Source: Sphingomonas mucosissima
GTDB taxonomy: Bacteria; Pseudomonadota; Alphaproteobacteria; Sphingomonadales; Sphingomonadaceae
NCBI RefSeq assembly: GCF_002197665.1
Contig: NZ_NBBJ01000003.1
Location: 186,001 to 250,000, forward strand
DNA length: 64,000 nucleotides
Direction of reading: 5' to 3'
The notes beneath the pieces were generated by a model. The model was not told the DNA's origin and made no database searches. It saw only the letters and a program-made list of their open reading frames with translations. This document shows positions 1 to 64,000 of the stretch, piece after piece. Every line of letters begins with the position of its first letter. The first letter of the stretch is position 1. The translations under genes were made by a program, and so were the position numbers.

Positions 1-650
1 AGATCCGCCATCGAGCCGATCGTGCTGTGGCCATAAGGATGACCTTTCGGGAACACGCCTTCGATCAATTTGTAGCTGACCAGGCCATAAGGCTCGTTAT
101 CACCCTGGCGCTTCTCGTTCTGGACAACCCCGCGCTGCTCATCGAGCACCGCCTGCGATATGGCGCCGGTGAGCCAGCCCATGCGGTCGCTTTCCAGGTA
201 CAGCGCCTGCTCCAGCGCGGCGGCAGGCACGGTCTCGAAATAATTGGTGCGGTCGAAATAGGTGGTCCCGTTCAGGTCGGTCGCGCCCACCTGCTTCAGC
301 GGTTCGAAGAAGTCGCCCGGCGCATTCTCGCTGCCGTTGAACATGAGATGTTCGAACAAGTGCGCGAAGCCGGTCTTCCCCGCCGGCTCATGCTTGGAGC
401 CGACGTCATACCAGACGGACACCGCGACCACCGGCGCCTTGCGGTCGGTATGCACCACAACGCGAAGGCCGTTCGTCAGCGTGAACTGCTCAAAGGGGAT
501 ATCGATCGCCTTCACCAGGTCGGCGACTGGCGCTGGCTTGGCGGGGGAGGCTGCCGCGCCCGCGTGCGGCTGCGTCGTCGACTGGGCAACGGCGGGAGAA
601 ACAAGGGCGAGCGCCGCGACGCTGGCAGTCAGGGAAATCGACAAACGCAA
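1..650 (-). CDS. M16 family zinc metallopeptidase (insulinase/pitrilysin-like), 5' part only
   Basis: This is the N-terminal 216 codons of a secreted or periplasmic zinc peptidase; the rest lies beyond the left edge. Translation gives a signal peptide (basic start, hydrophobic stretch, ending near PAVAQ), then the M16 N-terminal domain with the inverted zinc motif HLFEH (HxxEH) around residues 95-99 and the downstream DEQRGVVQNEKR segment that supplies the third ligand and active-site region of the family. The start is TTG at 648-650, chosen because GAGGAG sits 7 bases upstream and it places the signal peptide at the very N terminus. It is divergent from the marR efflux operon, with 115 bases between them. 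M16 proteins often act as pairs or as processing proteases; the substrate is unknown. Confidence 0.88.
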   Translation of the reverse strand, partial: MRLSISLTASVAALALVSPAVAQSTTQPHAGAAASPAKPAPVADLVKAIDIPFEQFTLTNGLRVVVHTDRKAPVVAVSVWYDVGSKHEPAGKTGFAHLFEHLMFNGSENAPGDFFEPLKQVGATDLNGTTYFDRTNYFETVPAAALEQALYLESDRMGWLTGAISQAVLDEQRGVVQNEKRQGDNEPYGLVSYKLIEGVFPKGHPYGHSTIGSMAD

Positions 651-729
651 TTCGAAACTCCTCGAGGACGCGGGCAGCCTAGTGGCCGACCCGCGCGCTG
701 GAAAGACGGCAACATTTCGTCACAAAGGA

Positions 730-760
730 TTGACTGCCGCGGCAACCATTGCCTAAGCAA
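730..760 (+). promoter_or_regulatory. Candidate marR promoter and operator palindrome
   Basis: TTGACT at 730-735 could serve as a -35 element. The near-perfect palindrome TTGCCTAAGCAA at 749-760 (10 of 12 positions paired) covers the region where the -10 element would fall and ends only 5 bases before the marR start. MarR-family regulators typically bind TTGC-type inverted repeats over their own promoter, so autoregulation of the efflux operon is a reasonable inference. The -10 hexamer itself is weak, and no start site can be proven. Confidence 0.4.
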
Positions 761-765
761 CCAAT

Positions 766-1242
766 GTGTTGTTCACCGACTCGTCTTTCTCGCCGGAAAC
801 GTCGCCTGGTTATCTGGTGCGCATGATCCACCAGATGAACGTCGCTGCAGTTGATCGGGCGCTCGCAGAGGATGGCCTCACCGCGATGCAATGGACCACG
901 CTGGTCTCGCTCTTCTTTCGGCACGCCGACACGTGCGGGGGCCTCGCGCGCAAGCTGGGGCACGACAAGGGCGCGATGACCCGGCTGATCGACCAGATGG
1001 AAGCGAAGGGTTGGGTCTCGCGGCAGCGCGACGATGAGGATCGCCGGCTGATCCGCCTCACGCTGACGCCGGCCGGTACCGAAACGGCACTTGCCGCCAA
1101 GCGCAAGGTGATCGCGTGTTGGAACGGCTTCCTCGCGGACTGGAGCGATGCCGACGTGGCCGAGATGATCGCGATGCTGCAGCGGCTGCGCCATACCATG
1201 GAGGAAAAGATGGCGGAGGAGAGCGACGCATGCGCCGCATGA
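766..1242 (+). CDS. MarR family winged-helix transcriptional regulator
   Basis: A 158-residue regulator, the usual MarR length. The winged-helix DNA-binding region spans roughly residues 45-110: helix-turn-helix around GGLARKLGHDKGAMTRLIDQ and the wing DEDRRLIRLTLTPAG, both very characteristic. It heads an operon with three efflux genes and overlaps the next gene by 13 bases, so it is probably their local repressor, released by a toxic ligand. The GTG at 766 has no Shine-Dalgarno sequence; the candidate promoter lies immediately upstream, so the mRNA may be nearly leaderless. The alternative ATG at 823 would remove the first helix of the dimerisation region, so I prefer 766. Confidence 0.87.
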   Translation: MLFTDSSFSPETSPGYLVRMIHQMNVAAVDRALAEDGLTAMQWTTLVSLFFRHADTCGGLARKLGHDKGAMTRLIDQMEAKGWVSRQRDDEDRRLIRLTLTPAGTETALAAKRKVIACWNGFLADWSDADVAEMIAMLQRLRHTMEEKMAEESDACAA

Positions 1243-2672
1243 ATGTCATGCCGCGCCGCCGCGGCGCTGGCCGTGCAATCGGCACCGCCGCCTTGGTCGC
1301 GCTGCTCGCCGCCTGCACGCCGCCCGATACTGCGCCGCAGCTCAGCCAAAAAGCACCGCTGGACCTTGGCCTCACCGGCGCCCCGATGCCGGCGATCGAT
1401 CCAAGCTGGTGGACGGCGTTCGGCGATCCGCAGCTCGACCGTATTGTCGCGGACGCGCTCAGCGGCAGCCCCGATCTCGATGCCGCGCTCGCGCGCGTCC
1501 GCCAGGCGCAGGCCGTGATAGCTCGCCGCGAGGCCGAAACAGGGCCGGAAATCACCGCGGACGCCAATGCGCAGGCCGCGCGTCTCTCCGGCCGCTACAC
1601 CATTCCACCCCCCTTCGGCGGCAGCGTCCGCTTCCTCGGCACGGCGCAGGCAAACCTGTCGTGGAACCTCGACCTGTTCGGTCGCCAGCGCGCCGCCATC
1701 GAGGGCGCCCGCGCCTCGCTCACCGCCGCCACCTATGACGCTGATGCCGCACGGCTGATGCTCGCTGGCTCAATCGTCACGACCTATGCCGAAGTCGCCC
1801 GTGCCGAGCGCATCGCCGCGCTCGCCCGCCAGACGATCGCCACCCGCGAGCGTGCCGTGCGCCTCGTTAACACGCGGGCGCGCAACCAGCTCGCCAGCCA
1901 ACTTGACGTTCAAGCCGCCACCACCCTGCTCGCCCAGGCACGCGTTGCGCTGACCCGAGCGGAGGCGGCACGCGTCATTGCCGTTGATGCGCTGGCGGCG
2001 CTCGCCGGACGGGGCGCCGATTATGCCTCCGGTATCGGCGCCACCCGGCTCGCCGAGCCAACCAGCCTGGCCTTGCCGACCACCATTCCCGCCGATCTCC
2101 TCGCGCGCCGCGCCGATATTGCTGCCGCCGCGGCACGCGTCGACGCCGCCGCCGCGGGCCGGCAGGTCGCCCGCCGCGCCTTCTATCCCAACGTGAACCT
2201 GATCGCGCTCGCCGGGCTTCAGTCCGTCGGCATCGGCAACCTCTTCAACGCCGACGCCGGCACGGCAGGCGCCGGCGGCGCCTTCCACCTTCCGATCTTC
2301 GACTCCGGTCGCCTCAAAGCCGATCTTGCCGGCGCAACCGCCCAAGTCGACCTCGCCATCGCGGACTATAACCGCACCGTCGTCAACGCTGTACGCGAAG
2401 CCGCCGATGCGCTTGCCGCCATCCGCGCCACGGAAGCGGAGGCCGCCGCGCAAGGCGCGGTCGTCCGCGGCTTTGCCGAGACCAACCGCCTGAACGCGGT
2501 CCGCATCAACGCCGGGCTCGAGTCGCGCCTCACCGGCATCGACACTGACATCCGCCTCCTCGACGCCCAGCTTGCTTCCACCACCCTCGCCGTGGACGCG
2601 CTCGCCGCCCGCGCGCGGCTGGCCCAGGCGCTGGGCGGCGGCTTCGATCCCTCCCGGAACCCTGCATCATGA
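1230..2672 (+). CDS. Efflux outer membrane lipoprotein, TolC/NodT (OprM) family
   Basis: Outer membrane channel of a three-part efflux pump, 480 residues. The start ATG at 1230 follows GGAGGAG and lies inside the 3' end of marR. The N terminus has arginines, a hydrophobic segment and the lipobox LLAAC, so it should be a lipid-anchored outer membrane factor. Two outer-membrane-efflux repeats follow, rich in alanine and arginine heptads (coiled-coil helices), with the family phrase SWNLDLFGRQRAAIEGARAS around residue 150 and a second copy of the fold after residue 280. It is co-transcribed with the EmrA- and EmrB-like genes, which supply the periplasmic bridge and inner membrane pump. Confidence 0.9.
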   Translation: MRRMNVMPRRRGAGRAIGTAALVALLAACTPPDTAPQLSQKAPLDLGLTGAPMPAIDPSWWTAFGDPQLDRIVADALSGSPDLDAALARVRQAQAVIARREAETGPEITADANAQAARLSGRYTIPPPFGGSVRFLGTAQANLSWNLDLFGRQRAAIEGARASLTAATYDADAARLMLAGSIVTTYAEVARAERIAALARQTIATRERAVRLVNTRARNQLASQLDVQAATTLLAQARVALTRAEAARVIAVDALAALAGRGADYASGIGATRLAEPTSLALPTTIPADLLARRADIAAAAARVDAAAAGRQVARRAFYPNVNLIALAGLQSVGIGNLFNADAGTAGAGGAFHLPIFDSGRLKADLAGATAQVDLAIADYNRTVVNAVREAADALAAIRATEAEAAAQGAVVRGFAETNRLNAVRINAGLESRLTGIDTDIRLLDAQLASTTLAVDALAARARLAQALGGGFDPSRNPAS

Positions 2673-3823
2673 GCGATACCGCCGTTCCCGCCCCTCCGCC
2701 TGCCGGCCGTCCGGCGCTTCGCCGCCGGCTTTTGCTGGGACTGGCGATCATCGTCGTGGTCGGCATCGCGATCTGGGCCGTGTTCCACTTCCTGCTGGCC
2801 GCGCCGGAGGAGGAAACGGACGACGCCTATGTCGCGGGCGACGTGGTGGCGATCACTGCGCGCGATCCCGGCACGATCCTCGCCATTCATGCGGACAACA
2901 CCCAGGCGGTGAAGGCCGGCCAGCCGCTGATCGATCTCGATCCGCTCACCGCAGATGTGAACCTTGCCGCGGCTGAAGCCGAGCTGGCGCGCGCCGTTCG
3001 CGGCACGCGGGCCGATTTCTCGCGCGTCACTGAATCGAGCGCCGCGGTCGTGCAGGCGGAAGCGCAGCTTGCCGCGGCCCAGGCCGATTACACCCGCCGC
3101 CGCGGTGCAGCGGCCGAGGGCGCCGTCTCGGGCGAGGAACTGAGCCACGCCGCCGATCAGGTAAAGGTCGCCCGCGCCGCGCTGAACCTCGCGCGCAGCC
3201 GCCGGACCCAGGCGCAGAGCACCGTCGCCGGCACGGCGGTCAACACCAATCCCGCCGTGCTCTCGGCGATCGCTGCCTACCGCCGCGCCGCCATCATGCG
3301 CAGCCACATGCATATCGTCGCGCCGATCGACGGCGTGGTGGCGCAGCGCAACGCGCAAGTCGGCCAGCAGATCGCCGCCGGCACGCCGCTGATGGCGGTT
3401 GTTCCGCTCAGCCGCTTGTGGGTTGACGCCAACTTCCGTGAAACGCAGCTGAAGGATCTGCGCATCGGCCAGCCCGCGACGGTGGTGGCAGATGCCTATG
3501 GCGACGAAGTGGTCTATCACGGGCGCGTGGCCGGGCTATCGGCCGGCAGCGGCAACGCCTTCGCGCTGCTGCCGCCGCAGAATGCCAGCGGCAATTGGAT
3601 CAAGATCGTCCAGCGCGTACCGGTGCGGATCATGCTCGATCCCAGGGAGCTCCGCGCGAACCCGCTACGCGTCGGCCTGTCGGTGCTCGCCAAAGTCGAC
3701 ACCGCGAACACCAGCGCGCCACGCCTCGCCGCCCCTGCCGCTCAGCCGTATCGCGGCAATGTCACCGAAGCCGATCCCGCCGTCGAAGCGAAGATCGCCC
3801 AGATCATCGCCGCGAACCGCTGA
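2669..3823 (+). CDS. emrA: HlyD/EmrA family efflux membrane fusion protein
   Basis: Periplasmic adaptor linking the inner membrane transporter to the outer membrane channel. The 384-residue protein has a single N-terminal membrane helix (about residues 22-45), then the DDAYVAGDVVAIT phrase diagnostic of EmrA-type adaptors, a biotinyl-lipoyl-like half, a central alpha-helical hairpin (about residues 100-190, alanine and glutamine rich), the second lipoyl half (IVAPIDGVVAQRNAQVGQ) and a beta-barrel segment (LWVDANFRETQL). ATG overlaps the preceding stop in an ATGA arrangement, indicating translational coupling. The partner is the DHA2 transporter downstream. Confidence 0.92.
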   Translation: MSDTAVPAPPPAGRPALRRRLLLGLAIIVVVGIAIWAVFHFLLAAPEEETDDAYVAGDVVAITARDPGTILAIHADNTQAVKAGQPLIDLDPLTADVNLAAAEAELARAVRGTRADFSRVTESSAAVVQAEAQLAAAQADYTRRRGAAAEGAVSGEELSHAADQVKVARAALNLARSRRTQAQSTVAGTAVNTNPAVLSAIAAYRRAAIMRSHMHIVAPIDGVVAQRNAQVGQQIAAGTPLMAVVPLSRLWVDANFRETQLKDLRIGQPATVVADAYGDEVVYHGRVAGLSAGSGNAFALLPPQNASGNWIKIVQRVPVRIMLDPRELRANPLRVGLSVLAKVDTANTSAPRLAAPAAQPYRGNVTEADPAVEAKIAQIIAANR

Positions 3824-3873
3824 TCCGATGATCCGCGCTCCCATTGCTCCTGCCACGCCAGCCGATCAGCCGC

Positions 3874-5451
3874 ATGGCTAGCGTCGCAGCCCCCGCCGGA
3901 TCGCGTGCAGGCGGGCCGCCCGCACAGCTGGCGCCGCTATCGGGCGCGCGGCTCGGCCTCGTCGCCTTTGCGCTGGCGCTGGGCACCTTCATGATGGTGC
4001 TCGACACCACCATCGCCAACGTCTCGCTGCCCACGATCGCCGGCAACCTCGGCGTCAGCTCGGATAATTCGACCTGGATCGTCACGGCGTTTGCCGTCGC
4101 CAATGGCATCTCGGTGCCGCTCACCGGCTGGCTGATGCGCCGCTTCGGCGTGGTGCGCACCTTCTGCGTCTCGCTGGCGCTGTTCACCGTTGCGTCGTTC
4201 CTTTGCGGCATCGCGTGGAGCCTGCCGTCGCTCATCATCTTCCGCGTGCTGCAAGGCGCCGTGTCGGGTCCGATGATGCCCGGCAGCCAGGCGCTGCTAA
4301 TCTCGGTCTTCCCGCCGGAAAAGCGCGCCACCGCGCTCGGCATCTGGTCGATGACGACGCTCGTCGCGCCGATCATGGGGCCGATCCTGGGCGGCTACAT
4401 CTCCGATAATTACCATTGGAGCTGGATCTTCCTGATCAACGTGCCCTTCGGCATCTTCACCATCGCGATCTGCTGGTCGAACCTGAAGGACCGTGAGACG
4501 CCGACCGCCAAGGTGCCGATCGACACGGTGGGGCTAGCGCTGCTGATCCTCTGGGTCGGCTCGCTCCAGGTGATGCTCGATCTCGGCAAGAATGCCGATT
4601 GGTTCAACGATCCGATGATCGTCATCCTGACCGTGATCGCCGGCGTCGGCTTTGTCGCCTGGCTGATCTGGGAACTGACCGACGCCAACCCGATCGTCGA
4701 CCTGTCGCTGTTCACCAACCGCAATTTCGCGATCGGCAACATTGCCTTCTGCCTTGGCTATGCGGTGTTCTTCGCCAACATCCTGCTGCTGCCGCTGTGG
4801 CTACAGACGCAGCTTGGCTACACCGCCACCTGGGCGGGCCTCGTCGCGGCGCCCAGCGGCATCGTCGCCGTGCTGCTCACGCCCTTGAGTGCGCGCTTGT
4901 CGGGCAAGATTGACGCGCGGATCCTCGCCAGCGTCGCGTTCGTCGCCTTCGCGATCAGCTATTGGATGCGCTCGGGCTACACCACCTATGCGGGTTTCTG
5001 GGATTTCGTGATGCCGCTGCTGGTGCAGGGCGTCGCCATGTCGACCTTCTTTTTGGCGATGCTGACGATCTCGCTCGACCGCATCCCGCCGGAGCGGATC
5101 CCCTCGGCGACCGGCCTGTCCAACTTCACCCGTATCGTTGCGGGCGCCTTTGCCGCCTCGATGATCACCACCGCCTGGGATCGGCGCGAGGCGCTACACC
5201 AGGGGCGCCTGTCCGAAGCAATCGGCAATGGCGTGCCGTATCAGATGGCGAGCGATGCACTGACCAATATGGGCATGAACGCCACGCAAGCCGCCGCCGT
5301 GGTCACGCGGCAGATGGTGGGTCAGGCGTATCTCCTCGCGTCCACCGATCTGTTCCGCCTGTCGGCCTATCTCAGTGCCGGACTGCTGATCATCGTGTGG
5401 CTGTGCCGCCGTCCTGCGGCGAACGGCGCAGGGCCCGTCGCCGCCGACTGA
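3874..5451 (+). CDS. emrB: DHA2 family MFS multidrug transporter (EmrB/QacA type)
   Basis: Proton-driven drug exporter of the inner membrane, 525 residues and about 14 hydrophobic segments as expected for DHA2 proteins. The first helix carries the DHA2 signature LDTTIANVSLPTIAGNLG, and the third membrane region the PMMPGSQALLISVFP motif near the antiporter motif. ATG at 3874 is chosen because the N-terminal tail then has ordinary EmrB length; a TTG 30 bases upstream is possible. No strong ribosome site is visible in either case. Last gene of the marR efflux operon; together the three structural genes make an EmrAB-TolC-like pump. The substrate cannot be told from sequence. Confidence 0.91.
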   Translation: MASVAAPAGSRAGGPPAQLAPLSGARLGLVAFALALGTFMMVLDTTIANVSLPTIAGNLGVSSDNSTWIVTAFAVANGISVPLTGWLMRRFGVVRTFCVSLALFTVASFLCGIAWSLPSLIIFRVLQGAVSGPMMPGSQALLISVFPPEKRATALGIWSMTTLVAPIMGPILGGYISDNYHWSWIFLINVPFGIFTIAICWSNLKDRETPTAKVPIDTVGLALLILWVGSLQVMLDLGKNADWFNDPMIVILTVIAGVGFVAWLIWELTDANPIVDLSLFTNRNFAIGNIAFCLGYAVFFANILLLPLWLQTQLGYTATWAGLVAAPSGIVAVLLTPLSARLSGKIDARILASVAFVAFAISYWMRSGYTTYAGFWDFVMPLLVQGVAMSTFFLAMLTISLDRIPPERIPSATGLSNFTRIVAGAFAASMITTAWDRREALHQGRLSEAIGNGVPYQMASDALTNMGMNATQAAAVVTRQMVGQAYLLASTDLFRLSAYLSAGLLIIVWLCRRPAANGAGPVAAD

Positions 5452-5511
5452 CCTTGCGCCCGCTCCCGCGCCAATTCATAGCGCGTTCCAAGAACAGAAC
5501 GGGAGAGGGCC

Positions 5512-6642
5512 ATGGATCTTTCGCTCAGCGACGAGCAGGTGATGCTGCGCGACACGCTCACGCGGTATCTGGCGCAGAGTTTCGCTTTCGACCCACACCG
5601 CCAGCGTGATGCGGGCGCGCTGTGGCAGGCGCTCGGCGGTGGTCTAGGGGTGCTGGGCGCCGCGCTGCCGGTGGAAGTCGGTGGCCTCGGCGGCGGCGCG
5701 GTCGAGGTGATGGTGGTAGCCGATGCGCTGGGCGAGGCGCTGGCACCAATTCCCTATATCGAGACCGCAGTGATCGCCGCGGGCCTGCTGAAGCGTGCGG
5801 GCGGAGAACGCGCGGACGCGCTGCTCCCGCAGCTGTCCGACGGCAGCGTTCGCGCCGTGCTCGCCGCCGGCGAGGCAGACAGCCGCCAAGCGCTGGAATC
5901 GGTGGCCACGACGGCGCGGCAAAGCGGCAACGGCTGGACGCTCGATGGCGAGAAGGTGGTCGTGGCGGGGGCACCGGGCGCCGACTGGCTGCTGGTCACT
6001 GCGCGGACCTCGGGCAGTCCCCGCGATGTGCGCGGCGTGTCGCTGTTTCTCGTGCCTGCCGAGGCCGCCGGCCTGTCGCGCCACGATTATGCGCTGATCG
6101 ACGGGCTTCCCGCATCGGACCTGACGCTCGCCGGCGTATCGCTGCCGGCCGACGGGCTGCTCGGGGAGGAAGGCAGCGCGCTGCCGCTGCTGGAACATGC
6201 GCGTGACGAGGGGATCGCGGCCTTGTGTGCCGAGGCTGCCGGCCTCACCCGCAAGCTGCTGGGCGACACGGTCGCTTATGCCAAGGAACGCAAGCAGTTC
6301 GGGCAGCCGCTCGCCAGCTTCCAGGCGCTGCAGCACCGCATGGTCGATATGTACATCGCCGTCGAGCAGGCGACCTCCGCCGCCTATCTCGCCGCGCTTC
6401 ATGTCGACGGCCCAGCGGAGCGACGCGCCCGCGCCGTGGCCGCAGCCAAGGCGACGGTGGCGGATGCGGTGCGCTTCGTCGGGCAGAATGCCGTGCAGCT
6501 GCACGGCGGCATGGGCATGACGGACGAATTGGCAGTCGGCCATTACTTCCGCCGCGCCACCGCCATCGAGCAGCAATTCGGCGCCGCCGACCATCACGCG
6601 AAGCGCTACGCCGCGCTCATGCGGGAAGAACTGGCGATCTAA
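5512..6642 (+). CDS. Acyl-CoA dehydrogenase, pimeloyl-CoA dehydrogenase small-subunit (PimD) type
   Basis: Flavoprotein of 376 residues with the acyl-CoA dehydrogenase layout: helical N domain, beta middle domain, and a C-terminal helical domain with YAKERKQFGQPLASFQALQHRMVDM (about residues 255-280) and QLHGGMGMTDELAVGHYFRR. The ending AIEQQFGAADHH resembles PimD-like subunits, which usually act as heterodimers with a larger partner. No partner gene is adjacent, so the substrate and partner are unknown. A good GGGAGAGGG site precedes the ATG. It stands alone between the efflux operon and a palindromic repeat that separates it from the convergent hslU. Confidence 0.85.
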   Translation: MDLSLSDEQVMLRDTLTRYLAQSFAFDPHRQRDAGALWQALGGGLGVLGAALPVEVGGLGGGAVEVMVVADALGEALAPIPYIETAVIAAGLLKRAGGERADALLPQLSDGSVRAVLAAGEADSRQALESVATTARQSGNGWTLDGEKVVVAGAPGADWLLVTARTSGSPRDVRGVSLFLVPAEAAGLSRHDYALIDGLPASDLTLAGVSLPADGLLGEEGSALPLLEHARDEGIAALCAEAAGLTRKLLGDTVAYAKERKQFGQPLASFQALQHRMVDMYIAVEQATSAAYLAALHVDGPAERRARAVAAAKATVADAVRFVGQNAVQLHGGMGMTDELAVGHYFRRATAIEQQFGAADHHAKRYAALMREELAI

Positions 6643-6732
6643 AGCCCGCTTCGTTGAGGGCCGCACGCGGCGGATCGCCTTTCGCCACACCGCAAGCTGC
6701 TCATGTGCAAGAATTTTCGACGACCCGACAAG

Positions 6733-6833
6733 CTTCGTCACCCCGGCCTTGTGCCGGGGTCCAGGGTTCCGCGAGCTCGAACGCTCAAGGTACGCGGCAT
6801 ACTGGATGCCGGGACAAGCCCGGCATGACGAAG
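6733..6833. repeat. Dispersed intergenic palindrome, copy 1 (CGTCACCCCGG type)
   Basis: A 101-base element with outer inverted repeats CTTCGTCA at 6733-6740 and TGACGAAG at 6826-6833. Each side carries its own GC-rich hairpin (CCCCGGCCTTGTGCCGGGG on the left, GCCGGGACAAGCCCGGC on the right) facing a TCCAG/CTGGA pair. Closely similar to the element at 24061. It lies between the convergent acyl-CoA dehydrogenase and hslU genes and may end both transcripts. Confidence 0.75.
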
Positions 6834-6875
6834 AAGTTTTCGAAAACGATCCGCCAAACGGCTGGCGACGTCAGA

Positions 6876-8171
6876 TCACAGCACGAAACGGCTGAGATCA
6901 GTATTGCGCGCCACGCCGGCGAGATGCTGTTCGACATAAGCCGCATCCACCGTCACCGAGCTGCCCGCGCGATCCTCGGCGTCGAAGCTCACCTCCTCCA
7001 GCAGCTTCTCCATCACCGTCTGCAGCCGGCGGGCACCGATATTCTCGATCTCGCCGTTCACTTCGGCCGCGATCCGGGCGACGGCGCGAATGCCATCCTC
7101 GGTGAAGTCGACGGTGACACCTTCGGTGCCGATCAGCGCCTTGTACTGCGCCGGCAATGACGCCTTGGTATCGGACAGGATGGCGACGAAATCATCCTCG
7201 GTCAGGCCCTTCAACTCGACGCGGATCGGCAGGCGGCCCTGAAGCTCGGGCAACAGATCACTCGGCTTCGCGACATGGAACGCGCCCGACGCGATGAACA
7301 GGATATGGTCCGTCTTCATCGGGCCATACTTCGTCGAGACGGTCGTGCCCTCAATCAACGGCAGCAGGTCGCGCTGCACGCCTTCACGGCTCACCGAACC
7401 GCCGCGCACGTCACTCACCGCGATCTTGTCGATCTCGTCGAGGAAGACGATCCCGTTCGCCTCGGCATCGGCCAGCGCGACGCGGCTCACCTCGTCCTGA
7501 TCGAGCCGCTTGTCGGCCTCTTCCTCGACCAGCTTTTCCCACGCCGCCGGCACCAGCAGCTTGCGCCGCTTGGTCTGCCCGCCGCCCAGCTTGCCGAACA
7601 TTTCGCCAAGGTTGATCATGCCCATCTGGCCGCCGCCCGGCATTTCGAACGGCATCTGCGGCGCGACCTGAAGCTCAAGCTCGATCTCGGTCTGATCGAG
7701 GTGGCCGTCGCGGAAGCGCTGGCGGAAGCTCTCGCGCGTTGCCTGGCTTGAATCCTTGCCGACCAGCGCATCGAGCAGCCGGTCCATCGCCGCTTCCTCG
7801 GCCTTGTCCTTCACCGCGTTGCGGCGGCGTTCCTTTTCCAGCCGCACCGCTTCCTCGACCAGGTCGCGCGCGATCTGCTCCACGTCGCGGCCGACATAGC
7901 CGACCTCGGTGAACTTGGTCGCTTCCACCTTCACGAACGGCGCATCGGCCAGCTTCGCCAGGCGGCGGCTGATCTCGGTCTTGCCGCAGCCGGTCGGGCC
8001 GATCATCAGGATGTTCTTGGGCGTCACCTCGTCGCGCAGCTCGGGCGCCAGCTTCTGCCGGCGCCAGCGGTTGCGCAGCGCCACCGCCACGGCACGCTTC
8101 GCGTCCTTCTGTCCGATGATATGTGCGTCGAGGGCGGCGACGATCGCCTTGGGGGTAAGTGTGTCCTTCAT
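6876..8171 (-). CDS. hslU: ATP-dependent protease ATPase subunit HslU (ClpY)
   Basis: AAA+ unfoldase that feeds substrates to the HslV peptidase. The 431-residue protein has the HslU start ([16 protein letters not shown]), Walker [10 protein letters not shown] (about residues 53-61), Walker [11 protein letters not shown], the sensor and arginine-finger region, and the conserved carboxy tail ending DLSRFVL that docks into HslV. The Walker A has Cys where Val is usual (GPTGVGKT), a mild change. The gene normally follows hslV, but here the upstream neighbour on the same strand is mutS, so hslV must lie elsewhere in the genome. Confidence 0.96.
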
Positions 8172-8224
8172 CGCGCCCGCATATCGGGGTGCCGGTGCGG
8201 GGGATCAAGCCGGGGTTGGCGCCT

Positions 8225-10843
8225 TCACCCCTCCCGCACGATCCCCTTCAACCGATACAGCTGGTCCAGCGCCTCGCGCGGCGACAGCGCATCGACATCC
8301 ATTTCCTCGACCGCCGCACGCAGTGGGTCGACCCGCTCCTCCGGCACCGCGGCCGCCGCGGCGAATAGCGGCAGGTCGTCCAGCCCCGCGGCGAGCCCGC
8401 CGGTCTTGGCGCGCCCCGCCTCCAGCTTCGCCAGCACCGCCTTCGCCCGCGCCACCGTCGCCGGCGGCATGCCCGCGAGCCGCGCGACGGCAAGGCCATA
8501 GCTGCGATCCGCCGGCCCCTCGGCCAGTTCGTGCAGCAGCACCAGCTCGCCCTTCCACTCGCGCGCCCGCACATGGTGCAGCGACAGCGCGTCGCACCGC
8601 TCCGCCAGCCGCGTCAGCTCATGATAGTGCGTCGCGAACAGGCAGCGGCAGCGATTGTCCTCATGGATCGCCTCCACCACGGCCCAGGCGATCGCGAGCC
8701 CGTCATAGGTCGACGTGCCGCGCCCCACCTCGTCGAGGATCACGAAGCTCTGCGGCGTTGCCTGAGCCAGGATCGCCGCGGTCTCGACCATCTCGACCAT
8801 GAAGGTCGATCGCCCGCGCGCCAGATTGTCCGACGCGCCGACGCGGCTGAACAACCGGTCGACCAGCCCCAGCGTCGCACTGGTCGCCGGCACATAGCTT
8901 CCCGCCTGCGCCAGCACCGCGATCAGCGCATTCTGCCTGAGGAAGGTCGACTTGCCGCCCATGTTCGGGCCGGTGACGAGCCACAGCCGCGAGCTTTGCG
9001 ACAGCGTGCAATCATTGGCGACGAACCGCTCGCCCGCCTTGGCCACCGCCGCTTCCACTACCGGATGCCGCCCGCCGATGATCTCGAAGCACGGATGCTC
9101 GACCAGGGCGGGCCGCGCCCAGCCGCCCTCCGCGGCGCGCTCCGCCAGCCCGGCCGCCACATCCAGCCGGGCGAGCGCATCCGCCGTCGCCGCAATCGGC
9201 TCCGCCCGCCCCAGCGCGGCAGCGATCAGATCCTCGAGATGCGCCGCTTCCGCCGCTACCGCATGCGCGCCCGCCTGGGTCACCCGGCTCGCCACCTCGT
9301 GCAGCTCGGGCGCGTTGAAGCGCACCGCGCCCGCCATCGTCTGGCGGTGCGTGAAGCCGCTGTCGGGCTTCATCAGCGCCTCGGCATTCTTCGCCGGCAC
9401 CTCGACATGATAGCCAAGCACATTGTTGTGCCGGATCTTCAGCGCGCTGATTCCGGTCTCGGTACGATAGCGCGCCTCGAGCGCCGCGATCGCCTTTCGC
9501 CCGCCCGATCCCGCATCGCGCAGATCGTCGAGCGCGGCGTCATACCCTTCCGCGATGAAGCCGCCGTTCGCCGCATCGATCGGCGGCATCGGCACCAGCG
9601 CGCGCTTGAGGAGGTCGATCAGCTCGCCATGTCCGCGCAGCCGCGGCGTCAACTGCGCCAGCAGGTCGCCGCCCGCGCCGTCCACCAGCTGCGCCTCGAT
9701 CGACTGCAGCGTCTCCGCCAGCAGCCACGCCCCGTCGAGCCCATCCCGCAACTGCCCCAGATCGCGCGGGCTTCCCCGCCCCGCCACCAGCCGCCCGATC
9801 GCACGGCCGATATCGGGCAGCGCGCGCAACCGCTCGCGCAGCCGGGCGCGCAGGTCGCCATCGTCGTGGAACAGCGTGACCAACGCCAGCCGGGCCTCGA
9901 TCGCTACCCTGTCCATCAGCGGCGCGCCGATGTCGGCCGCGAGCAACCTCGCCCCCGCCCCGGTCACCGTACGATCCACCGCATCGAGCAGACTGCCCTT
10001 GCGCGTGCCGCCTGCCGTGCAGGTCAGCTCCAGGCTCTCGCGCGTCGCCGCATCGATCGCCATCGTCTCGGCGCTGCGGCGGATCACCGGCGCGCGCAGG
10101 AACGGCAGCGTCCCCTTCCCATTATGATCGAAGTACGCGATCAGCCCGCTGGCCGCGGCCAGCATCGCGCGATCGAACTGGCCGAAGCCGTCGAGCGTCG
10201 CCACGCCGTGCAGGCGCTTCAGCCGCTCCTCACCGCGCGCGCTGTCGAATTCACCGCGCGGCCGCCACACCGTCGCGGGCGCGTCGCTCCCCTCGGCCGC
10301 CACCACTTCCGCCGCCGCCAGCCGCGCCAGCTCCGCGCCAAGCGCCTGCGGCGAACAAGCGATCACCTCGAACCGGCCGGTCGATACGTCCGCCGCCGCG
10401 ATCCCGACGCCGCCCGCCGCCTCGCCCACCGCGACGCACCAGTTCGCCGCCCGCGCATCCAGCAGCGCTTCCTCGGTCAGCGTCCCCGCGGTGACGAAGC
10501 GGATGATCGCGCGATTGACCAGCGCCTTCGATCCGCGCGCCTTGCGTGCTTCCTCCGGGCTTTCGGTCTGCTCCGCGATCGCGACGCGGTGCCCCGCCTT
10601 GATCAGCCGCTGGAGATATGCCGTCGCCGCATGCACCGGCACGCCGCACATCGGAATCTTCTCGCCCGCATGCTCGCCCCGCGCCGTCAGCGCGATATCA
10701 AGCACACCGCTCGCGATCCGCGCATCCTCGAAGAACAATTCGAAGAAGTCGCCCATGCGATAGAACAGCAGGCAATCGCCCGCTTCTTCCTTGAGCGCCA
10801 GATATTGCGCCATCATCGGCGTCGGAGCGGTGGGTTCGGCCAT
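8225..10843 (-). CDS. mutS: DNA mismatch repair protein MutS
   Basis: Mismatch-recognition ATPase of 872 residues, normal MutS length. The N-terminal mismatch-binding domain carries YRMGDFFELFFEDA (the Phe-x-Glu reader) near residue 25. The connector, lever and clamp domains follow, then the ABC-type ATPase with Walker A GPNMGGKSTFLRQ around residues 620-632, the signature region STFMVEMVETA, and Walker B FVILDEVGRGTSTYDG. It reads toward hslU with a 53-base gap, so co-transcription is possible. It is divergent from ogt, with about 180 bases between; both are DNA-repair genes. Confidence 0.97.
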   Translation of the reverse strand: MAEPTAPTPMMAQYLALKEEAGDCLLFYRMGDFFELFFEDARIASGVLDIALTARGEHAGEKIPMCGVPVHAATAYLQRLIKAGHRVAIAEQTESPEEARKARGSKALVNRAIIRFVTAGTLTEEALLDARAANWCVAVGEAAGGVGIAAADVSTGRFEVIACSPQALGAELARLAAAEVVAAEGSDAPATVWRPRGEFDSARGEERLKRLHGVATLDGFGQFDRAMLAAASGLIAYFDHNGKGTLPFLRAPVIRRSAETMAIDAATRESLELTCTAGGTRKGSLLDAVDRTVTGAGARLLAADIGAPLMDRVAIEARLALVTLFHDDGDLRARLRERLRALPDIGRAIGRLVAGRGSPRDLGQLRDGLDGAWLLAETLQSIEAQLVDGAGGDLLAQLTPRLRGHGELIDLLKRALVPMPPIDAANGGFIAEGYDAALDDLRDAGSGGRKAIAALEARYRTETGISALKIRHNNVLGYHVEVPAKNAEALMKPDSGFTHRQTMAGAVRFNAPELHEVASRVTQAGAHAVAAEAAHLEDLIAAALGRAEPIAATADALARLDVAAGLAERAAEGGWARPALVEHPCFEIIGGRHPVVEAAVAKAGERFVANDCTLSQSSRLWLVTGPNMGGKSTFLRQNALIAVLAQAGSYVPATSATLGLVDRLFSRVGASDNLARGRSTFMVEMVETAAILAQATPQSFVILDEVGRGTSTYDGLAIAWAVVEAIHEDNRCRCLFATHYHELTRLAERCDALSLHHVRAREWKGELVLLHELAEGPADRSYGLAVARLAGMPPATVARAKAVLAKLEAGRAKTGGLAAGLDDLPLFAAAAAVPEERVDPLRAAVEEMDVDALSPREALDQLYRLKGIVREG

Positions 10844-11023
10844 GGTTTCCGGGTGTTGAAACGGATGAGGTGCGGATCGGGCGGGGTAGGCGGACGCAGC
10901 GCCGCCCGGCGATCACCCCCGTCTAGCCAGACATGCCGCCGCTGACGAGTGGCGCTTTGGCCGCAAGCATCGGGACGCACGCTCGCCCGGCCGCTATTAG
11001 GGGCCAGCCGAAGGAGCCGCGCC

Positions 11024-11518
11024 ATGACCTTTGCGACCGCCACCATCCCCTCACCGACCGGCGACCTCACGCTCATTGCCAGCAACGCCGGCCTCGCCGC
11101 GATCCTGTGGGATGACGATGCGGCGATGCAGGCGCGCTACGCTCCGCGGCGCGCGGATCCGGACCACCCCGTGATCGCCGCCACCATCCGCCAGCTGGAG
11201 GAATATTTCGTCGGCACGCGCACCACCTTCGATCTGCCGCTCGATCCGGTCGGCACCGCGTTCCAGCGCGACGTATGGCGCGCGCTCCTCACCATCCCTT
11301 ATGGCGAGACGCGCAGCTATGCCGACATCGCCCGCGTGATCGGCCGCCCGACAGCGACCCGCGCGGTCGGCGCAGCGAACGGGCGCAACCCGATCCCCAT
11401 CGTCACGCCGTGTCACCGCGTGATCGGCAGCAACGGCACGCTCACCGGCTTCGGCGGCGGCCTGCCGAACAAGCAGTTGCTGCTCGCGCTCGAACGCGGC
11501 GAGGCCGCGCTGCTTTGA
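11024..11518 (+). CDS. ogt: Methylated-DNA--[protein]-cysteine S-methyltransferase
   Basis: Suicide repair enzyme that takes the alkyl group from O6-methylguanine onto a cysteine. The 164-residue product shows the active-site signature PIVTPCHRVIG, the helix-turn-helix region GETRSYADIARVIGRPTATRAVG and the C-terminal GFGGGLPNKQLLLALE. Start ATG at 11024 follows AAGGAG with ideal spacing; the reading frame extends 25 codons further upstream but that part has no matching family sequence. It is divergent from mutS and lies just upstream of the malic enzyme gene. Confidence 0.94.
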   Translation: MTFATATIPSPTGDLTLIASNAGLAAILWDDDAAMQARYAPRRADPDHPVIAATIRQLEEYFVGTRTTFDLPLDPVGTAFQRDVWRALLTIPYGETRSYADIARVIGRPTATRAVGAANGRNPIPIVTPCHRVIGSNGTLTGFGGGLPNKQLLLALERGEAALL

Positions 11519-11592
11519 GCCAAAATCCTGCGGTTTTCATCCTCACGCCTTCCCCCTAAAGGTCTGGCTCGAAACCTTCGGCCGGGGGCGCA

Positions 11593-13857
11593 ATGACCGA
11601 CACAACCAGCAACACCATCCAGTTCTCGGAGCGCGAGGCGCTGCTGTTCCATTCCGAGGGGCGCCCGGGCAAGATCGAGATCATCGCGTCCAAGCCGATG
11701 GCGACGCAGCGCGATCTGTCGCTGGCCTATTCGCCAGGTGTTGCGGTGCCGGTGCAGGCGATCGCCGACGACCCCGAAACCGCTTATGACTATACGGCTA
11801 AGGGCAATCTGGTCGCGGTGATCTCCAACGGGACCGCGATCCTGGGCATGGGCAATCTCGGCGCGCTCGCCTCCAAGCCGGTGATGGAAGGCAAGGCGGT
11901 GCTGTTCAAGCGCTTCGCCGACGTCGATTCGATCGATCTCGAGGTGAAGACCGAAGATGTCGACGCCTTTATCAACTGCGTCGAGCTGCTCGAGCCGTCG
12001 TTCGGCGGCATCAACCTTGAGGACATCAAGGCGCCCGAATGTTTCATCATCGAGCAGACGCTGCGCGAGCGGATGAACATTCCGGTCTTCCATGACGACC
12101 AGCATGGCACGGCGATCATCACCGCCGCGGGCCTCATCAATGCCTGCCTGCTGACGGGGCGCTCGCTGCGTGACGTCAAGATTGTCGTGAACGGGGCTGG
12201 CGCGGCCGCCATCGCCTGCACCGAGCTGATGAAGGCGATGGGCGTTCGCCACGACAATGTGATTATGTGCGACCGTACCGGCGTGATTTATCAAGGCCGC
12301 GACGACGTGAACCAGTGGCAGTCGGCGCATGCCGCCGTCACCGAAGCGCGCACGCTGACCGATGCGCTGCACGGCGCCGACGTGTTCCTGGGCCTATCGG
12401 CCGCCGGCGCGCTGAAGCCCGAAATGGTGAAGGACATGGCCCCGGCCCCGATCATCTTCGCCATGGCGAATCCTGAGCCGGAGATCCGCCCCGAGCTGGC
12501 CAAGCAAGCCCGCCCGGACGCGATCATCGCCACCGGGCGTTCGGATTATCCCAATCAGGTCAACAACGTCCTCGGCTTCCCCTTCATCTTTCGCGGCGCG
12601 CTTGACGTCCGCGCCTCCGCCATCAACGACGCGATGAAGATCGCCGCGGCGCAGGCGATTGCGGAGCTGGCGCGCGAGCGCGTGCCGGAGGAAGTCGCTG
12701 CGGCCTATGGCGTCCAGCACTTCTTTGGCCCCGATTACATCATCCCCGCGCCTTTCGATCCGCGCCTGATGGAGATCGTGCCGGCCGCCGTTGCCAAGGC
12801 GGCGATGGATTCGGGTGTCGCACGCCGCCCGATCCTCGACATGGAAGGCTATCGCCAGAGCCTGCGCGCCCGGCTCAACCCGACCACGTCGGTGCTCAGC
12901 CTCGCTTATGAGGGCGCACGCGCGCATCCCAAGCGTGTGCTGTTCGCCGAGGGCGAGGAGGAGGTCGTCCTTCGCGCCGCGGTGAACTTCAAGGAAGGCG
13001 GCTATGGCACGCCGGTGCTGGTCGGGCGTGACGACGTGCCCGATCGCCTGCGCGCGCTGGGCGTGGCAAACCCCGAAGAATATGAACTGCACAACAGCCG
13101 CATTTCGCCGCTGGTGCCGCAGATGGTCGACTTCCTCTACAAGCGGCTCCAGCGCCGCGGCTATCTGCGCCGCGATTGCGAGCGCATGATCAATCAGGAT
13201 CGCAACGTCTTCGGCGCGGTCCTGCTGCAGCTTGGCTATGCCGATGCGATGATCACCGGCATCACGCGCACCTGGGCGCAATCGATGCGCGAAGTGCGCC
13301 GCGTGATCGATCCGGAGGCTGGCCGCACCCCGTTCGGCATTCACGTCATGGTCGGGCAGAGCCACACCGTCTTCATCGCCGATACGACGGTGAACGAGCG
13401 CCCCACGGCCGAGCAGATGGCCGACATCGCCGAGCAGACCGCCGCCGTTGCGCGCCGCATGGGCCACGAGCCGCGCGTGGCGTTCCTCAGCTATTCCAGC
13501 TTTGGCAACCCGAAGGGCACGTTCCTGGAGCGGGTCCGCGATGCCGTGACGGAACTCGACAAGCGCAAGGTCAGCTTCGAATATGAGGGCGAGATGACGC
13601 CCGACGTCGCGCTCAATCCCAAGCAGATGGCGAACTACCCGTTCGCGCGGCTGTCGGGCCCCGCCAACGTCCTGATCATGCCCGGCCTGCAATCGGCCCA
13701 TATCTCCGCCAAGTTGCTGCGTGAGCTGGGCGGCGACAGCGTGATCGGCCCCATGCTGATCGGCATGGAAAAGCCGGTGCAGATCGCGCCCATGACCTCG
13801 ACCGCGAGCGATCTGATGACGCTCGCCGTGCTTGCCGCGGGCGGCATCGCACGCTGA
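11593..13857 (+). CDS. maeB: NADP-dependent malic enzyme fused to phosphotransacetylase domain
   Basis: Oxidative decarboxylation of malate to pyruvate, linking the TCA cycle to gluconeogenic and acetyl-CoA pools. The 754-residue product is the usual MaeB two-domain form. Residues 1 to about 430 are the malic enzyme: SLAYSPGVAVPV, the metal-binding FHDDQHGTAI segment, the NAD(P) loop VVNGAGAAAIACTELM. Residues about 430-754 are a phosphotransacetylase-like domain (RVLFAEGEEEVVLRAA ... GPANVLIMPGLQSAHISAKLL), thought to be regulatory in this family (acetyl-CoA sensing). Good ribosome site GGGGGC before ATG. Stand-alone gene followed by a 7-bp perfect hairpin. Confidence 0.95.
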   Translation: MTDTTSNTIQFSEREALLFHSEGRPGKIEIIASKPMATQRDLSLAYSPGVAVPVQAIADDPETAYDYTAKGNLVAVISNGTAILGMGNLGALASKPVMEGKAVLFKRFADVDSIDLEVKTEDVDAFINCVELLEPSFGGINLEDIKAPECFIIEQTLRERMNIPVFHDDQHGTAIITAAGLINACLLTGRSLRDVKIVVNGAGAAAIACTELMKAMGVRHDNVIMCDRTGVIYQGRDDVNQWQSAHAAVTEARTLTDALHGADVFLGLSAAGALKPEMVKDMAPAPIIFAMANPEPEIRPELAKQARPDAIIATGRSDYPNQVNNVLGFPFIFRGALDVRASAINDAMKIAAAQAIAELARERVPEEVAAAYGVQHFFGPDYIIPAPFDPRLMEIVPAAVAKAAMDSGVARRPILDMEGYRQSLRARLNPTTSVLSLAYEGARAHPKRVLFAEGEEEVVLRAAVNFKEGGYGTPVLVGRDDVPDRLRALGVANPEEYELHNSRISPLVPQMVDFLYKRLQRRGYLRRDCERMINQDRNVFGAVLLQLGYADAMITGITRTWAQSMREVRRVIDPEAGRTPFGIHVMVGQSHTVFIADTTVNERPTAEQMADIAEQTAAVARRMGHEPRVAFLSYSSFGNPKGTFLERVRDAVTELDKRKVSFEYEGEMTPDVALNPKQMANYPFARLSGPANVLIMPGLQSAHISAKLLRELGGDSVIGPMLIGMEKPVQIAPMTSTASDLMTLAVLAAGGIAR

Positions 13858-13874
13858 CGTCGCGCCGGTCGCCC

Positions 13875-13891
13875 GCGGTGATCATCACCGC
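13875..13891 (+). terminator. Short perfect hairpin after maeB
   Basis: GCGGTGA-TCA-TCACCGC, a perfect 7-bp stem with a 3-base loop, 18 bases after the maeB stop. There is no T-run, so it is at best a weak or factor-dependent terminator or an mRNA-stabilising end. Confidence 0.35.
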
Positions 13892-14033
13892 AGGCGCCGT
13901 GACAAGATAAACGAACCGCGCCGCGCGGCGACGCGCCGTTACACTATGGGCGCGACCACGACACAGGCGCGCGACACCCCGCCCTACCTCTGTTCTCGTC
14001 GCCAGCAAGCGACGAAAGAAGAGGGGCAAGATC

Positions 14034-14368
14034 ATGAACAGCCCGTTCCGGCATGTCGCCCTTGTCTTGGCCGGCCTGGGCGTCGCGACCGCCGCAGTGC
14101 CCGCCTCGGCGCAGGCCTGGCAATCGATCAACCAGCGCCAGCGTGTGATTGATCAGCGTATCGACCAGGGCCTGCGCAACGGCGCGCTGACGCGGGCGGA
14201 AGCCGGCCGGCTGCGGATCGAGTTCCGCGATCTCACCAGGCTGGAAAACCGCTATCGCCGCAGCGGCAACGGCCTTCCGTGGCAGAGCGCCGCGATCTCA
14301 ACGCCGGCTATGACCGGCTGAGCACCCGCGTCCGCTTCGAAATGCGCGATCGTCAGCATCGTCGCTGA
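14034..14368 (+). pseudogene. Small secreted protein, frameshifted near 14275
   Basis: Begins with a clear signal peptide (MNSPFRHVALVLAG..., cleavage near ASAQA) and continues with charged helical sequence (INQRQRVIDQRIDQGLRNGALTRAEAGRLR) that I recognise as a widespread but unnamed periplasmic family of sphingomonads. The open frame stops at 14321 with a tail (SAAISTPAMTG) unlike the rest. In the frame reached by restoring one base at about 14275, the sequence continues as SVAERRDLNAGYDRLSTRVRFEMRDRQHRR and stops at 14368, which fits the charged helical style much better. So either one base has been lost or the read has an error. Function unknown. Confidence 0.6.
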
Positions 14369-14455
14369 TCCCCCCCGCCGCATCGCTTCGTTTCGGCGCA
14401 ACCTTTCACGGCGCCCAGCCATTGGCAATCCGAGTGAGGCTAGAAGGAGGAAGCG

Positions 14456-14866
14456 ATGCGTAAAGTTGCGTTGGCGGTCGTTGGTGCTGCAACCATGGTG
14501 AGTGGCTGCATGGGCACCGGCATCGGCGGTGGTGGGTTCGGCGGCGACCGCTATGCCGCCTATGACTATAACCGGCCAGACCCTCGCTACGGCGGCTACG
14601 AAGCGGATCGCTATTATCGTGACAACCGTCGCTATCAGGAGCGCCAGCTCGGCGACAACGACCGCGTCTATGCCGGCCGCGATGGGCGTTATTACTGCCG
14701 CCGCGACGACGGCACCACGGGCCTGATTGTCGGCGGCATCGCTGGCGGCGTGCTGGGCACCGCGCTGCGCCCGGGCGGATCGGGCCTGCTCGGCGCGCTG
14801 CTCGGCGGCGCTGGCGGCGCGGTTGCTGGCCAGGCGATCGACCGCAACAACGTGCGCTGCCGCTAA
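14456..14866 (+). CDS. Glycine-zipper 2TM-type outer membrane lipoprotein
   Basis: A 136-residue predicted lipoprotein. The signal peptide ends in lipobox VSGC near residue 18; the middle is Tyr/Asp/Arg rich (RYAAYDYNRPDPRYGGYEADRYY); the C-terminal third is a glycine-zipper hairpin (GLIVGGIAGGVLGTAL ... LLGALLGGAGGAVAGQAID) of the SlyB/Rick-17kDa kind. AGAAGGAGGAAG upstream is a strong ribosome site. Such proteins are usually envelope structural or stress lipoproteins; the precise role is unknown. A strong hairpin follows. Confidence 0.82.
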   Translation: MRKVALAVVGAATMVSGCMGTGIGGGGFGGDRYAAYDYNRPDPRYGGYEADRYYRDNRRYQERQLGDNDRVYAGRDGRYYCRRDDGTTGLIVGGIAGGVLGTALRPGGSGLLGALLGGAGGAVAGQAIDRNNVRCR

Positions 14867-14887
14867 GCCGCGCGTCGGCTGTGCGTT

Positions 14888-14916
14888 CGCCGCGTCACCA
14901 GCACGGTGGCGCGGCG
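14888..14916 (+). terminator. Strong GC hairpin after the glycine-zipper lipoprotein gene
   Basis: A 12-bp stem (CGCCGCGTCACC against GGTGGCGCGGCG, one G-T pair) with a 5-base loop, 22 bases after the stop codon. It lacks a following T-run, which is common in high-GC alphaproteobacteria, so it is a likely 3' end rather than a textbook terminator. Confidence 0.45.
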
Positions 14917-15026
14917 GACGAGCAACCCCGCTGAACTAACGCGAGTGACTTAAAACCCCTTCCCTCCAGGCGCCAGACGAGGCATCGTCAGCAGCGAGCG
15001 GCCCCAGACCGCAAGTGGAGAGAAGG

Positions 15027-16487
15027 ATGAGCAAGCGAATCGCGGTGGTCGGTGCGGGGATGGGCGGGCTGTGCGCCGCCATCAAGTCGCGCGAAGCCGG
15101 CCATGACGTCACCGTCTTTGAACATGCCGATTCGGTCGGCGGCACCTGGCGCGCCAATCGTTATCCCGGCGTCGCCTGCGACGTGCCGGCAATCCTGTAC
15201 CAGTTCAGCTTCGCCCCCAATCCCAACTGGAGCCACCATTATGCGCGTGGCGGCGAGATCCATGATTACACCAAGAGCCTGGTTGATCAGTTCGGCCTCG
15301 CTGACGCGCTGCGCCTGAACGAAGGCGTCACCCAGGCGAAGTGGGATTCGGGCTCGGGCACCTGGACGATCACCACGGAAAAGGGCGCGACCGAAACCTT
15401 CGACGCCATCGTCCCCGCGCTCGGCCAGCTCAGCCGGCCGTGCTTCCCGGAAATCGCCGGCGTCCATGATTTCGCCGGGCCGAAATGGCACGCTGCCGAA
15501 TGGGACGACAGCGTCGATCTCACCGGCAAGCGCGTCGGCGTGATCGGCTGCGCGGCCAGCGCGGTCCAGCTAATCCCCGAAGTCGCCAAGGTCGCCGGCC
15601 ACCTGACGGTGTTCCAGCGCACGCCGAACTGGGTGATCCCGCGCAACGACCATCATGTCACGCCCGAAACCAAATCGCTGATGGCCACCAATCTCGAAAT
15701 GGCGATGAAGCTCGGCGCATCGCAGCGCGCGATGATCTTCGACAATGCCGACAGCTTCTTCTGGCAGGCGTTCAAATGGACGCCCGAGGGCCGCGCCGCT
15801 TTCACCCGCACCGCGCTGGACCACTTGGAAGAACAGGTGCCCGATCCCGCGCTGCGGGCCAAGCTCACCCCCGATTACCCCATCGGCTGCAAGCGCATCC
15901 TCATCACGGACGATTTCTACCCCGCCCTGATGCGCGACAATGTGACGCTGGAGACCAACGGCATCGCGCGGATCGAGACCAATGGCGTGCGCACGGCCGA
16001 CGGCTTCCACGAGCTCGACGTCCTTATTTTCGCCACCGGCTTCGAGACGACGCAATGGGATTGGTCGATGGACGTGATCGGCGAGGAAGGCCGCACGCTC
16101 AAGGAAACGTGGAAGGAAGGCCCCGAAGCCTATCTCGGCATCATGGTGTCCGGCTTCCCCAACATGTTCATGCTCTACGGCCCGAACACCAATCTCGGCC
16201 ACAATTCGATCAGCTTCATGATCGAGCAGCAGGTCGGCTACATGCTGCAGACGCTGTCGGCGCTGGAGGTCGAAAAGGCCAAGGCCGCCAACGTCACCCC
16301 CGACGGCCAGCGCCGCTTCAACGAGCGGATCACGCAACTTCTCTCCAGCACCGTCTGGGCGGACCCGCACTGCCGCAGCTGGTACAAAGCCGCCAACGGC
16401 CGCGTGTACCAGAATTGGGCGGGCGACTGCGCCAGCTATGCGGAGGAGACCGCGGTGCTGGATCGCGAGGCCGTGGCGCTGCGGTGA
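15027..16487 (+). CDS. Flavin-containing monooxygenase, Baeyer-Villiger type
   Basis: NADPH- and FAD-dependent oxygenase of 486 residues, of the group that inserts oxygen next to ketones. Visible are the FAD-binding loop VVGAGMGGLCAAI at the N terminus, the GGTWRANRYPGVACDVP segment, the Baeyer-Villiger fingerprint FxGxxxHxxxW as FAGPKWHAAEW (about residues 150-160), the NADPH loop GVIGCAASAVQLIPEV, and the late ATGFETTQWDW motif. ATG at 15027 follows GAGAGAAGG. It stands alone, with a hairpin at 16495; the substrate (aliphatic or cyclic ketone) is unknown. Confidence 0.88.
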   Translation: MSKRIAVVGAGMGGLCAAIKSREAGHDVTVFEHADSVGGTWRANRYPGVACDVPAILYQFSFAPNPNWSHHYARGGEIHDYTKSLVDQFGLADALRLNEGVTQAKWDSGSGTWTITTEKGATETFDAIVPALGQLSRPCFPEIAGVHDFAGPKWHAAEWDDSVDLTGKRVGVIGCAASAVQLIPEVAKVAGHLTVFQRTPNWVIPRNDHHVTPETKSLMATNLEMAMKLGASQRAMIFDNADSFFWQAFKWTPEGRAAFTRTALDHLEEQVPDPALRAKLTPDYPIGCKRILITDDFYPALMRDNVTLETNGIARIETNGVRTADGFHELDVLIFATGFETTQWDWSMDVIGEEGRTLKETWKEGPEAYLGIMVSGFPNMFMLYGPNTNLGHNSISFMIEQQVGYMLQTLSALEVEKAKAANVTPDGQRRFNERITQLLSSTVWADPHCRSWYKAANGRVYQNWAGDCASYAEETAVLDREAVALR

Positions 16488-16494
16488 AGCAGCA

Positions 16495-16523
16495 GCGCCC
16501 CTCGGCGGATGGGGGAGGGGCGC
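16495..16523 (+). terminator. Hairpin after the monooxygenase gene
   Basis: Perfect 9-bp inverted repeat GCGCCCCTC / GAGGGGCGC with an 11-base loop, 8 bases after the stop codon. No T-run follows. Probable transcript end. Confidence 0.4.
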
Positions 16524-16600
16524 CGTTGCGAAAAGCGCTACGTCAAACCTTTCGAGACGAATGGCCGAAACTGGGAGGAAAGCGGACGTCAGCTTTCGCT

Positions 16601-16930
16601 TTATAAATCCGTTAAGTTGGGATGGTCTTTAATGATCTCATCAAGGCTCGGCTCGTAAATACCGAGGATATGTGTCTCGCGGTCATCCAGCGTTGGAAAG
16701 TCTAGAATCGACACTCTCTCACTCCTGATCGCAAATCCATCCGGCGTTTCGATCTGTAGAATATCACCTCTATCGCCAACAAACTCTGCATCTATCACGC
16801 TAGCATGGCGGCTTTGATGATATGCATCGGTTGGAAAAAGTTTTGCCATTACAACCCCCATCGGCGGGTCAACAGCAAAGACGTCTGCCTCAGCGATAAG
16901 AGTCCCGGCTTCGAAGACTTTCAATCTCAT
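16601..16930 (-). CDS. Hypothetical protein in a lower-GC patch
   Basis: A 109-residue acidic protein with mixed beta/alpha character and no signal peptide or membrane segment. I do not recognise the family. Codon use includes AT-rich codons (AAA, TTA, ATA, GAT) that are rare in the neighbouring genes, and the surrounding 500 bases are visibly lower in GC, suggesting acquired DNA. A sequence such as this beside no partner gene could be an orphan immunity-type or phage-derived protein, but nothing proves it. The frame is intact and shows no repeats. Confidence 0.55.
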   Translation of the reverse strand: MRLKVFEAGTLIAEADVFAVDPPMGVVMAKLFPTDAYHQSRHASVIDAEFVGDRGDILQIETPDGFAIRSERVSILDFPTLDDRETHILGIYEPSLDEIIKDHPNLTDL

Positions 16931-16968
16931 TTATCAGGTATGTGGCAAGCAGATAGAGTCGGCAATTG

Positions 16969-16991
16969 GGGCGTAAGCGGAAGGGCCGCTT
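16969..16991 (+). repeat. Direct repeat GGGCGTAAGCGGAA..., copy 1
   Basis: 23 bases beginning GGGCGTAAGCGGAA that recur at 17683-17705 with 21 of 23 identical. The two copies are in the same orientation and bracket the small gene at 17137. They may be remnants of a mobile or dispersed element. Confidence 0.55.
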
Positions 16992-17136
16992 CCAGCGTTC
17001 GCTTCGCCGTTGAGTAACAACCAGGATTGGGGGGTTAGCGAACATCCCTGCCCGACTGAATTCGAGAGGGTTCTTGATTAGTCGATCCTTTCCCGCGTTA
17101 ATCGGTCGCCAAGTTCGTAAACGTAATCTGTGAAGC

Positions 17137-17565
17137 ATGAGCAAGGTGTCATTCTTCGCCGGGATGTTCGGGCTGCCGCTGCTCGCGCCTCTGATGCTCG
17201 CCGGCTATCTGACCCCGCGCTATGTGCCCAGCGACTCGCTGGCGAGCGCGGCTGCCTCGACGCCGTCGCCCGACATCGCGCGAGAGCGGATGATAGCGAG
17301 CTTCGTTGGGCGATGCCGCGGGAACTGGAACTTCGACCGGTTTAGACTTGATGGCGAGGCGACGCTGCATTCCTGGGAAAACGACGCAGGGCTTATCGCT
17401 CGAACCCGGATGAGCTGCTTGCCAGGCCAGCGATGCTCGGTGGCAGCGCAGGCGCTTATAGGCTGGCCATTCCCGCCGCAGCTCGGTGGCAAGCCCGTAC
17501 CAACCCGCATCTGGGGCTGTCGGATCGGCGCCCCCGACTGGACGCGACCAAATCGTCTTAACTAG
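17137..17565 (+). CDS. Hypothetical secreted protein
   Basis: A 142-residue ORF with a plausible signal sequence (VSFFAGMFGLPLLAPLMLAG) and six cysteines or so in the mature part, including MSCLPGQRC, which could form disulfides in the periplasm. I recognise no family. The ribosome site is poor (TGTGAAGC). It sits between two direct copies of a GGGCGTAAGCGGAA repeat and next to a lower-GC patch, so it may be part of acquired DNA. It could be a false ORF; codon bias is only moderately convincing. Confidence 0.45.
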   Translation: MSKVSFFAGMFGLPLLAPLMLAGYLTPRYVPSDSLASAAASTPSPDIARERMIASFVGRCRGNWNFDRFRLDGEATLHSWENDAGLIARTRMSCLPGQRCSVAAQALIGWPFPPQLGGKPVPTRIWGCRIGAPDWTRPNRLN

Positions 17566-17682
17566 CTGCGGGTATTTGCAGCCCAAACGGCATGTTCGCT
17601 TGTCGGCGTCAGCGGCCGTCACCTTAGTCGAAACGGACGACCACTTTAGGCGACACCAGCGTCAACCTGAACGACTGACTCT

Positions 17683-17705
17683 GGGCGTAAGCGGAACGGC
17701 TGCTT
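17683..17705 (+). repeat. Direct repeat GGGCGTAAGCGGAA..., copy 2
   Basis: Second copy of the element at 16969, differing at 2 of 23 positions. The interval 17566-17927 around it contains no gene I can support, only this repeat and the palindrome at 17766. Confidence 0.55.
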
Positions 17706-17765
17706 TCGGATCCTATTCCGAACGCGGGAATCGGTCGCGATGATTAATCATCAGCAAGGCCCTTT

Positions 17766-17865
17766 CCGTCATCCCCGCGAAGGCGGGGATCCATTTACGC
17801 CGGAGGGTGCGAGGCGGGCGAGCACCAGGTTTATGGTTTGCCCGCCTTTTGGAAATGACGAAGGT
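17766..17865. repeat. Dispersed intergenic palindrome (CGTCATCCCCGCGAAGGCGGGG type)
   Basis: Outer inverted repeat CGTCAT (17769-17774) with ATGACG (17857-17862). The left hairpin TCCCCGC-GAAG-GCGGGGA at 17773-17790 is followed by TCCA; the right side is degenerate (TTTGGAAATGACG). This matches the GTCAT-CCCGCGAAGGCGGG-ATCCA repeat seen in many proteobacterial genomes. It lies just beyond the 3' end of murA. Confidence 0.65.
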
Positions 17866-17927
17866 CGATTGTGAGCGGCCGTTGTACCGAGCCATTCACA
17901 ACCAGCCTACCGAAGTCCCGGCGCGAC

Positions 17928-19226
17928 TCACCCGTCGCTGACGCGCTCGATATCCGCCCCCACGGCAGACAGTTTCTCCTCCAGCCGCTCATAACCGCGA
18001 TCGAGGTGGTAGACGCGGCTCACCGCCGTCTCGCCATCCGCCGCCAGCCCCGCGAGGATCAGGCTCATCGATGCACGCAGGTCCGTCGCCATCACCGGCG
18101 CGCCGACCATCCGCTCGACGCCGCGCACCACCGCCGTGCGCCCGGTCACCGTGATATCCGCACCCATGCGCGCCAGTTCGGGCACGTGCATGTAGCGGTT
18201 CTCGAAGATCGTCTCGGTCAGCACGCTGGCGCCAGCCGCCTTGCATAGCATCGCCATGAACTGCGCTTGCATGTCGGTGGCAAAGCCGGGGAAGGGCGCT
18301 GTCGTCAGCGTCAGCGGCTGGAGCGGCCCTTGGGCCGTCACGCACACCGAATTCTTCTTCAGCTCGATCAGCACGCCGGCATCGGCCAGCGCCGACAGCG
18401 TCGCCCCCATGCTCTCCGCGTCGATCCCCACCAGCTCCAGGCTGCCGCCGGTGATCGCCGCCGCGCAGGCATAGCTGCCCGCCTCGATCCGGTCAGGCAT
18501 CACGGCGTAAGTCGCCCCGTGCAGCCGATCGACGCCCTCGATCTCCAGCGTCTCGGTGCCGATTCCCTCGATCTGCGCGCCCATCGCGACGAGGCAGCGG
18601 CACAGGTCGACGATCTCGGGCTCGCGCGCGGCATTCTCGATCCGCGACGATCCCTTTGCCGTCACCGCCGCCATCACGACATTCTCCGTCGCGCCGACGG
18701 ACACCACCGGGAAGCGATAGCGTCCGCCGGCCAGGCGTCGCCCGCCACCCGCCGCCATCGGTGCGCGCGCGGTGACATAGCCCGCGCTCATTTCCAGCTC
18801 CGCGCCGATCGCTTCCAGCGCCTTCAGGTGCAGGTCGATCGGGCGGTTGCCGATCGCGCAGCCGCCTGGCAGCGACACGCGCGCCTCGCCCGCCCGCGCC
18901 AGGATCGGGCCAAGCACCAGGATCGACGCGCGCATCTTGCGCACGATGTCATACGGCGCCTCGGTGGAGGTCAGCTGGCCTGCGCGGATCGTCATGACGC
19001 GGCCGAATTCGTCCGGCCGCGTGCCCTCGATTGCCGTGGATGCGCCAAGCTGGTTCAGGAGGTGGCCAAAGCCGTCCACGTCCGCCAGCCGCGGCAGGTT
19101 GCGCAGCGTCAGGGGCTGGTCGGTCAAGAGCCCGCACGGCATCAGCGTCAGGGCGGCGTTCTTGGCGCCCGAGATCGGCAGCTTGCCCGACAAACGGTTG
19201 CCGCCACGAATAAGGATACGGTCCAT
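17928..19226 (-). CDS. murA: UDP-N-acetylglucosamine 1-carboxyvinyltransferase
   Basis: First committed step of peptidoglycan synthesis: transfers enolpyruvate from PEP to UDP-GlcNAc. 432 residues. The start segment [28 protein letters not shown] carries the substrate-binding Lys-Asn, and the active-site loop [16 protein letters not shown] holds the fosfomycin-target Cys. The C-terminal part ([21 protein letters not shown]) is typical. ATG at 19226 is chosen over an adjacent GTG at 19229. Divergent from the Crp-type gene, 127 bases apart. Confidence 0.96.
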
Positions 19227-19353
19227 CACGGCGCATTACCGAACCACCGCCTCGCCGCCAAGCGATTGAGGTGCAACGATGTTGATCGACTTTAATGCGC
19301 CCCGGTCGTGACCGCGACTAGCGGTAGCTGCTTGATCCGAGGGGCAATCACGC

Positions 19354-20088
19354 GTGACCGTTAGTCGTTTTGCCGAACGTCTCGGCGAATTCGTCTCTTT
19401 GTGCGACAAGGAACGGGCCGCACTTCTGCAGCTGGAAGAACGGCAGCGCACGTTGCGCCGCGGCGTGACGCTGGTGCGCGAGAATGATTCGTCGACCGAG
19501 CTGTTCATCCTGAAAAGCGGGATGATGATGAGCTTCGTCATTCTCGATGACGGCAGTCGTCAAATCCTGCGCTTCATGTTTCCAGGCGACATGGTGGCGC
19601 TTCCCTCGCTGGTTTATCCAAACGCGCCTGAGGCGATGGCCGCCTTGTCGGACGCTGTTGTCTGCCCGTTCGATCGCGCGATGCTGGCGCAGATCGCGCT
19701 TGAGCAGCCGCGACTGTTCCTGGCGATCGTTGCGCTTGATCAGGCGGAGCGCGTCATGCTCACCGATCGGCTGGCGGGGCTCGGCCGCACTTCGGCAAAG
19801 GCGCGGGTCGCCTCCGTTTTGCTCCATGTGCGCAATCGCATGCGCCGGCTCGATCTCACGATGGGCAACAGCTTCGTCCCGGGCCTCACGCAAGAGGAGA
19901 TCGGCGACGCGACCGGGCTGACGGCAGTGCACGTCAACCGCATGCTTCGGCAGCTGGAGGAGGAGCAGCTGATCGCGCGCGATTCGGGGCGAGTCACGCT
20001 TTTGGACGAAGCGAAGCTTACCCGCGCGGCGAATTACGTCGATCGCCTGGCTGCGCTGGACCTGTCCTGGCTGCCGCCGTCCAGCTGA
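19354..20088 (+). CDS. Crp/Fnr family transcriptional regulator
   Basis: A 244-residue regulator. N-terminal cyclic-nucleotide-type beta-barrel (residues about 25-120: GVTLVRENDSSTELFILKSG), dimer helix, then a Crp-type winged helix (LTQEEIGDATGLTAVHVNRMLRQLEEEQLI, about residues 175-205). It lacks the Fnr four-cysteine cluster; only two cysteines are present, so it is not an oxygen-sensing Fe-S Fnr, and the cAMP-contact Arg/Ser pattern is not evident. The ligand is unknown. GTG start at 19354 with GAGGGG 9 bases upstream. It ends one base before the convergent dprA stop. Confidence 0.85.
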   Translation: MTVSRFAERLGEFVSLCDKERAALLQLEERQRTLRRGVTLVRENDSSTELFILKSGMMMSFVILDDGSRQILRFMFPGDMVALPSLVYPNAPEAMAALSDAVVCPFDRAMLAQIALEQPRLFLAIVALDQAERVMLTDRLAGLGRTSAKARVASVLLHVRNRMRRLDLTMGNSFVPGLTQEEIGDATGLTAVHVNRMLRQLEEEQLIARDSGRVTLLDEAKLTRAANYVDRLAALDLSWLPPSS

Positions 20089-21183
20089 TCAGGCGACCAG
20101 GCTCACGCGCCCGCCGGCATGGCGCTCCAGCCGGCCGGCAAGCTCCAGTTCCAGCAGCACCATCTGCACCACGGCGGGCGGCGCGGCCGACTGGCGGATC
20201 ACTTCGTCGACCGGAACGGGCACCGGGCCGAGCAGCGCCGTCACCACGCGCCGCGCCGCATCGTCGGCGTCAGCGGGGGGCTGCGGTTCGTACGGCGACA
20301 CCGGCGCGCGGACGAGCCGCGCATCGAACGGGCGCACCTGCTCCAGCACGTCCGCGGCGGTCTGGATGAGCGTGGCGCCCTCGCGGATCAGCAGGTTGCA
20401 CCCTTGCGCACGCGGATCGAGCGGGCTGCCCGGCACCGCCATCACTTCGCGTCCCGCCTCGTTCGCGAGCCGCGCAGTGATCAGCGAGCCCGACTTGGGC
20501 GCCGCCTCCACCACGACCGTGCCTTGCGCCAGGCCCGCGATGATCCGGTTGCGATAGGGAAAGTGGCGCGCGCGCGGCTCCGTCCCGGGCGGCATTTCCG
20601 CGATCAGCAGCGCCTCTTGCGCGATCCGCTCCTGCAACGCTGCATTCTCAGGCGGATAGGCGACATCGATCCCGCCGGCGATCACCGCCACCGTCGCCGC
20701 GCCCGCGCCCATATGCGCCGCCGTGTCGATCCCGCGCGCCAGCCCGGAGATGACGGTCGCGCCCTCCGCGGCCAGATCATGCGCCAGCCCACGCGCGAAG
20801 CGACACGCCGCTGCCGACGCATTGCGCGCGCCGACCATCGCCACGGCGGGACGGACGGCGTCCGGCAGCGCGCCGCGCACGGTCAGCACGGCCGGAGCGT
20901 CGTCCAGCTGCGCCAGGAGCGCGGGATAGGCCGGATCGTCAAGAAACAGGTGCCGCGCCCCCAAACTCGCGACCGTCTCGATCTCGCGCGCGATCACCTT
21001 CGGATCCGCAGGGGCCGCGGCGCGCCCCCCGCCGCGCTTTGCAAGGTCGGGCAGCGCCTCCAGCGCAGCACGCGCGCTGCCGAACCGGCGCAGCAGCTGG
21101 CGGTAGGTCACCGGCCCGACGCCGGTGGTGCGGATCAGGCGGAGCCGGTCGAATGCGTCGGCCGGCGGATCCGCATCAGCCAC
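20089..21183 (-). CDS. dprA: DNA-processing protein DprA (Smf)
   Basis: Loads RecA onto incoming single-stranded DNA during natural transformation. The 364-residue product has an N-terminal helix-hairpin-helix/SAM-like part (RTTGVGPVTYRQLLRRFGSA), the extended Rossmann core with VGARNASAAACRFARGLAHD and GLARGIDTAAHMGA, the GTEPRARHFPYRNRIIAGLA segment, and a C-terminal winged-helix DprA domain (PVPVDEVIRQSAAPPAVVQMVL). It overlaps the end of plsY by 8 bases, so the two are one transcription unit. No other competence genes are in the window. Confidence 0.95.
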   Translation of the reverse strand: MADADPPADAFDRLRLIRTTGVGPVTYRQLLRRFGSARAALEALPDLAKRGGGRAAAPADPKVIAREIETVASLGARHLFLDDPAYPALLAQLDDAPAVLTVRGALPDAVRPAVAMVGARNASAAACRFARGLAHDLAAEGATVISGLARGIDTAAHMGAGAATVAVIAGGIDVAYPPENAALQERIAQEALLIAEMPPGTEPRARHFPYRNRIIAGLAQGTVVVEAAPKSGSLITARLANEAGREVMAVPGSPLDPRAQGCNLLIREGATLIQTAADVLEQVRPFDARLVRAPVSPYEPQPPADADDAARRVVTALLGPVPVPVDEVIRQSAAPPAVVQMVLLELELAGRLERHAGGRVSLVA

Positions 21184-21802
21184 GCTTGCTGCCGATCCGT
21201 GGCTCTGACCCTTCGATCAACCGGCCGATATTCTCGCGATGCTTCCAGATCACGATCAGCGCCAGCGCCAGCAGCAGCGGCACCAGATCGAACCGGCCGA
21301 GCACCGCCGCCGCCACCGGCGCGCTCGCCGCCGCGGCCATGCCCGCCACCGACGAAATCCGCAGCGCCCCCAGCAGCCCGAGCCAAACCGCGGCATAGAC
21401 CAGCCCCAAGGCCGGTTGCAGCGCCAGCACGATGCCCATCAGCGTCGCCACGCCCTTGCCGCCGCGAAACTTCAGCCACACGGGATAGCAATGGCCAACA
21501 AAGGCGCCCGCCGCGGCGAGTTGCTCATTGTCCGGCAGCAGCGCGGTCGCGATCACCACCGCGCACCAGCCTTTGGCGAGATCCAGCAGCAGCGTGGCCG
21601 CCGCCAGTCCCTTGCGCCCAGTGCGCAGCACGTTGGTGGCACCGATGTTGCCGGAGCCGATCTGGCGTAGGTCGCCCGCCCCGGCAGCGCGCGTCAGCAG
21701 CACGCCAAATGGAATGGAGCCCAGCAGATAGCCAAGCATCAGCGCTGCCAGTGGCGGCATCCAGACGATCTGCGTTTCCAGGACATTCCCTCCGTTGATC
21801 AT
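21176..21802 (-). CDS. plsY: Acyl-phosphate:glycerol-3-phosphate acyltransferase PlsY
   Basis: First acylation of glycerol 3-phosphate in membrane phospholipid synthesis, inner membrane. About five hydrophobic helices with the three PlsY motifs: GYLLGSIPFGVLL, GSGNIGATNVLRTG, and GHCYPVWLKFRGGKGVAT. The start is uncertain. ATG at 21802 opens the frame, but a strong GGAGGG lies 3-4 codons inside it with a CTG 6 bases further on, and the first family-like residue is the Met at 21760. So the true start may be internal (CTG at 21778 or ATG at 21760). Operon with dprA; divergent from murI. Confidence 0.93.
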   Translation of the reverse strand: MINGGNVLETQIVWMPPLAALMLGYLLGSIPFGVLLTRAAGAGDLRQIGSGNIGATNVLRTGRKGLAAATLLLDLAKGWCAVVIATALLPDNEQLAAAGAFVGHCYPVWLKFRGGKGVATLMGIVLALQPALGLVYAAVWLGLLGALRISSVAGMAAAASAPVAAAVLGRFDLVPLLLALALIVIWKHRENIGRLIEGSEPRIGSKRG

Positions 21803-21918
21803 GACGATAGCTCAATGACCGGGCGTTTTCCAACATACAAATCAAGAACATCGCGATTCGCGGGAGCGAACGCGCGCCATGCTTCCAAGCCGCTAACGCT
21901 TTCCCTAGATCGCGGGCG

Positions 21919-22707
21919 ATGAGTGACCCGCGTCCCATCCTGTTTTTCGATTCGGGCGTCGGCGGCCTCTCCATCGCCGCGCCCACCCGCGCTGCCGTTC
22001 CTCAGGCGCGCTTCGTCTATGTCGCGGATTCCGCCGGCTTCCCCTACGGGATCAAGGACGAGGCGGAGATCGCCGCCCGCGTGCCGGCACTGCTCGGCCG
22101 TGTTGCCGAACGCTACAATCCGCGGCTGATCGTCATCGCCTGCAACACGGCGTCCACCATTGCGCTGGCGGCGGTGCGCAACGCGCTCGATATTCCGATC
22201 GTCGGCACCGTCCCCGCGATCAAGCCGGCTGCCGAGCGCAGCCGCACCCGCACGATCGGCGTGCTGGGCACCGCCGCCACCGTGCGCCAGGCCTATGTCG
22301 ACGATCTCGCCGCCCGATTCGCTGGCGACTGCCGGGTGATCCGGCACGGCTCAGCGGAACTGGTCACGCTGGCCGAGGCCAAGCTGCGCGGCGAGTCGGT
22401 CTCGGTTCAGGCGGTAAAGACGGCCATTGCCCCGATGCTCGCGGCGCCCGATGCTGGATCGCTCGATACGGTCGCGCTCGCCTGCACCCACTTCCCCTTG
22501 CTGGCCGATGAGCTTGCCGCGGCATTCGGCCCCGCGGTCTCCTTTGTCGATGGTGGCCCGGGCATCGCCCGCCGGGTCGCGAGTTTGACGCACGGACAGT
22601 CCTTCGCCCGCACAGCGCCCGACGTTGCTGTCTTCACCGGCCCCATCGGCACCGGCCTTGAACAAACAATGGCGCGCTATGAGTTCGCGCGCTGCACCCG
22701 CCTATAA
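21919..22707 (+). CDS. murI: Glutamate racemase
   Basis: Makes D-glutamate for peptidoglycan. 262 residues. Motifs: ILFFDSGVGGLSI at the N terminus with the proton-acceptor region, first catalytic cysteine in IACNTAST (about residue 75), second in LACTHFPLL (about residue 190). The sequence GIGVLGTAATVRQ-type loop is present as IGVLGTAATVRQAYV. ATG at 21919 without an obvious ribosome site (CGCGGGCG). Stand-alone gene between plsY and hemA; with murA nearby it fits a local group of wall-synthesis genes. Confidence 0.94.
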   Translation: MSDPRPILFFDSGVGGLSIAAPTRAAVPQARFVYVADSAGFPYGIKDEAEIAARVPALLGRVAERYNPRLIVIACNTASTIALAAVRNALDIPIVGTVPAIKPAAERSRTRTIGVLGTAATVRQAYVDDLAARFAGDCRVIRHGSAELVTLAEAKLRGESVSVQAVKTAIAPMLAAPDAGSLDTVALACTHFPLLADELAAAFGPAVSFVDGGPGIARRVASLTHGQSFARTAPDVAVFTGPIGTGLEQTMARYEFARCTRL

Positions 22708-22809
22708 AATGATAAAACGCGCCGCATAACGCACGAGTGGCGGAAACGATCACGCAAAACGCCTGAATCCACTGGCAATGCCACTGACACAAAGGTAAGC
22801 GACGGGGCC

Positions 22810-24054
22810 ATGTCCATCGACACTCTTTCGGCCAAGCCGGTCGATTACACCCGCGCCTTTTCGCAGGCGATCGACCGTCTTCAAGCCGAAGGCCGTTACC
22901 GCGTGTTCATCGATATCCTGCGCAACAAGGGTCATTATCCCAGCGCGCGGTGCTTCGCCGGCCACAATGGCCCGAAGCCGATCACCGTCTGGTGCTCGAA
23001 CGATTATCTCGCGATGGGCCAGCACCCCAAGGTAATCGCGGCGATGGAAGAAGCGCTGCATGACGTCGGCGCCGGCTCGGGCGGCACGCGCAACATCGGC
23101 GGCAACACGCATTACCATGTCGATCTCGAGGGCGAGCTTGCTGACCTCCACGGCAAGGAAGGCGCCCTGCTCTTCACGTCAGGCTATGTCTCGAACGAGG
23201 CGACACTCGCGACGCTGGCCAAGGTGCTGCCGGGGTGCATCATCTATTCGGACGAACTCAATCACGCCTCGATGATCGCGGGCATCCGCAACGCGGGCTG
23301 CGAGAAGCGCGTGTTCCGCCACAATGATCTGGCGCATCTCGAGGAACTGCTCGCCGCCGACGATCCTGCGACGCCCAAGCTGATCGCGTTCGAGAGCGTC
23401 TATTCGATGGAGGGCGATGTCGCCCCGATCGCGGCGATCTGTGATCTGGCCGACAAGTATAACGCGCTGACCTATCTCGACGAAGTGCACGCTGTTGGCA
23501 TGTACGGCGCGCGCGGCGGCGGCATCTCGGAGCGCGACAATGTCGCGCACCGCCTGACCATCATCGAAGGTACGCTAGGCAAGGCGTTCGGCGTCATGGG
23601 CGGCTATATCGCCGCGGACCGCACGATCATCGACGTGATCCGCAGCTACGCGCCCGGCTTCATCTTCACCACCTCGCTCTCGCCCGTGCTCGTGGCAGGT
23701 GTGCTGGCAAGCGTGCGCCACCTCAAGAGCTCGTCGGTCGAGCGCGAAGGTCAGCAGGCTGCCGCCGCACGGCTGAAGGCGATGATGGCAGAGGCCGGCC
23801 TGCCGGTGATGGTGGGCGACACGCACATCGTGCCTGTCATGGTCGGCGACCCGGTGAAGGCAAAGAGGATCAGCGACGTGCTGCTCGCCGAATACGGCAT
23901 CTACGTTCAGCCGATCAATTATCCCACCGTGCCGCGCGGCACCGAGCGCCTGCGCTTCACGCCCGGGCCGGCGCACAGCGAAGCCATGATGCAGGAACTG
24001 ACCGACGCTCTGGTCGAGATCTGGGACCGCCTGGAACTGCGCAAGGCCGCGTAA
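22810..24054 (+). CDS. hemA: 5-aminolevulinate synthase
   Basis: Condenses glycine with succinyl-CoA to start heme synthesis by the C4 (Shemin) route, which is restricted to alphaproteobacteria and mitochondria and so supports the taxonomic call. 414 residues, PLP enzyme of the alpha-oxoamine synthase family. [19 protein letters not shown] (glycine-rich start), [12 protein letters not shown], and the PLP lysine in [14 protein letters not shown] around residue 260 are all present. Start ATG at 22810 after GACGGGG. Its leader contains TGGCA-A-TGCCA at 22773-22783, a possible operator half-site pair. Followed by two palindromic repeats. Confidence 0.96.
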
Positions 24055-24060
24055 TCAGAT

Positions 24061-24157
24061 CGTCACCCCGGTCTTGTGCCGGGGTCCAGCGTTCCGCACC
24101 CCTTAGCGGCGGCGGATCAAGCTCAACGCCGGATGCCGGGACCAGCCCGGCGTGACG
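24061..24157. repeat. Dispersed intergenic palindrome, copy 2 (CGTCACCCCGG type)
   Basis: Same architecture as the element at 6733: CGTCAC at 24061-24066 pairs with GTGACG at 24152-24157; left hairpin CCCCGGTCTTGTGCCGGGG, right GCCGGGACCAGCCCGGC. The left 30 bases are almost identical to copy 1. It begins 7 bases after the hemA stop. Confidence 0.75.
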
Positions 24158-24203
24158 AACGGGACTAGTTCGCCTTTCGCTCATCGCGCGTCGCCCCCAA
24201 CCA

Positions 24204-24304
24204 CCCGTCATGCTGAACTCGTTTCAGCATCCATCGTGCCGCATACGCCAGGCGCCGCGGATCAAGCCCAACCGTGGATGCCGAAACAAGTTCAGCATGA
24301 CGGG
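24204..24304. repeat. Dispersed intergenic palindrome, variant (CCCGTCATGCTGAACT type)
   Basis: A 101-base element bounded by a perfect 16-bp inverted repeat (CCCGTCATGCTGAACT at 24204-24219, complement at 24289-24304). Inside, each arm forms its own hairpin (TGCTGAACTCGTTTCAGCA on the left). Different sequence from the CCCCGG type but the same outer CGTCA/TGACG and TCCA/TGGA layout. Lies upstream of the 3-hydroxybutyryl-CoA dehydrogenase gene. Confidence 0.8.
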
Positions 24305-24384
24305 AGGGCGTCATTCCCGCTTCGACAAGCCGCACCCGAACCGGCTAGAGGACGCCGCTCGCACCACGAATAGGGAAAACAATC

Positions 24385-25254
24385 ATGCAAGCAGTCGGCG
24401 TCATTGGCGCAGGGCAGATGGGCGCAGGGATCGCGCAGGTTTCCGCCCAGGCCGGCTATCGCGTGCTCCTGACCGACGTCGACAAGGCACGCGCCGAGGC
24501 TGGCAAGGCCGGCATCGCCAAGCAGCTCGACCGCGCGGTCGAAAAGGGCAAGCTCGATCCGCAGGCGCGCGAACAGGCGCTGGCCCGCATCGAGCCGATC
24601 CAAGGCGTCGAAGGTATGTCATCCTGCGGCCTCGTCATTGAAGCGGCGACCGAGCGCGAGGAGGTGAAGCGCGCGATCTTCGCGCAGGTCGGCACCGTGC
24701 TCGGCCATCAGGCAATCCTCGCCTCCAACACCTCCTCCATTCCGATCACGCGGCTGGCGCAGGCCTCGCCCGATCCCGCGCGCTTCATCGGCGTGCATTT
24801 CTTCAATCCCGTCCCCGTGATGGGCCTGATCGAGGTGATCCGCGGCCTCGCCACCTCGACGGAGACGGTGAAGACCGTCGTGACCTATGCAACCGCGGTC
24901 GGCAAACAGGTCGTCCATGCCAATGATGCGCCCGGCTTCATCGTCAATCGCATCCTGATGCCGATGCTGAACGAGGCGTGCTTCGCGCTCGGCGAAGGCG
25001 TCGCGACGATCCGCGACATTGATCTAGCCTGCCAGCTCGGGCTCAATCATCCGATGGGCCCACTGACGCTCGCCGACTTCATTGGGCTGGACACCTGCCT
25101 CGAAATCACCCGCGTGCTGTTCGAGACGACCGGCGATCCCAAGTTCCGCCCGGCGCCGTTGCTGGTGAAATACGTCGAGGCCGGCTGGTATGGGAAGAAA
25201 ACCAAGCGCGGTTTCTACGATTACACGGGCGACACGCCGGTCCCGACGCGATAA
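24385..25254 (+). CDS. 3-hydroxybutyryl-CoA dehydrogenase
   Basis: Oxidises or reduces 3-hydroxybutyryl-CoA / acetoacetyl-CoA with NAD(P); 289 residues, right for the family. N-terminal Rossmann loop GVIGAGQMGAGIAQ, SSC..IEAATE segment, the catalytic His in HFFNPVPVMGLIEVI, ASNTSSIPIT, then the C-terminal helical domain with DAPGFIVNRILMPMLNEA and GLNHPMGPLTLADFIGLD. Probably works in fatty acid or polyhydroxybutyrate metabolism. Stand-alone; the leader has two palindromic repeats upstream. The symbol could be hbd or paaH; I leave it blank. Confidence 0.94.
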   Translation: MQAVGVIGAGQMGAGIAQVSAQAGYRVLLTDVDKARAEAGKAGIAKQLDRAVEKGKLDPQAREQALARIEPIQGVEGMSSCGLVIEAATEREEVKRAIFAQVGTVLGHQAILASNTSSIPITRLAQASPDPARFIGVHFFNPVPVMGLIEVIRGLATSTETVKTVVTYATAVGKQVVHANDAPGFIVNRILMPMLNEACFALGEGVATIRDIDLACQLGLNHPMGPLTLADFIGLDTCLEITRVLFETTGDPKFRPAPLLVKYVEAGWYGKKTKRGFYDYTGDTPVPTR

Positions 25255-25440
25255 GCCTTGCCGGCGCCGGTCGATGAAAAGGCCGGCGCGCAACGGCACA
25301 ATGCTATTGAGCCGTTGAATTATCTCCCTTCCAGCCACATTTTGGCTGCGTTGCTGCCTGCGCTTTTGCGGCGCGCCTTTCCTTTTGGCGCTGCTTCAGC
25401 TAAGCGCCCGCGCGCCCTCATCCGCAGAAAGATTGATTTT

Positions 25441-25686
25441 TTGGCGAAAGAAGAACTCCTCGAAATGCGCGGCCAGGTGGTCGAGCTCCTGCCCAACGCC
25501 ATGTTCCGCGTCCGGCTGGAGAATGATCACGAGATCCTCGGCCACACCGCAGGCAAGATGCGCAAGAACCGCATTCGCGTGCTGGTGGGTGACGAAGTGC
25601 TCGTCGAACTGACGCCGTATGATCTGACCAAGGGGCGGATCACCTACCGCTTCATGCCAGGCCGCGGCGGCCCCGGCCCGCAATAA
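25441..25686 (+). CDS. infA: Translation initiation factor IF-1
   Basis: Small OB-fold factor that binds the 30S A site during initiation. The 81-residue sequence ([20 protein letters not shown], then [26 protein letters not shown]) is unmistakable. The start must be TTG at 25441: the protein matches IF-1 from the second residue and no ATG or GTG is placed correctly. Upstream there is only a weak purine stretch (AGAAAG). The frame remains open upstream to 25258 but that part is not IF-1. The 186 bases between the dehydrogenase stop and the TTG contain no gene and probably hold the promoter and a leader. Confidence 0.95.
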
Positions 25687-25718
25687 GCTCCGGTCCGCAG
25701 TACGTGGTGGGTAGGCTC

Positions 25719-26294
25719 ATGCCCGCCGATCTGATCCTCGGCTCTGCTTCACCCCGCCGGTTGGCGCTGCTCGCGCAGATCGGCGTTGCGCCGGCGCGCG
25801 TGGTCGCCCCGGATGTCGACGAGACGCCGCTGAAGGCGGAGCGCCCGCGCGATTACGTCCTGCGCGTGGCGCAGGCCAAGGCAATCGCGGTGCCGCGCGC
25901 TGATGGCGAGGTCGTCCTTGCCGCCGATACCAGCATCGCCGTTGGCTCGCGCATTCTGGGCAAACCGGCCGACGAAGCCGATCTGGCAAAGATGCTTCGG
26001 CTCCTTTCCGGTCGTCGCCACCACTGCCTCTCCGCGGTGGTCGTCGTCGACGGTGCGGGTACGGTGCGCACACGGCTTTCGGATACGATGGTTGCCTTCA
26101 AGCCGCTGACGGCGGCGGAGATCGCTGGCTATGTCGCCAGCGGCGAGGGCATGGGCAAGGCCGGCGGCTATGCCATCCAGGGCCGCGCCGAGGCGTTCGT
26201 GCGCCGTATCGACGGCTCATACTCGGGTGTGGTCGGTCTTCCCTTGTTCGAAACTCGCGCGCTTCTGGTGACGGCGGGCGTTATCCTTGGCTGA
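25719..26294 (+). CDS. maf: Maf-like nucleotide pyrophosphatase
   Basis: Hydrolyses non-canonical nucleoside triphosphates (dTTP/UTP or modified bases), a housecleaning role; also linked to septum control. 191 residues. Family motifs: LGSASPRRLALL at the N terminus with the phosphate-binding Ser and Arg, DVDETPL, VLAADTSIAV, and KAGGYAIQGRAEAFV near the C terminus. ATG at 25719 follows GGGTAGG; a GTG at 25704 is an alternative. The next gene overlaps its 3' end by 8 bases, so the infA-maf-RNase-yacG set is probably one operon. Confidence 0.93.
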   Translation: MPADLILGSASPRRLALLAQIGVAPARVVAPDVDETPLKAERPRDYVLRVAQAKAIAVPRADGEVVLAADTSIAVGSRILGKPADEADLAKMLRLLSGRRHHCLSAVVVVDGAGTVRTRLSDTMVAFKPLTAAEIAGYVASGEGMGKAGGYAIQGRAEAFVRRIDGSYSGVVGLPLFETRALLVTAGVILG

Positions 26295-27213
26295 GTGGCT
26301 GTTTGAAGCGGGCATCGGTGAGCAGCGCGCTGCCCTGATCGATGACGACGGCCACATCATCCGCGCCCGAATCGCAGTGGACGGCGGCGGCCCGCAGCCC
26401 GGCCTCATCGCCTCTGCCCGCCTGATCGAGCGCGACCTCGCCCGGCTCGACACCGGCGAGGATATCACCCTCGTTCGCCCACCCGCCGGCATTACGCTCG
26501 GCGCTGCCATCCGGGTGGAGATCACCCGCGCCGCAATCCCCGAGCCGGGCCGGCCCAAGCCGCCGCGCGGCCGCATCACCGATGCCCCGGCCCGCCCGGC
26601 CCACACGCTGCGCGAAAGCCTCATTGACGCACCTGTGCGTGAACTGCGCACCCACGAGCCCGACGCGCTCGAGGCAGCCGGCTGGTCCGAGGTGCTGGAG
26701 GAGGCTTTGACGGGCGACATCGCCTTCCCCGGCGGCATGCTGCGCTTTTGGCCGACCCCGGCGATGGCGCTCTTTGACGTCGACGGCGATCCGCCGCTCG
26801 ACGCGCTCGCCGTGCGCGCCGCGACCGCAGTTGCGGCCGCGATCGAGCGCCACAACATCGGCGGCTCGATCGGCATCGACTTTCCCACGCTCGCCGGGCG
26901 CGATGCGCGGCAAGCGGTCGCCGCCGCGCTCGACTCGCGGCTCCCGCAACCGTTCGAACGCACTGCCGTGAACGGCTTCGGCTTTATGCAAATCGTGCGG
27001 GCCAGGGCCTATCCGTCCACGGCCGAACTTCTCCGGTCCGACCCCGTTGGCGCCGCAGCGCGGGCCGCCTTGCGCCAGATCGAGCGCACGCCTGCCTCCG
27101 CCCCCAACTGCTTCCGCGTGCCCCCGAAGGTCCGCGCACGCATCCTGGCGCATCCCGATTGGATGGCAGCAATCGTGCAACGCACGGGCCGCACGCCCAT
27201 ATTCGACGCATGA
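26287..27213 (+). CDS. Short RNase E/G-like protein lacking part of the catalytic set
   Basis: A 308-residue relative of the RNase E/G catalytic core. It has a degenerate S1-like N-terminal region and the DNase-I-like subdomain (MALFDVDGD ... IERHNIGGSIGIDFPTL ... FERTAVNGFGFMQIVR). Compared with E. coli RNase E, the first metal-binding Asp region is kept (DVD instead of DIN), but the second catalytic Asp (VIDFIDM in RNase E) appears as Thr (GIDFPTL). The zinc-link Cys motif and large C-terminal region are absent. It may be a non-catalytic RNA-binding paralogue; I recall similar short proteins in other sphingomonads. TTG start overlapping the maf stop; yacG follows with an ATGA overlap. Confidence 0.78.
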   Translation: MAEWLFEAGIGEQRAALIDDDGHIIRARIAVDGGGPQPGLIASARLIERDLARLDTGEDITLVRPPAGITLGAAIRVEITRAAIPEPGRPKPPRGRITDAPARPAHTLRESLIDAPVRELRTHEPDALEAAGWSEVLEEALTGDIAFPGGMLRFWPTPAMALFDVDGDPPLDALAVRAATAVAAAIERHNIGGSIGIDFPTLAGRDARQAVAAALDSRLPQPFERTAVNGFGFMQIVRARAYPSTAELLRSDPVGAAARAALRQIERTPASAPNCFRVPPKVRARILAHPDWMAAIVQRTGRTPIFDA

Positions 27214-27380
27214 ACGACACCTGCCCGCTGTGCGCTCAGCCGAGCGACCCCATCAACGCCCCCTTCTGCTCACGCCGGTGCAAGGACCGCGATCTCTTGC
27301 AATGGCTAGGCGAAGGATATCGCCTCCCAGGCGCACAGATCGATCCAGATGGGCTGGACAGCGGCCACACACCCGATTAG
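27210..27380 (+). CDS. yacG: DNA gyrase inhibitor YacG
   Basis: A 56-residue zinc-ribbon protein with CPLC near the N terminus and CSRRC about 20 residues on (four cysteines binding zinc), then the family phrase DLLQWLGEGYRLPG. In E. coli YacG binds GyrB and inhibits gyrase. The ATG overlaps the stop of the RNase E/G-like gene (ATGA), so translation is coupled. Last protein gene before tRNA-Phe. Confidence 0.9.
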   Translation: MNDTCPLCAQPSDPINAPFCSRRCKDRDLLQWLGEGYRLPGAQIDPDGLDSGHTPD

Positions 27381-27410
27381 GGGGACCGCTCTCCGGCGTT
27401 CCGTCGGCGT

Positions 27411-27486
27411 GCCCAGGTAGCTCAGTTGGTAGAGCATGCGACTGAAAATCGCAGTGTCGGCGGTTCGATCCCGTCCCTGGGCACCA
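27411..27486 (+). tRNA. tRNA-Phe (GAA)
   Basis: 76 bases folding as a standard cloverleaf: acceptor GCCCAGG/CCTGGGC, D arm GCTC...GAGC, anticodon loop CTGAAAATC with anticodon GAA, T arm with GGTTCGATCC, and encoded CCA end. Lies 30 bases after yacG. Confidence 0.97.
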
Positions 27487-27664
27487 CATTCTCCCTGCTG
27501 AATGCCGCGATCAATTGGTAGCCATTCCGCCGTCGGCGCGTCGATCCACGTCGGTTCCCATGCCGCTGCACAGGTCACCACCGAACCGACGTGGCCACTC
27601 CGGAGCAGCCAGTTAAACTTATGCTCTCCCAGCGCGTTCTTGGGGCAGGTGCAGGAGTGAGCGA

Positions 27665-27805
27665 ATGAAACCGTCCCATATACCCGGAAACGAGCCCGAT
27701 CCTGGCGACATGTCCGTCGAACCGGGCATGCCCGTGCTCACTGGCGACACAGAGGAGCACAGCTTGCTCGAAGACGAGGCCGATACGCCCGGCGATTTCG
27801 CCTGA
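27665..27805 (+). CDS. Tiny acidic hypothetical protein
   Basis: A 46-codon ORF (MKPSHIPGNEPDPGDMSVEP at the start, ending DEADTPGDFA) preceded by AGGAGTGAGCG, a strong ribosome site. Highly acidic, no hydrophobic segment, probably disordered. It is followed after 17 bases by a second tiny acidic ORF with its own ribosome site, which favours both being real. Function unknown. Confidence 0.5.
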   Translation: MKPSHIPGNEPDPGDMSVEPGMPVLTGDTEEHSLLEDEADTPGDFA

Positions 27806-27822
27806 ACTGCAGGAGAGCAAAG

Positions 27823-27933
27823 ATGACCGATCCTGACCAGAACGAGCCGAGCGAAGCCGAGAAAGCTGACGAGATGGAAAAGGCACAGGAGGACGCCGCC
27901 GAGGAACGTGAAAACAACGGCGGCTATCAGTAA
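27823..27933 (+). CDS. Tiny charged hypothetical protein
   Basis: A 36-codon ORF (MTDPDQNEPSEAEKADEMEK then AQEDAAEERENNGGYQ) with AGGAGAGCAAAG before the ATG. Almost entirely Glu, Asp, Lys and Ala, so likely a single charged helix. I have the impression that very short proteins ending in GGYQ recur in sphingomonads, but I cannot check. Probably co-transcribed with the preceding tiny ORF. Confidence 0.55.
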   Translation: MTDPDQNEPSEAEKADEMEKAQEDAAEERENNGGYQ

Positions 27934-28906
27934 TCTCGGGTAAGAGGCGAGCCGCCGAACGCACCCTAAACAGGGCTCTTACCGACGGTTCGCCTAATCC
28001 ACCGCGCGCAGAGACAAGGCTTCGTGCTGTGGCGGTGTGGGGGGTGGCAGTTGATCCAGGAATGCCGCGGTTCCGCGATTGCCGCTTCCTGGGGAGCCAC
28101 AGGCACTCACTGTTTACCCGCACCGGCACGCAAGGCGCGCGGCTCCACTTGCAAGTCAACGTCAATTACGAGAGGCGCAGCTTGAGTGGGGCTGACACGA
28201 GGCTAGGTGCAGACGCTCTGCGGAAGGATGCGTTCCGCCCAATCTCGCGCAATAGGCGTGTACCGGTGCGCTGATCTATCGCCGCGCTGACACAACAGTG
28301 ACCGCAGGAGACCGGCAGTATTGCAGGTACGATCGCGTACGTCCGCCGGCCGCCTCTTTCATCTGCAGGCTAATCCGCTCGAAGCGATCGCGTTCCTCCC
28401 GTGCGACGATATGAGCGAAGTGACCTCCCTCGAAGTAGGTTTGTTCCGAATAGCTCGCGATGATCAACCCCCTTTTGTGTCGCTCCGGGAACCCGCTCAG
28501 ACAGAATCTGTTCCCCCGCGTTGTCGGCAAACCGTTGAAAACGAGAACTCTTGTAGGCAGAGTAGCATCCTGCTGCTTCGGGTCGACGCTATCCGACATC
28601 AATCGCGGGTTGTCGTCACCGGCGCCGTACTCACCCTTGCCGAACCATGGTTTCCTGTCACCGATGCCTCTCGCGCGCTCGGACTGACCGCCTTAGGCCT
28701 GCGATGGTGAGGCGTATCCCAACTAGCCACGCCGTTCCCGACACGTCGCGTTAGCGCTGGGACGGCCGCTATTCACAACACCCCGCTGCACCGAACGATT
28801 TGAGCAACAAATAGTGGGCTGCGACAGCATCAGAAACAATCGATGGCGGATCGGTCGCGAGTGCCGGTCATTATTTCAAGATATCAAGGCGGCGACCCCG
28901 CGAAAT
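27934..28906. other. Gene-poor stretch, no supported gene
   Basis: About 970 bases of reduced and uneven GC content. Open frames exist (28321-28710 on plus, 28276-28602 on minus, the second slightly more protein-like) but none has a ribosome site, a recognisable domain or the third-position GC bias of nearby genes. It separates the infA-yacG-tRNA block from the polyketide operon and could be decayed DNA. Confidence 0.5.
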
Positions 28907-29995
28907 TCAGACCCGGGTGGCGCGCGCCAGCAGCGGCAACAGCGCGGGGGAAAGATGTGCCAGGCGGACGGCTAGGGCAGCCAGCCAGGGTCGTTCGCCG
29001 GCACGCCAGGCAGCGGCAGCGATCCCGATCGGGCGCTGCAACCGTGCGGCAAATTGCCGCTGGAACGACGGCGCAGCCTGAGGCCCGCCAACGTGATACG
29101 CATCGGCCGCGGCAAGGGCGCTCGCTACGGCAATCGCCATCCCTTCGCCTGCCAGCGACGGGATGACACCTGCCTGATCACCAAGCCGGAAGACACCGGC
29201 CGTGCTCGACATGGCGCGCCAGCCGTAGGGCACGTTCGCCACCGCATCGATCGGGGCGCCGGACACGCGCAGCGCAAGCCGATCGCCGAGCGCCGGCAGT
29301 TCCCCCGCCAGCGCGGTGAGCAGCCGTTCCGGTGTCCCGGCCTCCTGCAGGCGCGACCGGCGCACGGCCATGCAGAGGTTGCCGCTGCCGTCCTCCTGCC
29401 GCACCAGCCCGGCATAACCGGCGCGTGTCAGATGCAGCTCGATCGCATCCCCGACCAAACGGTCCAGCACCCTGCCGGGCGCAAGACGGACCCGCAGCCC
29501 AAGCGTCGGATCGTCGCCGCGGGCCCCGGTCGGGCGTGCCAGACCGCGTGTGTCGTGCTTGCCGCTCGCCAGGAACAGTGCCTCGGCCGCGATGCATGCG
29601 CCATCGTCAAGCCGGGCCACGCCATTCGCGACTGCGCGCACGCCAATGCCGCGCTCGATCACCGCGCCGGCGTTGCCAGCGGCGGCCAGCAATATGGTAT
29701 CGAGCCGACGCCGGGACACCCCGCGGGCAGGCGACGGCAGCGGCGCTTCCGCCACACCGTCACGGGTCACCAGCCGGACGCGTGTCACAGCCGCCGCGTT
29801 GAGGGTCTCGCCAGGAATACCGAGCCGTTCCAGCATCGCCAGCATATGCCAGCTCAGAAAGCCGCCACATAGCGCGTCGGGCGTTTCGCGCGATCGCTCG
29901 ATCAGCAGGTGCGGCATGCCCATGCGCGCGAGGCGGATCGCAAGCGTAGCCCCCGCCGGGCCGCCGCCCACGATCAGCGCCGGCGTTCGACGCAT
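28907..29995 (-). CDS. FAD-dependent oxidoreductase of the polyketide operon
   Basis: A 362-residue flavoprotein of the geranylgeranyl-reductase / PHBH-like group. N-terminal FAD loop ALIVGGGPAGATLAIRLA, then CGGFLSWHMLAMLERLG, and the second FAD motif FRLGDQAGVIPSLAGEGMAIAV around residues 285-305. It probably hydroxylates or reduces the aromatic product of the upstream type III polyketide synthase. ATG at 29995 overlaps the methyltransferase gene by 22 bases. The open frame continues upstream beyond this ATG, but only as an out-of-frame reading of the methyltransferase. Confidence 0.85.
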   Translation of the reverse strand: MRRTPALIVGGGPAGATLAIRLARMGMPHLLIERSRETPDALCGGFLSWHMLAMLERLGIPGETLNAAAVTRVRLVTRDGVAEAPLPSPARGVSRRRLDTILLAAAGNAGAVIERGIGVRAVANGVARLDDGACIAAEALFLASGKHDTRGLARPTGARGDDPTLGLRVRLAPGRVLDRLVGDAIELHLTRAGYAGLVRQEDGSGNLCMAVRRSRLQEAGTPERLLTALAGELPALGDRLALRVSGAPIDAVANVPYGWRAMSSTAGVFRLGDQAGVIPSLAGEGMAIAVASALAAADAYHVGGPQAAPSFQRQFAARLQRPIGIAAAAWRAGERPWLAALAVRLAHLSPALLPLLARATRV

Positions 29996-30663
29996 AACCG
30001 AAACGGAAAGACGCGCGATACGCGTGCATCGACGATCCCGGCCTGCGCTAGCAGTTCCCCCCACTCTGCCGGGCGAAACGAGCGGGCAATCGATACCGTC
30101 CCGTCGTGTCGAACAATGTGATGCCACCGCGCGATCCATGCCAGCAGCGGGAAGCCGCGATGGGCCATCGCGTGACGCATCAAGTCGTTGACGAACCAAC
30201 CCGCCGCAGCATTCGCCTCCATGAAACGGAGAAATGCGATCAGTTCGTTCTGCGTCATGTGATGCGCGACGAGGCTGGAGATGATCACATCCCACTTCTG
30301 ATCGGCCAACTCTGCATAATCGCCCGTGATCCAGCGGATCGACGATCCTGCCGGCGTGTGTTCGCGCGCCGCCGCCTCGCTGCGCGGATTGAGATCCACC
30401 CCGACCAGCTCGACGCGAACGCCGCGCCGCGCCGACCAGCGTTCGATCCGGCGCAGCATGTCGCCATCGCCGAATCCGACGTCGAGGATGCGCAGCCGGG
30501 ATCGCCCGCGGGCCAACCGGCCCAAGAACGCGAGCGTCGGCCGCGCCGCGAGCGTCACCGTATTCACGCGCGCCAGGTCCGCGACAACCGCGGCATAGAC
30601 TGCCGGGTCGAGATCGTCGGCGTCCATCAGTTCGCTGGCGTCGCGTCGGGTAGCGAGACTCAC
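29974..30663 (-). CDS. Class I SAM-dependent methyltransferase
   Basis: A 229-residue methyltransferase with SAM-binding motif I ILDVGFGDGDMLRRIE (about residues 75-90), an acidic end of strand 2 (LVGVDLNPRSE), and the motif IV/post region DVIISSLVAHHM. Likely methylates the phenolic or quinone product of the type III polyketide synthase. GTG start overlaps the synthase stop codon in a GTGA arrangement, so translation is coupled. Middle gene of the three-gene operon. Confidence 0.87.
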   Translation of the reverse strand: MSLATRRDASELMDADDLDPAVYAAVVADLARVNTVTLAARPTLAFLGRLARGRSRLRILDVGFGDGDMLRRIERWSARRGVRVELVGVDLNPRSEAAAREHTPAGSSIRWITGDYAELADQKWDVIISSLVAHHMTQNELIAFLRFMEANAAAGWFVNDLMRHAMAHRGFPLLAWIARWHHIVRHDGTVSIARSFRPAEWGELLAQAGIVDARVSRVFPFRLCVERRR

Positions 30664-31718
30664 GCGGCGCTCGCGAAGCGAAAGCCCTCGGCAGCCAGGC
30701 CGGGACCGAAGGCAAGTGCGACGCCCTGGTCGATGCGCGGACCGTCAAGCAGGCGCGCCAGCACGAACATCAGCGTGGACGACGACATGTTGCCATTGTC
30801 GGACAGCACGGCTCGCGAAGCGGACAAGGAGTCGTCGGGCAGATCGAGCGACCGTTCCACGGCCTCAAGGATTGAGCGCCCCCCGGCATGGACGGCCCAT
30901 CCGTCCACTGCAGCGGGTGACATCCCGCCCGTTGCCGCTAGAGCGAAGGCAGGATCGGCGAGCGCGGCCGCGATCCGGCCTGGTACTTCACCCGAGAGAT
31001 GCATCGCGAACCCATGATCGGTAACAGTCCAGCGGATCAACTCGGCGCTTTCGGGCAGCGTCGTCGCAAAGGGCTGTCCCAGATCGAACCCGCCTGACGC
31101 GCCCGTGACAAGCGCGGCGGCTGCGCCATCGCCGAACTGCAGCATGGCGAGCAGCGCCTCCAGATCGCCCGTCGCTTGCAGGTGCAGCGTCGAGAGTTCT
31201 ACCGTGATAACAAGCACGCGGGCGGCAGGCTCGGAGCGCACGATATGCCGTGCGGTTCGCAGCGCGGCAACGGCGGCATAGCATCCCATGAAGCCGATCA
31301 GGACCCGTTCGGTCGACGGCAGTAGATCGAGCCGGGCGGCGATGATCTGATCGATGCCCGGCGCGACGAAGCCGGTGCAGCTCGCCACCACCAGATGCGT
31401 GATGCCGTTAAGCGGCACCTTGCCGGCGAGATCGTCGACGGCGCGGATCGCGAGCGCCGGGGCGGCCTGTGCGTAAATGTCCATGCGCGCCGCGGTGCCC
31501 GGCCACCGATCCGCGGCGTAGAAGCCGTCGGGGCCCGTGGGATCAGACGTTTGCGGCAGCACGGACCAGCGGTGAGCGATGCCTGCGCGCCCCGCCATGC
31601 GATCAAACAATGCCGCCTCGCGCGCGCCCGTCAGCTGCTGACGCGCCCAGCCGATGAAGGCCTGATGGACGTCGTGGTGAGGAACTGCGGTCCCGATCGC
31701 GTGGAGAAAAGCAGACAA
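30660..31718 (-). CDS. Type III polyketide synthase (chalcone/alkylresorcinol synthase family)
   Basis: Homodimeric ketosynthase that extends an acyl-CoA starter with malonyl-CoA and cyclises it. 352 residues. The full catalytic triad is visible: Cys in VVASCTGFVAPGID (about residue 124), His in DGWAVHAGGRSILEAVE (about 265), Asn in SDNGNMSSSTLMF (about 300). The GFMGCYAAVAALRTA segment is typical. TTG start at 31718 is supported by GAGGG just upstream. It leads the operon synthase-methyltransferase-flavoprotein. Starter length and ring type cannot be predicted from sequence alone. Confidence 0.92.
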   Translation of the reverse strand: MSAFLHAIGTAVPHHDVHQAFIGWARQQLTGAREAALFDRMAGRAGIAHRWSVLPQTSDPTGPDGFYAADRWPGTAARMDIYAQAAPALAIRAVDDLAGKVPLNGITHLVVASCTGFVAPGIDQIIAARLDLLPSTERVLIGFMGCYAAVAALRTARHIVRSEPAARVLVITVELSTLHLQATGDLEALLAMLQFGDGAAAALVTGASGGFDLGQPFATTLPESAELIRWTVTDHGFAMHLSGEVPGRIAAALADPAFALAATGGMSPAAVDGWAVHAGGRSILEAVERSLDLPDDSLSASRAVLSDNGNMSSSTLMFVLARLLDGPRIDQGVALAFGPGLAAEGFRFASAA

Positions 31719-31906
31719 GCGCCCTCACAAGCCAAGTAATCACCCGAGAACGCGCCTGCCGTATTCATGGGGCCGCCCCGGTCACTCGTAGCCCAAATAA
31801 ATACACCCGTTTTCGTCCCGCGCCCACAGGCGGGCGTTGCTCGCTTGCTGACAAAGCGTGCTGTGCTCGTTTACCTTGTTCTGAACGGGGCAGGGAGGGC
31901 GGCCGG

Positions 31907-33694
31907 GTGAAGCATCGTCGTGAGATCGACGGGCTGCGAACGGTCGCGGTCCTGCCGGTGCTCCTGAGCCATGCAGGCGTGTCGCTCTTCGCCGGCGGGT
32001 TCGTCGGTGTGGACGTGTTCTTTGTAATCAGTGGCTACCTGATCACCGGGATCATTCTGTCGGAAATGGACGAGCAGCGCTTCTCCATTATGCGCTTCTA
32101 CGAACGGCGCACGCGCCGGCTGCTGCCTGCGCTGTTCGTCATGATGGCTGCCTGCCTGATCGCCGGCTGGTTCCTGATGAGTGCCGACGCCTATCAGAAC
32201 CTCGGGCAAAGCGTTGTCGCCACCACCGTGTTCTCGAACAACATCCTGTTGACGATGACCAGCGGCTATTGGGACATGGAGTCGCAGTTCAAGCCGCTGC
32301 TGCACACCTGGAGCCTCGGCGTCGAGGAGCAATATTACATCGCGGTGCCGCTCATCCTGGTGCTGGTGCATCGCTACCTCCGCCGGCACGTGCCGCTCGC
32401 CCTGGCGACAATCGGGGTGATCAGCTTTGCGCTTTGCCTGTGGAGCATGCGCGCGCATCCGGTCGGCAACTTCTATCTCCTGCACACCCGCGCCTGGGAA
32501 CTGGCGGCTGGCGGCTGGGCCGCGACCGTCCGGTCACCGGACGATCATCGCGGGTCTGACGCGCTCTCGATCCTCGGGCTGCTCATGATTGCGGCCACGG
32601 TGCTTGCCCTCCCGGAAGGATCGCCCTCGCCTTCCCCGGCGATTGCGCTCCCCGTCGCAGGCACGGCCCTGATCCTCCTGTACTGCCGTGCGGGCCTTGC
32701 CCACCGGGTGCTTGGTTCGCGGCTCATGGTCGGCATCGGCATGATCAGCTACAGCGCGTACCTCTGGCATCAGCCGTTATTCGCCTTCTTGCGGGTGGCG
32801 AGCAGCAGCAGCCCGCCGGTGTGGCAGTTCGTCGCCCTGATACCGGTGGCACTGTGCTTGGCCTGGGCCAGCTGGCGTTTCGTGGAGCGCCCTTTCCGCA
32901 GCCGATCGATGCGCTTTCGCACCGTGGCTGCCGTTCTGGCGCCGGCCGCATTGGCGTTGCTGCTGATCGGAGCGCTCCTGCACCTGCGCGGCGGGTTGCC
33001 ACAAAGGTTCGATGTCGCGCCCGGCGCCGACCCACCGGCCAGCTTCAAGGCGTACAATATGCGCGTGTTCGAGCTGAAGCAGGATCGCTTCCCGCCTGGA
33101 GCCCGGCAGCGCGCTTTAATCCTTGGCAACAGCACCGCGCGTGATGTCGTGAACATGGCGGGCGAAGCGGGTGCTCTGCCGGGCTATGCGATCGTCTATC
33201 GCGATGACCTAAGTCTATGCGACGGCGATCGCCTCAGTGCCAGCAAGCGCGCGCTGGTCGCGGCGGCGACGCTCGTGGTGCTGGCGTACGATCACCAGCC
33301 ACAGAGGACCTGCAGCGGATGGCAGTTGGCGCAAAGGCTCGACCTACACGGCAAAATTGTTTTCATTGGTCCCAAGGGATTCGGCGTTAACCTGAACCCG
33401 TACGCACGCCTGCCGCTGGCCCAGCGTCGGTGCGCGCGCGTCCCGTTGTCGGCTACCGCACGCGAAGCGAGCCGCCTGTACCGCGCCATCACCCCGCCAC
33501 AGCTCTACGTCGATGTCATCGCCGCCTTGTCTCCCGACGGCCGGCATGTGCCGGTGTTCGACACACAAGGACGGAGCCTCAGCGAGGATCGCGTTCATGT
33601 GACGCGGGCCGGCGCGCGTTTCGTTGGCGAGCGGGTCTTCCGGCACCCTGCCTGGCAGCGGATCGTCCGACGCGTGGCAAACGAGCGGCACTGA
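31907..33694 (+). CDS. OafA/YrhL-type acyltransferase with C-terminal SGNH-like domain
   Basis: Integral membrane O-acyltransferase (acyltransferase 3 family) of 595 residues. It starts with HRREIDGLRTVAVLPVLLSHAG, which contains the conserved Arg-x-x-x-Asp-Gly-x-Arg region and catalytic-type His, followed by FVGVDVFFVISGYLITGII and about ten membrane helices. The soluble C-terminal part (from about residue 370) looks like a periplasmic SGNH hydrolase-like domain: GNST block and a late DRVHVT (Asp-x-x-His) element. It probably transfers acetyl or other acyl groups to a surface polysaccharide or lipid. GTG start after GGGAGGG. Divergent from the polyketide operon. Confidence 0.87.
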   Translation: MKHRREIDGLRTVAVLPVLLSHAGVSLFAGGFVGVDVFFVISGYLITGIILSEMDEQRFSIMRFYERRTRRLLPALFVMMAACLIAGWFLMSADAYQNLGQSVVATTVFSNNILLTMTSGYWDMESQFKPLLHTWSLGVEEQYYIAVPLILVLVHRYLRRHVPLALATIGVISFALCLWSMRAHPVGNFYLLHTRAWELAAGGWAATVRSPDDHRGSDALSILGLLMIAATVLALPEGSPSPSPAIALPVAGTALILLYCRAGLAHRVLGSRLMVGIGMISYSAYLWHQPLFAFLRVASSSSPPVWQFVALIPVALCLAWASWRFVERPFRSRSMRFRTVAAVLAPAALALLLIGALLHLRGGLPQRFDVAPGADPPASFKAYNMRVFELKQDRFPPGARQRALILGNSTARDVVNMAGEAGALPGYAIVYRDDLSLCDGDRLSASKRALVAAATLVVLAYDHQPQRTCSGWQLAQRLDLHGKIVFIGPKGFGVNLNPYARLPLAQRRCARVPLSATAREASRLYRAITPPQLYVDVIAALSPDGRHVPVFDTQGRSLSEDRVHVTRAGARFVGERVFRHPAWQRIVRRVANERH

Positions 33695-33719
33695 GCGGAT
33701 CGCCCGCGCACCGCGTTGA

Positions 33720-34457
33720 TTAAGCAGACCGTTTCGCCTTCGCGCCCGCCAGCGCCGACAGAACGCCGCGAAGCGTCCGTACTTCCTGGCTGCTCCAGCC
33801 CGGCTTGGTCAGCAGCGTGCGCAGCGTGCGAAGCGTTGCCGGGGTGCGATCAGGCGGGAAAAAGAAGTTCGCTTGCTCGAGCATTGCGTTCAACTGCCCG
33901 ATCATGCCTTCCAACTCCTCGTGCGGCGCCGGCGGATCAAGCGCGACCTCGGGCGGAGAGGCAAGCGCTTCCCCCTTGGACCATTCATACGCAACGAGGA
34001 TCACTGCCTGCGCCAGGTTCAGGCTGCCGAACTCGGGGTTGATCGGTACGGTCAGGATCGTTCGCGCCAGGGCCACGTCATCGGTTTCCAACCCGGAACG
34101 CTCCGGGCCGAACAGGATCGCGCTGCGCCCGTGCGCACCGCGCATCTGCACCGCCGCTTCCTCCGGCGTGACCACCGGCTTGGTAACGCCGCGCTTGCGC
34201 ACGGTGGTGGCATAGACATGCGGGCAATCCGCCACGGCCTCCGCCACCGTTTCGAACACGCGTGCATTGGCGAGCACGACGTCCGCGCCCGATGCCGCGG
34301 GGCCGGCGGCGGGGTTCGGCCACCCATCACGGGGAGACACGAGCCGCATCTCAGTCAGCCCAAAGTTGAGCATGGCGCGCGCTGCCTTGCCGATATTCTC
34401 GCCAAGCTGCGGCCGGACGAGGACGATCACGGGCGGGGTGGAAGCATCAGCAGTCAT
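33720..34457 (-). CDS. trmJ: tRNA (cytidine/uridine-2'-O-)-methyltransferase TrmJ
   Basis: SPOUT-class RNA methyltransferase that modifies position 32 of the tRNA anticodon loop. 245 residues. Trefoil-knot motifs are clear: VIVLVRPQLGENIGKAARAM at the N terminus (motif 1), ILFGPERSGLETDDVALA (motif 2), and INPEFGSLNLAQAVILVAYE (motif 3). The C-terminal extension (EELEGMIGQLNAMLEQANFF) is the TrmJ-type dimer helix. Follows nrdR on the same strand after about 58 bases. Confidence 0.92.
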   Translation of the reverse strand: MTADASTPPVIVLVRPQLGENIGKAARAMLNFGLTEMRLVSPRDGWPNPAAGPAASGADVVLANARVFETVAEAVADCPHVYATTVRKRGVTKPVVTPEEAAVQMRGAHGRSAILFGPERSGLETDDVALARTILTVPINPEFGSLNLAQAVILVAYEWSKGEALASPPEVALDPPAPHEELEGMIGQLNAMLEQANFFFPPDRTPATLRTLRTLLTKPGWSSQEVRTLRGVLSALAGAKAKRSA

Positions 34458-34515
34458 GATGTGCGCCTATCCGGCGACCGGGTGGGGAGACAAGCGCCCG
34501 ATCTCCGCCGCGTGC

Positions 34516-34977
34516 TCAGCTGCGTCCGGCTTCCTCGACGGTGCCGGCAAATTCCTCGAAGTCGCGTGCTTCGCTGAAGTCGCGATACACGCTGGCGAAC
34601 CGGATATAGGCCACCGAATCAAGGCCCTTCAGCCCGTCCATCACCATCTCACCGATCCGTTTGGACGTTACCTCGGCCTCGCCGCTCGTCTCCAACTGGC
34701 GCTGGATCCCGCTGACCAGGCGCTCGATCGCCGGCGTGTCGAGCGGTCGCTTGCGCGCGGCGATACCAATGGAGCGGAGCAGCTTGTCGCGATCGAATGC
34801 CTCGCGCCGGTCTTCCGACTTCACGACGGTCAACTCGCGAAGCTGAATGCGCTCAAACGTGGTGAAGCGCGCGGCGCAGCCCTCACACTGGCGGCGGCGG
34901 CGGATCGCCGCGCCATCGTCGGTCGGTCGGCTGTCCTTCACCTGGCTCGCATCGTGGCCGCAGAAGGGACAGCGCAT
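34516..34977 (-). CDS. nrdR: Transcriptional repressor NrdR
   Basis: Nucleotide-sensing repressor of ribonucleotide reductase genes. 153 residues with the N-terminal zinc ribbon (MRCPFCGH ... [13 protein letters not shown], four cysteines) and an ATP-cone ([20 protein letters not shown]). Linkage to glyA is typical of alphaproteobacteria. Member of the rpiB-glyA-small protein-nrdR-trmJ series; the 130 bases before it hold no gene. Confidence 0.95.
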
Positions 34978-35107
34978 CGGTCAGTTCAATCCATCAATTC
35001 AGCCGTCGCTCGCCGCGGCCAGCCAATCCATTCTCAAACGTCACGATACAAAGCGCAACGTTTGAACGTGACAATAGCCGCCGCGAGCCTGACGGTTCAC
35101 GCGTCGG

Positions 35108-35284
35108 TCAGATCTTGTCCCGCCGCGCATAGGCAACACCGGCTCCAACCGCCGCGCCAATTACCGGACCGATGAACGGGATCGGGATCGCGACAATGGC
35201 ACCGACCGCACCATATTTGGCCATCTTCTTGCCAAGACCAGGCGTGTTCTGGACGGTATTCTGAACTTCTTCGATCTTAGACAC
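35108..35284 (-). CDS. Small glycine-zipper membrane protein
   Basis: A 58-residue protein starting VSKIEEVQNTVQNTPGLGKK and ending with a glycine- and alanine-rich hydrophobic hairpin (GAVGAIVAIPIPFIGPVIGA then AVGAGVAYARRDKI). GTG at 35284 is preceded by GAGGTGACC, a good ribosome site; the frame extends upstream into glyA but that portion is only an out-of-frame reading of glyA. It sits 7 bases after the glyA stop and so is likely co-transcribed. Function unknown. Confidence 0.7.
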   Translation of the reverse strand: MSKIEEVQNTVQNTPGLGKKMAKYGAVGAIVAIPIPFIGPVIGAAVGAGVAYARRDKI

Positions 35285-35291
35285 GGTCACC

Positions 35292-36614
35292 TCACTTGTA
35301 GATAGGGAAACGAGCGCATAGCGCGCGAACTCGTTCCCGAACCGCGCCTTCAATTTCCGCATCGCCCTGCTCGCCCTTCTTGGCGAGGCCGTCGAGCACG
35401 TCAGCGACCATGTTGCCGATCTCGCGGAATTCCGCCGTGCCGAAGCCGCGCGTGGTGCCAGCGGGCGTCCCCACCCGAATGCCGCTGGTCTTCACCGGCG
35501 GCAGCGGATCGTTGGGGATGCCGTTCTTGTTGCAGGTGATGCCGGCCCGCTCCAGCGCCTCGTCGGCGTCACGGCCCGTCACGCCCAGGGGGGTGAGGTC
35601 AACCAGCGCCAGATGCGTGTCGGTCCCGCCAGATACGATTGCCGCGCCGCGCTCCTTCAGCGTCGCGGCCAGAACCTTGGCGTTCTCCACCACCGCAGCG
35701 GCGTAGCTCTTGAACTCGGGCTGCAACGCCTCGCCGAACGCCACCGCCTTGGCAGCGATGACGTGCATCAGCGGGCCACCCTGAAGCCCGGGGAAGACCG
35801 CCGAGTTGATCTTCTTCGCGATCGCCTCGTCATTGGTCATGATCATGCCCCCCCGCGGGCCGCGCAGCGTCTTGTGCGTCGTGGTGGTCACGACATGGGC
35901 GTGGCCGAAGGGCGTCGGGTGCACCCCGCCCGCGACCAAGCCGGCGAAATGCGCCATGTCGACCATGAAGAACGCGCCGACCTTGTCCGCAATCGCACGG
36001 AAGCGCGCAAAGTCGATCTGGCGCGGATAGGCCGAACCACCGGCGATGATCAGCTTGGGCTGCGTCTCTACCGCCTGCTGCTCGACCGCATCATAGTCGA
36101 TCAGGTGCGTATCGGCCGTGACGCCGTACTGCACGGCGTTGAACCACTTGCCGCTCATCGCCGCGCGCGCGCCGTGCGTCAGGTGGCCGCCCGAATCGAG
36201 GCTGAGCCCCATGATCGTGTCGCCGGGCTTCACCAGCGCCAGCATGACCGCGCCATTCGCCTGCGCGCCCGAGTGCGGCTGGACGTTGGCAAAGCCGCAG
36301 CCGAACAGCTGCTTGGCGCGATCAATTGCGAGCTGCTCCACCTCGTCCGACGGGTGGCAGCCCTGGTAATAACGCTTGCCGGGATATCCCTCGGCGTATT
36401 TGTTGGTGAAGACGGACCCTTGCGCCTCCAGCACTGCCTTGGAGACGATGTTCTCCGAAGCGATCAGTTCGATCTGCGTCTGCTCGCGGTCCAGCTCATG
36501 CGCGACACCGGCGAACACCGCGGAATCGGCATCGGCCAGGCCGCGGGTGAAGAAGCCACCTTCAACAGCATAAGGCGTCTGAACCTCGTTCAGCGTCGTC
36601 GGATTGGTGCTCAT
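35292..36614 (-). CDS. glyA: Serine hydroxymethyltransferase
   Basis: PLP enzyme converting serine and tetrahydrofolate to glycine and methylene-tetrahydrofolate. 440 residues. [12 protein letters not shown] near residue 80, the PLP lysine in [17 protein letters not shown] (about residue 248), and [16 protein letters not shown] near the C terminus are all present. It supplies glycine, the substrate of the ALA synthase encoded in this window. Overlaps rpiB in an ATGA arrangement (36611-36614), so the two are translationally coupled. Confidence 0.97.
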
Positions 36615-37063
36615 GCTGGCTCCTTTTCGAAAGCAGGCGCGCCGAGCTTGTCGACGCGGGGGGCGTGGCGGCCGCCGGCAAAGGCGGTGTCGAGGAAAGC
36701 GGAAACGCAGGCCTTGGCCATGTCCTCGCCGACCAGGCGGGCGCCCAGGGCGATGGCGTTGGCGTCGTTATGCTCGCGCGACAAAGCGGCGGCGAGCGGG
36801 TCGGAGACGAGCGCGCAGCGCACGGCGGGGTTGCGATTGACAGCGATCGAGATGCCGATCCCCGATCCGCACAGCGCAATGCCGCGCTCGGCTTCTCCGG
36901 CGGCAATCGCCTCAGCCAGCTTGAAGCCGTAATCGGGATAATCGACCCGCGCAGCGGTGGCGGGTCCGAGATCCAGGACTTCGTGCCCGGCCTCGCGCAG
37001 CCAGGCGACAAGCGTCGCCTTCAGCGACACGGCGGCGTGATCGGAAGCGATGGCGACTCGCAT
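36611..37063 (-). CDS. rpiB: Ribose 5-phosphate isomerase B
   Basis: Interconverts ribose 5-phosphate and ribulose 5-phosphate. 150 residues, the RpiB/LacAB fold: [14 protein letters not shown] at the N terminus, the active-site [15 protein letters not shown] with the catalytic Cys, and [16 protein letters not shown]. First gene of the rpiB-glyA unit. Upstream on the minus strand lie about 195 bases before glcB ends, containing no gene. Confidence 0.95.
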
Positions 37064-37258
37064 GAGGCTCAGCGATGCTCTCGGCAGTGACGGATGCGCG
37101 GGCCTTTAGCCGCGGTGTCACGATAATGCCACCGTTGCGAACGGATGCAGAGAATGATCGCTGTTTACGCCCCATTTCTCACCGACCGAGCCGACCGCAG
37201 TCGAGGCGCGCGCAGCGTGCGCCCGTCCGTCCACTACGCTCGGCACGAACCGCGCAGG

Positions 37259-39298
37259 TCAGGCCGCCTTGGCCTCCTGCCGGAAGCGGTGAAGCAACGG
37301 CTCGGTATAGCCAGACGGCTGCGTCACCCCCTCGAACACCAGCGCGCGCGCCGCCTGGAACGCAAACCCCTCACGCGTCAGCGGCCGGTACAGCGGATCG
37401 CTCGCATTCTGCGCGTCGACCTTCTTCGCCATGCGGTCGAGCGCCGCGTCCACCTCAGCTTCGGTGCACACGCCGTGAAGCAGCCAGTTGGCGAGATGCT
37501 GCGAGGAAATGCGCAGCGTCGCGCGGTCCTCCATCAGCCCTACGTCATGAATGTCGGGCACCTTGGAGCAGCCGACGCCCTGGTCGATCCAGCGCACGAC
37601 ATAGCCAAGAATGCCCTGGCAATTGTTGTCGAGCTCCTCGCGGATCTCCTCCGGCGTCCAGTTGCGCCCCCCGGCGAACGGCACTGTCAGCAGCCGGTCG
37701 AGCGCGGGCGGCGCCTCGCCCGCAATCTCCTTCTGCCGCGCGAACACGTCGACTGCGTGATAGTGCAGCGCATGGAGCGTCGCCGCCGTCGGCGATGGCA
37801 CCCAGGCGGTGTTAGCGCCGCTCTTGGGATGCGCAATCTTCTGCTCCAGCATGTCGGCCATCATGTCGGGCGCCGCCCACATGCCCTTGCCGATCTGCGC
37901 CTTGCCGCTGAGACCACACGCAAGGCCAATGCGCACGTTGCGATCCTCATACGCCTTGATCCAATCGCTGCCCTTCATCTCCGCCTTGCGGATGACAGGC
38001 CCGCCGCGCATCGCGGTGTGAATCTCATCGCCGGTGCGATCGAGGAAGCCGGTGTTGATGAAGACGATCCGGTCGCGCACCGCATGGATGCACGCCGCGA
38101 GATTGGCGGAGGTCCGCCGCTCCTCGTCCATCACGCCGACCTTGATCGTGTGGCGCGCGAGGCCCAGCAGATCCTCCACCGCGTCGAACAGCCGGTTGGT
38201 AAAGGCCGCTTCGTCCGGCCCATGCATCTTGGGCTTCACGATATAGATCGATCCGGCGCGGCTGTTCTGCAGCGTACCGAGCCGCTTCAGATCATGCAGC
38301 CCGATCAGCGACGTCATGATCGCGTCGAGGATGCCCTCGGGGGCCTCGCTACCATCGGCCAGCCGGATCGCCGGCGTTGTCATCAGATGACCGACGTTGC
38401 GCACGAACAGCAGCGAACGGCCCGGCAGCGTGAAGCTGGAGCCGCTCGGCGATTGATAGGTGCGATCGCCCGCGAGCCGGCGAGTCAAGGTCTCGCCGTT
38501 CTTCTCGAAGCTCTCGACGAGATCGCCGCGCATCAGGCCCAGCCAGTTGCGATAAGCGGCAACCTTGTCCTCCGCGTCGACCGCGGCAACGGAGTCCTCA
38601 AGGTCGACGATCGTCGTCAGCGCCGATTCGAGGATCACGTCGGCAATACCGAGCGGGTCGGTCTTGCCGATCGGATGATCACGATCGACCACGATCTCGA
38701 TGTGCAGCCCGTTGTGGGCGAACATCACGCCCTTATCGAACGTCGCGAAGCGATGCGGGCAGTCGCCGCCGGTCAGCGCCGCTTCCCAGCCCGACAACGT
38801 CTCGTCCAGGAACGCCCGCGCCCGCGCGATCACCTGTGCCCCGCGTTCCGCATCATAGCCGCCCGGCTTCGCCTTCCCCGGCAGTGCATCGGTGCCATAG
38901 AATGCGTCGTACAGGCTGCCCCACCGCGCGTTCGCAGCATTTAGCACGAAGCGCGCGTTGAGGCTCGGCACCACCAGCTGCGGCCCAGCCATGGTGGCGA
39001 TCTCGGCATCAACATTCTCGGTGCCGATGGTGAACGGCGCCGGCTCGGGCACGAGATAACCGATCTCGGTCAGGAACGCCGCGTCGACCGTCTCGCCAGC
39101 GGCATAGCGTGCGTCGATCGCCGCCTGCAGCTCCTCGCGCCGGGCGAGCAGTGCCTTGTTGTCGGGCGTGAAGCGCGCAAAGATCTCCGCCGCACCCTGC
39201 CAGAAGGCGTCTGCCGAAATGCCGGTGCCGGAAAGCGCCTCGCTTTCGACAAAGGTGGCGAGACGATCATCGACCGAAAGGCCAGCGCGGGTCTGCAT
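37259..39298 (-). CDS. glcB: Malate synthase G
   Basis: Condenses acetyl-CoA with glyoxylate in the glyoxylate bypass. 679 residues, slightly shorter than the common 720 or so. TIM-barrel segments include [17 protein letters not shown] (acidic metal and glyoxylate region), [31 protein letters not shown], and [18 protein letters not shown] near the catalytic Asp. ATG at 39298 follows GGAGGATTCCGC; an in-frame upstream start at 39322 has no support. Stand-alone gene; isocitrate lyase is not in the window. A palindrome-rich repeat lies upstream. Confidence 0.95.
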
Positions 39299-39386
39299 GC
39301 GGAATCCTCCAAACGTTACCAACAGCGCCTGGGGAGGGCACCGACGCGATTAGGCGATAGGTACTAGCAAGCGCAACGCCCTAAAT

Positions 39387-39520
39387 CCTCCGCAAGCTCC
39401 GCCTGGGGAGGGGGACCAGCGAAGCTGGTGAAGGGGAAGATGCGGAGCTGCGCGGTATCCTCCCACCACCCGGCTGCGCCGGGCGGTACCTGCTCCCCGA
39501 GCAAGCTTGGGGAGGATTGC
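39387..39520. repeat. Compound intergenic repeat (CTCCCC / GGGGAG type)
   Basis: Two hairpin-rich blocks. The left (CCTCCGCAAGCTCCGCCTGG, GGAGGGGGACC, AGCGAAGCT, GGTGAAGGGG) and the right (CCTCCCACCACCCGGC, TGCGCCGGGCGG, CTCCCCGAGCAAGCTTGGGG). These phrases resemble the GGGGAGGGGGACC-hairpin-GGT repeats commonly scattered between sphingomonad genes. It lies between the divergently placed glcB start and the thiolase-like gene end. Confidence 0.55.
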
Positions 39521-41026
39521 TCACCCACGCTTCCACACCATCATCTCGCCCTCGGCGACCACCTCGCCGGCCGTCCCCACCGGCTCCGCGCTCCCGTCGC
39601 TCAGGAAAGCGATCGTCGCCGCGTCACCTGCCGGCACCTGCGCCAGTGTGCGCTTGCCACCCGGCAGCTTCGCCACCACCACGCCGGCCTTGGCCGAGCC
39701 ATCGCGGTTGTAGAAGACGGTGTAGGTCTCGACCTCGGCGGGCCCGGTGTAATCCTTCACCAGCTCCGGCACTGGCCCGCGCGCAGCATCCGCCTCGTCC
39801 TGAAGGTCGAACGCATGCGCCTCGCCAGCGCCCGGCAGCGGCTGGGTGCCCAGCACGATCGCATGATTGTGCGTGGCAAATCCGCCGTTGGCGAACAGCA
39901 GCCCCTTCTCGCCCGCACCGGCGCGCAAGGCATCGACCATCTCAGCCACGGCATGCGCCATATAATTGCCGATGGGCCCGCCGCCGAAGGTCAAACCACC
40001 GAACACCGTTGCCGGCCTCTCGACCGGCCAGCCGATCACGCGCCGCGCCATCTTGGGCACGCACGGGAAGCAGGAATACAGCTCGACCAGATCGAGATCG
40101 CCCGCCGTCATCTCGTTGAACTCAAGCGTGCGCTTGAGGCACACCTCCATGCTCGGGGACTTGTCGTAGCGATCGCGGGCGAGGAAATCGTCCGCTTCAT
40201 GCGCGCTGGCACCGCGCCCGACGTAGACGATCCGCTCCTCGGGCACGCCGCGCCGCCGCGCCTCGGCCAGGCTCGTGACGATAAAGCCCGCACCCTGATT
40301 GACGCTCGAATTGGCCACCATCAGCTTGGTATAAGGGAATGCGATCGGGCGATTGTCCGCGGTCGGCTCGATGATCTCTTGCGGAGACTTGGGCGCGTGG
40401 ATCCAAGCGGCCGGCGTCTGTGCCGCCACTTCGGAGAAGCGCGACCAGATCTCGCCCGACTCGCGCTGCCCCTCGGCCAGCGTCTGGCCATAAGCCGCGC
40501 GCCCGGCATTCTCGTATAGCGGGTAGACGTCGACCGGGGTCGCCAGGCCATAGATCTGCCGATAGCCCGGTGCCGCGCCCTTGCTGAGATTGCGCAGCGG
40601 GTTCTGGTCCGCAACGCTCGTCTTTGCCGCGATCGCCGCGCGCTGGCTGGCGGTGCGCAGCGCCTCGCCGCCCGTCACCGCCGCGATCCGGATCTCGCCG
40701 CGCGCAATGCGATTGGCGGCCTCGTTCAGCAGCAGGATCGGGCTGTCGCCATTGGGGCCGACCGATTGATAGACGAGTGCCGCCTTCGATCCGATTCCGT
40801 CCGCCACCTTCCGCGCCAGCGGATTGTCTTTGCGAAAGCTGATCTGCTGGACGACCGCGACCGAATCCACATCGCTCAGCCAGCCGCCGCCGGCATCCTT
40901 GTCGGCCTCCTCAAGCGCGGCGATCATCAGGCCGAGCGCATCTTTCCCCGCCATCGGATCGGCCGGGCGGTCGTTGACCTGCCCAACGCCGACAATGACC
41001 GCGACCTTCTCTGCGTCCAATCCCAT
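39521..41026 (-). CDS. Thiolase-like protein with extra C-terminal domain (TLP1 type)
   Basis: A 501-residue protein of the thiolase superfamily: N-terminal VIVGVGQVNDRP, a thiolase core with LTFGGGPIGNYMAHAVAEMV, GGFATHNHA, and an added C-terminal domain (VETYTVFYNRDGSAKAGVVV...) as in thiolase-like protein type 1. The segment where thiolases carry the nucleophilic Cys reads NGDSPILLLNEAA, with no Cys, so ordinary thiolase chemistry is doubtful. ATG at 41026 shares its A with the crotonase stop, showing tight coupling. Last gene of a five-gene acyl-CoA operon. Confidence 0.82.
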   Translation of the reverse strand: MGLDAEKVAVIVGVGQVNDRPADPMAGKDALGLMIAALEEADKDAGGGWLSDVDSVAVVQQISFRKDNPLARKVADGIGSKAALVYQSVGPNGDSPILLLNEAANRIARGEIRIAAVTGGEALRTASQRAAIAAKTSVADQNPLRNLSKGAAPGYRQIYGLATPVDVYPLYENAGRAAYGQTLAEGQRESGEIWSRFSEVAAQTPAAWIHAPKSPQEIIEPTADNRPIAFPYTKLMVANSSVNQGAGFIVTSLAEARRRGVPEERIVYVGRGASAHEADDFLARDRYDKSPSMEVCLKRTLEFNEMTAGDLDLVELYSCFPCVPKMARRVIGWPVERPATVFGGLTFGGGPIGNYMAHAVAEMVDALRAGAGEKGLLFANGGFATHNHAIVLGTQPLPGAGEAHAFDLQDEADAARGPVPELVKDYTGPAEVETYTVFYNRDGSAKAGVVVAKLPGGKRTLAQVPAGDAATIAFLSDGSAEPVGTAGEVVAEGEMMVWKRG

Positions 41027-41841
41027 CACTTCGCCTTCCACACCGGCGCGCGCTTCTCGGCAAACGCCTTGGGCCCTTCGCGCGAATCCTCGCTGGTGAA
41101 GACGACCTTGGTTTCGGCGCGGTTCTGCGCCCAGGCGCTCTCCTCGCGTGCGACCTTGCCGTCGGAAATGCCCTGCGCCATCCGCTTCGACGCCTGCACC
41201 GACAACGGCGCATTGACGGCGATCCGCTCCGCGAGCGCAAACGCCGCGTCGAGCAGCTGCTCGCGCGGCGCGACGGCGTTGATCAGCCCCAGCTCCAGCG
41301 CGCGATTGGCGTCGATCGGATCGCCAGTCAGGATCATTTCCATCGCGATTTTCTTGGGCAATTGCTCGGGGAGCCGAAATACCCCGCCAGCGGCCGCAAA
41401 CAGGCCGCGCTTGGGCTCCGGCAGGCCGAACTTGGCCTCGTCCACCGCCACCGCAAGGTCGCAGGCGAGCGTGATTTCCAACCCGCCGCCCAGCGCCATG
41501 CCGTTCACCGCGGCGATCACCGGCTTGGAAATGGCGTGGCTGACGATCCCGGCAAAGCCCCAGGCCGCCTTGGTCTTGTCGTCCGGCGCGAGGCTTTCGC
41601 CGCGCGACAGTGCGACGAGATCCGCCCCCGCGCAGAAGGATTTGTCGCCGGCACCTGTCACGATCACGACGCGGACCTCCGGATCCTTGTCCGCCGCCTC
41701 CAGCGCATCGCCCACGCCCTCATGGACGAAGCGATTAACCGCGTTGCGCGCCTCCGGACGGTTGATCGTGATAAGCATCACGTTGCCGCGCGTCTCAACG
41801 GTCACGGCTTCGTTGCCCAGTTCAGCCCCACGCTCAGTCAT
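41026..41841 (-). CDS. Enoyl-CoA hydratase/isomerase (crotonase family)
   Basis: A 271-residue crotonase. Oxyanion-hole segments DKSFCAGADLVALS (about residues 66-79) and VNGMALGGGLEITLACDL (about 113-130), with the acidic LPEPKRGLF loop where hydratases hold a catalytic Glu. Hydrates or isomerises an enoyl-CoA. It follows the tandem CoA-transferase gene after 15 bases and overlaps the thiolase-like gene by one base, so it is part of the same acyl-CoA operon. Substrate unknown. Confidence 0.9.
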   Translation of the reverse strand: MTERGAELGNEAVTVETRGNVMLITINRPEARNAVNRFVHEGVGDALEAADKDPEVRVVIVTGAGDKSFCAGADLVALSRGESLAPDDKTKAAWGFAGIVSHAISKPVIAAVNGMALGGGLEITLACDLAVAVDEAKFGLPEPKRGLFAAAGGVFRLPEQLPKKIAMEMILTGDPIDANRALELGLINAVAPREQLLDAAFALAERIAVNAPLSVQASKRMAQGISDGKVAREESAWAQNRAETKVVFTSEDSREGPKAFAEKRAPVWKAK

Positions 41842-41856
41842 GTCTTCGATTCCCTT

Positions 41857-44133
41857 CTAGGCAGCCTGTTCGATGATCTTGTCGGCGAGGAGTGGCGCGA
41901 TCGCGTCATCGCTCAGCCCCAGCCAGTCGCGGAGCACTTCCGCGCTATTCTCGCCGATGCGCGGGGCGGGCCGCTGATCGGGCGCGGGCACCCGCTCGAA
42001 ATGCGCGATCGGCCCTTCCACCTGAAAGGCTGAAGGCACCAACGGGTGCGTCGCCGCGCGGAACGTGCCAAGCGCGCGATAACCCGGCGAGTCCGGCAGC
42101 TCCACCACCCGCACCATCATGCCCGCGGGCACGCCAGCGGCCTGCAAGGCGGCGGCTGCGGCATCCGGCGCGATCGCCTGCGCCCAGCGCTCTGCGCCCG
42201 CCCGATCGCTGCCGCCGGTCACCGCCGCGATCGCCGCCCGGTCGGCATCGTCGCGCACGGTGACGACGCACCATTCATCGTCACCGGCGCACGGCAACAG
42301 CCAGTTCTCGATCGCCTCCCCGCCATCCACGGCCATCCCGGCAGCCTCCGCCGCGCGGCGCGCAATGTCGGCTGCCATATGGCCCAGCATCACCTCCGCC
42401 TGGCTCACGCTGGCGGCACCGCCCTCGCCCGTTCGCATCCGCCGGATCAGCAGTGCGAGGGCACCGGCCGCGCCGATCCGCGCCGCGACATGGTCGGGAT
42501 AGACCGTCACCGTGTCGCAGAAGCCATCGGGCTCGTCCGGATAAACCCACTGCCGCGACAGCCCCGCCGAGGCACGCACCAACGGGCCGTAACCCAGTCG
42601 GCGCGACCAGGGCCCGGTCGGCCCGAACGCCGAACTATCAACGGTGACGAGGCACGGATTGGCCGCAAACAGCGTCTCTTGGTCAAAGCCGAGGCTGGCG
42701 AGCGTACCCGGCTTGAAGTTCGACAGCAGCACGTCCGCTTCGCGCACCAGATCGAGGAACAGCGCCTTTCCCCGCCCGGAACGCAGATCAATGGAAAGCC
42801 CCCGCTTGTTGCGGTGCCCCGCCGCAAAGGTCAGGCTGACGGGAGCATCGTTTAGCGACTGCCGCTGCCCATCAGGAAAAGCGCCATTCTCCACCTTCAC
42901 CACATCGGCGCCGAGATCCGCGAACAGACGCCCGGTTTCCCCGCCTACCACGATCACGCCCATGTCGAGCACGCGCACGCCGGCGAGCGGATAATCTGCC
43001 CTCGCTGGCGCTTGAAAGGAGGGCCGCTCACCCCCGAACTGCGCGTCACCTTTCAACCCCGGTGCCGGCCCCCGTACGCCCGCCCGGGCGCCGTCGATCT
43101 CGATCGTGCCGTTCGGAAAAGGCAGGCTGCATCCTGCCGCGATCTCTACCGGCACAAAGGCGTGCCGCGCTGCCATCTGCGGCGTGCGCACCGCCTCCCC
43201 GGCATTGAGCACCGCCGCCGCCGGTACGCCCCTGCGTGCCGCTTCTTCTTCGATCTCGGCGCGCCCTTTGTCGGCAAAGAACCGAGTAATGGCTGGCAGC
43301 AGCTCGGGCGAGGTCAGCCGCGTGATCAGCCGGTCCCAATCCGGGCCGGCGAATTCGGCTGGCTCCCCCATCCACGCATGCATCGCGCGCCATTGCCGCG
43401 GCGCCAGGATGCAGAGGCGAACGAAGCCGTCCGCGCACGGCAGGATCGGATAACGGTGTCGCTCATCGGTTCGGCTGCGCGGCATCTGCCACAGCGGCAC
43501 GCCCGATTGCGCGCTACCGGAAAGCCCAAACCCGGGATCGAGCGCCTGCATGCCCGCTTCCAGCAGCGATATGTTTACCCGGTCGCTCTCGCCGGTGCGC
43601 AGGCGGCGGATAAAGGCGCCAAGCGCGGCCACCGCGATCTGCGGCCCCGCCGTCTCCAAGGCCAGCTGCCCGGGTGGCAACAACGGCGGTCGCCCCGGCA
43701 AGCCGGAGCGCGACAGGCCCCCCGTCAGTGCATGAAGCACCGCATCGCTCGCCTGCCAGTCACGCCAGGGGCCAGTCTGGCCGAAGTCGCTGATCGACAC
43801 ATGGATCAGTGCCGGCGCCGCCGCCCGCAGTGCCGCGTGATCGAGCCCCTCCAATCCTGCTTCCAGGAAGATGTCCGCCTCGCGCGCCAGTGCCAGCAGC
43901 CGCTCCTGATCGCTCGGCAAGTCGATCGCCACCGCCTTCTTGCCGAGGTTCGCGGCAACGAACGACAGACTGACGCCTTCGACCGTGGCGCCCGCCAGCC
44001 GATCCGCCCCGCCGCCACTCGGCTCGATCCGGATCACCTCGGCGCCCAGCTCCCCCAGCAACCGCCCCACTGCGCCGAGCCGGCCCGGCACCGCATCGAT
44101 CACGCGAACCCCGGAAAGCGGCAGGTCGGTCAT
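41857..44133 (-). CDS. Tandem CaiB/BaiF (class III) CoA-transferase fusion
   Basis: A 758-residue protein with two CoA-transferase III domains, roughly residues 1-370 (VRVIDAVPGRLGAVGRLLGELG) and 385-758 (VRVLDMGVIVVGGETGRLFA), each about the size of a single family member. In the second domain the segment TVYPDHVAARIGAAGALALLIRR has an Asp where the catalytic Asp of the family lies; the matching place in the first domain (GQLALETAGPQIAVAALGAF) has no Asp, so the first half may be structural. Probably activates an acid by moving CoA from another thioester. ATG overlap with the kinase gene at 44130-44133. Confidence 0.9.
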   Translation of the reverse strand: MTDLPLSGVRVIDAVPGRLGAVGRLLGELGAEVIRIEPSGGGADRLAGATVEGVSLSFVAANLGKKAVAIDLPSDQERLLALAREADIFLEAGLEGLDHAALRAAAPALIHVSISDFGQTGPWRDWQASDAVLHALTGGLSRSGLPGRPPLLPPGQLALETAGPQIAVAALGAFIRRLRTGESDRVNISLLEAGMQALDPGFGLSGSAQSGVPLWQMPRSRTDERHRYPILPCADGFVRLCILAPRQWRAMHAWMGEPAEFAGPDWDRLITRLTSPELLPAITRFFADKGRAEIEEEAARRGVPAAAVLNAGEAVRTPQMAARHAFVPVEIAAGCSLPFPNGTIEIDGARAGVRGPAPGLKGDAQFGGERPSFQAPARADYPLAGVRVLDMGVIVVGGETGRLFADLGADVVKVENGAFPDGQRQSLNDAPVSLTFAAGHRNKRGLSIDLRSGRGKALFLDLVREADVLLSNFKPGTLASLGFDQETLFAANPCLVTVDSSAFGPTGPWSRRLGYGPLVRASAGLSRQWVYPDEPDGFCDTVTVYPDHVAARIGAAGALALLIRRMRTGEGGAASVSQAEVMLGHMAADIARRAAEAAGMAVDGGEAIENWLLPCAGDDEWCVVTVRDDADRAAIAAVTGGSDRAGAERWAQAIAPDAAAAALQAAGVPAGMMVRVVELPDSPGYRALGTFRAATHPLVPSAFQVEGPIAHFERVPAPDQRPAPRIGENSAEVLRDWLGLSDDAIAPLLADKIIEQAA

Positions 44134-45545
44134 AACGGCCAGGCCAGCTCCCGCCGCGCCGCGCTCTCGCGATAGAAGTCGAAGAACGGCGCTTCGTCTC
44201 CGCTCGTCTCCGCCACCTCGTCATGCTGCGCGATCAGTGCCGTCGCCAGCGTGCCCCAGATCCCGTCAAGCGCGTCCAGCATCTCGCCCTCGTGCGTGAC
44301 AGGCGCATCGTCGCCGAGCAGCCGGCGCATGTCAGCGATATCCGCCCGCCGCCACGCCGCCGCTTTCTCCGCTTCCTGCGCACCGAGCAGCGCCAGCAGC
44401 GCCGCCACCGTCAACGTCGCGCCGGTAAAGGCGTCGGCCGCGCCCACCTTTTCGCCCGCGCCGGCCGCCGCGATCCCCGCGCCGATCAGCACTTGCGCCA
44501 GGTCGCTCGACGGCATCACCGGCACGGGATCATAATGCTTTCCGCCCAGCTGCGCCGCGATGATCGCGTCCTGCCGCCGCGCGGTGTACCAGCCGGACAC
44601 CGCGAGCACGGGATCCTGCCGCCCGCCATCGACGAATTCGCGGAAGGCGGAAATCCAGATCGCGATCCCCTTCACCGAAGCGAACAGCGACCACCAGCGC
44701 ATCGCCGCGGGATCCACCGTCAGCCCGCTCGCCCGTTCCCAGGCCGCGATCGCCTCGTCGCGCGGCAGCATCCCGCACGAAACGCCGGGTGAGAAATGAT
44801 CCCAAATCGGGTCCAGCGCCCAGCCGAGATCCTCCAGCGGATCGCCGAGGTGCGCCATTTCCCAGTCGAACATCGCGAGCATCTTGCCAGCGCCATCGTG
44901 CATCACATTGCCCGATCGGTAATCGCCATGGACGATCGACACGCGCTGCGCTGGCGGCGGCGGATTGGCGCGCAGCCAGCGGATCGCGGCCTTGGCGATC
45001 GGCTGCGGCGCTAGCGCATCCTCGTCGATCACCCCTTCCCAATAATCGAGCGCCACGCGCCAGCATTGGTCGGCCGCCGGTGCCGGCACATGCTGCGCCA
45101 GCGGCGATCCCACCGGATCATGCGCCGCAAGCCGCCCCAGCGCGCCAAAGAAATCCTCGCCCAGGGTTCGGCAATGCGCGCCGAACGGATCGCGCGCGAA
45201 GCTGCCGGCAACTTCACCGCCTTCGATCCGCTCCATGATGAAGAAGGGTCGGCCCAGCTCCGCGCCATCCCGCTCCAGCACGACAGCATGCGGCACCGGC
45301 ACGATGCCCGCCGCGCTCTGATAGGCGCGGAACTCCGTCTCGCTCTCCGTATCGATCAGCCCCTTGGCCGGCTCACGGCGCAGGATCAGCCGGTGGATTT
45401 GCTCGCCGTCGTGCGCGTCGAACCGGTACGTCTCGCGGCTCGCCCCGCCCGGGATGCGGGCCAGTGCTTCCACGCGCACTGCCCGGCCCCACAGGCGGGT
45501 AAGATAGGTCGCAATTTCGGCTTCGCTCAGCATTGTCCCGCTCAT
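44130..45545 (-). CDS. Phosphotransferase family protein (APH/ACAD10-like)
   Basis: A 471-residue protein of the aminoglycoside-phosphotransferase/choline-kinase fold. N-terminal lobe with IPGGASRETYRFDAHDG, then the catalytic loop IVHGDYRSGNVMHDG (Asp, Asn) and the metal-binding FDWEMAHLGDPLEDLGW. Members found beside acyl-CoA genes are thought to phosphorylate small hydroxylated acyl compounds, as the kinase part of ACAD10 does. An added C-terminal helical region of about 130 residues follows. ATG at 45545 overlaps the upstream stop, and its own stop overlaps the CoA-transferase start. Confidence 0.87.
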   Translation of the reverse strand: MSGTMLSEAEIATYLTRLWGRAVRVEALARIPGGASRETYRFDAHDGEQIHRLILRREPAKGLIDTESETEFRAYQSAAGIVPVPHAVVLERDGAELGRPFFIMERIEGGEVAGSFARDPFGAHCRTLGEDFFGALGRLAAHDPVGSPLAQHVPAPAADQCWRVALDYWEGVIDEDALAPQPIAKAAIRWLRANPPPPAQRVSIVHGDYRSGNVMHDGAGKMLAMFDWEMAHLGDPLEDLGWALDPIWDHFSPGVSCGMLPRDEAIAAWERASGLTVDPAAMRWWSLFASVKGIAIWISAFREFVDGGRQDPVLAVSGWYTARRQDAIIAAQLGGKHYDPVPVMPSSDLAQVLIGAGIAAAGAGEKVGAADAFTGATLTVAALLALLGAQEAEKAAAWRRADIADMRRLLGDDAPVTHEGEMLDALDGIWGTLATALIAQHDEVAETSGDEAPFFDFYRESAARRELAWPL

Positions 45546-46654
45546 GCCGGGTCCAGCATCCCCTTGAAGCCTGACGGCGCGTGCGGGCCGATGACCAATT
45601 GCTCGAGTACGCCCTTGCCCCGGCGCACCTTGCCGTCCGGCCCGGTCATGGTGACGTTGGCGATCGCCTGGATATGCAAATGGTGCGGTTGCATCACGTC
45701 GAGCTCGGCCGGTACGAACTCCTCGCGCTCCACCACCACGCTTTCGCCCTGGTGGCGGCCATGTCCCCATTTGGGATGCGTGTAGCCAAGCCCCAGCATC
45801 ATGAACGGCTCGCCGATGTCGAACTCGACCTTGGTCTCCGCGCCCTTGTCGTCCTTCAGCGTCACGCTGGCGCCCTGCGCATGGCGCGATCCCTGCTTCC
45901 ACTGGATCTCGTAGTCGGATTCAAAATGCGTTTCGTCCGCGATCCCGCCGCCCAGCGGCTTCCAGGCGGCGCGCCGGTTCCAGAAGCGGCCATGCTCGTC
46001 GTCGTTGGTGTGGAAATAGAAGTCGCCGTCCTCCATCGCGGTCGGGCTCCACAGCCAGAAGAATTGCGGCATGATCGGCGGGCTCGCCGGCTGCGCATCC
46101 GGCGCGCCGATCGGCCGCACGCCCCAGGAGCGGTCACGCGTGCCGAGCCAGCTCGACACCTCGGTGCGCACGCCATCCACCTCGATCCAGCCCTGATAGG
46201 TGCCGTTCTGCGTCATGCGCGTCACGTCCATCAGCACGCGCGGGCCATTGCGCCGGGTGAACCGCGGCTCTTCCAGCGGAAAGGCGCGGCCGGTATAGGT
46301 CAGCTCCGCGCGGATCTTGTGCTCGGGCGCATCCACCGTTAGCTTCACCGACTTTAGCGGCTCCAGCACCTCGACGGCAATGCCGCCGACCTGCGTATCC
46401 ATCCGCTCCATGCCGAGGTCCCGGCTGGCGTGGAGGTTGATCTGCTTGCCGTCCTTCAGCCAGCAGAAGCTCGCGTCGATGATGTTGATGTGCGGATAGA
46501 CGCCCATCGCGGCGGCGAAGAACCCGTCCTCGTCCGCACCCGGCGCATAGCCGTTGAAGAAAAAGCGATCGTAGAAATTGCGGTCCGTCCCCGCATAGGC
46601 GACCGGCTCGGCCGTCTGATGGATCGGATATTCATCGCCCTTGGTCAGCACCAT
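45542..46654 (-). CDS. Conserved hypothetical protein heading the acyl-CoA operon
   Basis: A 370-residue protein with many Trp, Tyr and Phe in beta-strand-like stretches (RNFYDRFFFNGYAPGADEDG, FFWLWSPTAMEDGDFYF), suggesting a large beta-barrel or lipocalin-like ligand binder, similar in style to hydroxyneurosporene-hydratase (CrtC)-like proteins. I cannot assign a family with confidence. No signal peptide. ATG at 46654 follows GGAGAGCGGGC. It is translationally coupled to the kinase gene, so it likely handles the same hydrophobic substrate. Confidence 0.78.
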   Translation of the reverse strand: MVLTKGDEYPIHQTAEPVAYAGTDRNFYDRFFFNGYAPGADEDGFFAAAMGVYPHINIIDASFCWLKDGKQINLHASRDLGMERMDTQVGGIAVEVLEPLKSVKLTVDAPEHKIRAELTYTGRAFPLEEPRFTRRNGPRVLMDVTRMTQNGTYQGWIEVDGVRTEVSSWLGTRDRSWGVRPIGAPDAQPASPPIMPQFFWLWSPTAMEDGDFYFHTNDDEHGRFWNRRAAWKPLGGGIADETHFESDYEIQWKQGSRHAQGASVTLKDDKGAETKVEFDIGEPFMMLGLGYTHPKWGHGRHQGESVVVEREEFVPAELDVMQPHHLHIQAIANVTMTGPDGKVRRGKGVLEQLVIGPHAPSGFKGMLDPA

Positions 46655-46774
46655 GCCCGCTCTCCGCAAATTGGCGCCGGTCTGTGCCGGCTTGCAGGTG
46701 CGAGGTGGACCAGCGGCAGCAGCGCTGTCAACGGCAAGATAACAGAAGTTACGCCCGCGCGGGCGCCGCTGCGA

Positions 46775-47377
46775 TCAGCCGGCCTTTACCAGCGGCGCAA
46801 AGCGCGCCACCTGCTGCCCGATCAGCCGCAACTGCTCCACGACGGCGGGATCGCTGGCGCCGCCTTCATCGTCGAATTTCGTGACCGCGCTGTTGATCGC
46901 GGCGGCAAAGGGCGTTGGCCAGCCGCGCAACGCGTGGACGATTGAGCGCAACGCCGCGATGGTCGAGCCGGTCGCTTGCCAGCCATAAGCGGTCGCGATC
47001 AGGCCCACGGGCATATCCGCCAGATAGGCCCGGTCGGGATCGCGCGCGGTTTCCTCCAGCAGATCTAGGGCGTTCTTCACCACGCCGGAAATGCTGCCAT
47101 GATAGCCTGGCGAAGCGATGATCAGCGCCGACGCGCCGCGCACCGCATCGACGAACTCCCGTTCTTCGGCAGTGCGCTCGCTGGCTTTGGGATCGTAAAG
47201 CGGCAGCTTCGCCATGTCCGCGCCGCCGAACAGCCGGGTCCTGAACCCCTGCTCCCCCGCCGCATCCAGCGCGATTCGCAGCGCCCGTTCCGTGGAGGAG
47301 ATGGCACCAATGGTGCCGCCGATGCCGACGACCAACGGGCGCTGGTCCGATTGAAGTGCTTCCGCTTGGCCGCTCAT
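46775..47377 (-). CDS. NADPH-dependent FMN reductase
   Basis: Flavodoxin-like reductase of 200 residues. Phosphate-binding loop VVGIGGTIGAISSTERALR near the N terminus and SPGYHGSISGVVKNALDLLEE (about residues 90-110), the signature that contacts the FMN ring. ATG at 47377 is preceded by GAGGGAATAGA; the frame is open further upstream but contains no family sequence. Such enzymes supply reduced FMN to two-component monooxygenases; none is adjacent. Divergent from the penicillin-binding protein gene. Confidence 0.87.
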   Translation of the reverse strand: MSGQAEALQSDQRPLVVGIGGTIGAISSTERALRIALDAAGEQGFRTRLFGGADMAKLPLYDPKASERTAEEREFVDAVRGASALIIASPGYHGSISGVVKNALDLLEETARDPDRAYLADMPVGLIATAYGWQATGSTIAALRSIVHALRGWPTPFAAAINSAVTKFDDEGGASDPAVVEQLRLIGQQVARFAPLVKAG

Positions 47378-47438
47378 GGCTCTATTCCCTCGCACGATGC
47401 GCATCCTTGCGGCAACTGTCTTAGTAAAGTAATACGCG

Positions 47439-49556
47439 ATGGCTGACCGCCGGAACGATGATATGCGCCCCGATCCTTTTGACAGCGGTCGCATCCGCTA
47501 CCATCATTCGCCGGCGGAGCCGCGTGCTGCCATGCCCGATTTCGAGGCGTGGCAGGATGAAGCTGCTCCACCTCCTGAGCTCGCCCCCGCGCGCCGGCTA
47601 CCGCGCATCTCCATGCGCTGGATCATGCGCGGGCTGGGCGCCATCGTCATCATGCTCGTTCTGGCGATCGCATGGCTGGCCATCACCGCGCCGCTGTCGC
47701 AATCGCTCAAGCCGCCGACGCCGCCCTCGATCACGCTGACGGCGGCGGACGGCACCCCGATTGCGCGGCGCGGTGCGATCATCGCCGAGCCTGTCCACGC
47801 CGCCAAGCTGCCCCCGCATGTGCGCGAGGCGTTCCTCGCCATCGAGGACCGCCGCTTCTATTCGCACTGGGGCATCGATCCGCGCGGCATCGCGCGTGCC
47901 GCCTGGGCCAATGTCGGATCGGGCGGCGTTCGTCAGGGCGGCAGCACCATCACGCAGCAGCTCGCGAAAAACGCTTTTCTGGATTCGGATCGCACCGCCG
48001 CGCGCAAGATCCGCGAAGTGATGATCGCCTTCTGGCTGGAGGCGTGGCTGACCAAGGACGAGATCCTCTCCCGCTACCTGTCGAACGTCTATTTCGGGGA
48101 CAACGTCTACGGCCTGCGCGCCGCGTCGAAACATTATTTCGGCCGCTCGCCGGAGAAGATGAACATCGGCCAGGCCGCCATGCTGGCCGGTCTGGTGAAG
48201 GCACCGTCCCGGCTCGCGCCCACCAGCAATCTGAAGGGCGCCCGCGCGCGCCAGGCAGTGGTGGTCGGCGCCATGGTCGATGGCGGCTTCCTTACACCGG
48301 CCCAGGCGGAGGACGTCCAGCCGCAGCGGGTTCTCGCCAGCCGACCGCGGCAGCTGCCCGCCGGCACCTATTTCGCAGACTGGGTGCTGGCGGAGGCGCG
48401 CGATCAGGCCGGCGAGGTGCAAACCGAGGCCACCGTTCGCACCACGCTGGATCGGGATCTGCAGCGCGCGGCCGAGCGGGTCATCCGACAGGCCGGATTG
48501 CGCCAGGCACAGGCCGCGCTTGTTGCGATGAAGCGCAATGGCGAGGTCGTCGCGATGGTCGGCGGCCGCGATTACAAGAAGAGCGCGTTCAACCGCGCAA
48601 CCCAGGCACGCCGCCAGCCGGGATCGACGTTCAAGCTCTTCGTCTATCTCGCCGCGCTGCGCGCCGGCATGTCGCCCGAAACGATGGTGGACGATTCACC
48701 GGTCGAGATCGCCGGTTGGAAGCCGAAGAACGACGACAATCGCTATCTCGGGCAAATTACCCTGCAACGCGCTTTTCAGCGCTCGTCCAACGTCGTGGCT
48801 GCCCGGCTGACCCAGGAAGTCGGAGTGCGCAACGTGATACGCGCCGCGCGTGATCTGGGCATCTCCACCCCGATCGCCAATGAGGCGACGATTGGCCTTG
48901 GCACGTCGGAAGTGTCCCTGCTGGAGCTTACCTCGGCCTTCGCCGGTGTGGCGGAGGGGCGCTATCCCGTGCAGCCGCACGGCCTGCCCGATGTCAGGGG
49001 CAAAAGCTGGTACAGCTCGCTGACCGGCGGTCAGAAGACCATGCCCGATCGCATTCACGATGACATGCTGACCCTGCTTGCCGCCTCGGTGCGCGGCACC
49101 GGCCGGGCAGCGGCGCTCTCGGTGGACGCTTACGGCAAGACGGGCACCTCGCAATCGGGCCGTGATGCGTGGTTCATCGGCTTTGCCGGCGATCTCGTGG
49201 TCGGCGTATGGGTCGGCAACGACGATAATACGCCCAATCCGGGGCTCCACGGCGGCGGTATCCCTGCGCAGATCTGGCGCAATTTCATGACGGACGCGCT
49301 TGATCTCGCGCCGGTGGTAAAGGCGCCAGTGGTCGAGGATGTCGATCCCGACGCCGGGCTGATCGGCGTGGTGGAAAGCGAAATCGCACCGATTGCCGGC
49401 CGACTAGAGGGCCTTGGCGTGGATCTGCAAATCGACCCGGACGGGTCGGTGACGGTCAACCGTCCAGGTCCACCACCACCCCCGGCCCCGCCGCGTGGGC
49501 GTCGCCGTGAAGAGCTTCAACTGGAGCTCGAGGACGATCCGCCGCCGGGCTTCTGA
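47439..49556 (+). CDS. Class A penicillin-binding protein (PBP1a-like)
   Basis: Bifunctional wall synthase of 705 residues. Cytoplasmic N-terminal tail, one membrane helix (about residues 63-85), glycosyltransferase 51 domain with the catalytic Glu in AIEDRRFYSHWG and RQGGSTITQQLAKN, then transpeptidase with SxxK as GSTFK (about residue 390), SxN as SSN, and KTGTS near residue 565. A Pro- and Glu-rich tail follows. It polymerises lipid II and cross-links peptides in the periplasm. The start could also be the ATG at 47463. Convergent with gltB. Confidence 0.94.
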   Translation: MADRRNDDMRPDPFDSGRIRYHHSPAEPRAAMPDFEAWQDEAAPPPELAPARRLPRISMRWIMRGLGAIVIMLVLAIAWLAITAPLSQSLKPPTPPSITLTAADGTPIARRGAIIAEPVHAAKLPPHVREAFLAIEDRRFYSHWGIDPRGIARAAWANVGSGGVRQGGSTITQQLAKNAFLDSDRTAARKIREVMIAFWLEAWLTKDEILSRYLSNVYFGDNVYGLRAASKHYFGRSPEKMNIGQAAMLAGLVKAPSRLAPTSNLKGARARQAVVVGAMVDGGFLTPAQAEDVQPQRVLASRPRQLPAGTYFADWVLAEARDQAGEVQTEATVRTTLDRDLQRAAERVIRQAGLRQAQAALVAMKRNGEVVAMVGGRDYKKSAFNRATQARRQPGSTFKLFVYLAALRAGMSPETMVDDSPVEIAGWKPKNDDNRYLGQITLQRAFQRSSNVVAARLTQEVGVRNVIRAARDLGISTPIANEATIGLGTSEVSLLELTSAFAGVAEGRYPVQPHGLPDVRGKSWYSSLTGGQKTMPDRIHDDMLTLLAASVRGTGRAAALSVDAYGKTGTSQSGRDAWFIGFAGDLVVGVWVGNDDNTPNPGLHGGGIPAQIWRNFMTDALDLAPVVKAPVVEDVDPDAGLIGVVESEIAPIAGRLEGLGVDLQIDPDGSVTVNRPGPPPPPAPPRGRRREELQLELEDDPPPGF

Positions 49557-49727
49557 GCGGGGCGCGGCGCGCTCGTCCACTGAGCCGGGAAGCCGTTTTC
49601 CCGCGTGCGCCGAAATCTAAGCCCCCCCCGCCAGGCGCGGCGGATAGCGAAGGCGGCGTTCGGCGAGAGCGTGGAGCCTGAGCCACGCCCCCGACGATCA
49701 AAGCCCGCTCACCTCATCGGCTACGCG

Positions 49728-54253
<4,526 letters not shown>

Positions 54254-54257
<4 letters not shown>

Positions 54258-54919
54258 TTCGTCTCTCCGCTATTCTCGGGCCGGGCCTTCTTGGGCACGG
54301 GCGGCAGATGCGCGGTCGCTGCCTCGACCTTTTTCATGATCCCCGGCATCTCGCGCATCAGTTCGGGCACGAAGCTCTGCATACCCTTGACGATCTCGGG
54401 ATCCATGAAGCTGATCATCCACTCGCGGGCATAAGCCTGGCCCGCCGGCGTCGCGAAAAAGCCGTTCATCGCGGTCAGCTCATCCGTCGTGAACTTGCGC
54501 GCGTAGATCGCCGCCATGCTGGTCCGCACATCAGGCTCTATCTTGTCCATCAGCGGCATCATCGCGTCGAACATGGCCTTGGTAGTCAATCTTGATCGTT
54601 CGCGAAAATGGGGATCGGCGGCAGCGATCTCGGCTCCCATCGTCTTCTCTTCCGCCCCACCGAGCTTGCCCTTGGCCGCGGGCAGAACCTCGCTGGGCTT
54701 CATCGCGAGCATCTGGTCCATGACGGTGTCGACCATCGTCGCCATGGTGCCTTCCATCAGCCGGCGATAGGTGCCGATCGGCCATAGACGGTCAACCACC
54801 GCCTTAGCGGCGGCGGCACGCGCCGGATCGGCCGCTGCCGGAGCGGCACGGGTCGGCGCTTGCTGCGCGAGTGCTGGGAGCGGCGCCATCAGCACCGCTG
54901 CCAAAGATAGGCGGATCAC
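54254..54919 (-). CDS. DUF2059-type secreted protein between gltD and gltB
   Basis: A 221-residue protein with a signal peptide (MIRLSLAAVLMAPLPALAQQ when GTG is read as Met) and the helical DUF2059-like domain (KFTTDELTAMNGFFATPAGQ near residue 155). Function unknown; likely periplasmic. GTG at 54919 overlaps the gltD stop (GTGA) and its stop overlaps the gltB start (ATGA), so the three genes are translationally coupled even though this product has no obvious role in glutamate synthesis. Confidence 0.82.
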
Positions 54920-56361
54920 GCCGCCACCTTCGTATCTGCCGCCGCCTTCGCCTTCAGATATTTGTGCATCGATGCGGCCACATCGCGGCCGTCCCGGATC
55001 GCCCACACCACCAGGCTCGCGCCGCGCACGATGTCACCCGCGGCGAACACGCCGTCGAGGCTGGTCATCAGCGTCTTGTTGTCGACCAGCACCGTGCCCC
55101 AGCGCGTCACCCCCAGTTCCGGCGCATCCCACAGGTGCGGCAGCTCTTCGGCATCGAAGCCCAGCGCCTTGATCACCATGTCGGCCGGCATGTCGATCGG
55201 GCCGCCCGGGTCCACTTCCGGCGCGCGACGGCCGCTCGCGTCGGGCGCGCCCAGCCGCATGCGATTAGCGCGCACGCTCGACACCGCCTCCTCGCCAACA
55301 AAGGAATGCGGCGCGGAAAGCCACACGAACTCTGCGCCCTCTTCCTCGGCATGCGCCACTTCGCGCTGTGATCCCGGCATGTTGGCGCGGTCGCGTCGGT
55401 ACAGGCAGCGCACGCTCTTTGCGCCCTGGCGAATGGCGGTGCGCACGCAGTCCATGGCCGTATCGCCGCCGCCGATCACCACGACATTCTTGCCGTCCGC
55501 GTCGAGGCTCCCGCTGTCGAAATCCGGCACCGCATCGCCGAAGCTCTTGCGGTTGGACGCGGTGAGGTAATCAAGCGCGGCGATGACGCCGGATGCTTCA
55601 TTGCCCCGCACGTCGATCTCGCGCGCCTTGTAGACGCCGGTCGCGATCAGCACGGCGTCGTGCCGCTGGCGAAGCTCGGCGAAGCGCGTGTCCTCGCCGA
55701 CGGCAAAGCCTTCGTGGAAGACGATGCCGCCTTCCTTCAGCCGGTCGACCCGGCGCGTGACGACATGCTTTTCCAGCTTGAAGCCGGGAATGCCATAGGT
55801 CAGCAGCCCGCCGGCCCGGTCGTGCCGGTCATAGACGTGCACCTCATAGCCATATTTGCGCAGATACTCCGCCGCGGTCAGCCCGGCTGGCCCGGCACCG
55901 ATCACGCCGATCGACTGCCCGCGCGCCGGCCCTGGCACCAGCGGCTCGATCCAGCCCTTTTCCCACGCGGTGTCGGTGATGAACTTCTCGACCGATCCGA
56001 TCGTCACCGCGCCATGGCCGGAGAATTCGATTACGCAATTGCCCTCGCACAGGCGATCCTGTGGGCAGATGCGCCCGCAGATCTCCGGCATGGAGGACGT
56101 GGCGTTGCTTAGCTCATAGGCCTCGCGCAGCCGCCCTTCGGCGGTCAGCCGCAGCCAGTCGGGGATGTGATTATGCAGCGGGCAATGCACGGTGCAGTAG
56201 GGCACACCGCACTGCGAGCAACGTCCCGCCTGCTCCTCCGCGCTTGGGATCGCATAGCGATCAGCGATCTCGCGAAAGTCCTCCGCCCGAAGTTCTGCCG
56301 GCCGCTTGTCCGGATAGGACTGCGGGGTCGCGACGAATCGAAGCATGGTATCAGCAGCCAT
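54916..56361 (-). CDS. gltD: Glutamate synthase small (beta) subunit
   Basis: NADPH-oxidising subunit that feeds electrons to GltB. 481 residues. N-terminal Fe-S region CSQCGVPYCTVHCPLHNHIP, FAD loop IGVIGAGPAGLTAAEYL (about residues 148-165), NADPH loop VVVIGGGDTAMDCVRTA (about 288-305), and a late FAD motif GVFAAGDIVRGASLVVWA. ATG at 56361 follows GGCGGAGGG; in-frame codons upstream have no support. First gene of the gltD-DUF2059-gltB operon. Confidence 0.96.
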   Translation of the reverse strand: MAADTMLRFVATPQSYPDKRPAELRAEDFREIADRYAIPSAEEQAGRCSQCGVPYCTVHCPLHNHIPDWLRLTAEGRLREAYELSNATSSMPEICGRICPQDRLCEGNCVIEFSGHGAVTIGSVEKFITDTAWEKGWIEPLVPGPARGQSIGVIGAGPAGLTAAEYLRKYGYEVHVYDRHDRAGGLLTYGIPGFKLEKHVVTRRVDRLKEGGIVFHEGFAVGEDTRFAELRQRHDAVLIATGVYKAREIDVRGNEASGVIAALDYLTASNRKSFGDAVPDFDSGSLDADGKNVVVIGGGDTAMDCVRTAIRQGAKSVRCLYRRDRANMPGSQREVAHAEEEGAEFVWLSAPHSFVGEEAVSSVRANRMRLGAPDASGRRAPEVDPGGPIDMPADMVIKALGFDAEELPHLWDAPELGVTRWGTVLVDNKTLMTSLDGVFAAGDIVRGASLVVWAIRDGRDVAASMHKYLKAKAAADTKVAA

Positions 56362-56406
56362 AAGCCCTCCGCCGACGTGGTTCTCACATCGACGAATGGC
56401 CATCAA

Positions 56407-56421
56407 GTCAGCAATACTGAC
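56407..56421 (-). promoter_or_regulatory. Inverted repeat upstream of gltD
   Basis: GTCAG-CAATA-CTGAC, a perfect 5-bp inverted repeat with a 5-base spacer, 46 bases before the gltD start. Just upstream of it on the minus strand is GATAAAT, a possible -10. It could bind a regulator of the glutamate synthase operon, but this is only positional inference. Confidence 0.3.
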
Positions 56422-56495
56422 CTATTTATCCGCTTCGCTCGGGTTTGCGCTGCTTAGGCGCTACAAACACGTTTAAAGAAGGTATCGGACCGGCC

Positions 56496-57296
56496 CTACC
56501 TTGTTGAAAGCAGCAGCAGGGCAGAAGCGCCGGCAATGATCCGATACCAGGCAAAGGGCGCAAACCCGTGTCTGGTTACGACCGCCATGAACGCTTTCAC
56601 CACCGCCAGCGCCACGATGAAGGAGACGAATGCGCCAACGCCGATCAGCTGCAAGTCGTTGGCGGTGATCGCATCGCGATGCTTCACGAGCTGCAGCACG
56701 GTTGCGCCGGTCAGCGTCGGCAGCGCCAGGAAGAAGGAGAATTCGGCCGCGGTCCGCCGGTCGATGCCAAACGCCATCGCGCCCATGATGGTCGCGCCCG
56801 ACCGACTGACGCCCGGGATCATCGCCAGGCATTGGACGAGGCCGATTTTCGCCGATTGCGCCGCGGACACGCCGGAAATGCCGCCTACGGCATGGGTCTT
56901 AGCCAGCTTCTCCACGATCAGGATCGCCACACCACCGATGATGAGCGCCCAGGCGACCACCACCGCATTCTCAAGCAGCGCCTCGATCTGGTCGTTGAAC
57001 GCCAGCCCCAGCGCCACCGCGGGGACAAAGGCGATCAGCAGATTGCGCACAAAGGCGATCGAATTGCGCTCGCCACGCATCAACCCGCCCAGCACGGCCA
57101 TGAAGGTCCGCCAATAGAGCACCACGATCGCCAGGATCGCGCCCGGCTGGATCGCGATGTTGAACACCGCCCAGCGCTGCGGATCATAGCCGAGCAATTC
57201 GGTAGCGAGCACCAGATGCCCGGTGGAGGATACGGGCAGGAATTCGGTTACGCCCTCGACGATGCCGAGGATGGTCGCAATCAGCAGATCGGACAT
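56496..57296 (-). CDS. uppP: Undecaprenyl-diphosphatase UppP (BacA)
   Basis: Recycles the lipid carrier for wall synthesis at the inner membrane. 266 residues, about eight hydrophobic segments. Catalytic motifs GVTEFLPVSSTGHLVLA at the N terminus (Glu-rich loop and Ser) and PGVSRSGATIMGAMAFG (about residues 160-176) are both present. It follows the NDUFA9-like gene on the same strand after 55 bases. Works in the same pathway as murA, murI and the PBP of this window. Confidence 0.95.
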   Translation of the reverse strand: MSDLLIATILGIVEGVTEFLPVSSTGHLVLATELLGYDPQRWAVFNIAIQPGAILAIVVLYWRTFMAVLGGLMRGERNSIAFVRNLLIAFVPAVALGLAFNDQIEALLENAVVVAWALIIGGVAILIVEKLAKTHAVGGISGVSAAQSAKIGLVQCLAMIPGVSRSGATIMGAMAFGIDRRTAAEFSFFLALPTLTGATVLQLVKHRDAITANDLQLIGVGAFVSFIVALAVVKAFMAVVTRHGFAPFAWYRIIAGASALLLLSTR

Positions 57297-57351
57297 GACA
57301 GCCTTTCAGGTCGCCCGCCGCCGCGGGCCGATGCGCAGAACGGAAGCGTGA

Positions 57352-58278
57352 TCAGGCCGCGGTCGGGCGCGCAAAGCGCCCAGCGCGCTGGTACTTCACC
57401 AGCCAGCCTGGTGCGACCGCTGCCAGCGGTGTGGGCGTGATGCCCAGCGCCTCGAGCCCTTCGGCGCCTGGCGTCACGACCGAATCCTTTTGCAGCAGCT
57501 TCCACTGATCCCGCGAGATCGGGGGACCAGGAATCGCCGCCAGCAGGCCGCCGAGCGCATCGGGGAGGCCGATGAACGACGGGTTGCGGCCAATCTGGCG
57601 CGCGATCCACTGCTGCAACTTCAACATCGTCAACACGTCCGGCCCGCCCAGCTCGAACGTGCGGCCGGCAAAGCTCGCCGGATCGCGCAGCACGTTCGCG
57701 ACCGCTTCGCCGACATCCGCCGCGAACACCGGCTGGAAGCGCGTGTTCGGCTTCAGCACCGGCACCACTGGAAACCGTGCCACCATCCCGGCGAACATGT
57801 TGATAAACTTGTCTTCTCGCCCAAAGACGGTGGACGGCCGCAGGATCGTCGCGGCGGGAAACGCCTCGCGCACCGCCGCTTCGCCGGCGCCCTTGGTGCG
57901 GGCGTAATCAGCCTCGGCCTCGGCATCAGCGCCGATCGCGGACACATGGACCAGCGCCTCTACGCCGCTGTTGCGCGCGGCCTGTGCCAAGGCCCGTGGG
58001 CCAGCGACATGGATGCGGTTCAGGTCGCCGGTGAAGCTGCCGACCAGGTTCACCACGCCATCCGCGCCGGCGATCGCCCGTTCGATCGTATCCGGCCGCG
58101 TGATGTCGGCGGCCACGAACTGCGTCTGTCCCAATGCGCCGAGCGGCTTCAGATACCATGCGCCGCGCGGATCGCGCTGCGCCACGCGAACGCGCGCACC
58201 GGTTGCGAGCAGCGCTTGTGCGACATAACGGCCAAGAAAACCGCCACCGCCGATCAGCGTGAACAGCTTGTTTCTCAT
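57352..58278 (-). CDS. NDUFA9-like NAD(P)-binding protein of complex I assembly
   Basis: A 308-residue atypical short-chain dehydrogenase of the NDUFA9 group. Rossmann loop TLIGGGGFLGRYVAQAL at the N terminus, VVNLVGSFTGDLNRIHV, and a Tyr-x-x-x-Lys element as YARTKGAGEAAV. Alphaproteobacterial members are related to the accessory subunit NDUFA9 of mitochondrial complex I; they bind NADPH rather than catalyse a known reaction. Precedes uppP and may share its transcript. The divergent tRNA-Leu lies 100 bases upstream. Confidence 0.87.
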   Translation of the reverse strand: MRNKLFTLIGGGGFLGRYVAQALLATGARVRVAQRDPRGAWYLKPLGALGQTQFVAADITRPDTIERAIAGADGVVNLVGSFTGDLNRIHVAGPRALAQAARNSGVEALVHVSAIGADAEAEADYARTKGAGEAAVREAFPAATILRPSTVFGREDKFINMFAGMVARFPVVPVLKPNTRFQPVFAADVGEAVANVLRDPASFAGRTFELGGPDVLTMLKLQQWIARQIGRNPSFIGLPDALGGLLAAIPGPPISRDQWKLLQKDSVVTPGAEGLEALGITPTPLAAVAPGWLVKYQRAGRFARPTAA

Positions 58279-58380
58279 GTAACGCTCCGCCGGGGAAAAA
58301 ATCTCGCCCTGCCCCTAGCCGCGCAAAGTGCCTGTTGACAAGGCTGCCGCCCCGGCCGTAGAGGCGCCGGCCTACCCCGT

Positions 58381-58467
58381 GCCCAGATGGCGGAATTGGT
58401 AGACGCACCAGCTTCAGGTGCTGGCGCTCGCAAGGGCGTGGAGGTTCGAGTCCTCTTCTGGGCACCA
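58381..58467 (+). tRNA. tRNA-Leu (CAG)
   Basis: 87 bases with a class II long variable arm: acceptor GCCCAGA/TCTGGGC, anticodon loop CTTCAGGTG with anticodon CAG, variable arm GCGCTCGCAAGGGCGT, T arm GGTTCGAGTCC, encoded CCA. Its 3' end is the likely integration site for the element that follows. Confidence 0.97.
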
Positions 58468-58470
58468 TTT
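58460..58470 (+). repeat. Candidate attachment core, left (tRNA-Leu 3' end)
   Basis: GGGCACCATTT, covering the last bases of tRNA-Leu and three bases beyond. The same 11 bases recur at 63427-63437 in the same orientation. tRNA 3' ends are the standard crossover site of tyrosine integrases, and an integrase fragment lies immediately downstream. Confidence 0.4.
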
Positions 58471-58541
58471 GTTCTCATCCCGTTGAGAACACTGGATTAT
58501 CGTCAGGGAGACGGTCTCCAGAGAGCGTTTGGTACGACAAA

Positions 58542-58632
58542 CTGCTACGGGAACATGGCGCAACATCGGGCAGAAAGTCCCGGAAAACCGTCAGTCTTGA
58601 GGGCCGTGGCTGCTACGGTAAGCTGCTACGGG
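58542..58632 (+). repeat. Short direct repeats CTGCTACGG before the integrase
   Basis: Three same-strand copies of CTGCTACGG at 58542-58550, 58610-58618 and 58623-58631 (the first and last are followed by a G). Repeats between an attachment site and an integrase gene are often arm-type binding sites for the recombinase. Confidence 0.45.
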
Positions 58633-58634
58633 AT

Positions 58635-59363
58635 TTGCCTCATGGCCTGCTTCGACGGGGCCACAAACTCTACTATCGCGACACTGTCCCGGTTGACGCT
58701 CAGTGTCTGCTGAATCGGCTCGAAATCTGGCGCTCGCTGCGCACCGACAGTCTGGCTGTGGCCATGCGGCGATTGCCCGGAATCGTTGCCCGGATCGAAA
58801 TGGAGATCGAACATGCTCGCGCGATGGCAGGCTTGCCTGTCGATGCGACGCTCATCGCACCGTTGAACGACGATCCCGCTGAGCATCCGGTCCCCGTCCC
58901 GATCGCTCCGTCCCCCAGTGAGCGCAGCCCGCTCACGCTGGCTGAGGCGTATCGCAACTATATCGACGACCCTACGCGGGCATGGACCGCCAACACGCGG
59001 GAAGCATATGAGACGAGCCGTAGGCTCGCCGTCGCGGTGATCGGTAAGGCGGTCCCCGTCGCTTCGATCTCGCGGACGCACTGCCGAGACATGCTCGATG
59101 TGCTGCGCTTCCTCCCCGCCAACGCGGGCAAGCTCTTCCCGAAGCTCTCACCGCGCGAGGCGGCTGATCATGCGCGCCTGCGCGGCGACATCAAGATCAT
59201 CAGCGCGGCGAACGCCAACTCCCTGATGTCGAATATGAGCAGCTTCCTGAACTGGGCCGTCAATGAGGAACTGCTCGCCCGCAAACCCGCACGCGGGCTG
59301 CCGCCTATTTCAGCAAGCAGGCGGACAGTATCGGCCGCAGTCTGCCCGGCTATCTCGAACTGA
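58635..59363 (+). pseudogene. Tyrosine recombinase (integrase), N-terminal half only
   Basis: The frame begins at TTG 58635 with the short N-terminal domain common in tRNA-site integrases (GLLRRGHKLYYRDTVPVD, DUF6538-like), a long helical linker, and the SAM-like core-binding domain (LTLAEAYRNYIDDPTRAWTA ... SLMSNMSSFLNWAVNEELLARKPARGL). The catalytic domain with the Arg...His-x-x-Arg...Tyr residues is missing. Sequence after about 59303 belongs, in another frame, to a DcrB-like chaperone fragment; the last 20 or so codons to 59363 are a read-through tail. So a deletion has joined the two, and the integrase cannot recombine DNA. Confidence 0.8.
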
Positions 59364-59596
59364 AGCGAGAGCTGTTCCACGCCAGTGGGCGCGACGCGGG
59401 GTGGCTTGAGTTCCGCTTCGAGAAGGAAGGCCGCACGATGCAGCTGCGCCAGATTTTCTTCGACAACGGTTTTGTCGCAGTGATCTGCACGCTGACGGCG
59501 CTGACGGGCGACATCGGCTATCACGACGGTGACTGGCGGCAGCTGATGGCGAGCCTGACCTTCGACCCGCCAGCCGCGGCCGCGGCTTACCCATGA
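59303..59596 (+). pseudogene. DcrB/DUF1795 (Eag-type T6SS chaperone) fragment, C-terminal part
   Basis: 98 codons ending in TGA at 59596, reading AYFSKQADSIGRSLPGYLEL, then WLEFRFEKEGRTMQLRQIFF and DNGFVAVICTLTA...DWRQLMASLTFDPP. This is the C-terminal beta-sheet and tail of DUF1795 proteins, which in type VI secretion loci (EagR/EagT) bind the N-terminal membrane segments of prePAAR effectors. It has no start codon or N-terminal half and is out of frame with the integrase fragment that abuts it. It ends 28 bases before a prePAAR effector gene, exactly where an Eag gene is expected. Confidence 0.72.
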
Positions 59597-59624
59597 ACCC
59601 GGCAATCGGAACGCGCTGAACGCC

Positions 59625-60890
59625 ATGGCGATGGAGCCAGCCGCCCGCGTCGAGGACGAGATCGCCCACGGCTACGGCATGCTGGCGATGGTGGGCGGTG
59701 CGCTGGTCGGCGTGGCGGCCGGGGTCGCCGTGGTGGGCGCGATCGGGCTGACCGGCGGGCTCGCGGCGGTGGCGATCGCCGGCGCGGTCGCGGGCGGCGG
59801 GCTGGCGGGGGACCAGATCGCTTCGGGGCTGGAGACGATCTTCAATCTGCCCGAACCCACCACCGGGGTGCTGACGATCGGTTCGCCGAACGTCTTCGTG
59901 AACGGCCGAGCTGCGATCCGCGCCGAACTGTCCAGCGCGGGCGGCTGCTCCGGCGCGCCATTCAATCACTTTACGATGTCCGGCGCGGTGATCGTGCGCG
60001 AAGGGTCGGCGAGCGTCTTCATTAACGGTCAGCCGGCCTCGCGGCTGAAGTCGAAGCTGATGTGCGGCGCGCATATCAAGAGCGCCTCGCCGGACGTCCT
60101 GATCGGCGGCGAGACGGTGCAGACCGGCTTCGTCTTCGACCTGGAGGCGTGGACGCGCTCCGGGCTGCAGATTCTGGGGATCGGCGCGCTGGTGGGCGCC
60201 GGGGTGTTCGCGGCGATGGCCGGCGCGGCGGCGTTCGGCGCGTTCGCCGGCATCGGCGCGCTGGGCTATGCCGGCATGGAGGGCGTCGGCATGATCGGCG
60301 ACGCGATCGGCCCGGGCTATCGCGACCTGCTGCAGGGCCTGGTCGGCATGGGGATGGTTGTGTCCGGGCCAAAGCTGGCGCGCGAGGGCAGCATCGCCAG
60401 CGAGCGGGCGAAAATCACGGAGTTGTCGAACCAGGGCAAGATCGCCGACGCTCGAGCGATCCTGCAACGTCACGTCGATGCGGGGGATGTCGATGGCATC
60501 GTTCGCCGGCTTGACGTGTCGTCGCCCCGGGATGGCGGCCATTTAAGGTCCGGCAACGGCGCCGCCGCCAAGGCGGAGGCGACCAGAACCGGCGGCGTGA
60601 CATTGGAAGGCACGCCTGGTGGGCGAGTGATCGACGACTGGCCTGATCTCGGCAAGAAACTGCCTTGGGATCAGGGGGGCAAGCAATTGTGGGGCGGCGC
60701 CTCGCGCAACTACACGAAAGGCTTGTCGGGCGATGTGCGGGTGCTTCAAACACCCAAGAAGGCGGCGCTGGGCGGCGGCGACATCTTCAAGGAGTATGAG
60801 TTGCCGGAACTGGACAAGGGATTGAGGAGCGGACGGATCACCGGCATCACTTATGATCCGACCCTGCCCGAACCGCCGCCGCGCCCCTGA
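59625..60890 (+). CDS. Class II prePAAR type VI secretion effector with C-terminal toxin
   Basis: A 421-residue effector. Residues 6-15 are AARVEDEIAH, matching the prePAAR motif AARxxDxxxH. A first membrane region spans about 18-62, a PAAR domain about 82-168 with candidate zinc ligands Cys108, Cys147 and His150 (SPNVFVNGRAA, KLMCGAHIKSASPDVLIGGE), and a second membrane region about 178-230. Two membrane regions and a length near 430 fit class II prePAAR effectors. The C-terminal toxin (about 300-421) contains LWGGASRNYTKGLSGDVRVL and FKEYELPEL; it is reminiscent of ADP-ribosyltransferase/NADase-like toxin tips but I cannot assign it. Its chaperone gene is truncated upstream and a putative immunity gene follows after 25 bases. 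Confidence 0.85.
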   Translation: MAMEPAARVEDEIAHGYGMLAMVGGALVGVAAGVAVVGAIGLTGGLAAVAIAGAVAGGGLAGDQIASGLETIFNLPEPTTGVLTIGSPNVFVNGRAAIRAELSSAGGCSGAPFNHFTMSGAVIVREGSASVFINGQPASRLKSKLMCGAHIKSASPDVLIGGETVQTGFVFDLEAWTRSGLQILGIGALVGAGVFAAMAGAAAFGAFAGIGALGYAGMEGVGMIGDAIGPGYRDLLQGLVGMGMVVSGPKLAREGSIASERAKITELSNQGKIADARAILQRHVDAGDVDGIVRRLDVSSPRDGGHLRSGNGAAAKAEATRTGGVTLEGTPGGRVIDDWPDLGKKLPWDQGGKQLWGGASRNYTKGLSGDVRVLQTPKKAALGGGDIFKEYELPELDKGLRSGRITGITYDPTLPEPPPRP

Positions 60891-60915
60891 CGACAACCAT
60901 GGACGAGGATACACG

Positions 60916-61518
60916 ATGACGTGGGGTGAATTTCAGCGTCAATACGACGCGGAGGGCCGCGAGAAGGCGGACGGTTACTCGCCGGGCGATTTCGACGGGA
61001 TGAGCGACGAGGAGCGCGCGCGCGCCAGATCGATGATGCTGAACCGGGCACTGAATGGCGATTCGATCGACCTCAGCGGGTTGCGTTACATCGGGGACGC
61101 CACTACCGCCGCCACCCTGGAGGCAGCCGACGACGTGGCCAGGAGGTTGGGCTGGCGCGATGATGTCATTCGCCACGAGGTGCTGTTCGAACTGACAGGC
61201 GAATATCGATATCTATTCGATCTCGCGGGCTATCTCGACGGTCGTGATCCCGAGAGGCAGGAGCGAGCGGCATATGCGCTCACCTGGTACGTGCTTCCTG
61301 CCGAGACCGAACCGTTCCTTGTGGACCGAATCGTCGATGGTCGGCACGAGCCCGCGATCCTGCCGCTGCTCAAGGCCTGGATCGCACTGCACCAGCGCGC
61401 TGTCTGCGACCTCATGTGCTTCCAGCGTCATCTCGACCTGGTCCGGCGGGTATCCGACTCCTCGCCCGCTCGCCGCCGCACGTTGCTGTCGGACGCTGTC
61501 GCGGGGCTTTCAAGCTAG
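60916..61518 (+). CDS. Candidate immunity protein for the prePAAR effector
   Basis: A 200-residue soluble, mostly helical protein (MTWGEFQRQYDAEGREKADG ... LGWRDDVIRHEVLFELTGEY ... EPAILPLLKAWIALHQRAV), perhaps with HEAT-like helical repeats. No signal peptide or membrane helix, so it would act in the cytoplasm. ATG at 60916 follows GACGAGGATACACG. Position directly after a toxin gene on the same strand, with a 25-base gap, is the main reason for the call; the family is not recognised. Confidence 0.68.
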   Translation: MTWGEFQRQYDAEGREKADGYSPGDFDGMSDEERARARSMMLNRALNGDSIDLSGLRYIGDATTAATLEAADDVARRLGWRDDVIRHEVLFELTGEYRYLFDLAGYLDGRDPERQERAAYALTWYVLPAETEPFLVDRIVDGRHEPAILPLLKAWIALHQRAVCDLMCFQRHLDLVRRVSDSSPARRRTLLSDAVAGLSS

Positions 61519-61635
61519 CCGCTTCGCGATAGTCGGGATCGCCAGTGGCAAGCTTGGAAGGTTGCGATCATGGCCGGATCAGAGGCGGCCCGCCTGACTA
61601 TCCGAATTTCGAGCCGCTTGTGACGAGACCGTGAG

Positions 61636-62031
61636 ATGCTACGCTTCGATCGCGCGCGTTCCTGCTTTCTTCTCGAAGGTATTCCGATCGGCCCGGGGAT
61701 GTCATCCTTGCAACTGGCGAGCTCGTTTGCTGCGCCGATCCAGCCCATGCCGCATGATCCCGCCTGGGGCTTCGTTCAGATCAATACCCGACCGATCAGC
61801 GCATTCGTCACCTTCCTGGAAGGTAAGGTGCATAGCGGCTATTTCTGGGCGTACGTGCCGAGCGGCGGCTGGGACGATTACGAGCGTGCCGAGCAGCAGC
61901 GCCGTGCCGAGCACGAACGGGTGATGGACGAGCTGTTCGGAGCGGCCCGGTTCGAGGATCAGGCGATACACGTCGAATCAATGCGTGACCCTCGCTCGGG
62001 CCTCGAGCAGATCAACTTCGAAGTAAAGTAA
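61636..62031 (+). CDS. Hypothetical protein, possible orphan immunity protein
   Basis: A 131-residue soluble protein (MLRFDRARSCFLLEGIPIGP ... VTFLEGKVHSGYFWAYVP ... GLEQINFEVK) with alternating beta and helix character and a charged middle helix (ERAEQQRRAEHERVMDELF). No signal peptide. Family not recognised, but small beta/alpha proteins of this size are common immunity genes in toxin islands. It lies 117 bases after the first immunity gene and is not next to a toxin of its own, so it may protect against foreign toxins. Confidence 0.6.
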   Translation: MLRFDRARSCFLLEGIPIGPGMSSLQLASSFAAPIQPMPHDPAWGFVQINTRPISAFVTFLEGKVHSGYFWAYVPSGGWDDYERAEQQRRAEHERVMDELFGAARFEDQAIHVESMRDPRSGLEQINFEVK

Positions 62032-62288
62032 GCCGCGGTAGAATGCCCACTGCGTAGAACGACCAACGAGCTGCCGGGAAGATACCCGGCAGCGTGTCGG
62101 GACTCATCATCAACGTGTCCGCGCTTGAAGTTGGCGATTTGGCGACGATGCTGAGGAAAAGTCCATAGAGTTCTGGATTAGAGGTGTCGCGCGACAGACA
62201 CTTCTCTGCCGGCATCGGCTGCACAAACGCACCATATGCGGCATAGAGTGCTTTCAGCGTAAGCTCGACCTGATCCTGCGGGTGTCCG

Positions 62289-62576
62289 ATGCGTCGCCTG
62301 CCCTTCGTCGATGGCACAATGAAGACCGGATCCGGTCTCACCGGCAAGATCCAGGTGAATTCACCCGAGATGATCTATGCCAAGGAAAGTCCGGCCAGTG
62401 CGCGCGCGATCCTGGGCGATGAGGCCTATAACGATATCGCGAACCGCGTCGGCGTTCCCGGCGGGCGAGGGCATGCCCTGTACGAGGATTACCGCTCGCT
62501 ACCAAAATCCGATCCCGCCCGCGAGCAGATCGCACGCGAGAGTATGGAGTATTACGATCATGTCCGAGGACGATGA
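62289..62576 (+). CDS. Detached toxin C-terminal module (polymorphic toxin tip)
   Basis: A 95-codon ORF (MRRLPFVDGTMKTGSGLTGK ... YNDIANRVGVPGGRGHALYE ... SMEYYDHVRGR) with no delivery domain. The style, a glycine-rich start leading to a compact helical end with a GGRGHALYEDYR element, is that of an orphan toxin tip left by recombination of Rhs, CdiA or PAAR proteins. The frame closes at a stop 15 bases before the ATG and there is no strong ribosome site. Its 3' end overlaps the next gene by 17 bases, as toxin/immunity pairs often do. Toxin class unknown. Confidence 0.5.
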   Translation: MRRLPFVDGTMKTGSGLTGKIQVNSPEMIYAKESPASARAILGDEAYNDIANRVGVPGGRGHALYEDYRSLPKSDPAREQIARESMEYYDHVRGR

Positions 62577-62796
62577 GCGTGGCGTCCCGTCCGAGGCGTT
62601 CCGCGAAGGTCACGACGTATATGTGATCTACAGCTTCGAGGACGTGGCATCCCATTGGGAACACGCGTCCGAGAGGGTGTTCCGCCGTTTCAAGGGCACC
62701 GGCCGTGAAAGCGAGACCGTCCATTCGAACCGGCTGTTCGCCGATGCCCAAATCGGTGGACGGCTCGCTACGCGGGAGGAGTATGAACACTACTGA
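62560..62796 (+). CDS. Small acidic protein, likely immunity partner of the detached toxin tip
   Basis: A 78-residue acidic protein (MSEDDERGVPSEAFREGHDV ... YVIYSFEDVASHWEHASERV ... FRRFKGTGRES) overlapping the preceding toxin-tip ORF by 17 bases. GGAG lies about 12 bases before the ATG. Overlap and strand suggest translational coupling with the toxin, as expected for an immunity protein. Family not recognised. Its stop overlaps the start of the HD hydrolase gene. Confidence 0.55.
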   Translation: MSEDDERGVPSEAFREGHDVYVIYSFEDVASHWEHASERVFRRFKGTGRESETVHSNRLFADAQIGGRLATREEYEHY

Positions 62797-63225
62797 TCCG
62801 GCTCGCAGCCTGCTCGACGCGGCGATCGTGCTGGCGACCGACGCGCATCGTGGGCAGGTCGACAAGGCCGGCGCGCCCTATATCCTTCACCCGCTGCGAG
62901 TGATGCTGGCGCAGGCGGACGATGCGCGCCGGATCGCTGCGGTGCTGCATGACGTGGTCGAGGATTGCGCCGTCGCTCCCGACACGATCCGCGCCCGCTT
63001 TGGTGATGCGGTGGCCGATGCGGTTGTGGCGCTGACCCGGCGCCACGACGAGGATTATGACGCGTTCGTGACGCGCTGCGCCGCCGACCCGATCGCCCGC
63101 GACGTGAGCGCGCCGACATCGCCGATAACATGGACCTGTCGCGCCTTCCCGCCGTCACCGACCGGGATCGCGACCGTGTCGCCAAGTACCGTCGGGCGCT
63201 CGCCCGTCTCGACGCGGGCGCGTGA
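62783..63225 (+). pseudogene. Mesh1-like HD-domain (p)ppGpp hydrolase, broken by a frameshift at about 63107
   Basis: ATG at 62783 follows GGGAGGA, an excellent ribosome site. Residues 1-108 carry the small alarmone hydrolase pattern: ATDAHRGQVDKAGAPYILHP, then IAAVLHDVVEDCAVAPDTI with the HD pair and ED. At GACGTGAGCGCGCC the frame breaks. Restoring one A (GTGAAGCGC) gives ARDVKRADIADNMDLSRLPA and then VAKYRRALARLDAGA, ending at 63225, a family-like C terminus. As read, the frame instead runs to 63280 with unrelated sequence. Family members degrade (p)ppGpp. The change is either a real mutation or a sequencing error. It overlaps the upstream immunity-like gene by 14 bases. Confidence 0.75.
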
Positions 63226-63410
63226 TCCTTGCCGCCACCGCTTCGATGTCGCAGACGAGTCCGGCGTCCTGACGGCCTAGGAACCGAGCGCATGATCTCC
63301 CATGGCGGTGGCGCGCGTCAGCTTCGGCAGCCTTGGCATCAACGCGATCTGGAATCGTACGCCAGACGGCCACCTTCAGCGCGAGGCATCGAAATTTGCC
63401 AATAATTTGA

Positions 63411-63439
63411 GTGCCCAACCCCTGTGGGGCACCATTTTT
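63411..63439 (+). terminator. Hairpin with T-run at the end of the island
   Basis: GTGCCC at 63411-63416 pairs with GGGCAC at 63427-63432, followed by CCATTTTT. A 6-bp stem with a 10-base loop and a T-run looks like an intrinsic terminator for plus-strand transcription. The interval 63226-63548 otherwise holds no gene I can support. Confidence 0.4.
63427..63437 (+). repeat. Candidate attachment core, right
   Basis: GGGCACCATTT, identical to the 11 bases at the tRNA-Leu 3' end (58460-58470), same orientation. It would place the right edge of the island just before the DUF202 gene. The overlap with a terminator-like hairpin means coincidence is possible. Confidence 0.35.
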
Positions 63440-63548
63440 CGGCATGGCAATGTGCTAGAGAACCGTCGCAGAGACGGCCTCCTCAGCCTGCCTGCTCTAC
63501 AGGGCGGCCGAGCAATCATCGCTCCCCCTGCCCCATGCCCCGTTCGCG

Positions 63549-63917
63549 TCATGCGAGCCACCAGATCGTGCCGGTCAGGGCGAGCGTCGTCACCATCAGA
63601 GCGCCGGTAAGCAGGCGAATGCGGACCGGCTTCAGCGTGACTACGGTGTGCGATTCCAGCCGCGCGAGGATGCCGCACGCGCGGCGCTCGGCGGACCAGA
63701 AAATGAAAACGGCGATAAGCAGGAACGCCGTTGCGATCGCCTTGGGCACCCACACGGGCTCCAGCGCTTGGAACAGCGCGGTAAAGCCGAGCGCGATGCC
63801 GACGCAGGCCATGCCGGTGCGCACCCAGCCAGCGAAGCTGCGTTCATGCGCCAGCACCGTGCGATCCTCCGCGAAATCGGTGCGTTCCTTGGCGAGATCG
63901 TGAGAGTCGTCGCTCAT
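63549..63917 (-). CDS. YidH family (DUF202) membrane protein
   Basis: A 122-residue inner membrane protein with an N-terminal charged region (DDSHDLAKERTDFAEDRTVL) and the DUF202 phrase LAHERSFAGWVRTGMACVGI leading into the first of three membrane helices (about residues 30-50, 60-78 and 98-118). Function unknown; widely conserved in bacteria. It lies just outside the proposed right edge of the island. The 83 bases beyond its start to the window edge contain no recognisable feature. Confidence 0.87.
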   Translation of the reverse strand: MSDDSHDLAKERTDFAEDRTVLAHERSFAGWVRTGMACVGIALGFTALFQALEPVWVPKAIATAFLLIAVFIFWSAERRACGILARLESHTVVTLKPVRIRLLTGALMVTTLALTGTIWWLA

Positions 63918-64000
63918 CGGGCTGCGCCGGGCGCGTTTGGCAAGGCCGATCGGTTCCCCGCGCGGTCCCGACCAATGACGCTGAACGTCCCGTCCGTCTC

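Follow-up and report, generated by a model that had tools for sequence, protein, structure and literature searches.

A three-gene type III polyketide synthase operon of Sphingomonas mucosissima, homologous to the hierridin-type kit and probably directed to an alkylresorcinol-derived phenolic lipid

The 64,000-nt stretch of DNA analysed here (the window) covers positions 186001-250000 of contig 3 in the 3.58-Mb genome of Sphingomonas mucosissima. Within it, three intact genes on one strand encode a type III polyketide synthase (PKS), a methyltransferase (MT) and an FAD-dependent oxidoreductase (FAD), with overlaps of 4 nt between PKS and MT and 22 nt between MT and FAD (Table 1). Because an in-frame TGA stands three codons upstream, the TTG codon of the PKS is its first possible start. 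The synthase matches Pfam Chal_sti_synt_N/C at 88 and 80 bits (cut-off 27) and carries an intact Cys-His-Asn triad, which places it in the type III PKS family, and it is the sole PF02797 match in the S. mucosissima genome. The MT matches Methyltransf_25 (44 bits, cut-off 27), and the oxidoreductase matches FAD_binding_3 (41 bits, cut-off 22). A first-pass annotation of this DNA had described three overlapping genes for a synthase with this triad, a class I MT and an FAD enzyme; coordinates, Pfam matches and triad all bear it out.

Table 1. Operon features, in window positions.
Feature	Position	Strand	Details
Type III polyketide synthase (PKS)	30660..31718	-	352 aa, TTG start, first operon gene
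Catalytic triad of PKS	C146 (31283-31281), H277 (30890-30888), N310 (30791-30789)	-	from alignment
PKS active-site pair	W230 = CHS position 256, M239 = CHS position 265	-	from alignment
Class I SAM-dependent methyltransferase (MT)	29974..30663	-	229 aa, GTG start
FAD-dependent oxidoreductase, probable monooxygenase	28907..29995	-	362 aa, ATG start; geranylgeranyl-reductase/aromatic-hydroxylase superfamily
Intergenic stretch between operon and divergent acyltransferase ORF	31719..31906	.	from sequence

The intergenic stretch may be the site of the operon promoter. Beyond it, on the plus strand and divergent from the operon, an ORF (31907-33694) encodes a membrane protein of the acyltransferase-3 kind that also matches SGNH below threshold. 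We dropped this ORF as an operon partner because a search of 39 synthase loci (29 from clade A and 10 from clade B, as defined below) gave no match to it. Downstream of the operon, a 108-aa ORF on the minus strand (28276-28602) has no Pfam match and is a putative gene only.

Related synthases were divided into a close type with at least 50% identity to the window PKS (clade A) and a type at about 30% (clade B). Within the genus, 36 of 60 other genomes encode PKS homologues at 66-80% identity and 2 of the 60 a distant PKS alone (32-33%); in other families of the order, one of 39 genomes gave a weak 26% match. The order PKS-MT-FAD on one strand is kept in all 21 same-genus loci compared (the window and 20 of the 36), amid differing surroundings. 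With homologues in 36/60 genomes and the order kept in 21/21 loci, the trio is not a chance assembly.

A class-wide sample of 289 genomes contained the clade-A type in ten besides S. mucosissima and the clade-B type in many, and a phylum sample of 299 contained a single genome outside the class (G621) with a PKS homologue, at 45% identity. Partner genes were counted with clade-A MT and FAD profiles; crude ORF calls miss some MT and FAD genes. By these profiles, both partners accompany the synthase at eight of nine clade-A loci outside the genus, with weak scores at one (L057), and locus L059 yielded neither. On clade-A plasmid loci of named organisms, the three genes stand as PKS-MT-FAD on one strand in four of seven, and the MT lies on the opposite strand in the other three (two Sphingobium, one Novosphingobium). 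The same profiles detected this MT or FAD at none of 12 clade-B loci. At both annotated clade-B loci, on a Sphingomonas and an Azospirillum plasmid, a gene of the isoprenylcysteine carboxyl methyltransferase (ICMT) family adjoins the synthase: the ICMT-type MTs of Alphaproteobacteria adjoin a different synthase clade from that of the window.

Downstream of the trio, crude ORF calls at 20 same-genus loci recovered a PBP1A-like family in 17 and an msrB-like gene in 12, both names assigned by eye from N-termini. A longer conserved operon including these genes was considered and rejected, as in S. mucosissima both lie on another contig, which lacks the trio; we take them for an ordinary chromosomal neighbourhood. 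In a comparison of window positions 27411-31718 with L196 (6387-8935), the S. mucosissima trio lies near tRNA-Phe and its genome has the nearest PBP1A-like homologue and msrB on another contig, so that the trio may have changed place or been acquired anew.

Public genomes were scanned using an alignment with a Paludisphaera synthase at its head; of 576 related stretches, we refer to the best 80, mostly from cyanobacteria and planctomycetes, as hid-like. In 63 of these best 80, the clade-A MT and FAD profiles match both neighbours of the synthase; six match by FAD alone and 11 by neither. By profile, ten of these 11 lack such neighbours, since L123 is the only one whose stretch starts directly at the synthase. 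All 63 loci with both partners have the order MT-FAD-PKS, which is that of hidABC.

As the MT and FAD families are large, we tested kinship by whole-genome searches. The synthase-adjacent MT of a Synechococcus locus (L111) found the window MT as its best match in the S. mucosissima genome (E 4e-17), with the second match weaker by 13 orders of magnitude (7e-4), and the FADs of this locus and of a Gimesia MAG (L110) had one match each, the window FAD. In the reverse direction, in both Synechococcus and the planctomycete Pan216, the window MT had the synthase-adjacent MT as its sole match and the window FAD had the synthase-adjacent FAD as its best match, adjacency being established by comparison with the contig ranges of the Paludisphaera-headed scan. 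These reciprocal best matches indicate that all three parts are homologous, beyond being the same kinds of enzyme. Identities are low (PKS 38%, to Paludisphaera; MT 26-34%; FAD 21-31%), and homology to hidA-, hidB- and hidC-type genes was judged on kin loci rather than on hidABC of Cyanobium LEGE 06113. An MT row from L071, extracted in the wrong frame, was set aside. The hidABC and planctomycete trios thus share with the window adjacent, one-strand genes for a homologous class I MT, FAD oxidoreductase and type III PKS, but run MT-FAD-PKS where the window runs PKS-MT-FAD. The window order equals hidC>hidA>hidB, described as a rarer cyanobacterial arrangement (PMC8086630).

Products have been reported for members of this kit. 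C15 and/or C17 alkylresorcinols were obtained in C. glutamicum with synthases from three species, G. maris and R. baltica (full trios) and S. maiorica (lacking the oxidoreductase gene), and the MT and FAD of G. maris added methylated alkylresorcinols (PMC10896814). Two of five planctomycete HidC-branch synthases, those of P. limnophila and A. californiensis, yielded no product; neither belongs to an operon (PMC10896814). The recombinant strains are reported to have made core compounds and no fully decorated product (PMC10896814), so the FAD step was not demonstrated in the planctomycete study either. Its authors read the G. maris MT as probably a C-methyltransferase and HidA as an O-methyltransferase (PMC10896814). 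The first-pass annotation had proposed a membrane phenolic lipid or a quinone, and the operon probably does make one or the other; the lipid reading survives because the product characterised for a homologous trio in other bacteria, alkylresorcinol, is a lipid.

A synthase phylogeny had also been proposed in that annotation as a check. We built a quick tree of 70 rows (a hand-picked 64 of 128 PKS segments and six PDB segments), from which six of the 134 best PKS segments were left out at under 300 aa (L102, L114, L117, L148, L169, L175), and a careful tree from 36 rows chosen among these 70; both trees lack the sequences of ArsB, SrsA, PkqA and HidC of Cyanobium LEGE 06113. In the careful tree, clade A (100/100), the hid-like clade (98/99) and clade B (99/97) are well supported, and a 100/99 branch splits clade B plus PKS11 from the rest. 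Because a grouping of clade A with PKS18-type synthases beat the free quick tree in an AU test (p-AU 0.84), only the boundaries of clade A, clade B and the hid-like clade are used, from the careful tree; a grouping of clade A with clade B was not rejected (p-AU 0.10). The check thus gave a firm, separate clade for the window synthase without a firm placement beside any one sister group. Given these supports and AU results, the synthase falls outside the hid-like clade, the two being separate, and the case for kinship rests on the MT, the FAD and the active site.

Active-site positions are given in CHS numbering, which we set in the alignment by motif. The PKS18 residues S143, C205, N208, A209, L266 and L348 in a figure legend of PMC6274091 agree with this numbering. 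At CHS positions 132, 197, 256, 263, 265 and 338, all 24 clade-A rows carry C, H, W, F, M and S, as do all 21 cyanobacterial and planctomycete rows; position 137 is Ala in 24/24 and 17/21 rows, respectively. PKS18, PKS11, THNS, plant stilbene synthase and clade B differ from the window at several of the compared positions. In Azotobacter vinelandii, a single position, Trp281 in ArsB and Gly284 in ArsC, determines whether resorcinol or pyrone is made, and ArsC Met293 moves with that position (PMC6274091). W230 and M239 of the window synthase are nine residues apart, the same spacing as Gly284 and Met293 of ArsC, from which, with ArsB outside the alignment, we infer that the W230 column corresponds to ArsB Trp281 and that ArsB probably has the same Trp/Met pair. 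Trp at position 256 alone is not diagnostic of resorcinol, as it also occurs in 12/12 clade-B rows and in PKS11, which its PDB entry names an alpha-pyrone synthase.

These residues bear on an alternative in which the synthase makes long-chain alkyl alpha-pyrones, as PKS18 and ArsC do, which are then methylated and oxidised with no resorcinol formed. PKS18 is the best PDB sequence match of the window PKS, has the same Ala at position 137, and belongs to the group whose placement beside clade A was not rejected and outscored the free quick tree. PKS18 nevertheless differs from the window at all six of the positions listed above, with Leu at both 256 and 338; the rows that do match the window there belong to relatives of resorcinol-making synthases from planctomycetes and cyanobacteria; and an FAD ring hydroxylase would be more sensible on a resorcinol. 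We therefore regard a pyrone as unlikely.

The tailoring enzymes are consistent with a phenolic substrate. AF2 models of the MT (pLDDT 94) and the FAD (pLDDT 80) were compared with known structures: the best match of the MT is NovO, a phenol methyltransferase, followed closely by many other methyltransferases, with CouO in the first ten. The FAD most resembles PqsL and a geranylgeranyl-reductase-like (GGR-like) protein, and its first eight matches also include 3-hydroxybenzoate 6-hydroxylase and the halogenase PltM. These fold matches would fit a phenol, do not by themselves fix methylation to carbon or oxygen, and cannot tell a hydroxylase from a reductase for the modelled FAD enzyme. The MT also has a sub-threshold match to NCBIfam PRK06202, named 'hypothetical protein' (149 bits, cut-off 243), a family that may hold tailoring methyltransferases of type III PKSs.

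Taken gene by gene, the homology to the hidABC kit makes it probable, in our judgement, that the operon directs synthesis of an alkylresorcinol-derived phenolic lipid. The synthase would load a long-chain fatty acyl thioester starter, extend it with three malonyl-CoA and cyclise the resulting tetraketide through an aldol condensation, yielding a 5-alkylresorcinol. Ring hydroxylation would fall to the FAD enzyme and methylation, on carbon or oxygen, to the class I MT, to give a membrane-soluble methylated alkyl-hydroquinol or resorcinol. Starter length, cyclisation mode, the order of tailoring and the cellular role of the product are likewise predicted from homology. The hierridin-type link turns into a specific prediction, a methylated 5-alkylresorcinol or hydroquinol, for a synthase carried by 36/60 sampled relatives, and sets it apart from the alphaproteobacterial synthases of ICMT type.

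To our knowledge, no product is known for any clade-A member. A second alternative would agree with the alkylresorcinol reading until the last step, at which the product would be oxidised to a benzoquinone and serve as an alternative respiratory electron carrier, making the operon a functional equivalent of srsABC of Streptomyces griseus and pkqABC of Mycobacterium smegmatis. These share with the window the same three activities, synthase, methyltransferase and hydroxylase, in the same gene order (PMC9927152, PMC6669644), and a hydroxylated alkylresorcinol is oxidisable to a quinone. The MTs of srs and of the window, however, are of different kinds. In Marisediminicola, whose srs cluster is 51-63% identical to the S. 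griseus genes, the srsB homologue is an ICMT (PMC6669644), whereas the window MT is class I by both Pfam and AF2 model, which rejects srs homology for it and upholds the earlier annotation's remark that it is unlike the srs class. An ICMT query found no match in the S. mucosissima genome, in a search run without a positive control, and hierridin B, the known product of a homologous trio, is a methylated phenol rather than a quinone (PMC10896814). A quinone end product thus seems rather improbable. Of the srs likeness noted in the first-pass annotation, the three-gene type III PKS operon stands; the nearest tested kin, by reciprocal MT and FAD matches and by active-site residues, is the hidABC-like trio, and the operon is better filed beside hidABC than beside srs.

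More speculatively, and with a chance we put as low, the alphaproteobacterial clade might make an alkylresorcinol class of its own, ring-methylated and hydroxylated, which would alternate between hydroquinone and quinone in the membrane of these Sphingomonas-like bacteria as a polyketide redox lipid beside ubiquinone; the synthase for such a lipid would then be present in 36 of the 60 sampled relatives. A non-lipid product from a small acyl or malonyl starter, of the DpgA or THN kind, is highly improbable: NCBIfam DpgA is the top named family, but at 97 bits against a cut-off of 425 a DpgA-like product is rejected, THNS differs from the window at CHS positions 137, 197, 256, 265 and 338, and the active-site residues are common to kin of long-chain enzymes.

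In Alphaproteobacteria, the trio has been noted before. Every type III PKS cluster in Acetobacteraceae is reported to contain PKS, MT and FAD-dependent monooxygenase, with no metabolite assigned, and the nearest outside sequences are from Azospirillum, Methylopila, Microvirga and Paracoccus (PMC8776678). These clusters belong to another family than the window, and the passage describing them makes no mention of kinship to hidABC (PMC8776678). In our data, Roseomonas and Microvirga plasmids fall in clade A, as does a Paracoccus plasmid by identity alone (49.6%). Type III PKS clusters without a similar known cluster were reported by antiSMASH in two Sphingomonas strains (PMC8170138). Among the matches listed in our literature search, titles and abstracts named no product for a Sphingomonas type III PKS, which is weak evidence of absence given that subscription journals lay mostly outside its reach.

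Several individual loci carry further variations. On a Novosphingobium pentaromativorans plasmid (L098, 2563-3995), the clade-A synthase is immediately preceded by genes for a phosphopantetheine-binding protein and a ketosynthase, a hint that the starter may be ACP-bound. In Microvirga terrae (L100, 5796-6485), the trio's FAD gene may be truncated: its annotation is that of a short 'NAD-binding protein', and an IS3 transposase lies 1.5 kb further along. In Deinococcus radiodurans (L092, 5818-6960), the order PKS-MT-FAD also occurs, but the FAD enzyme has no match to the clade-A FAD profile; here, the hydroxylase may have been replaced.
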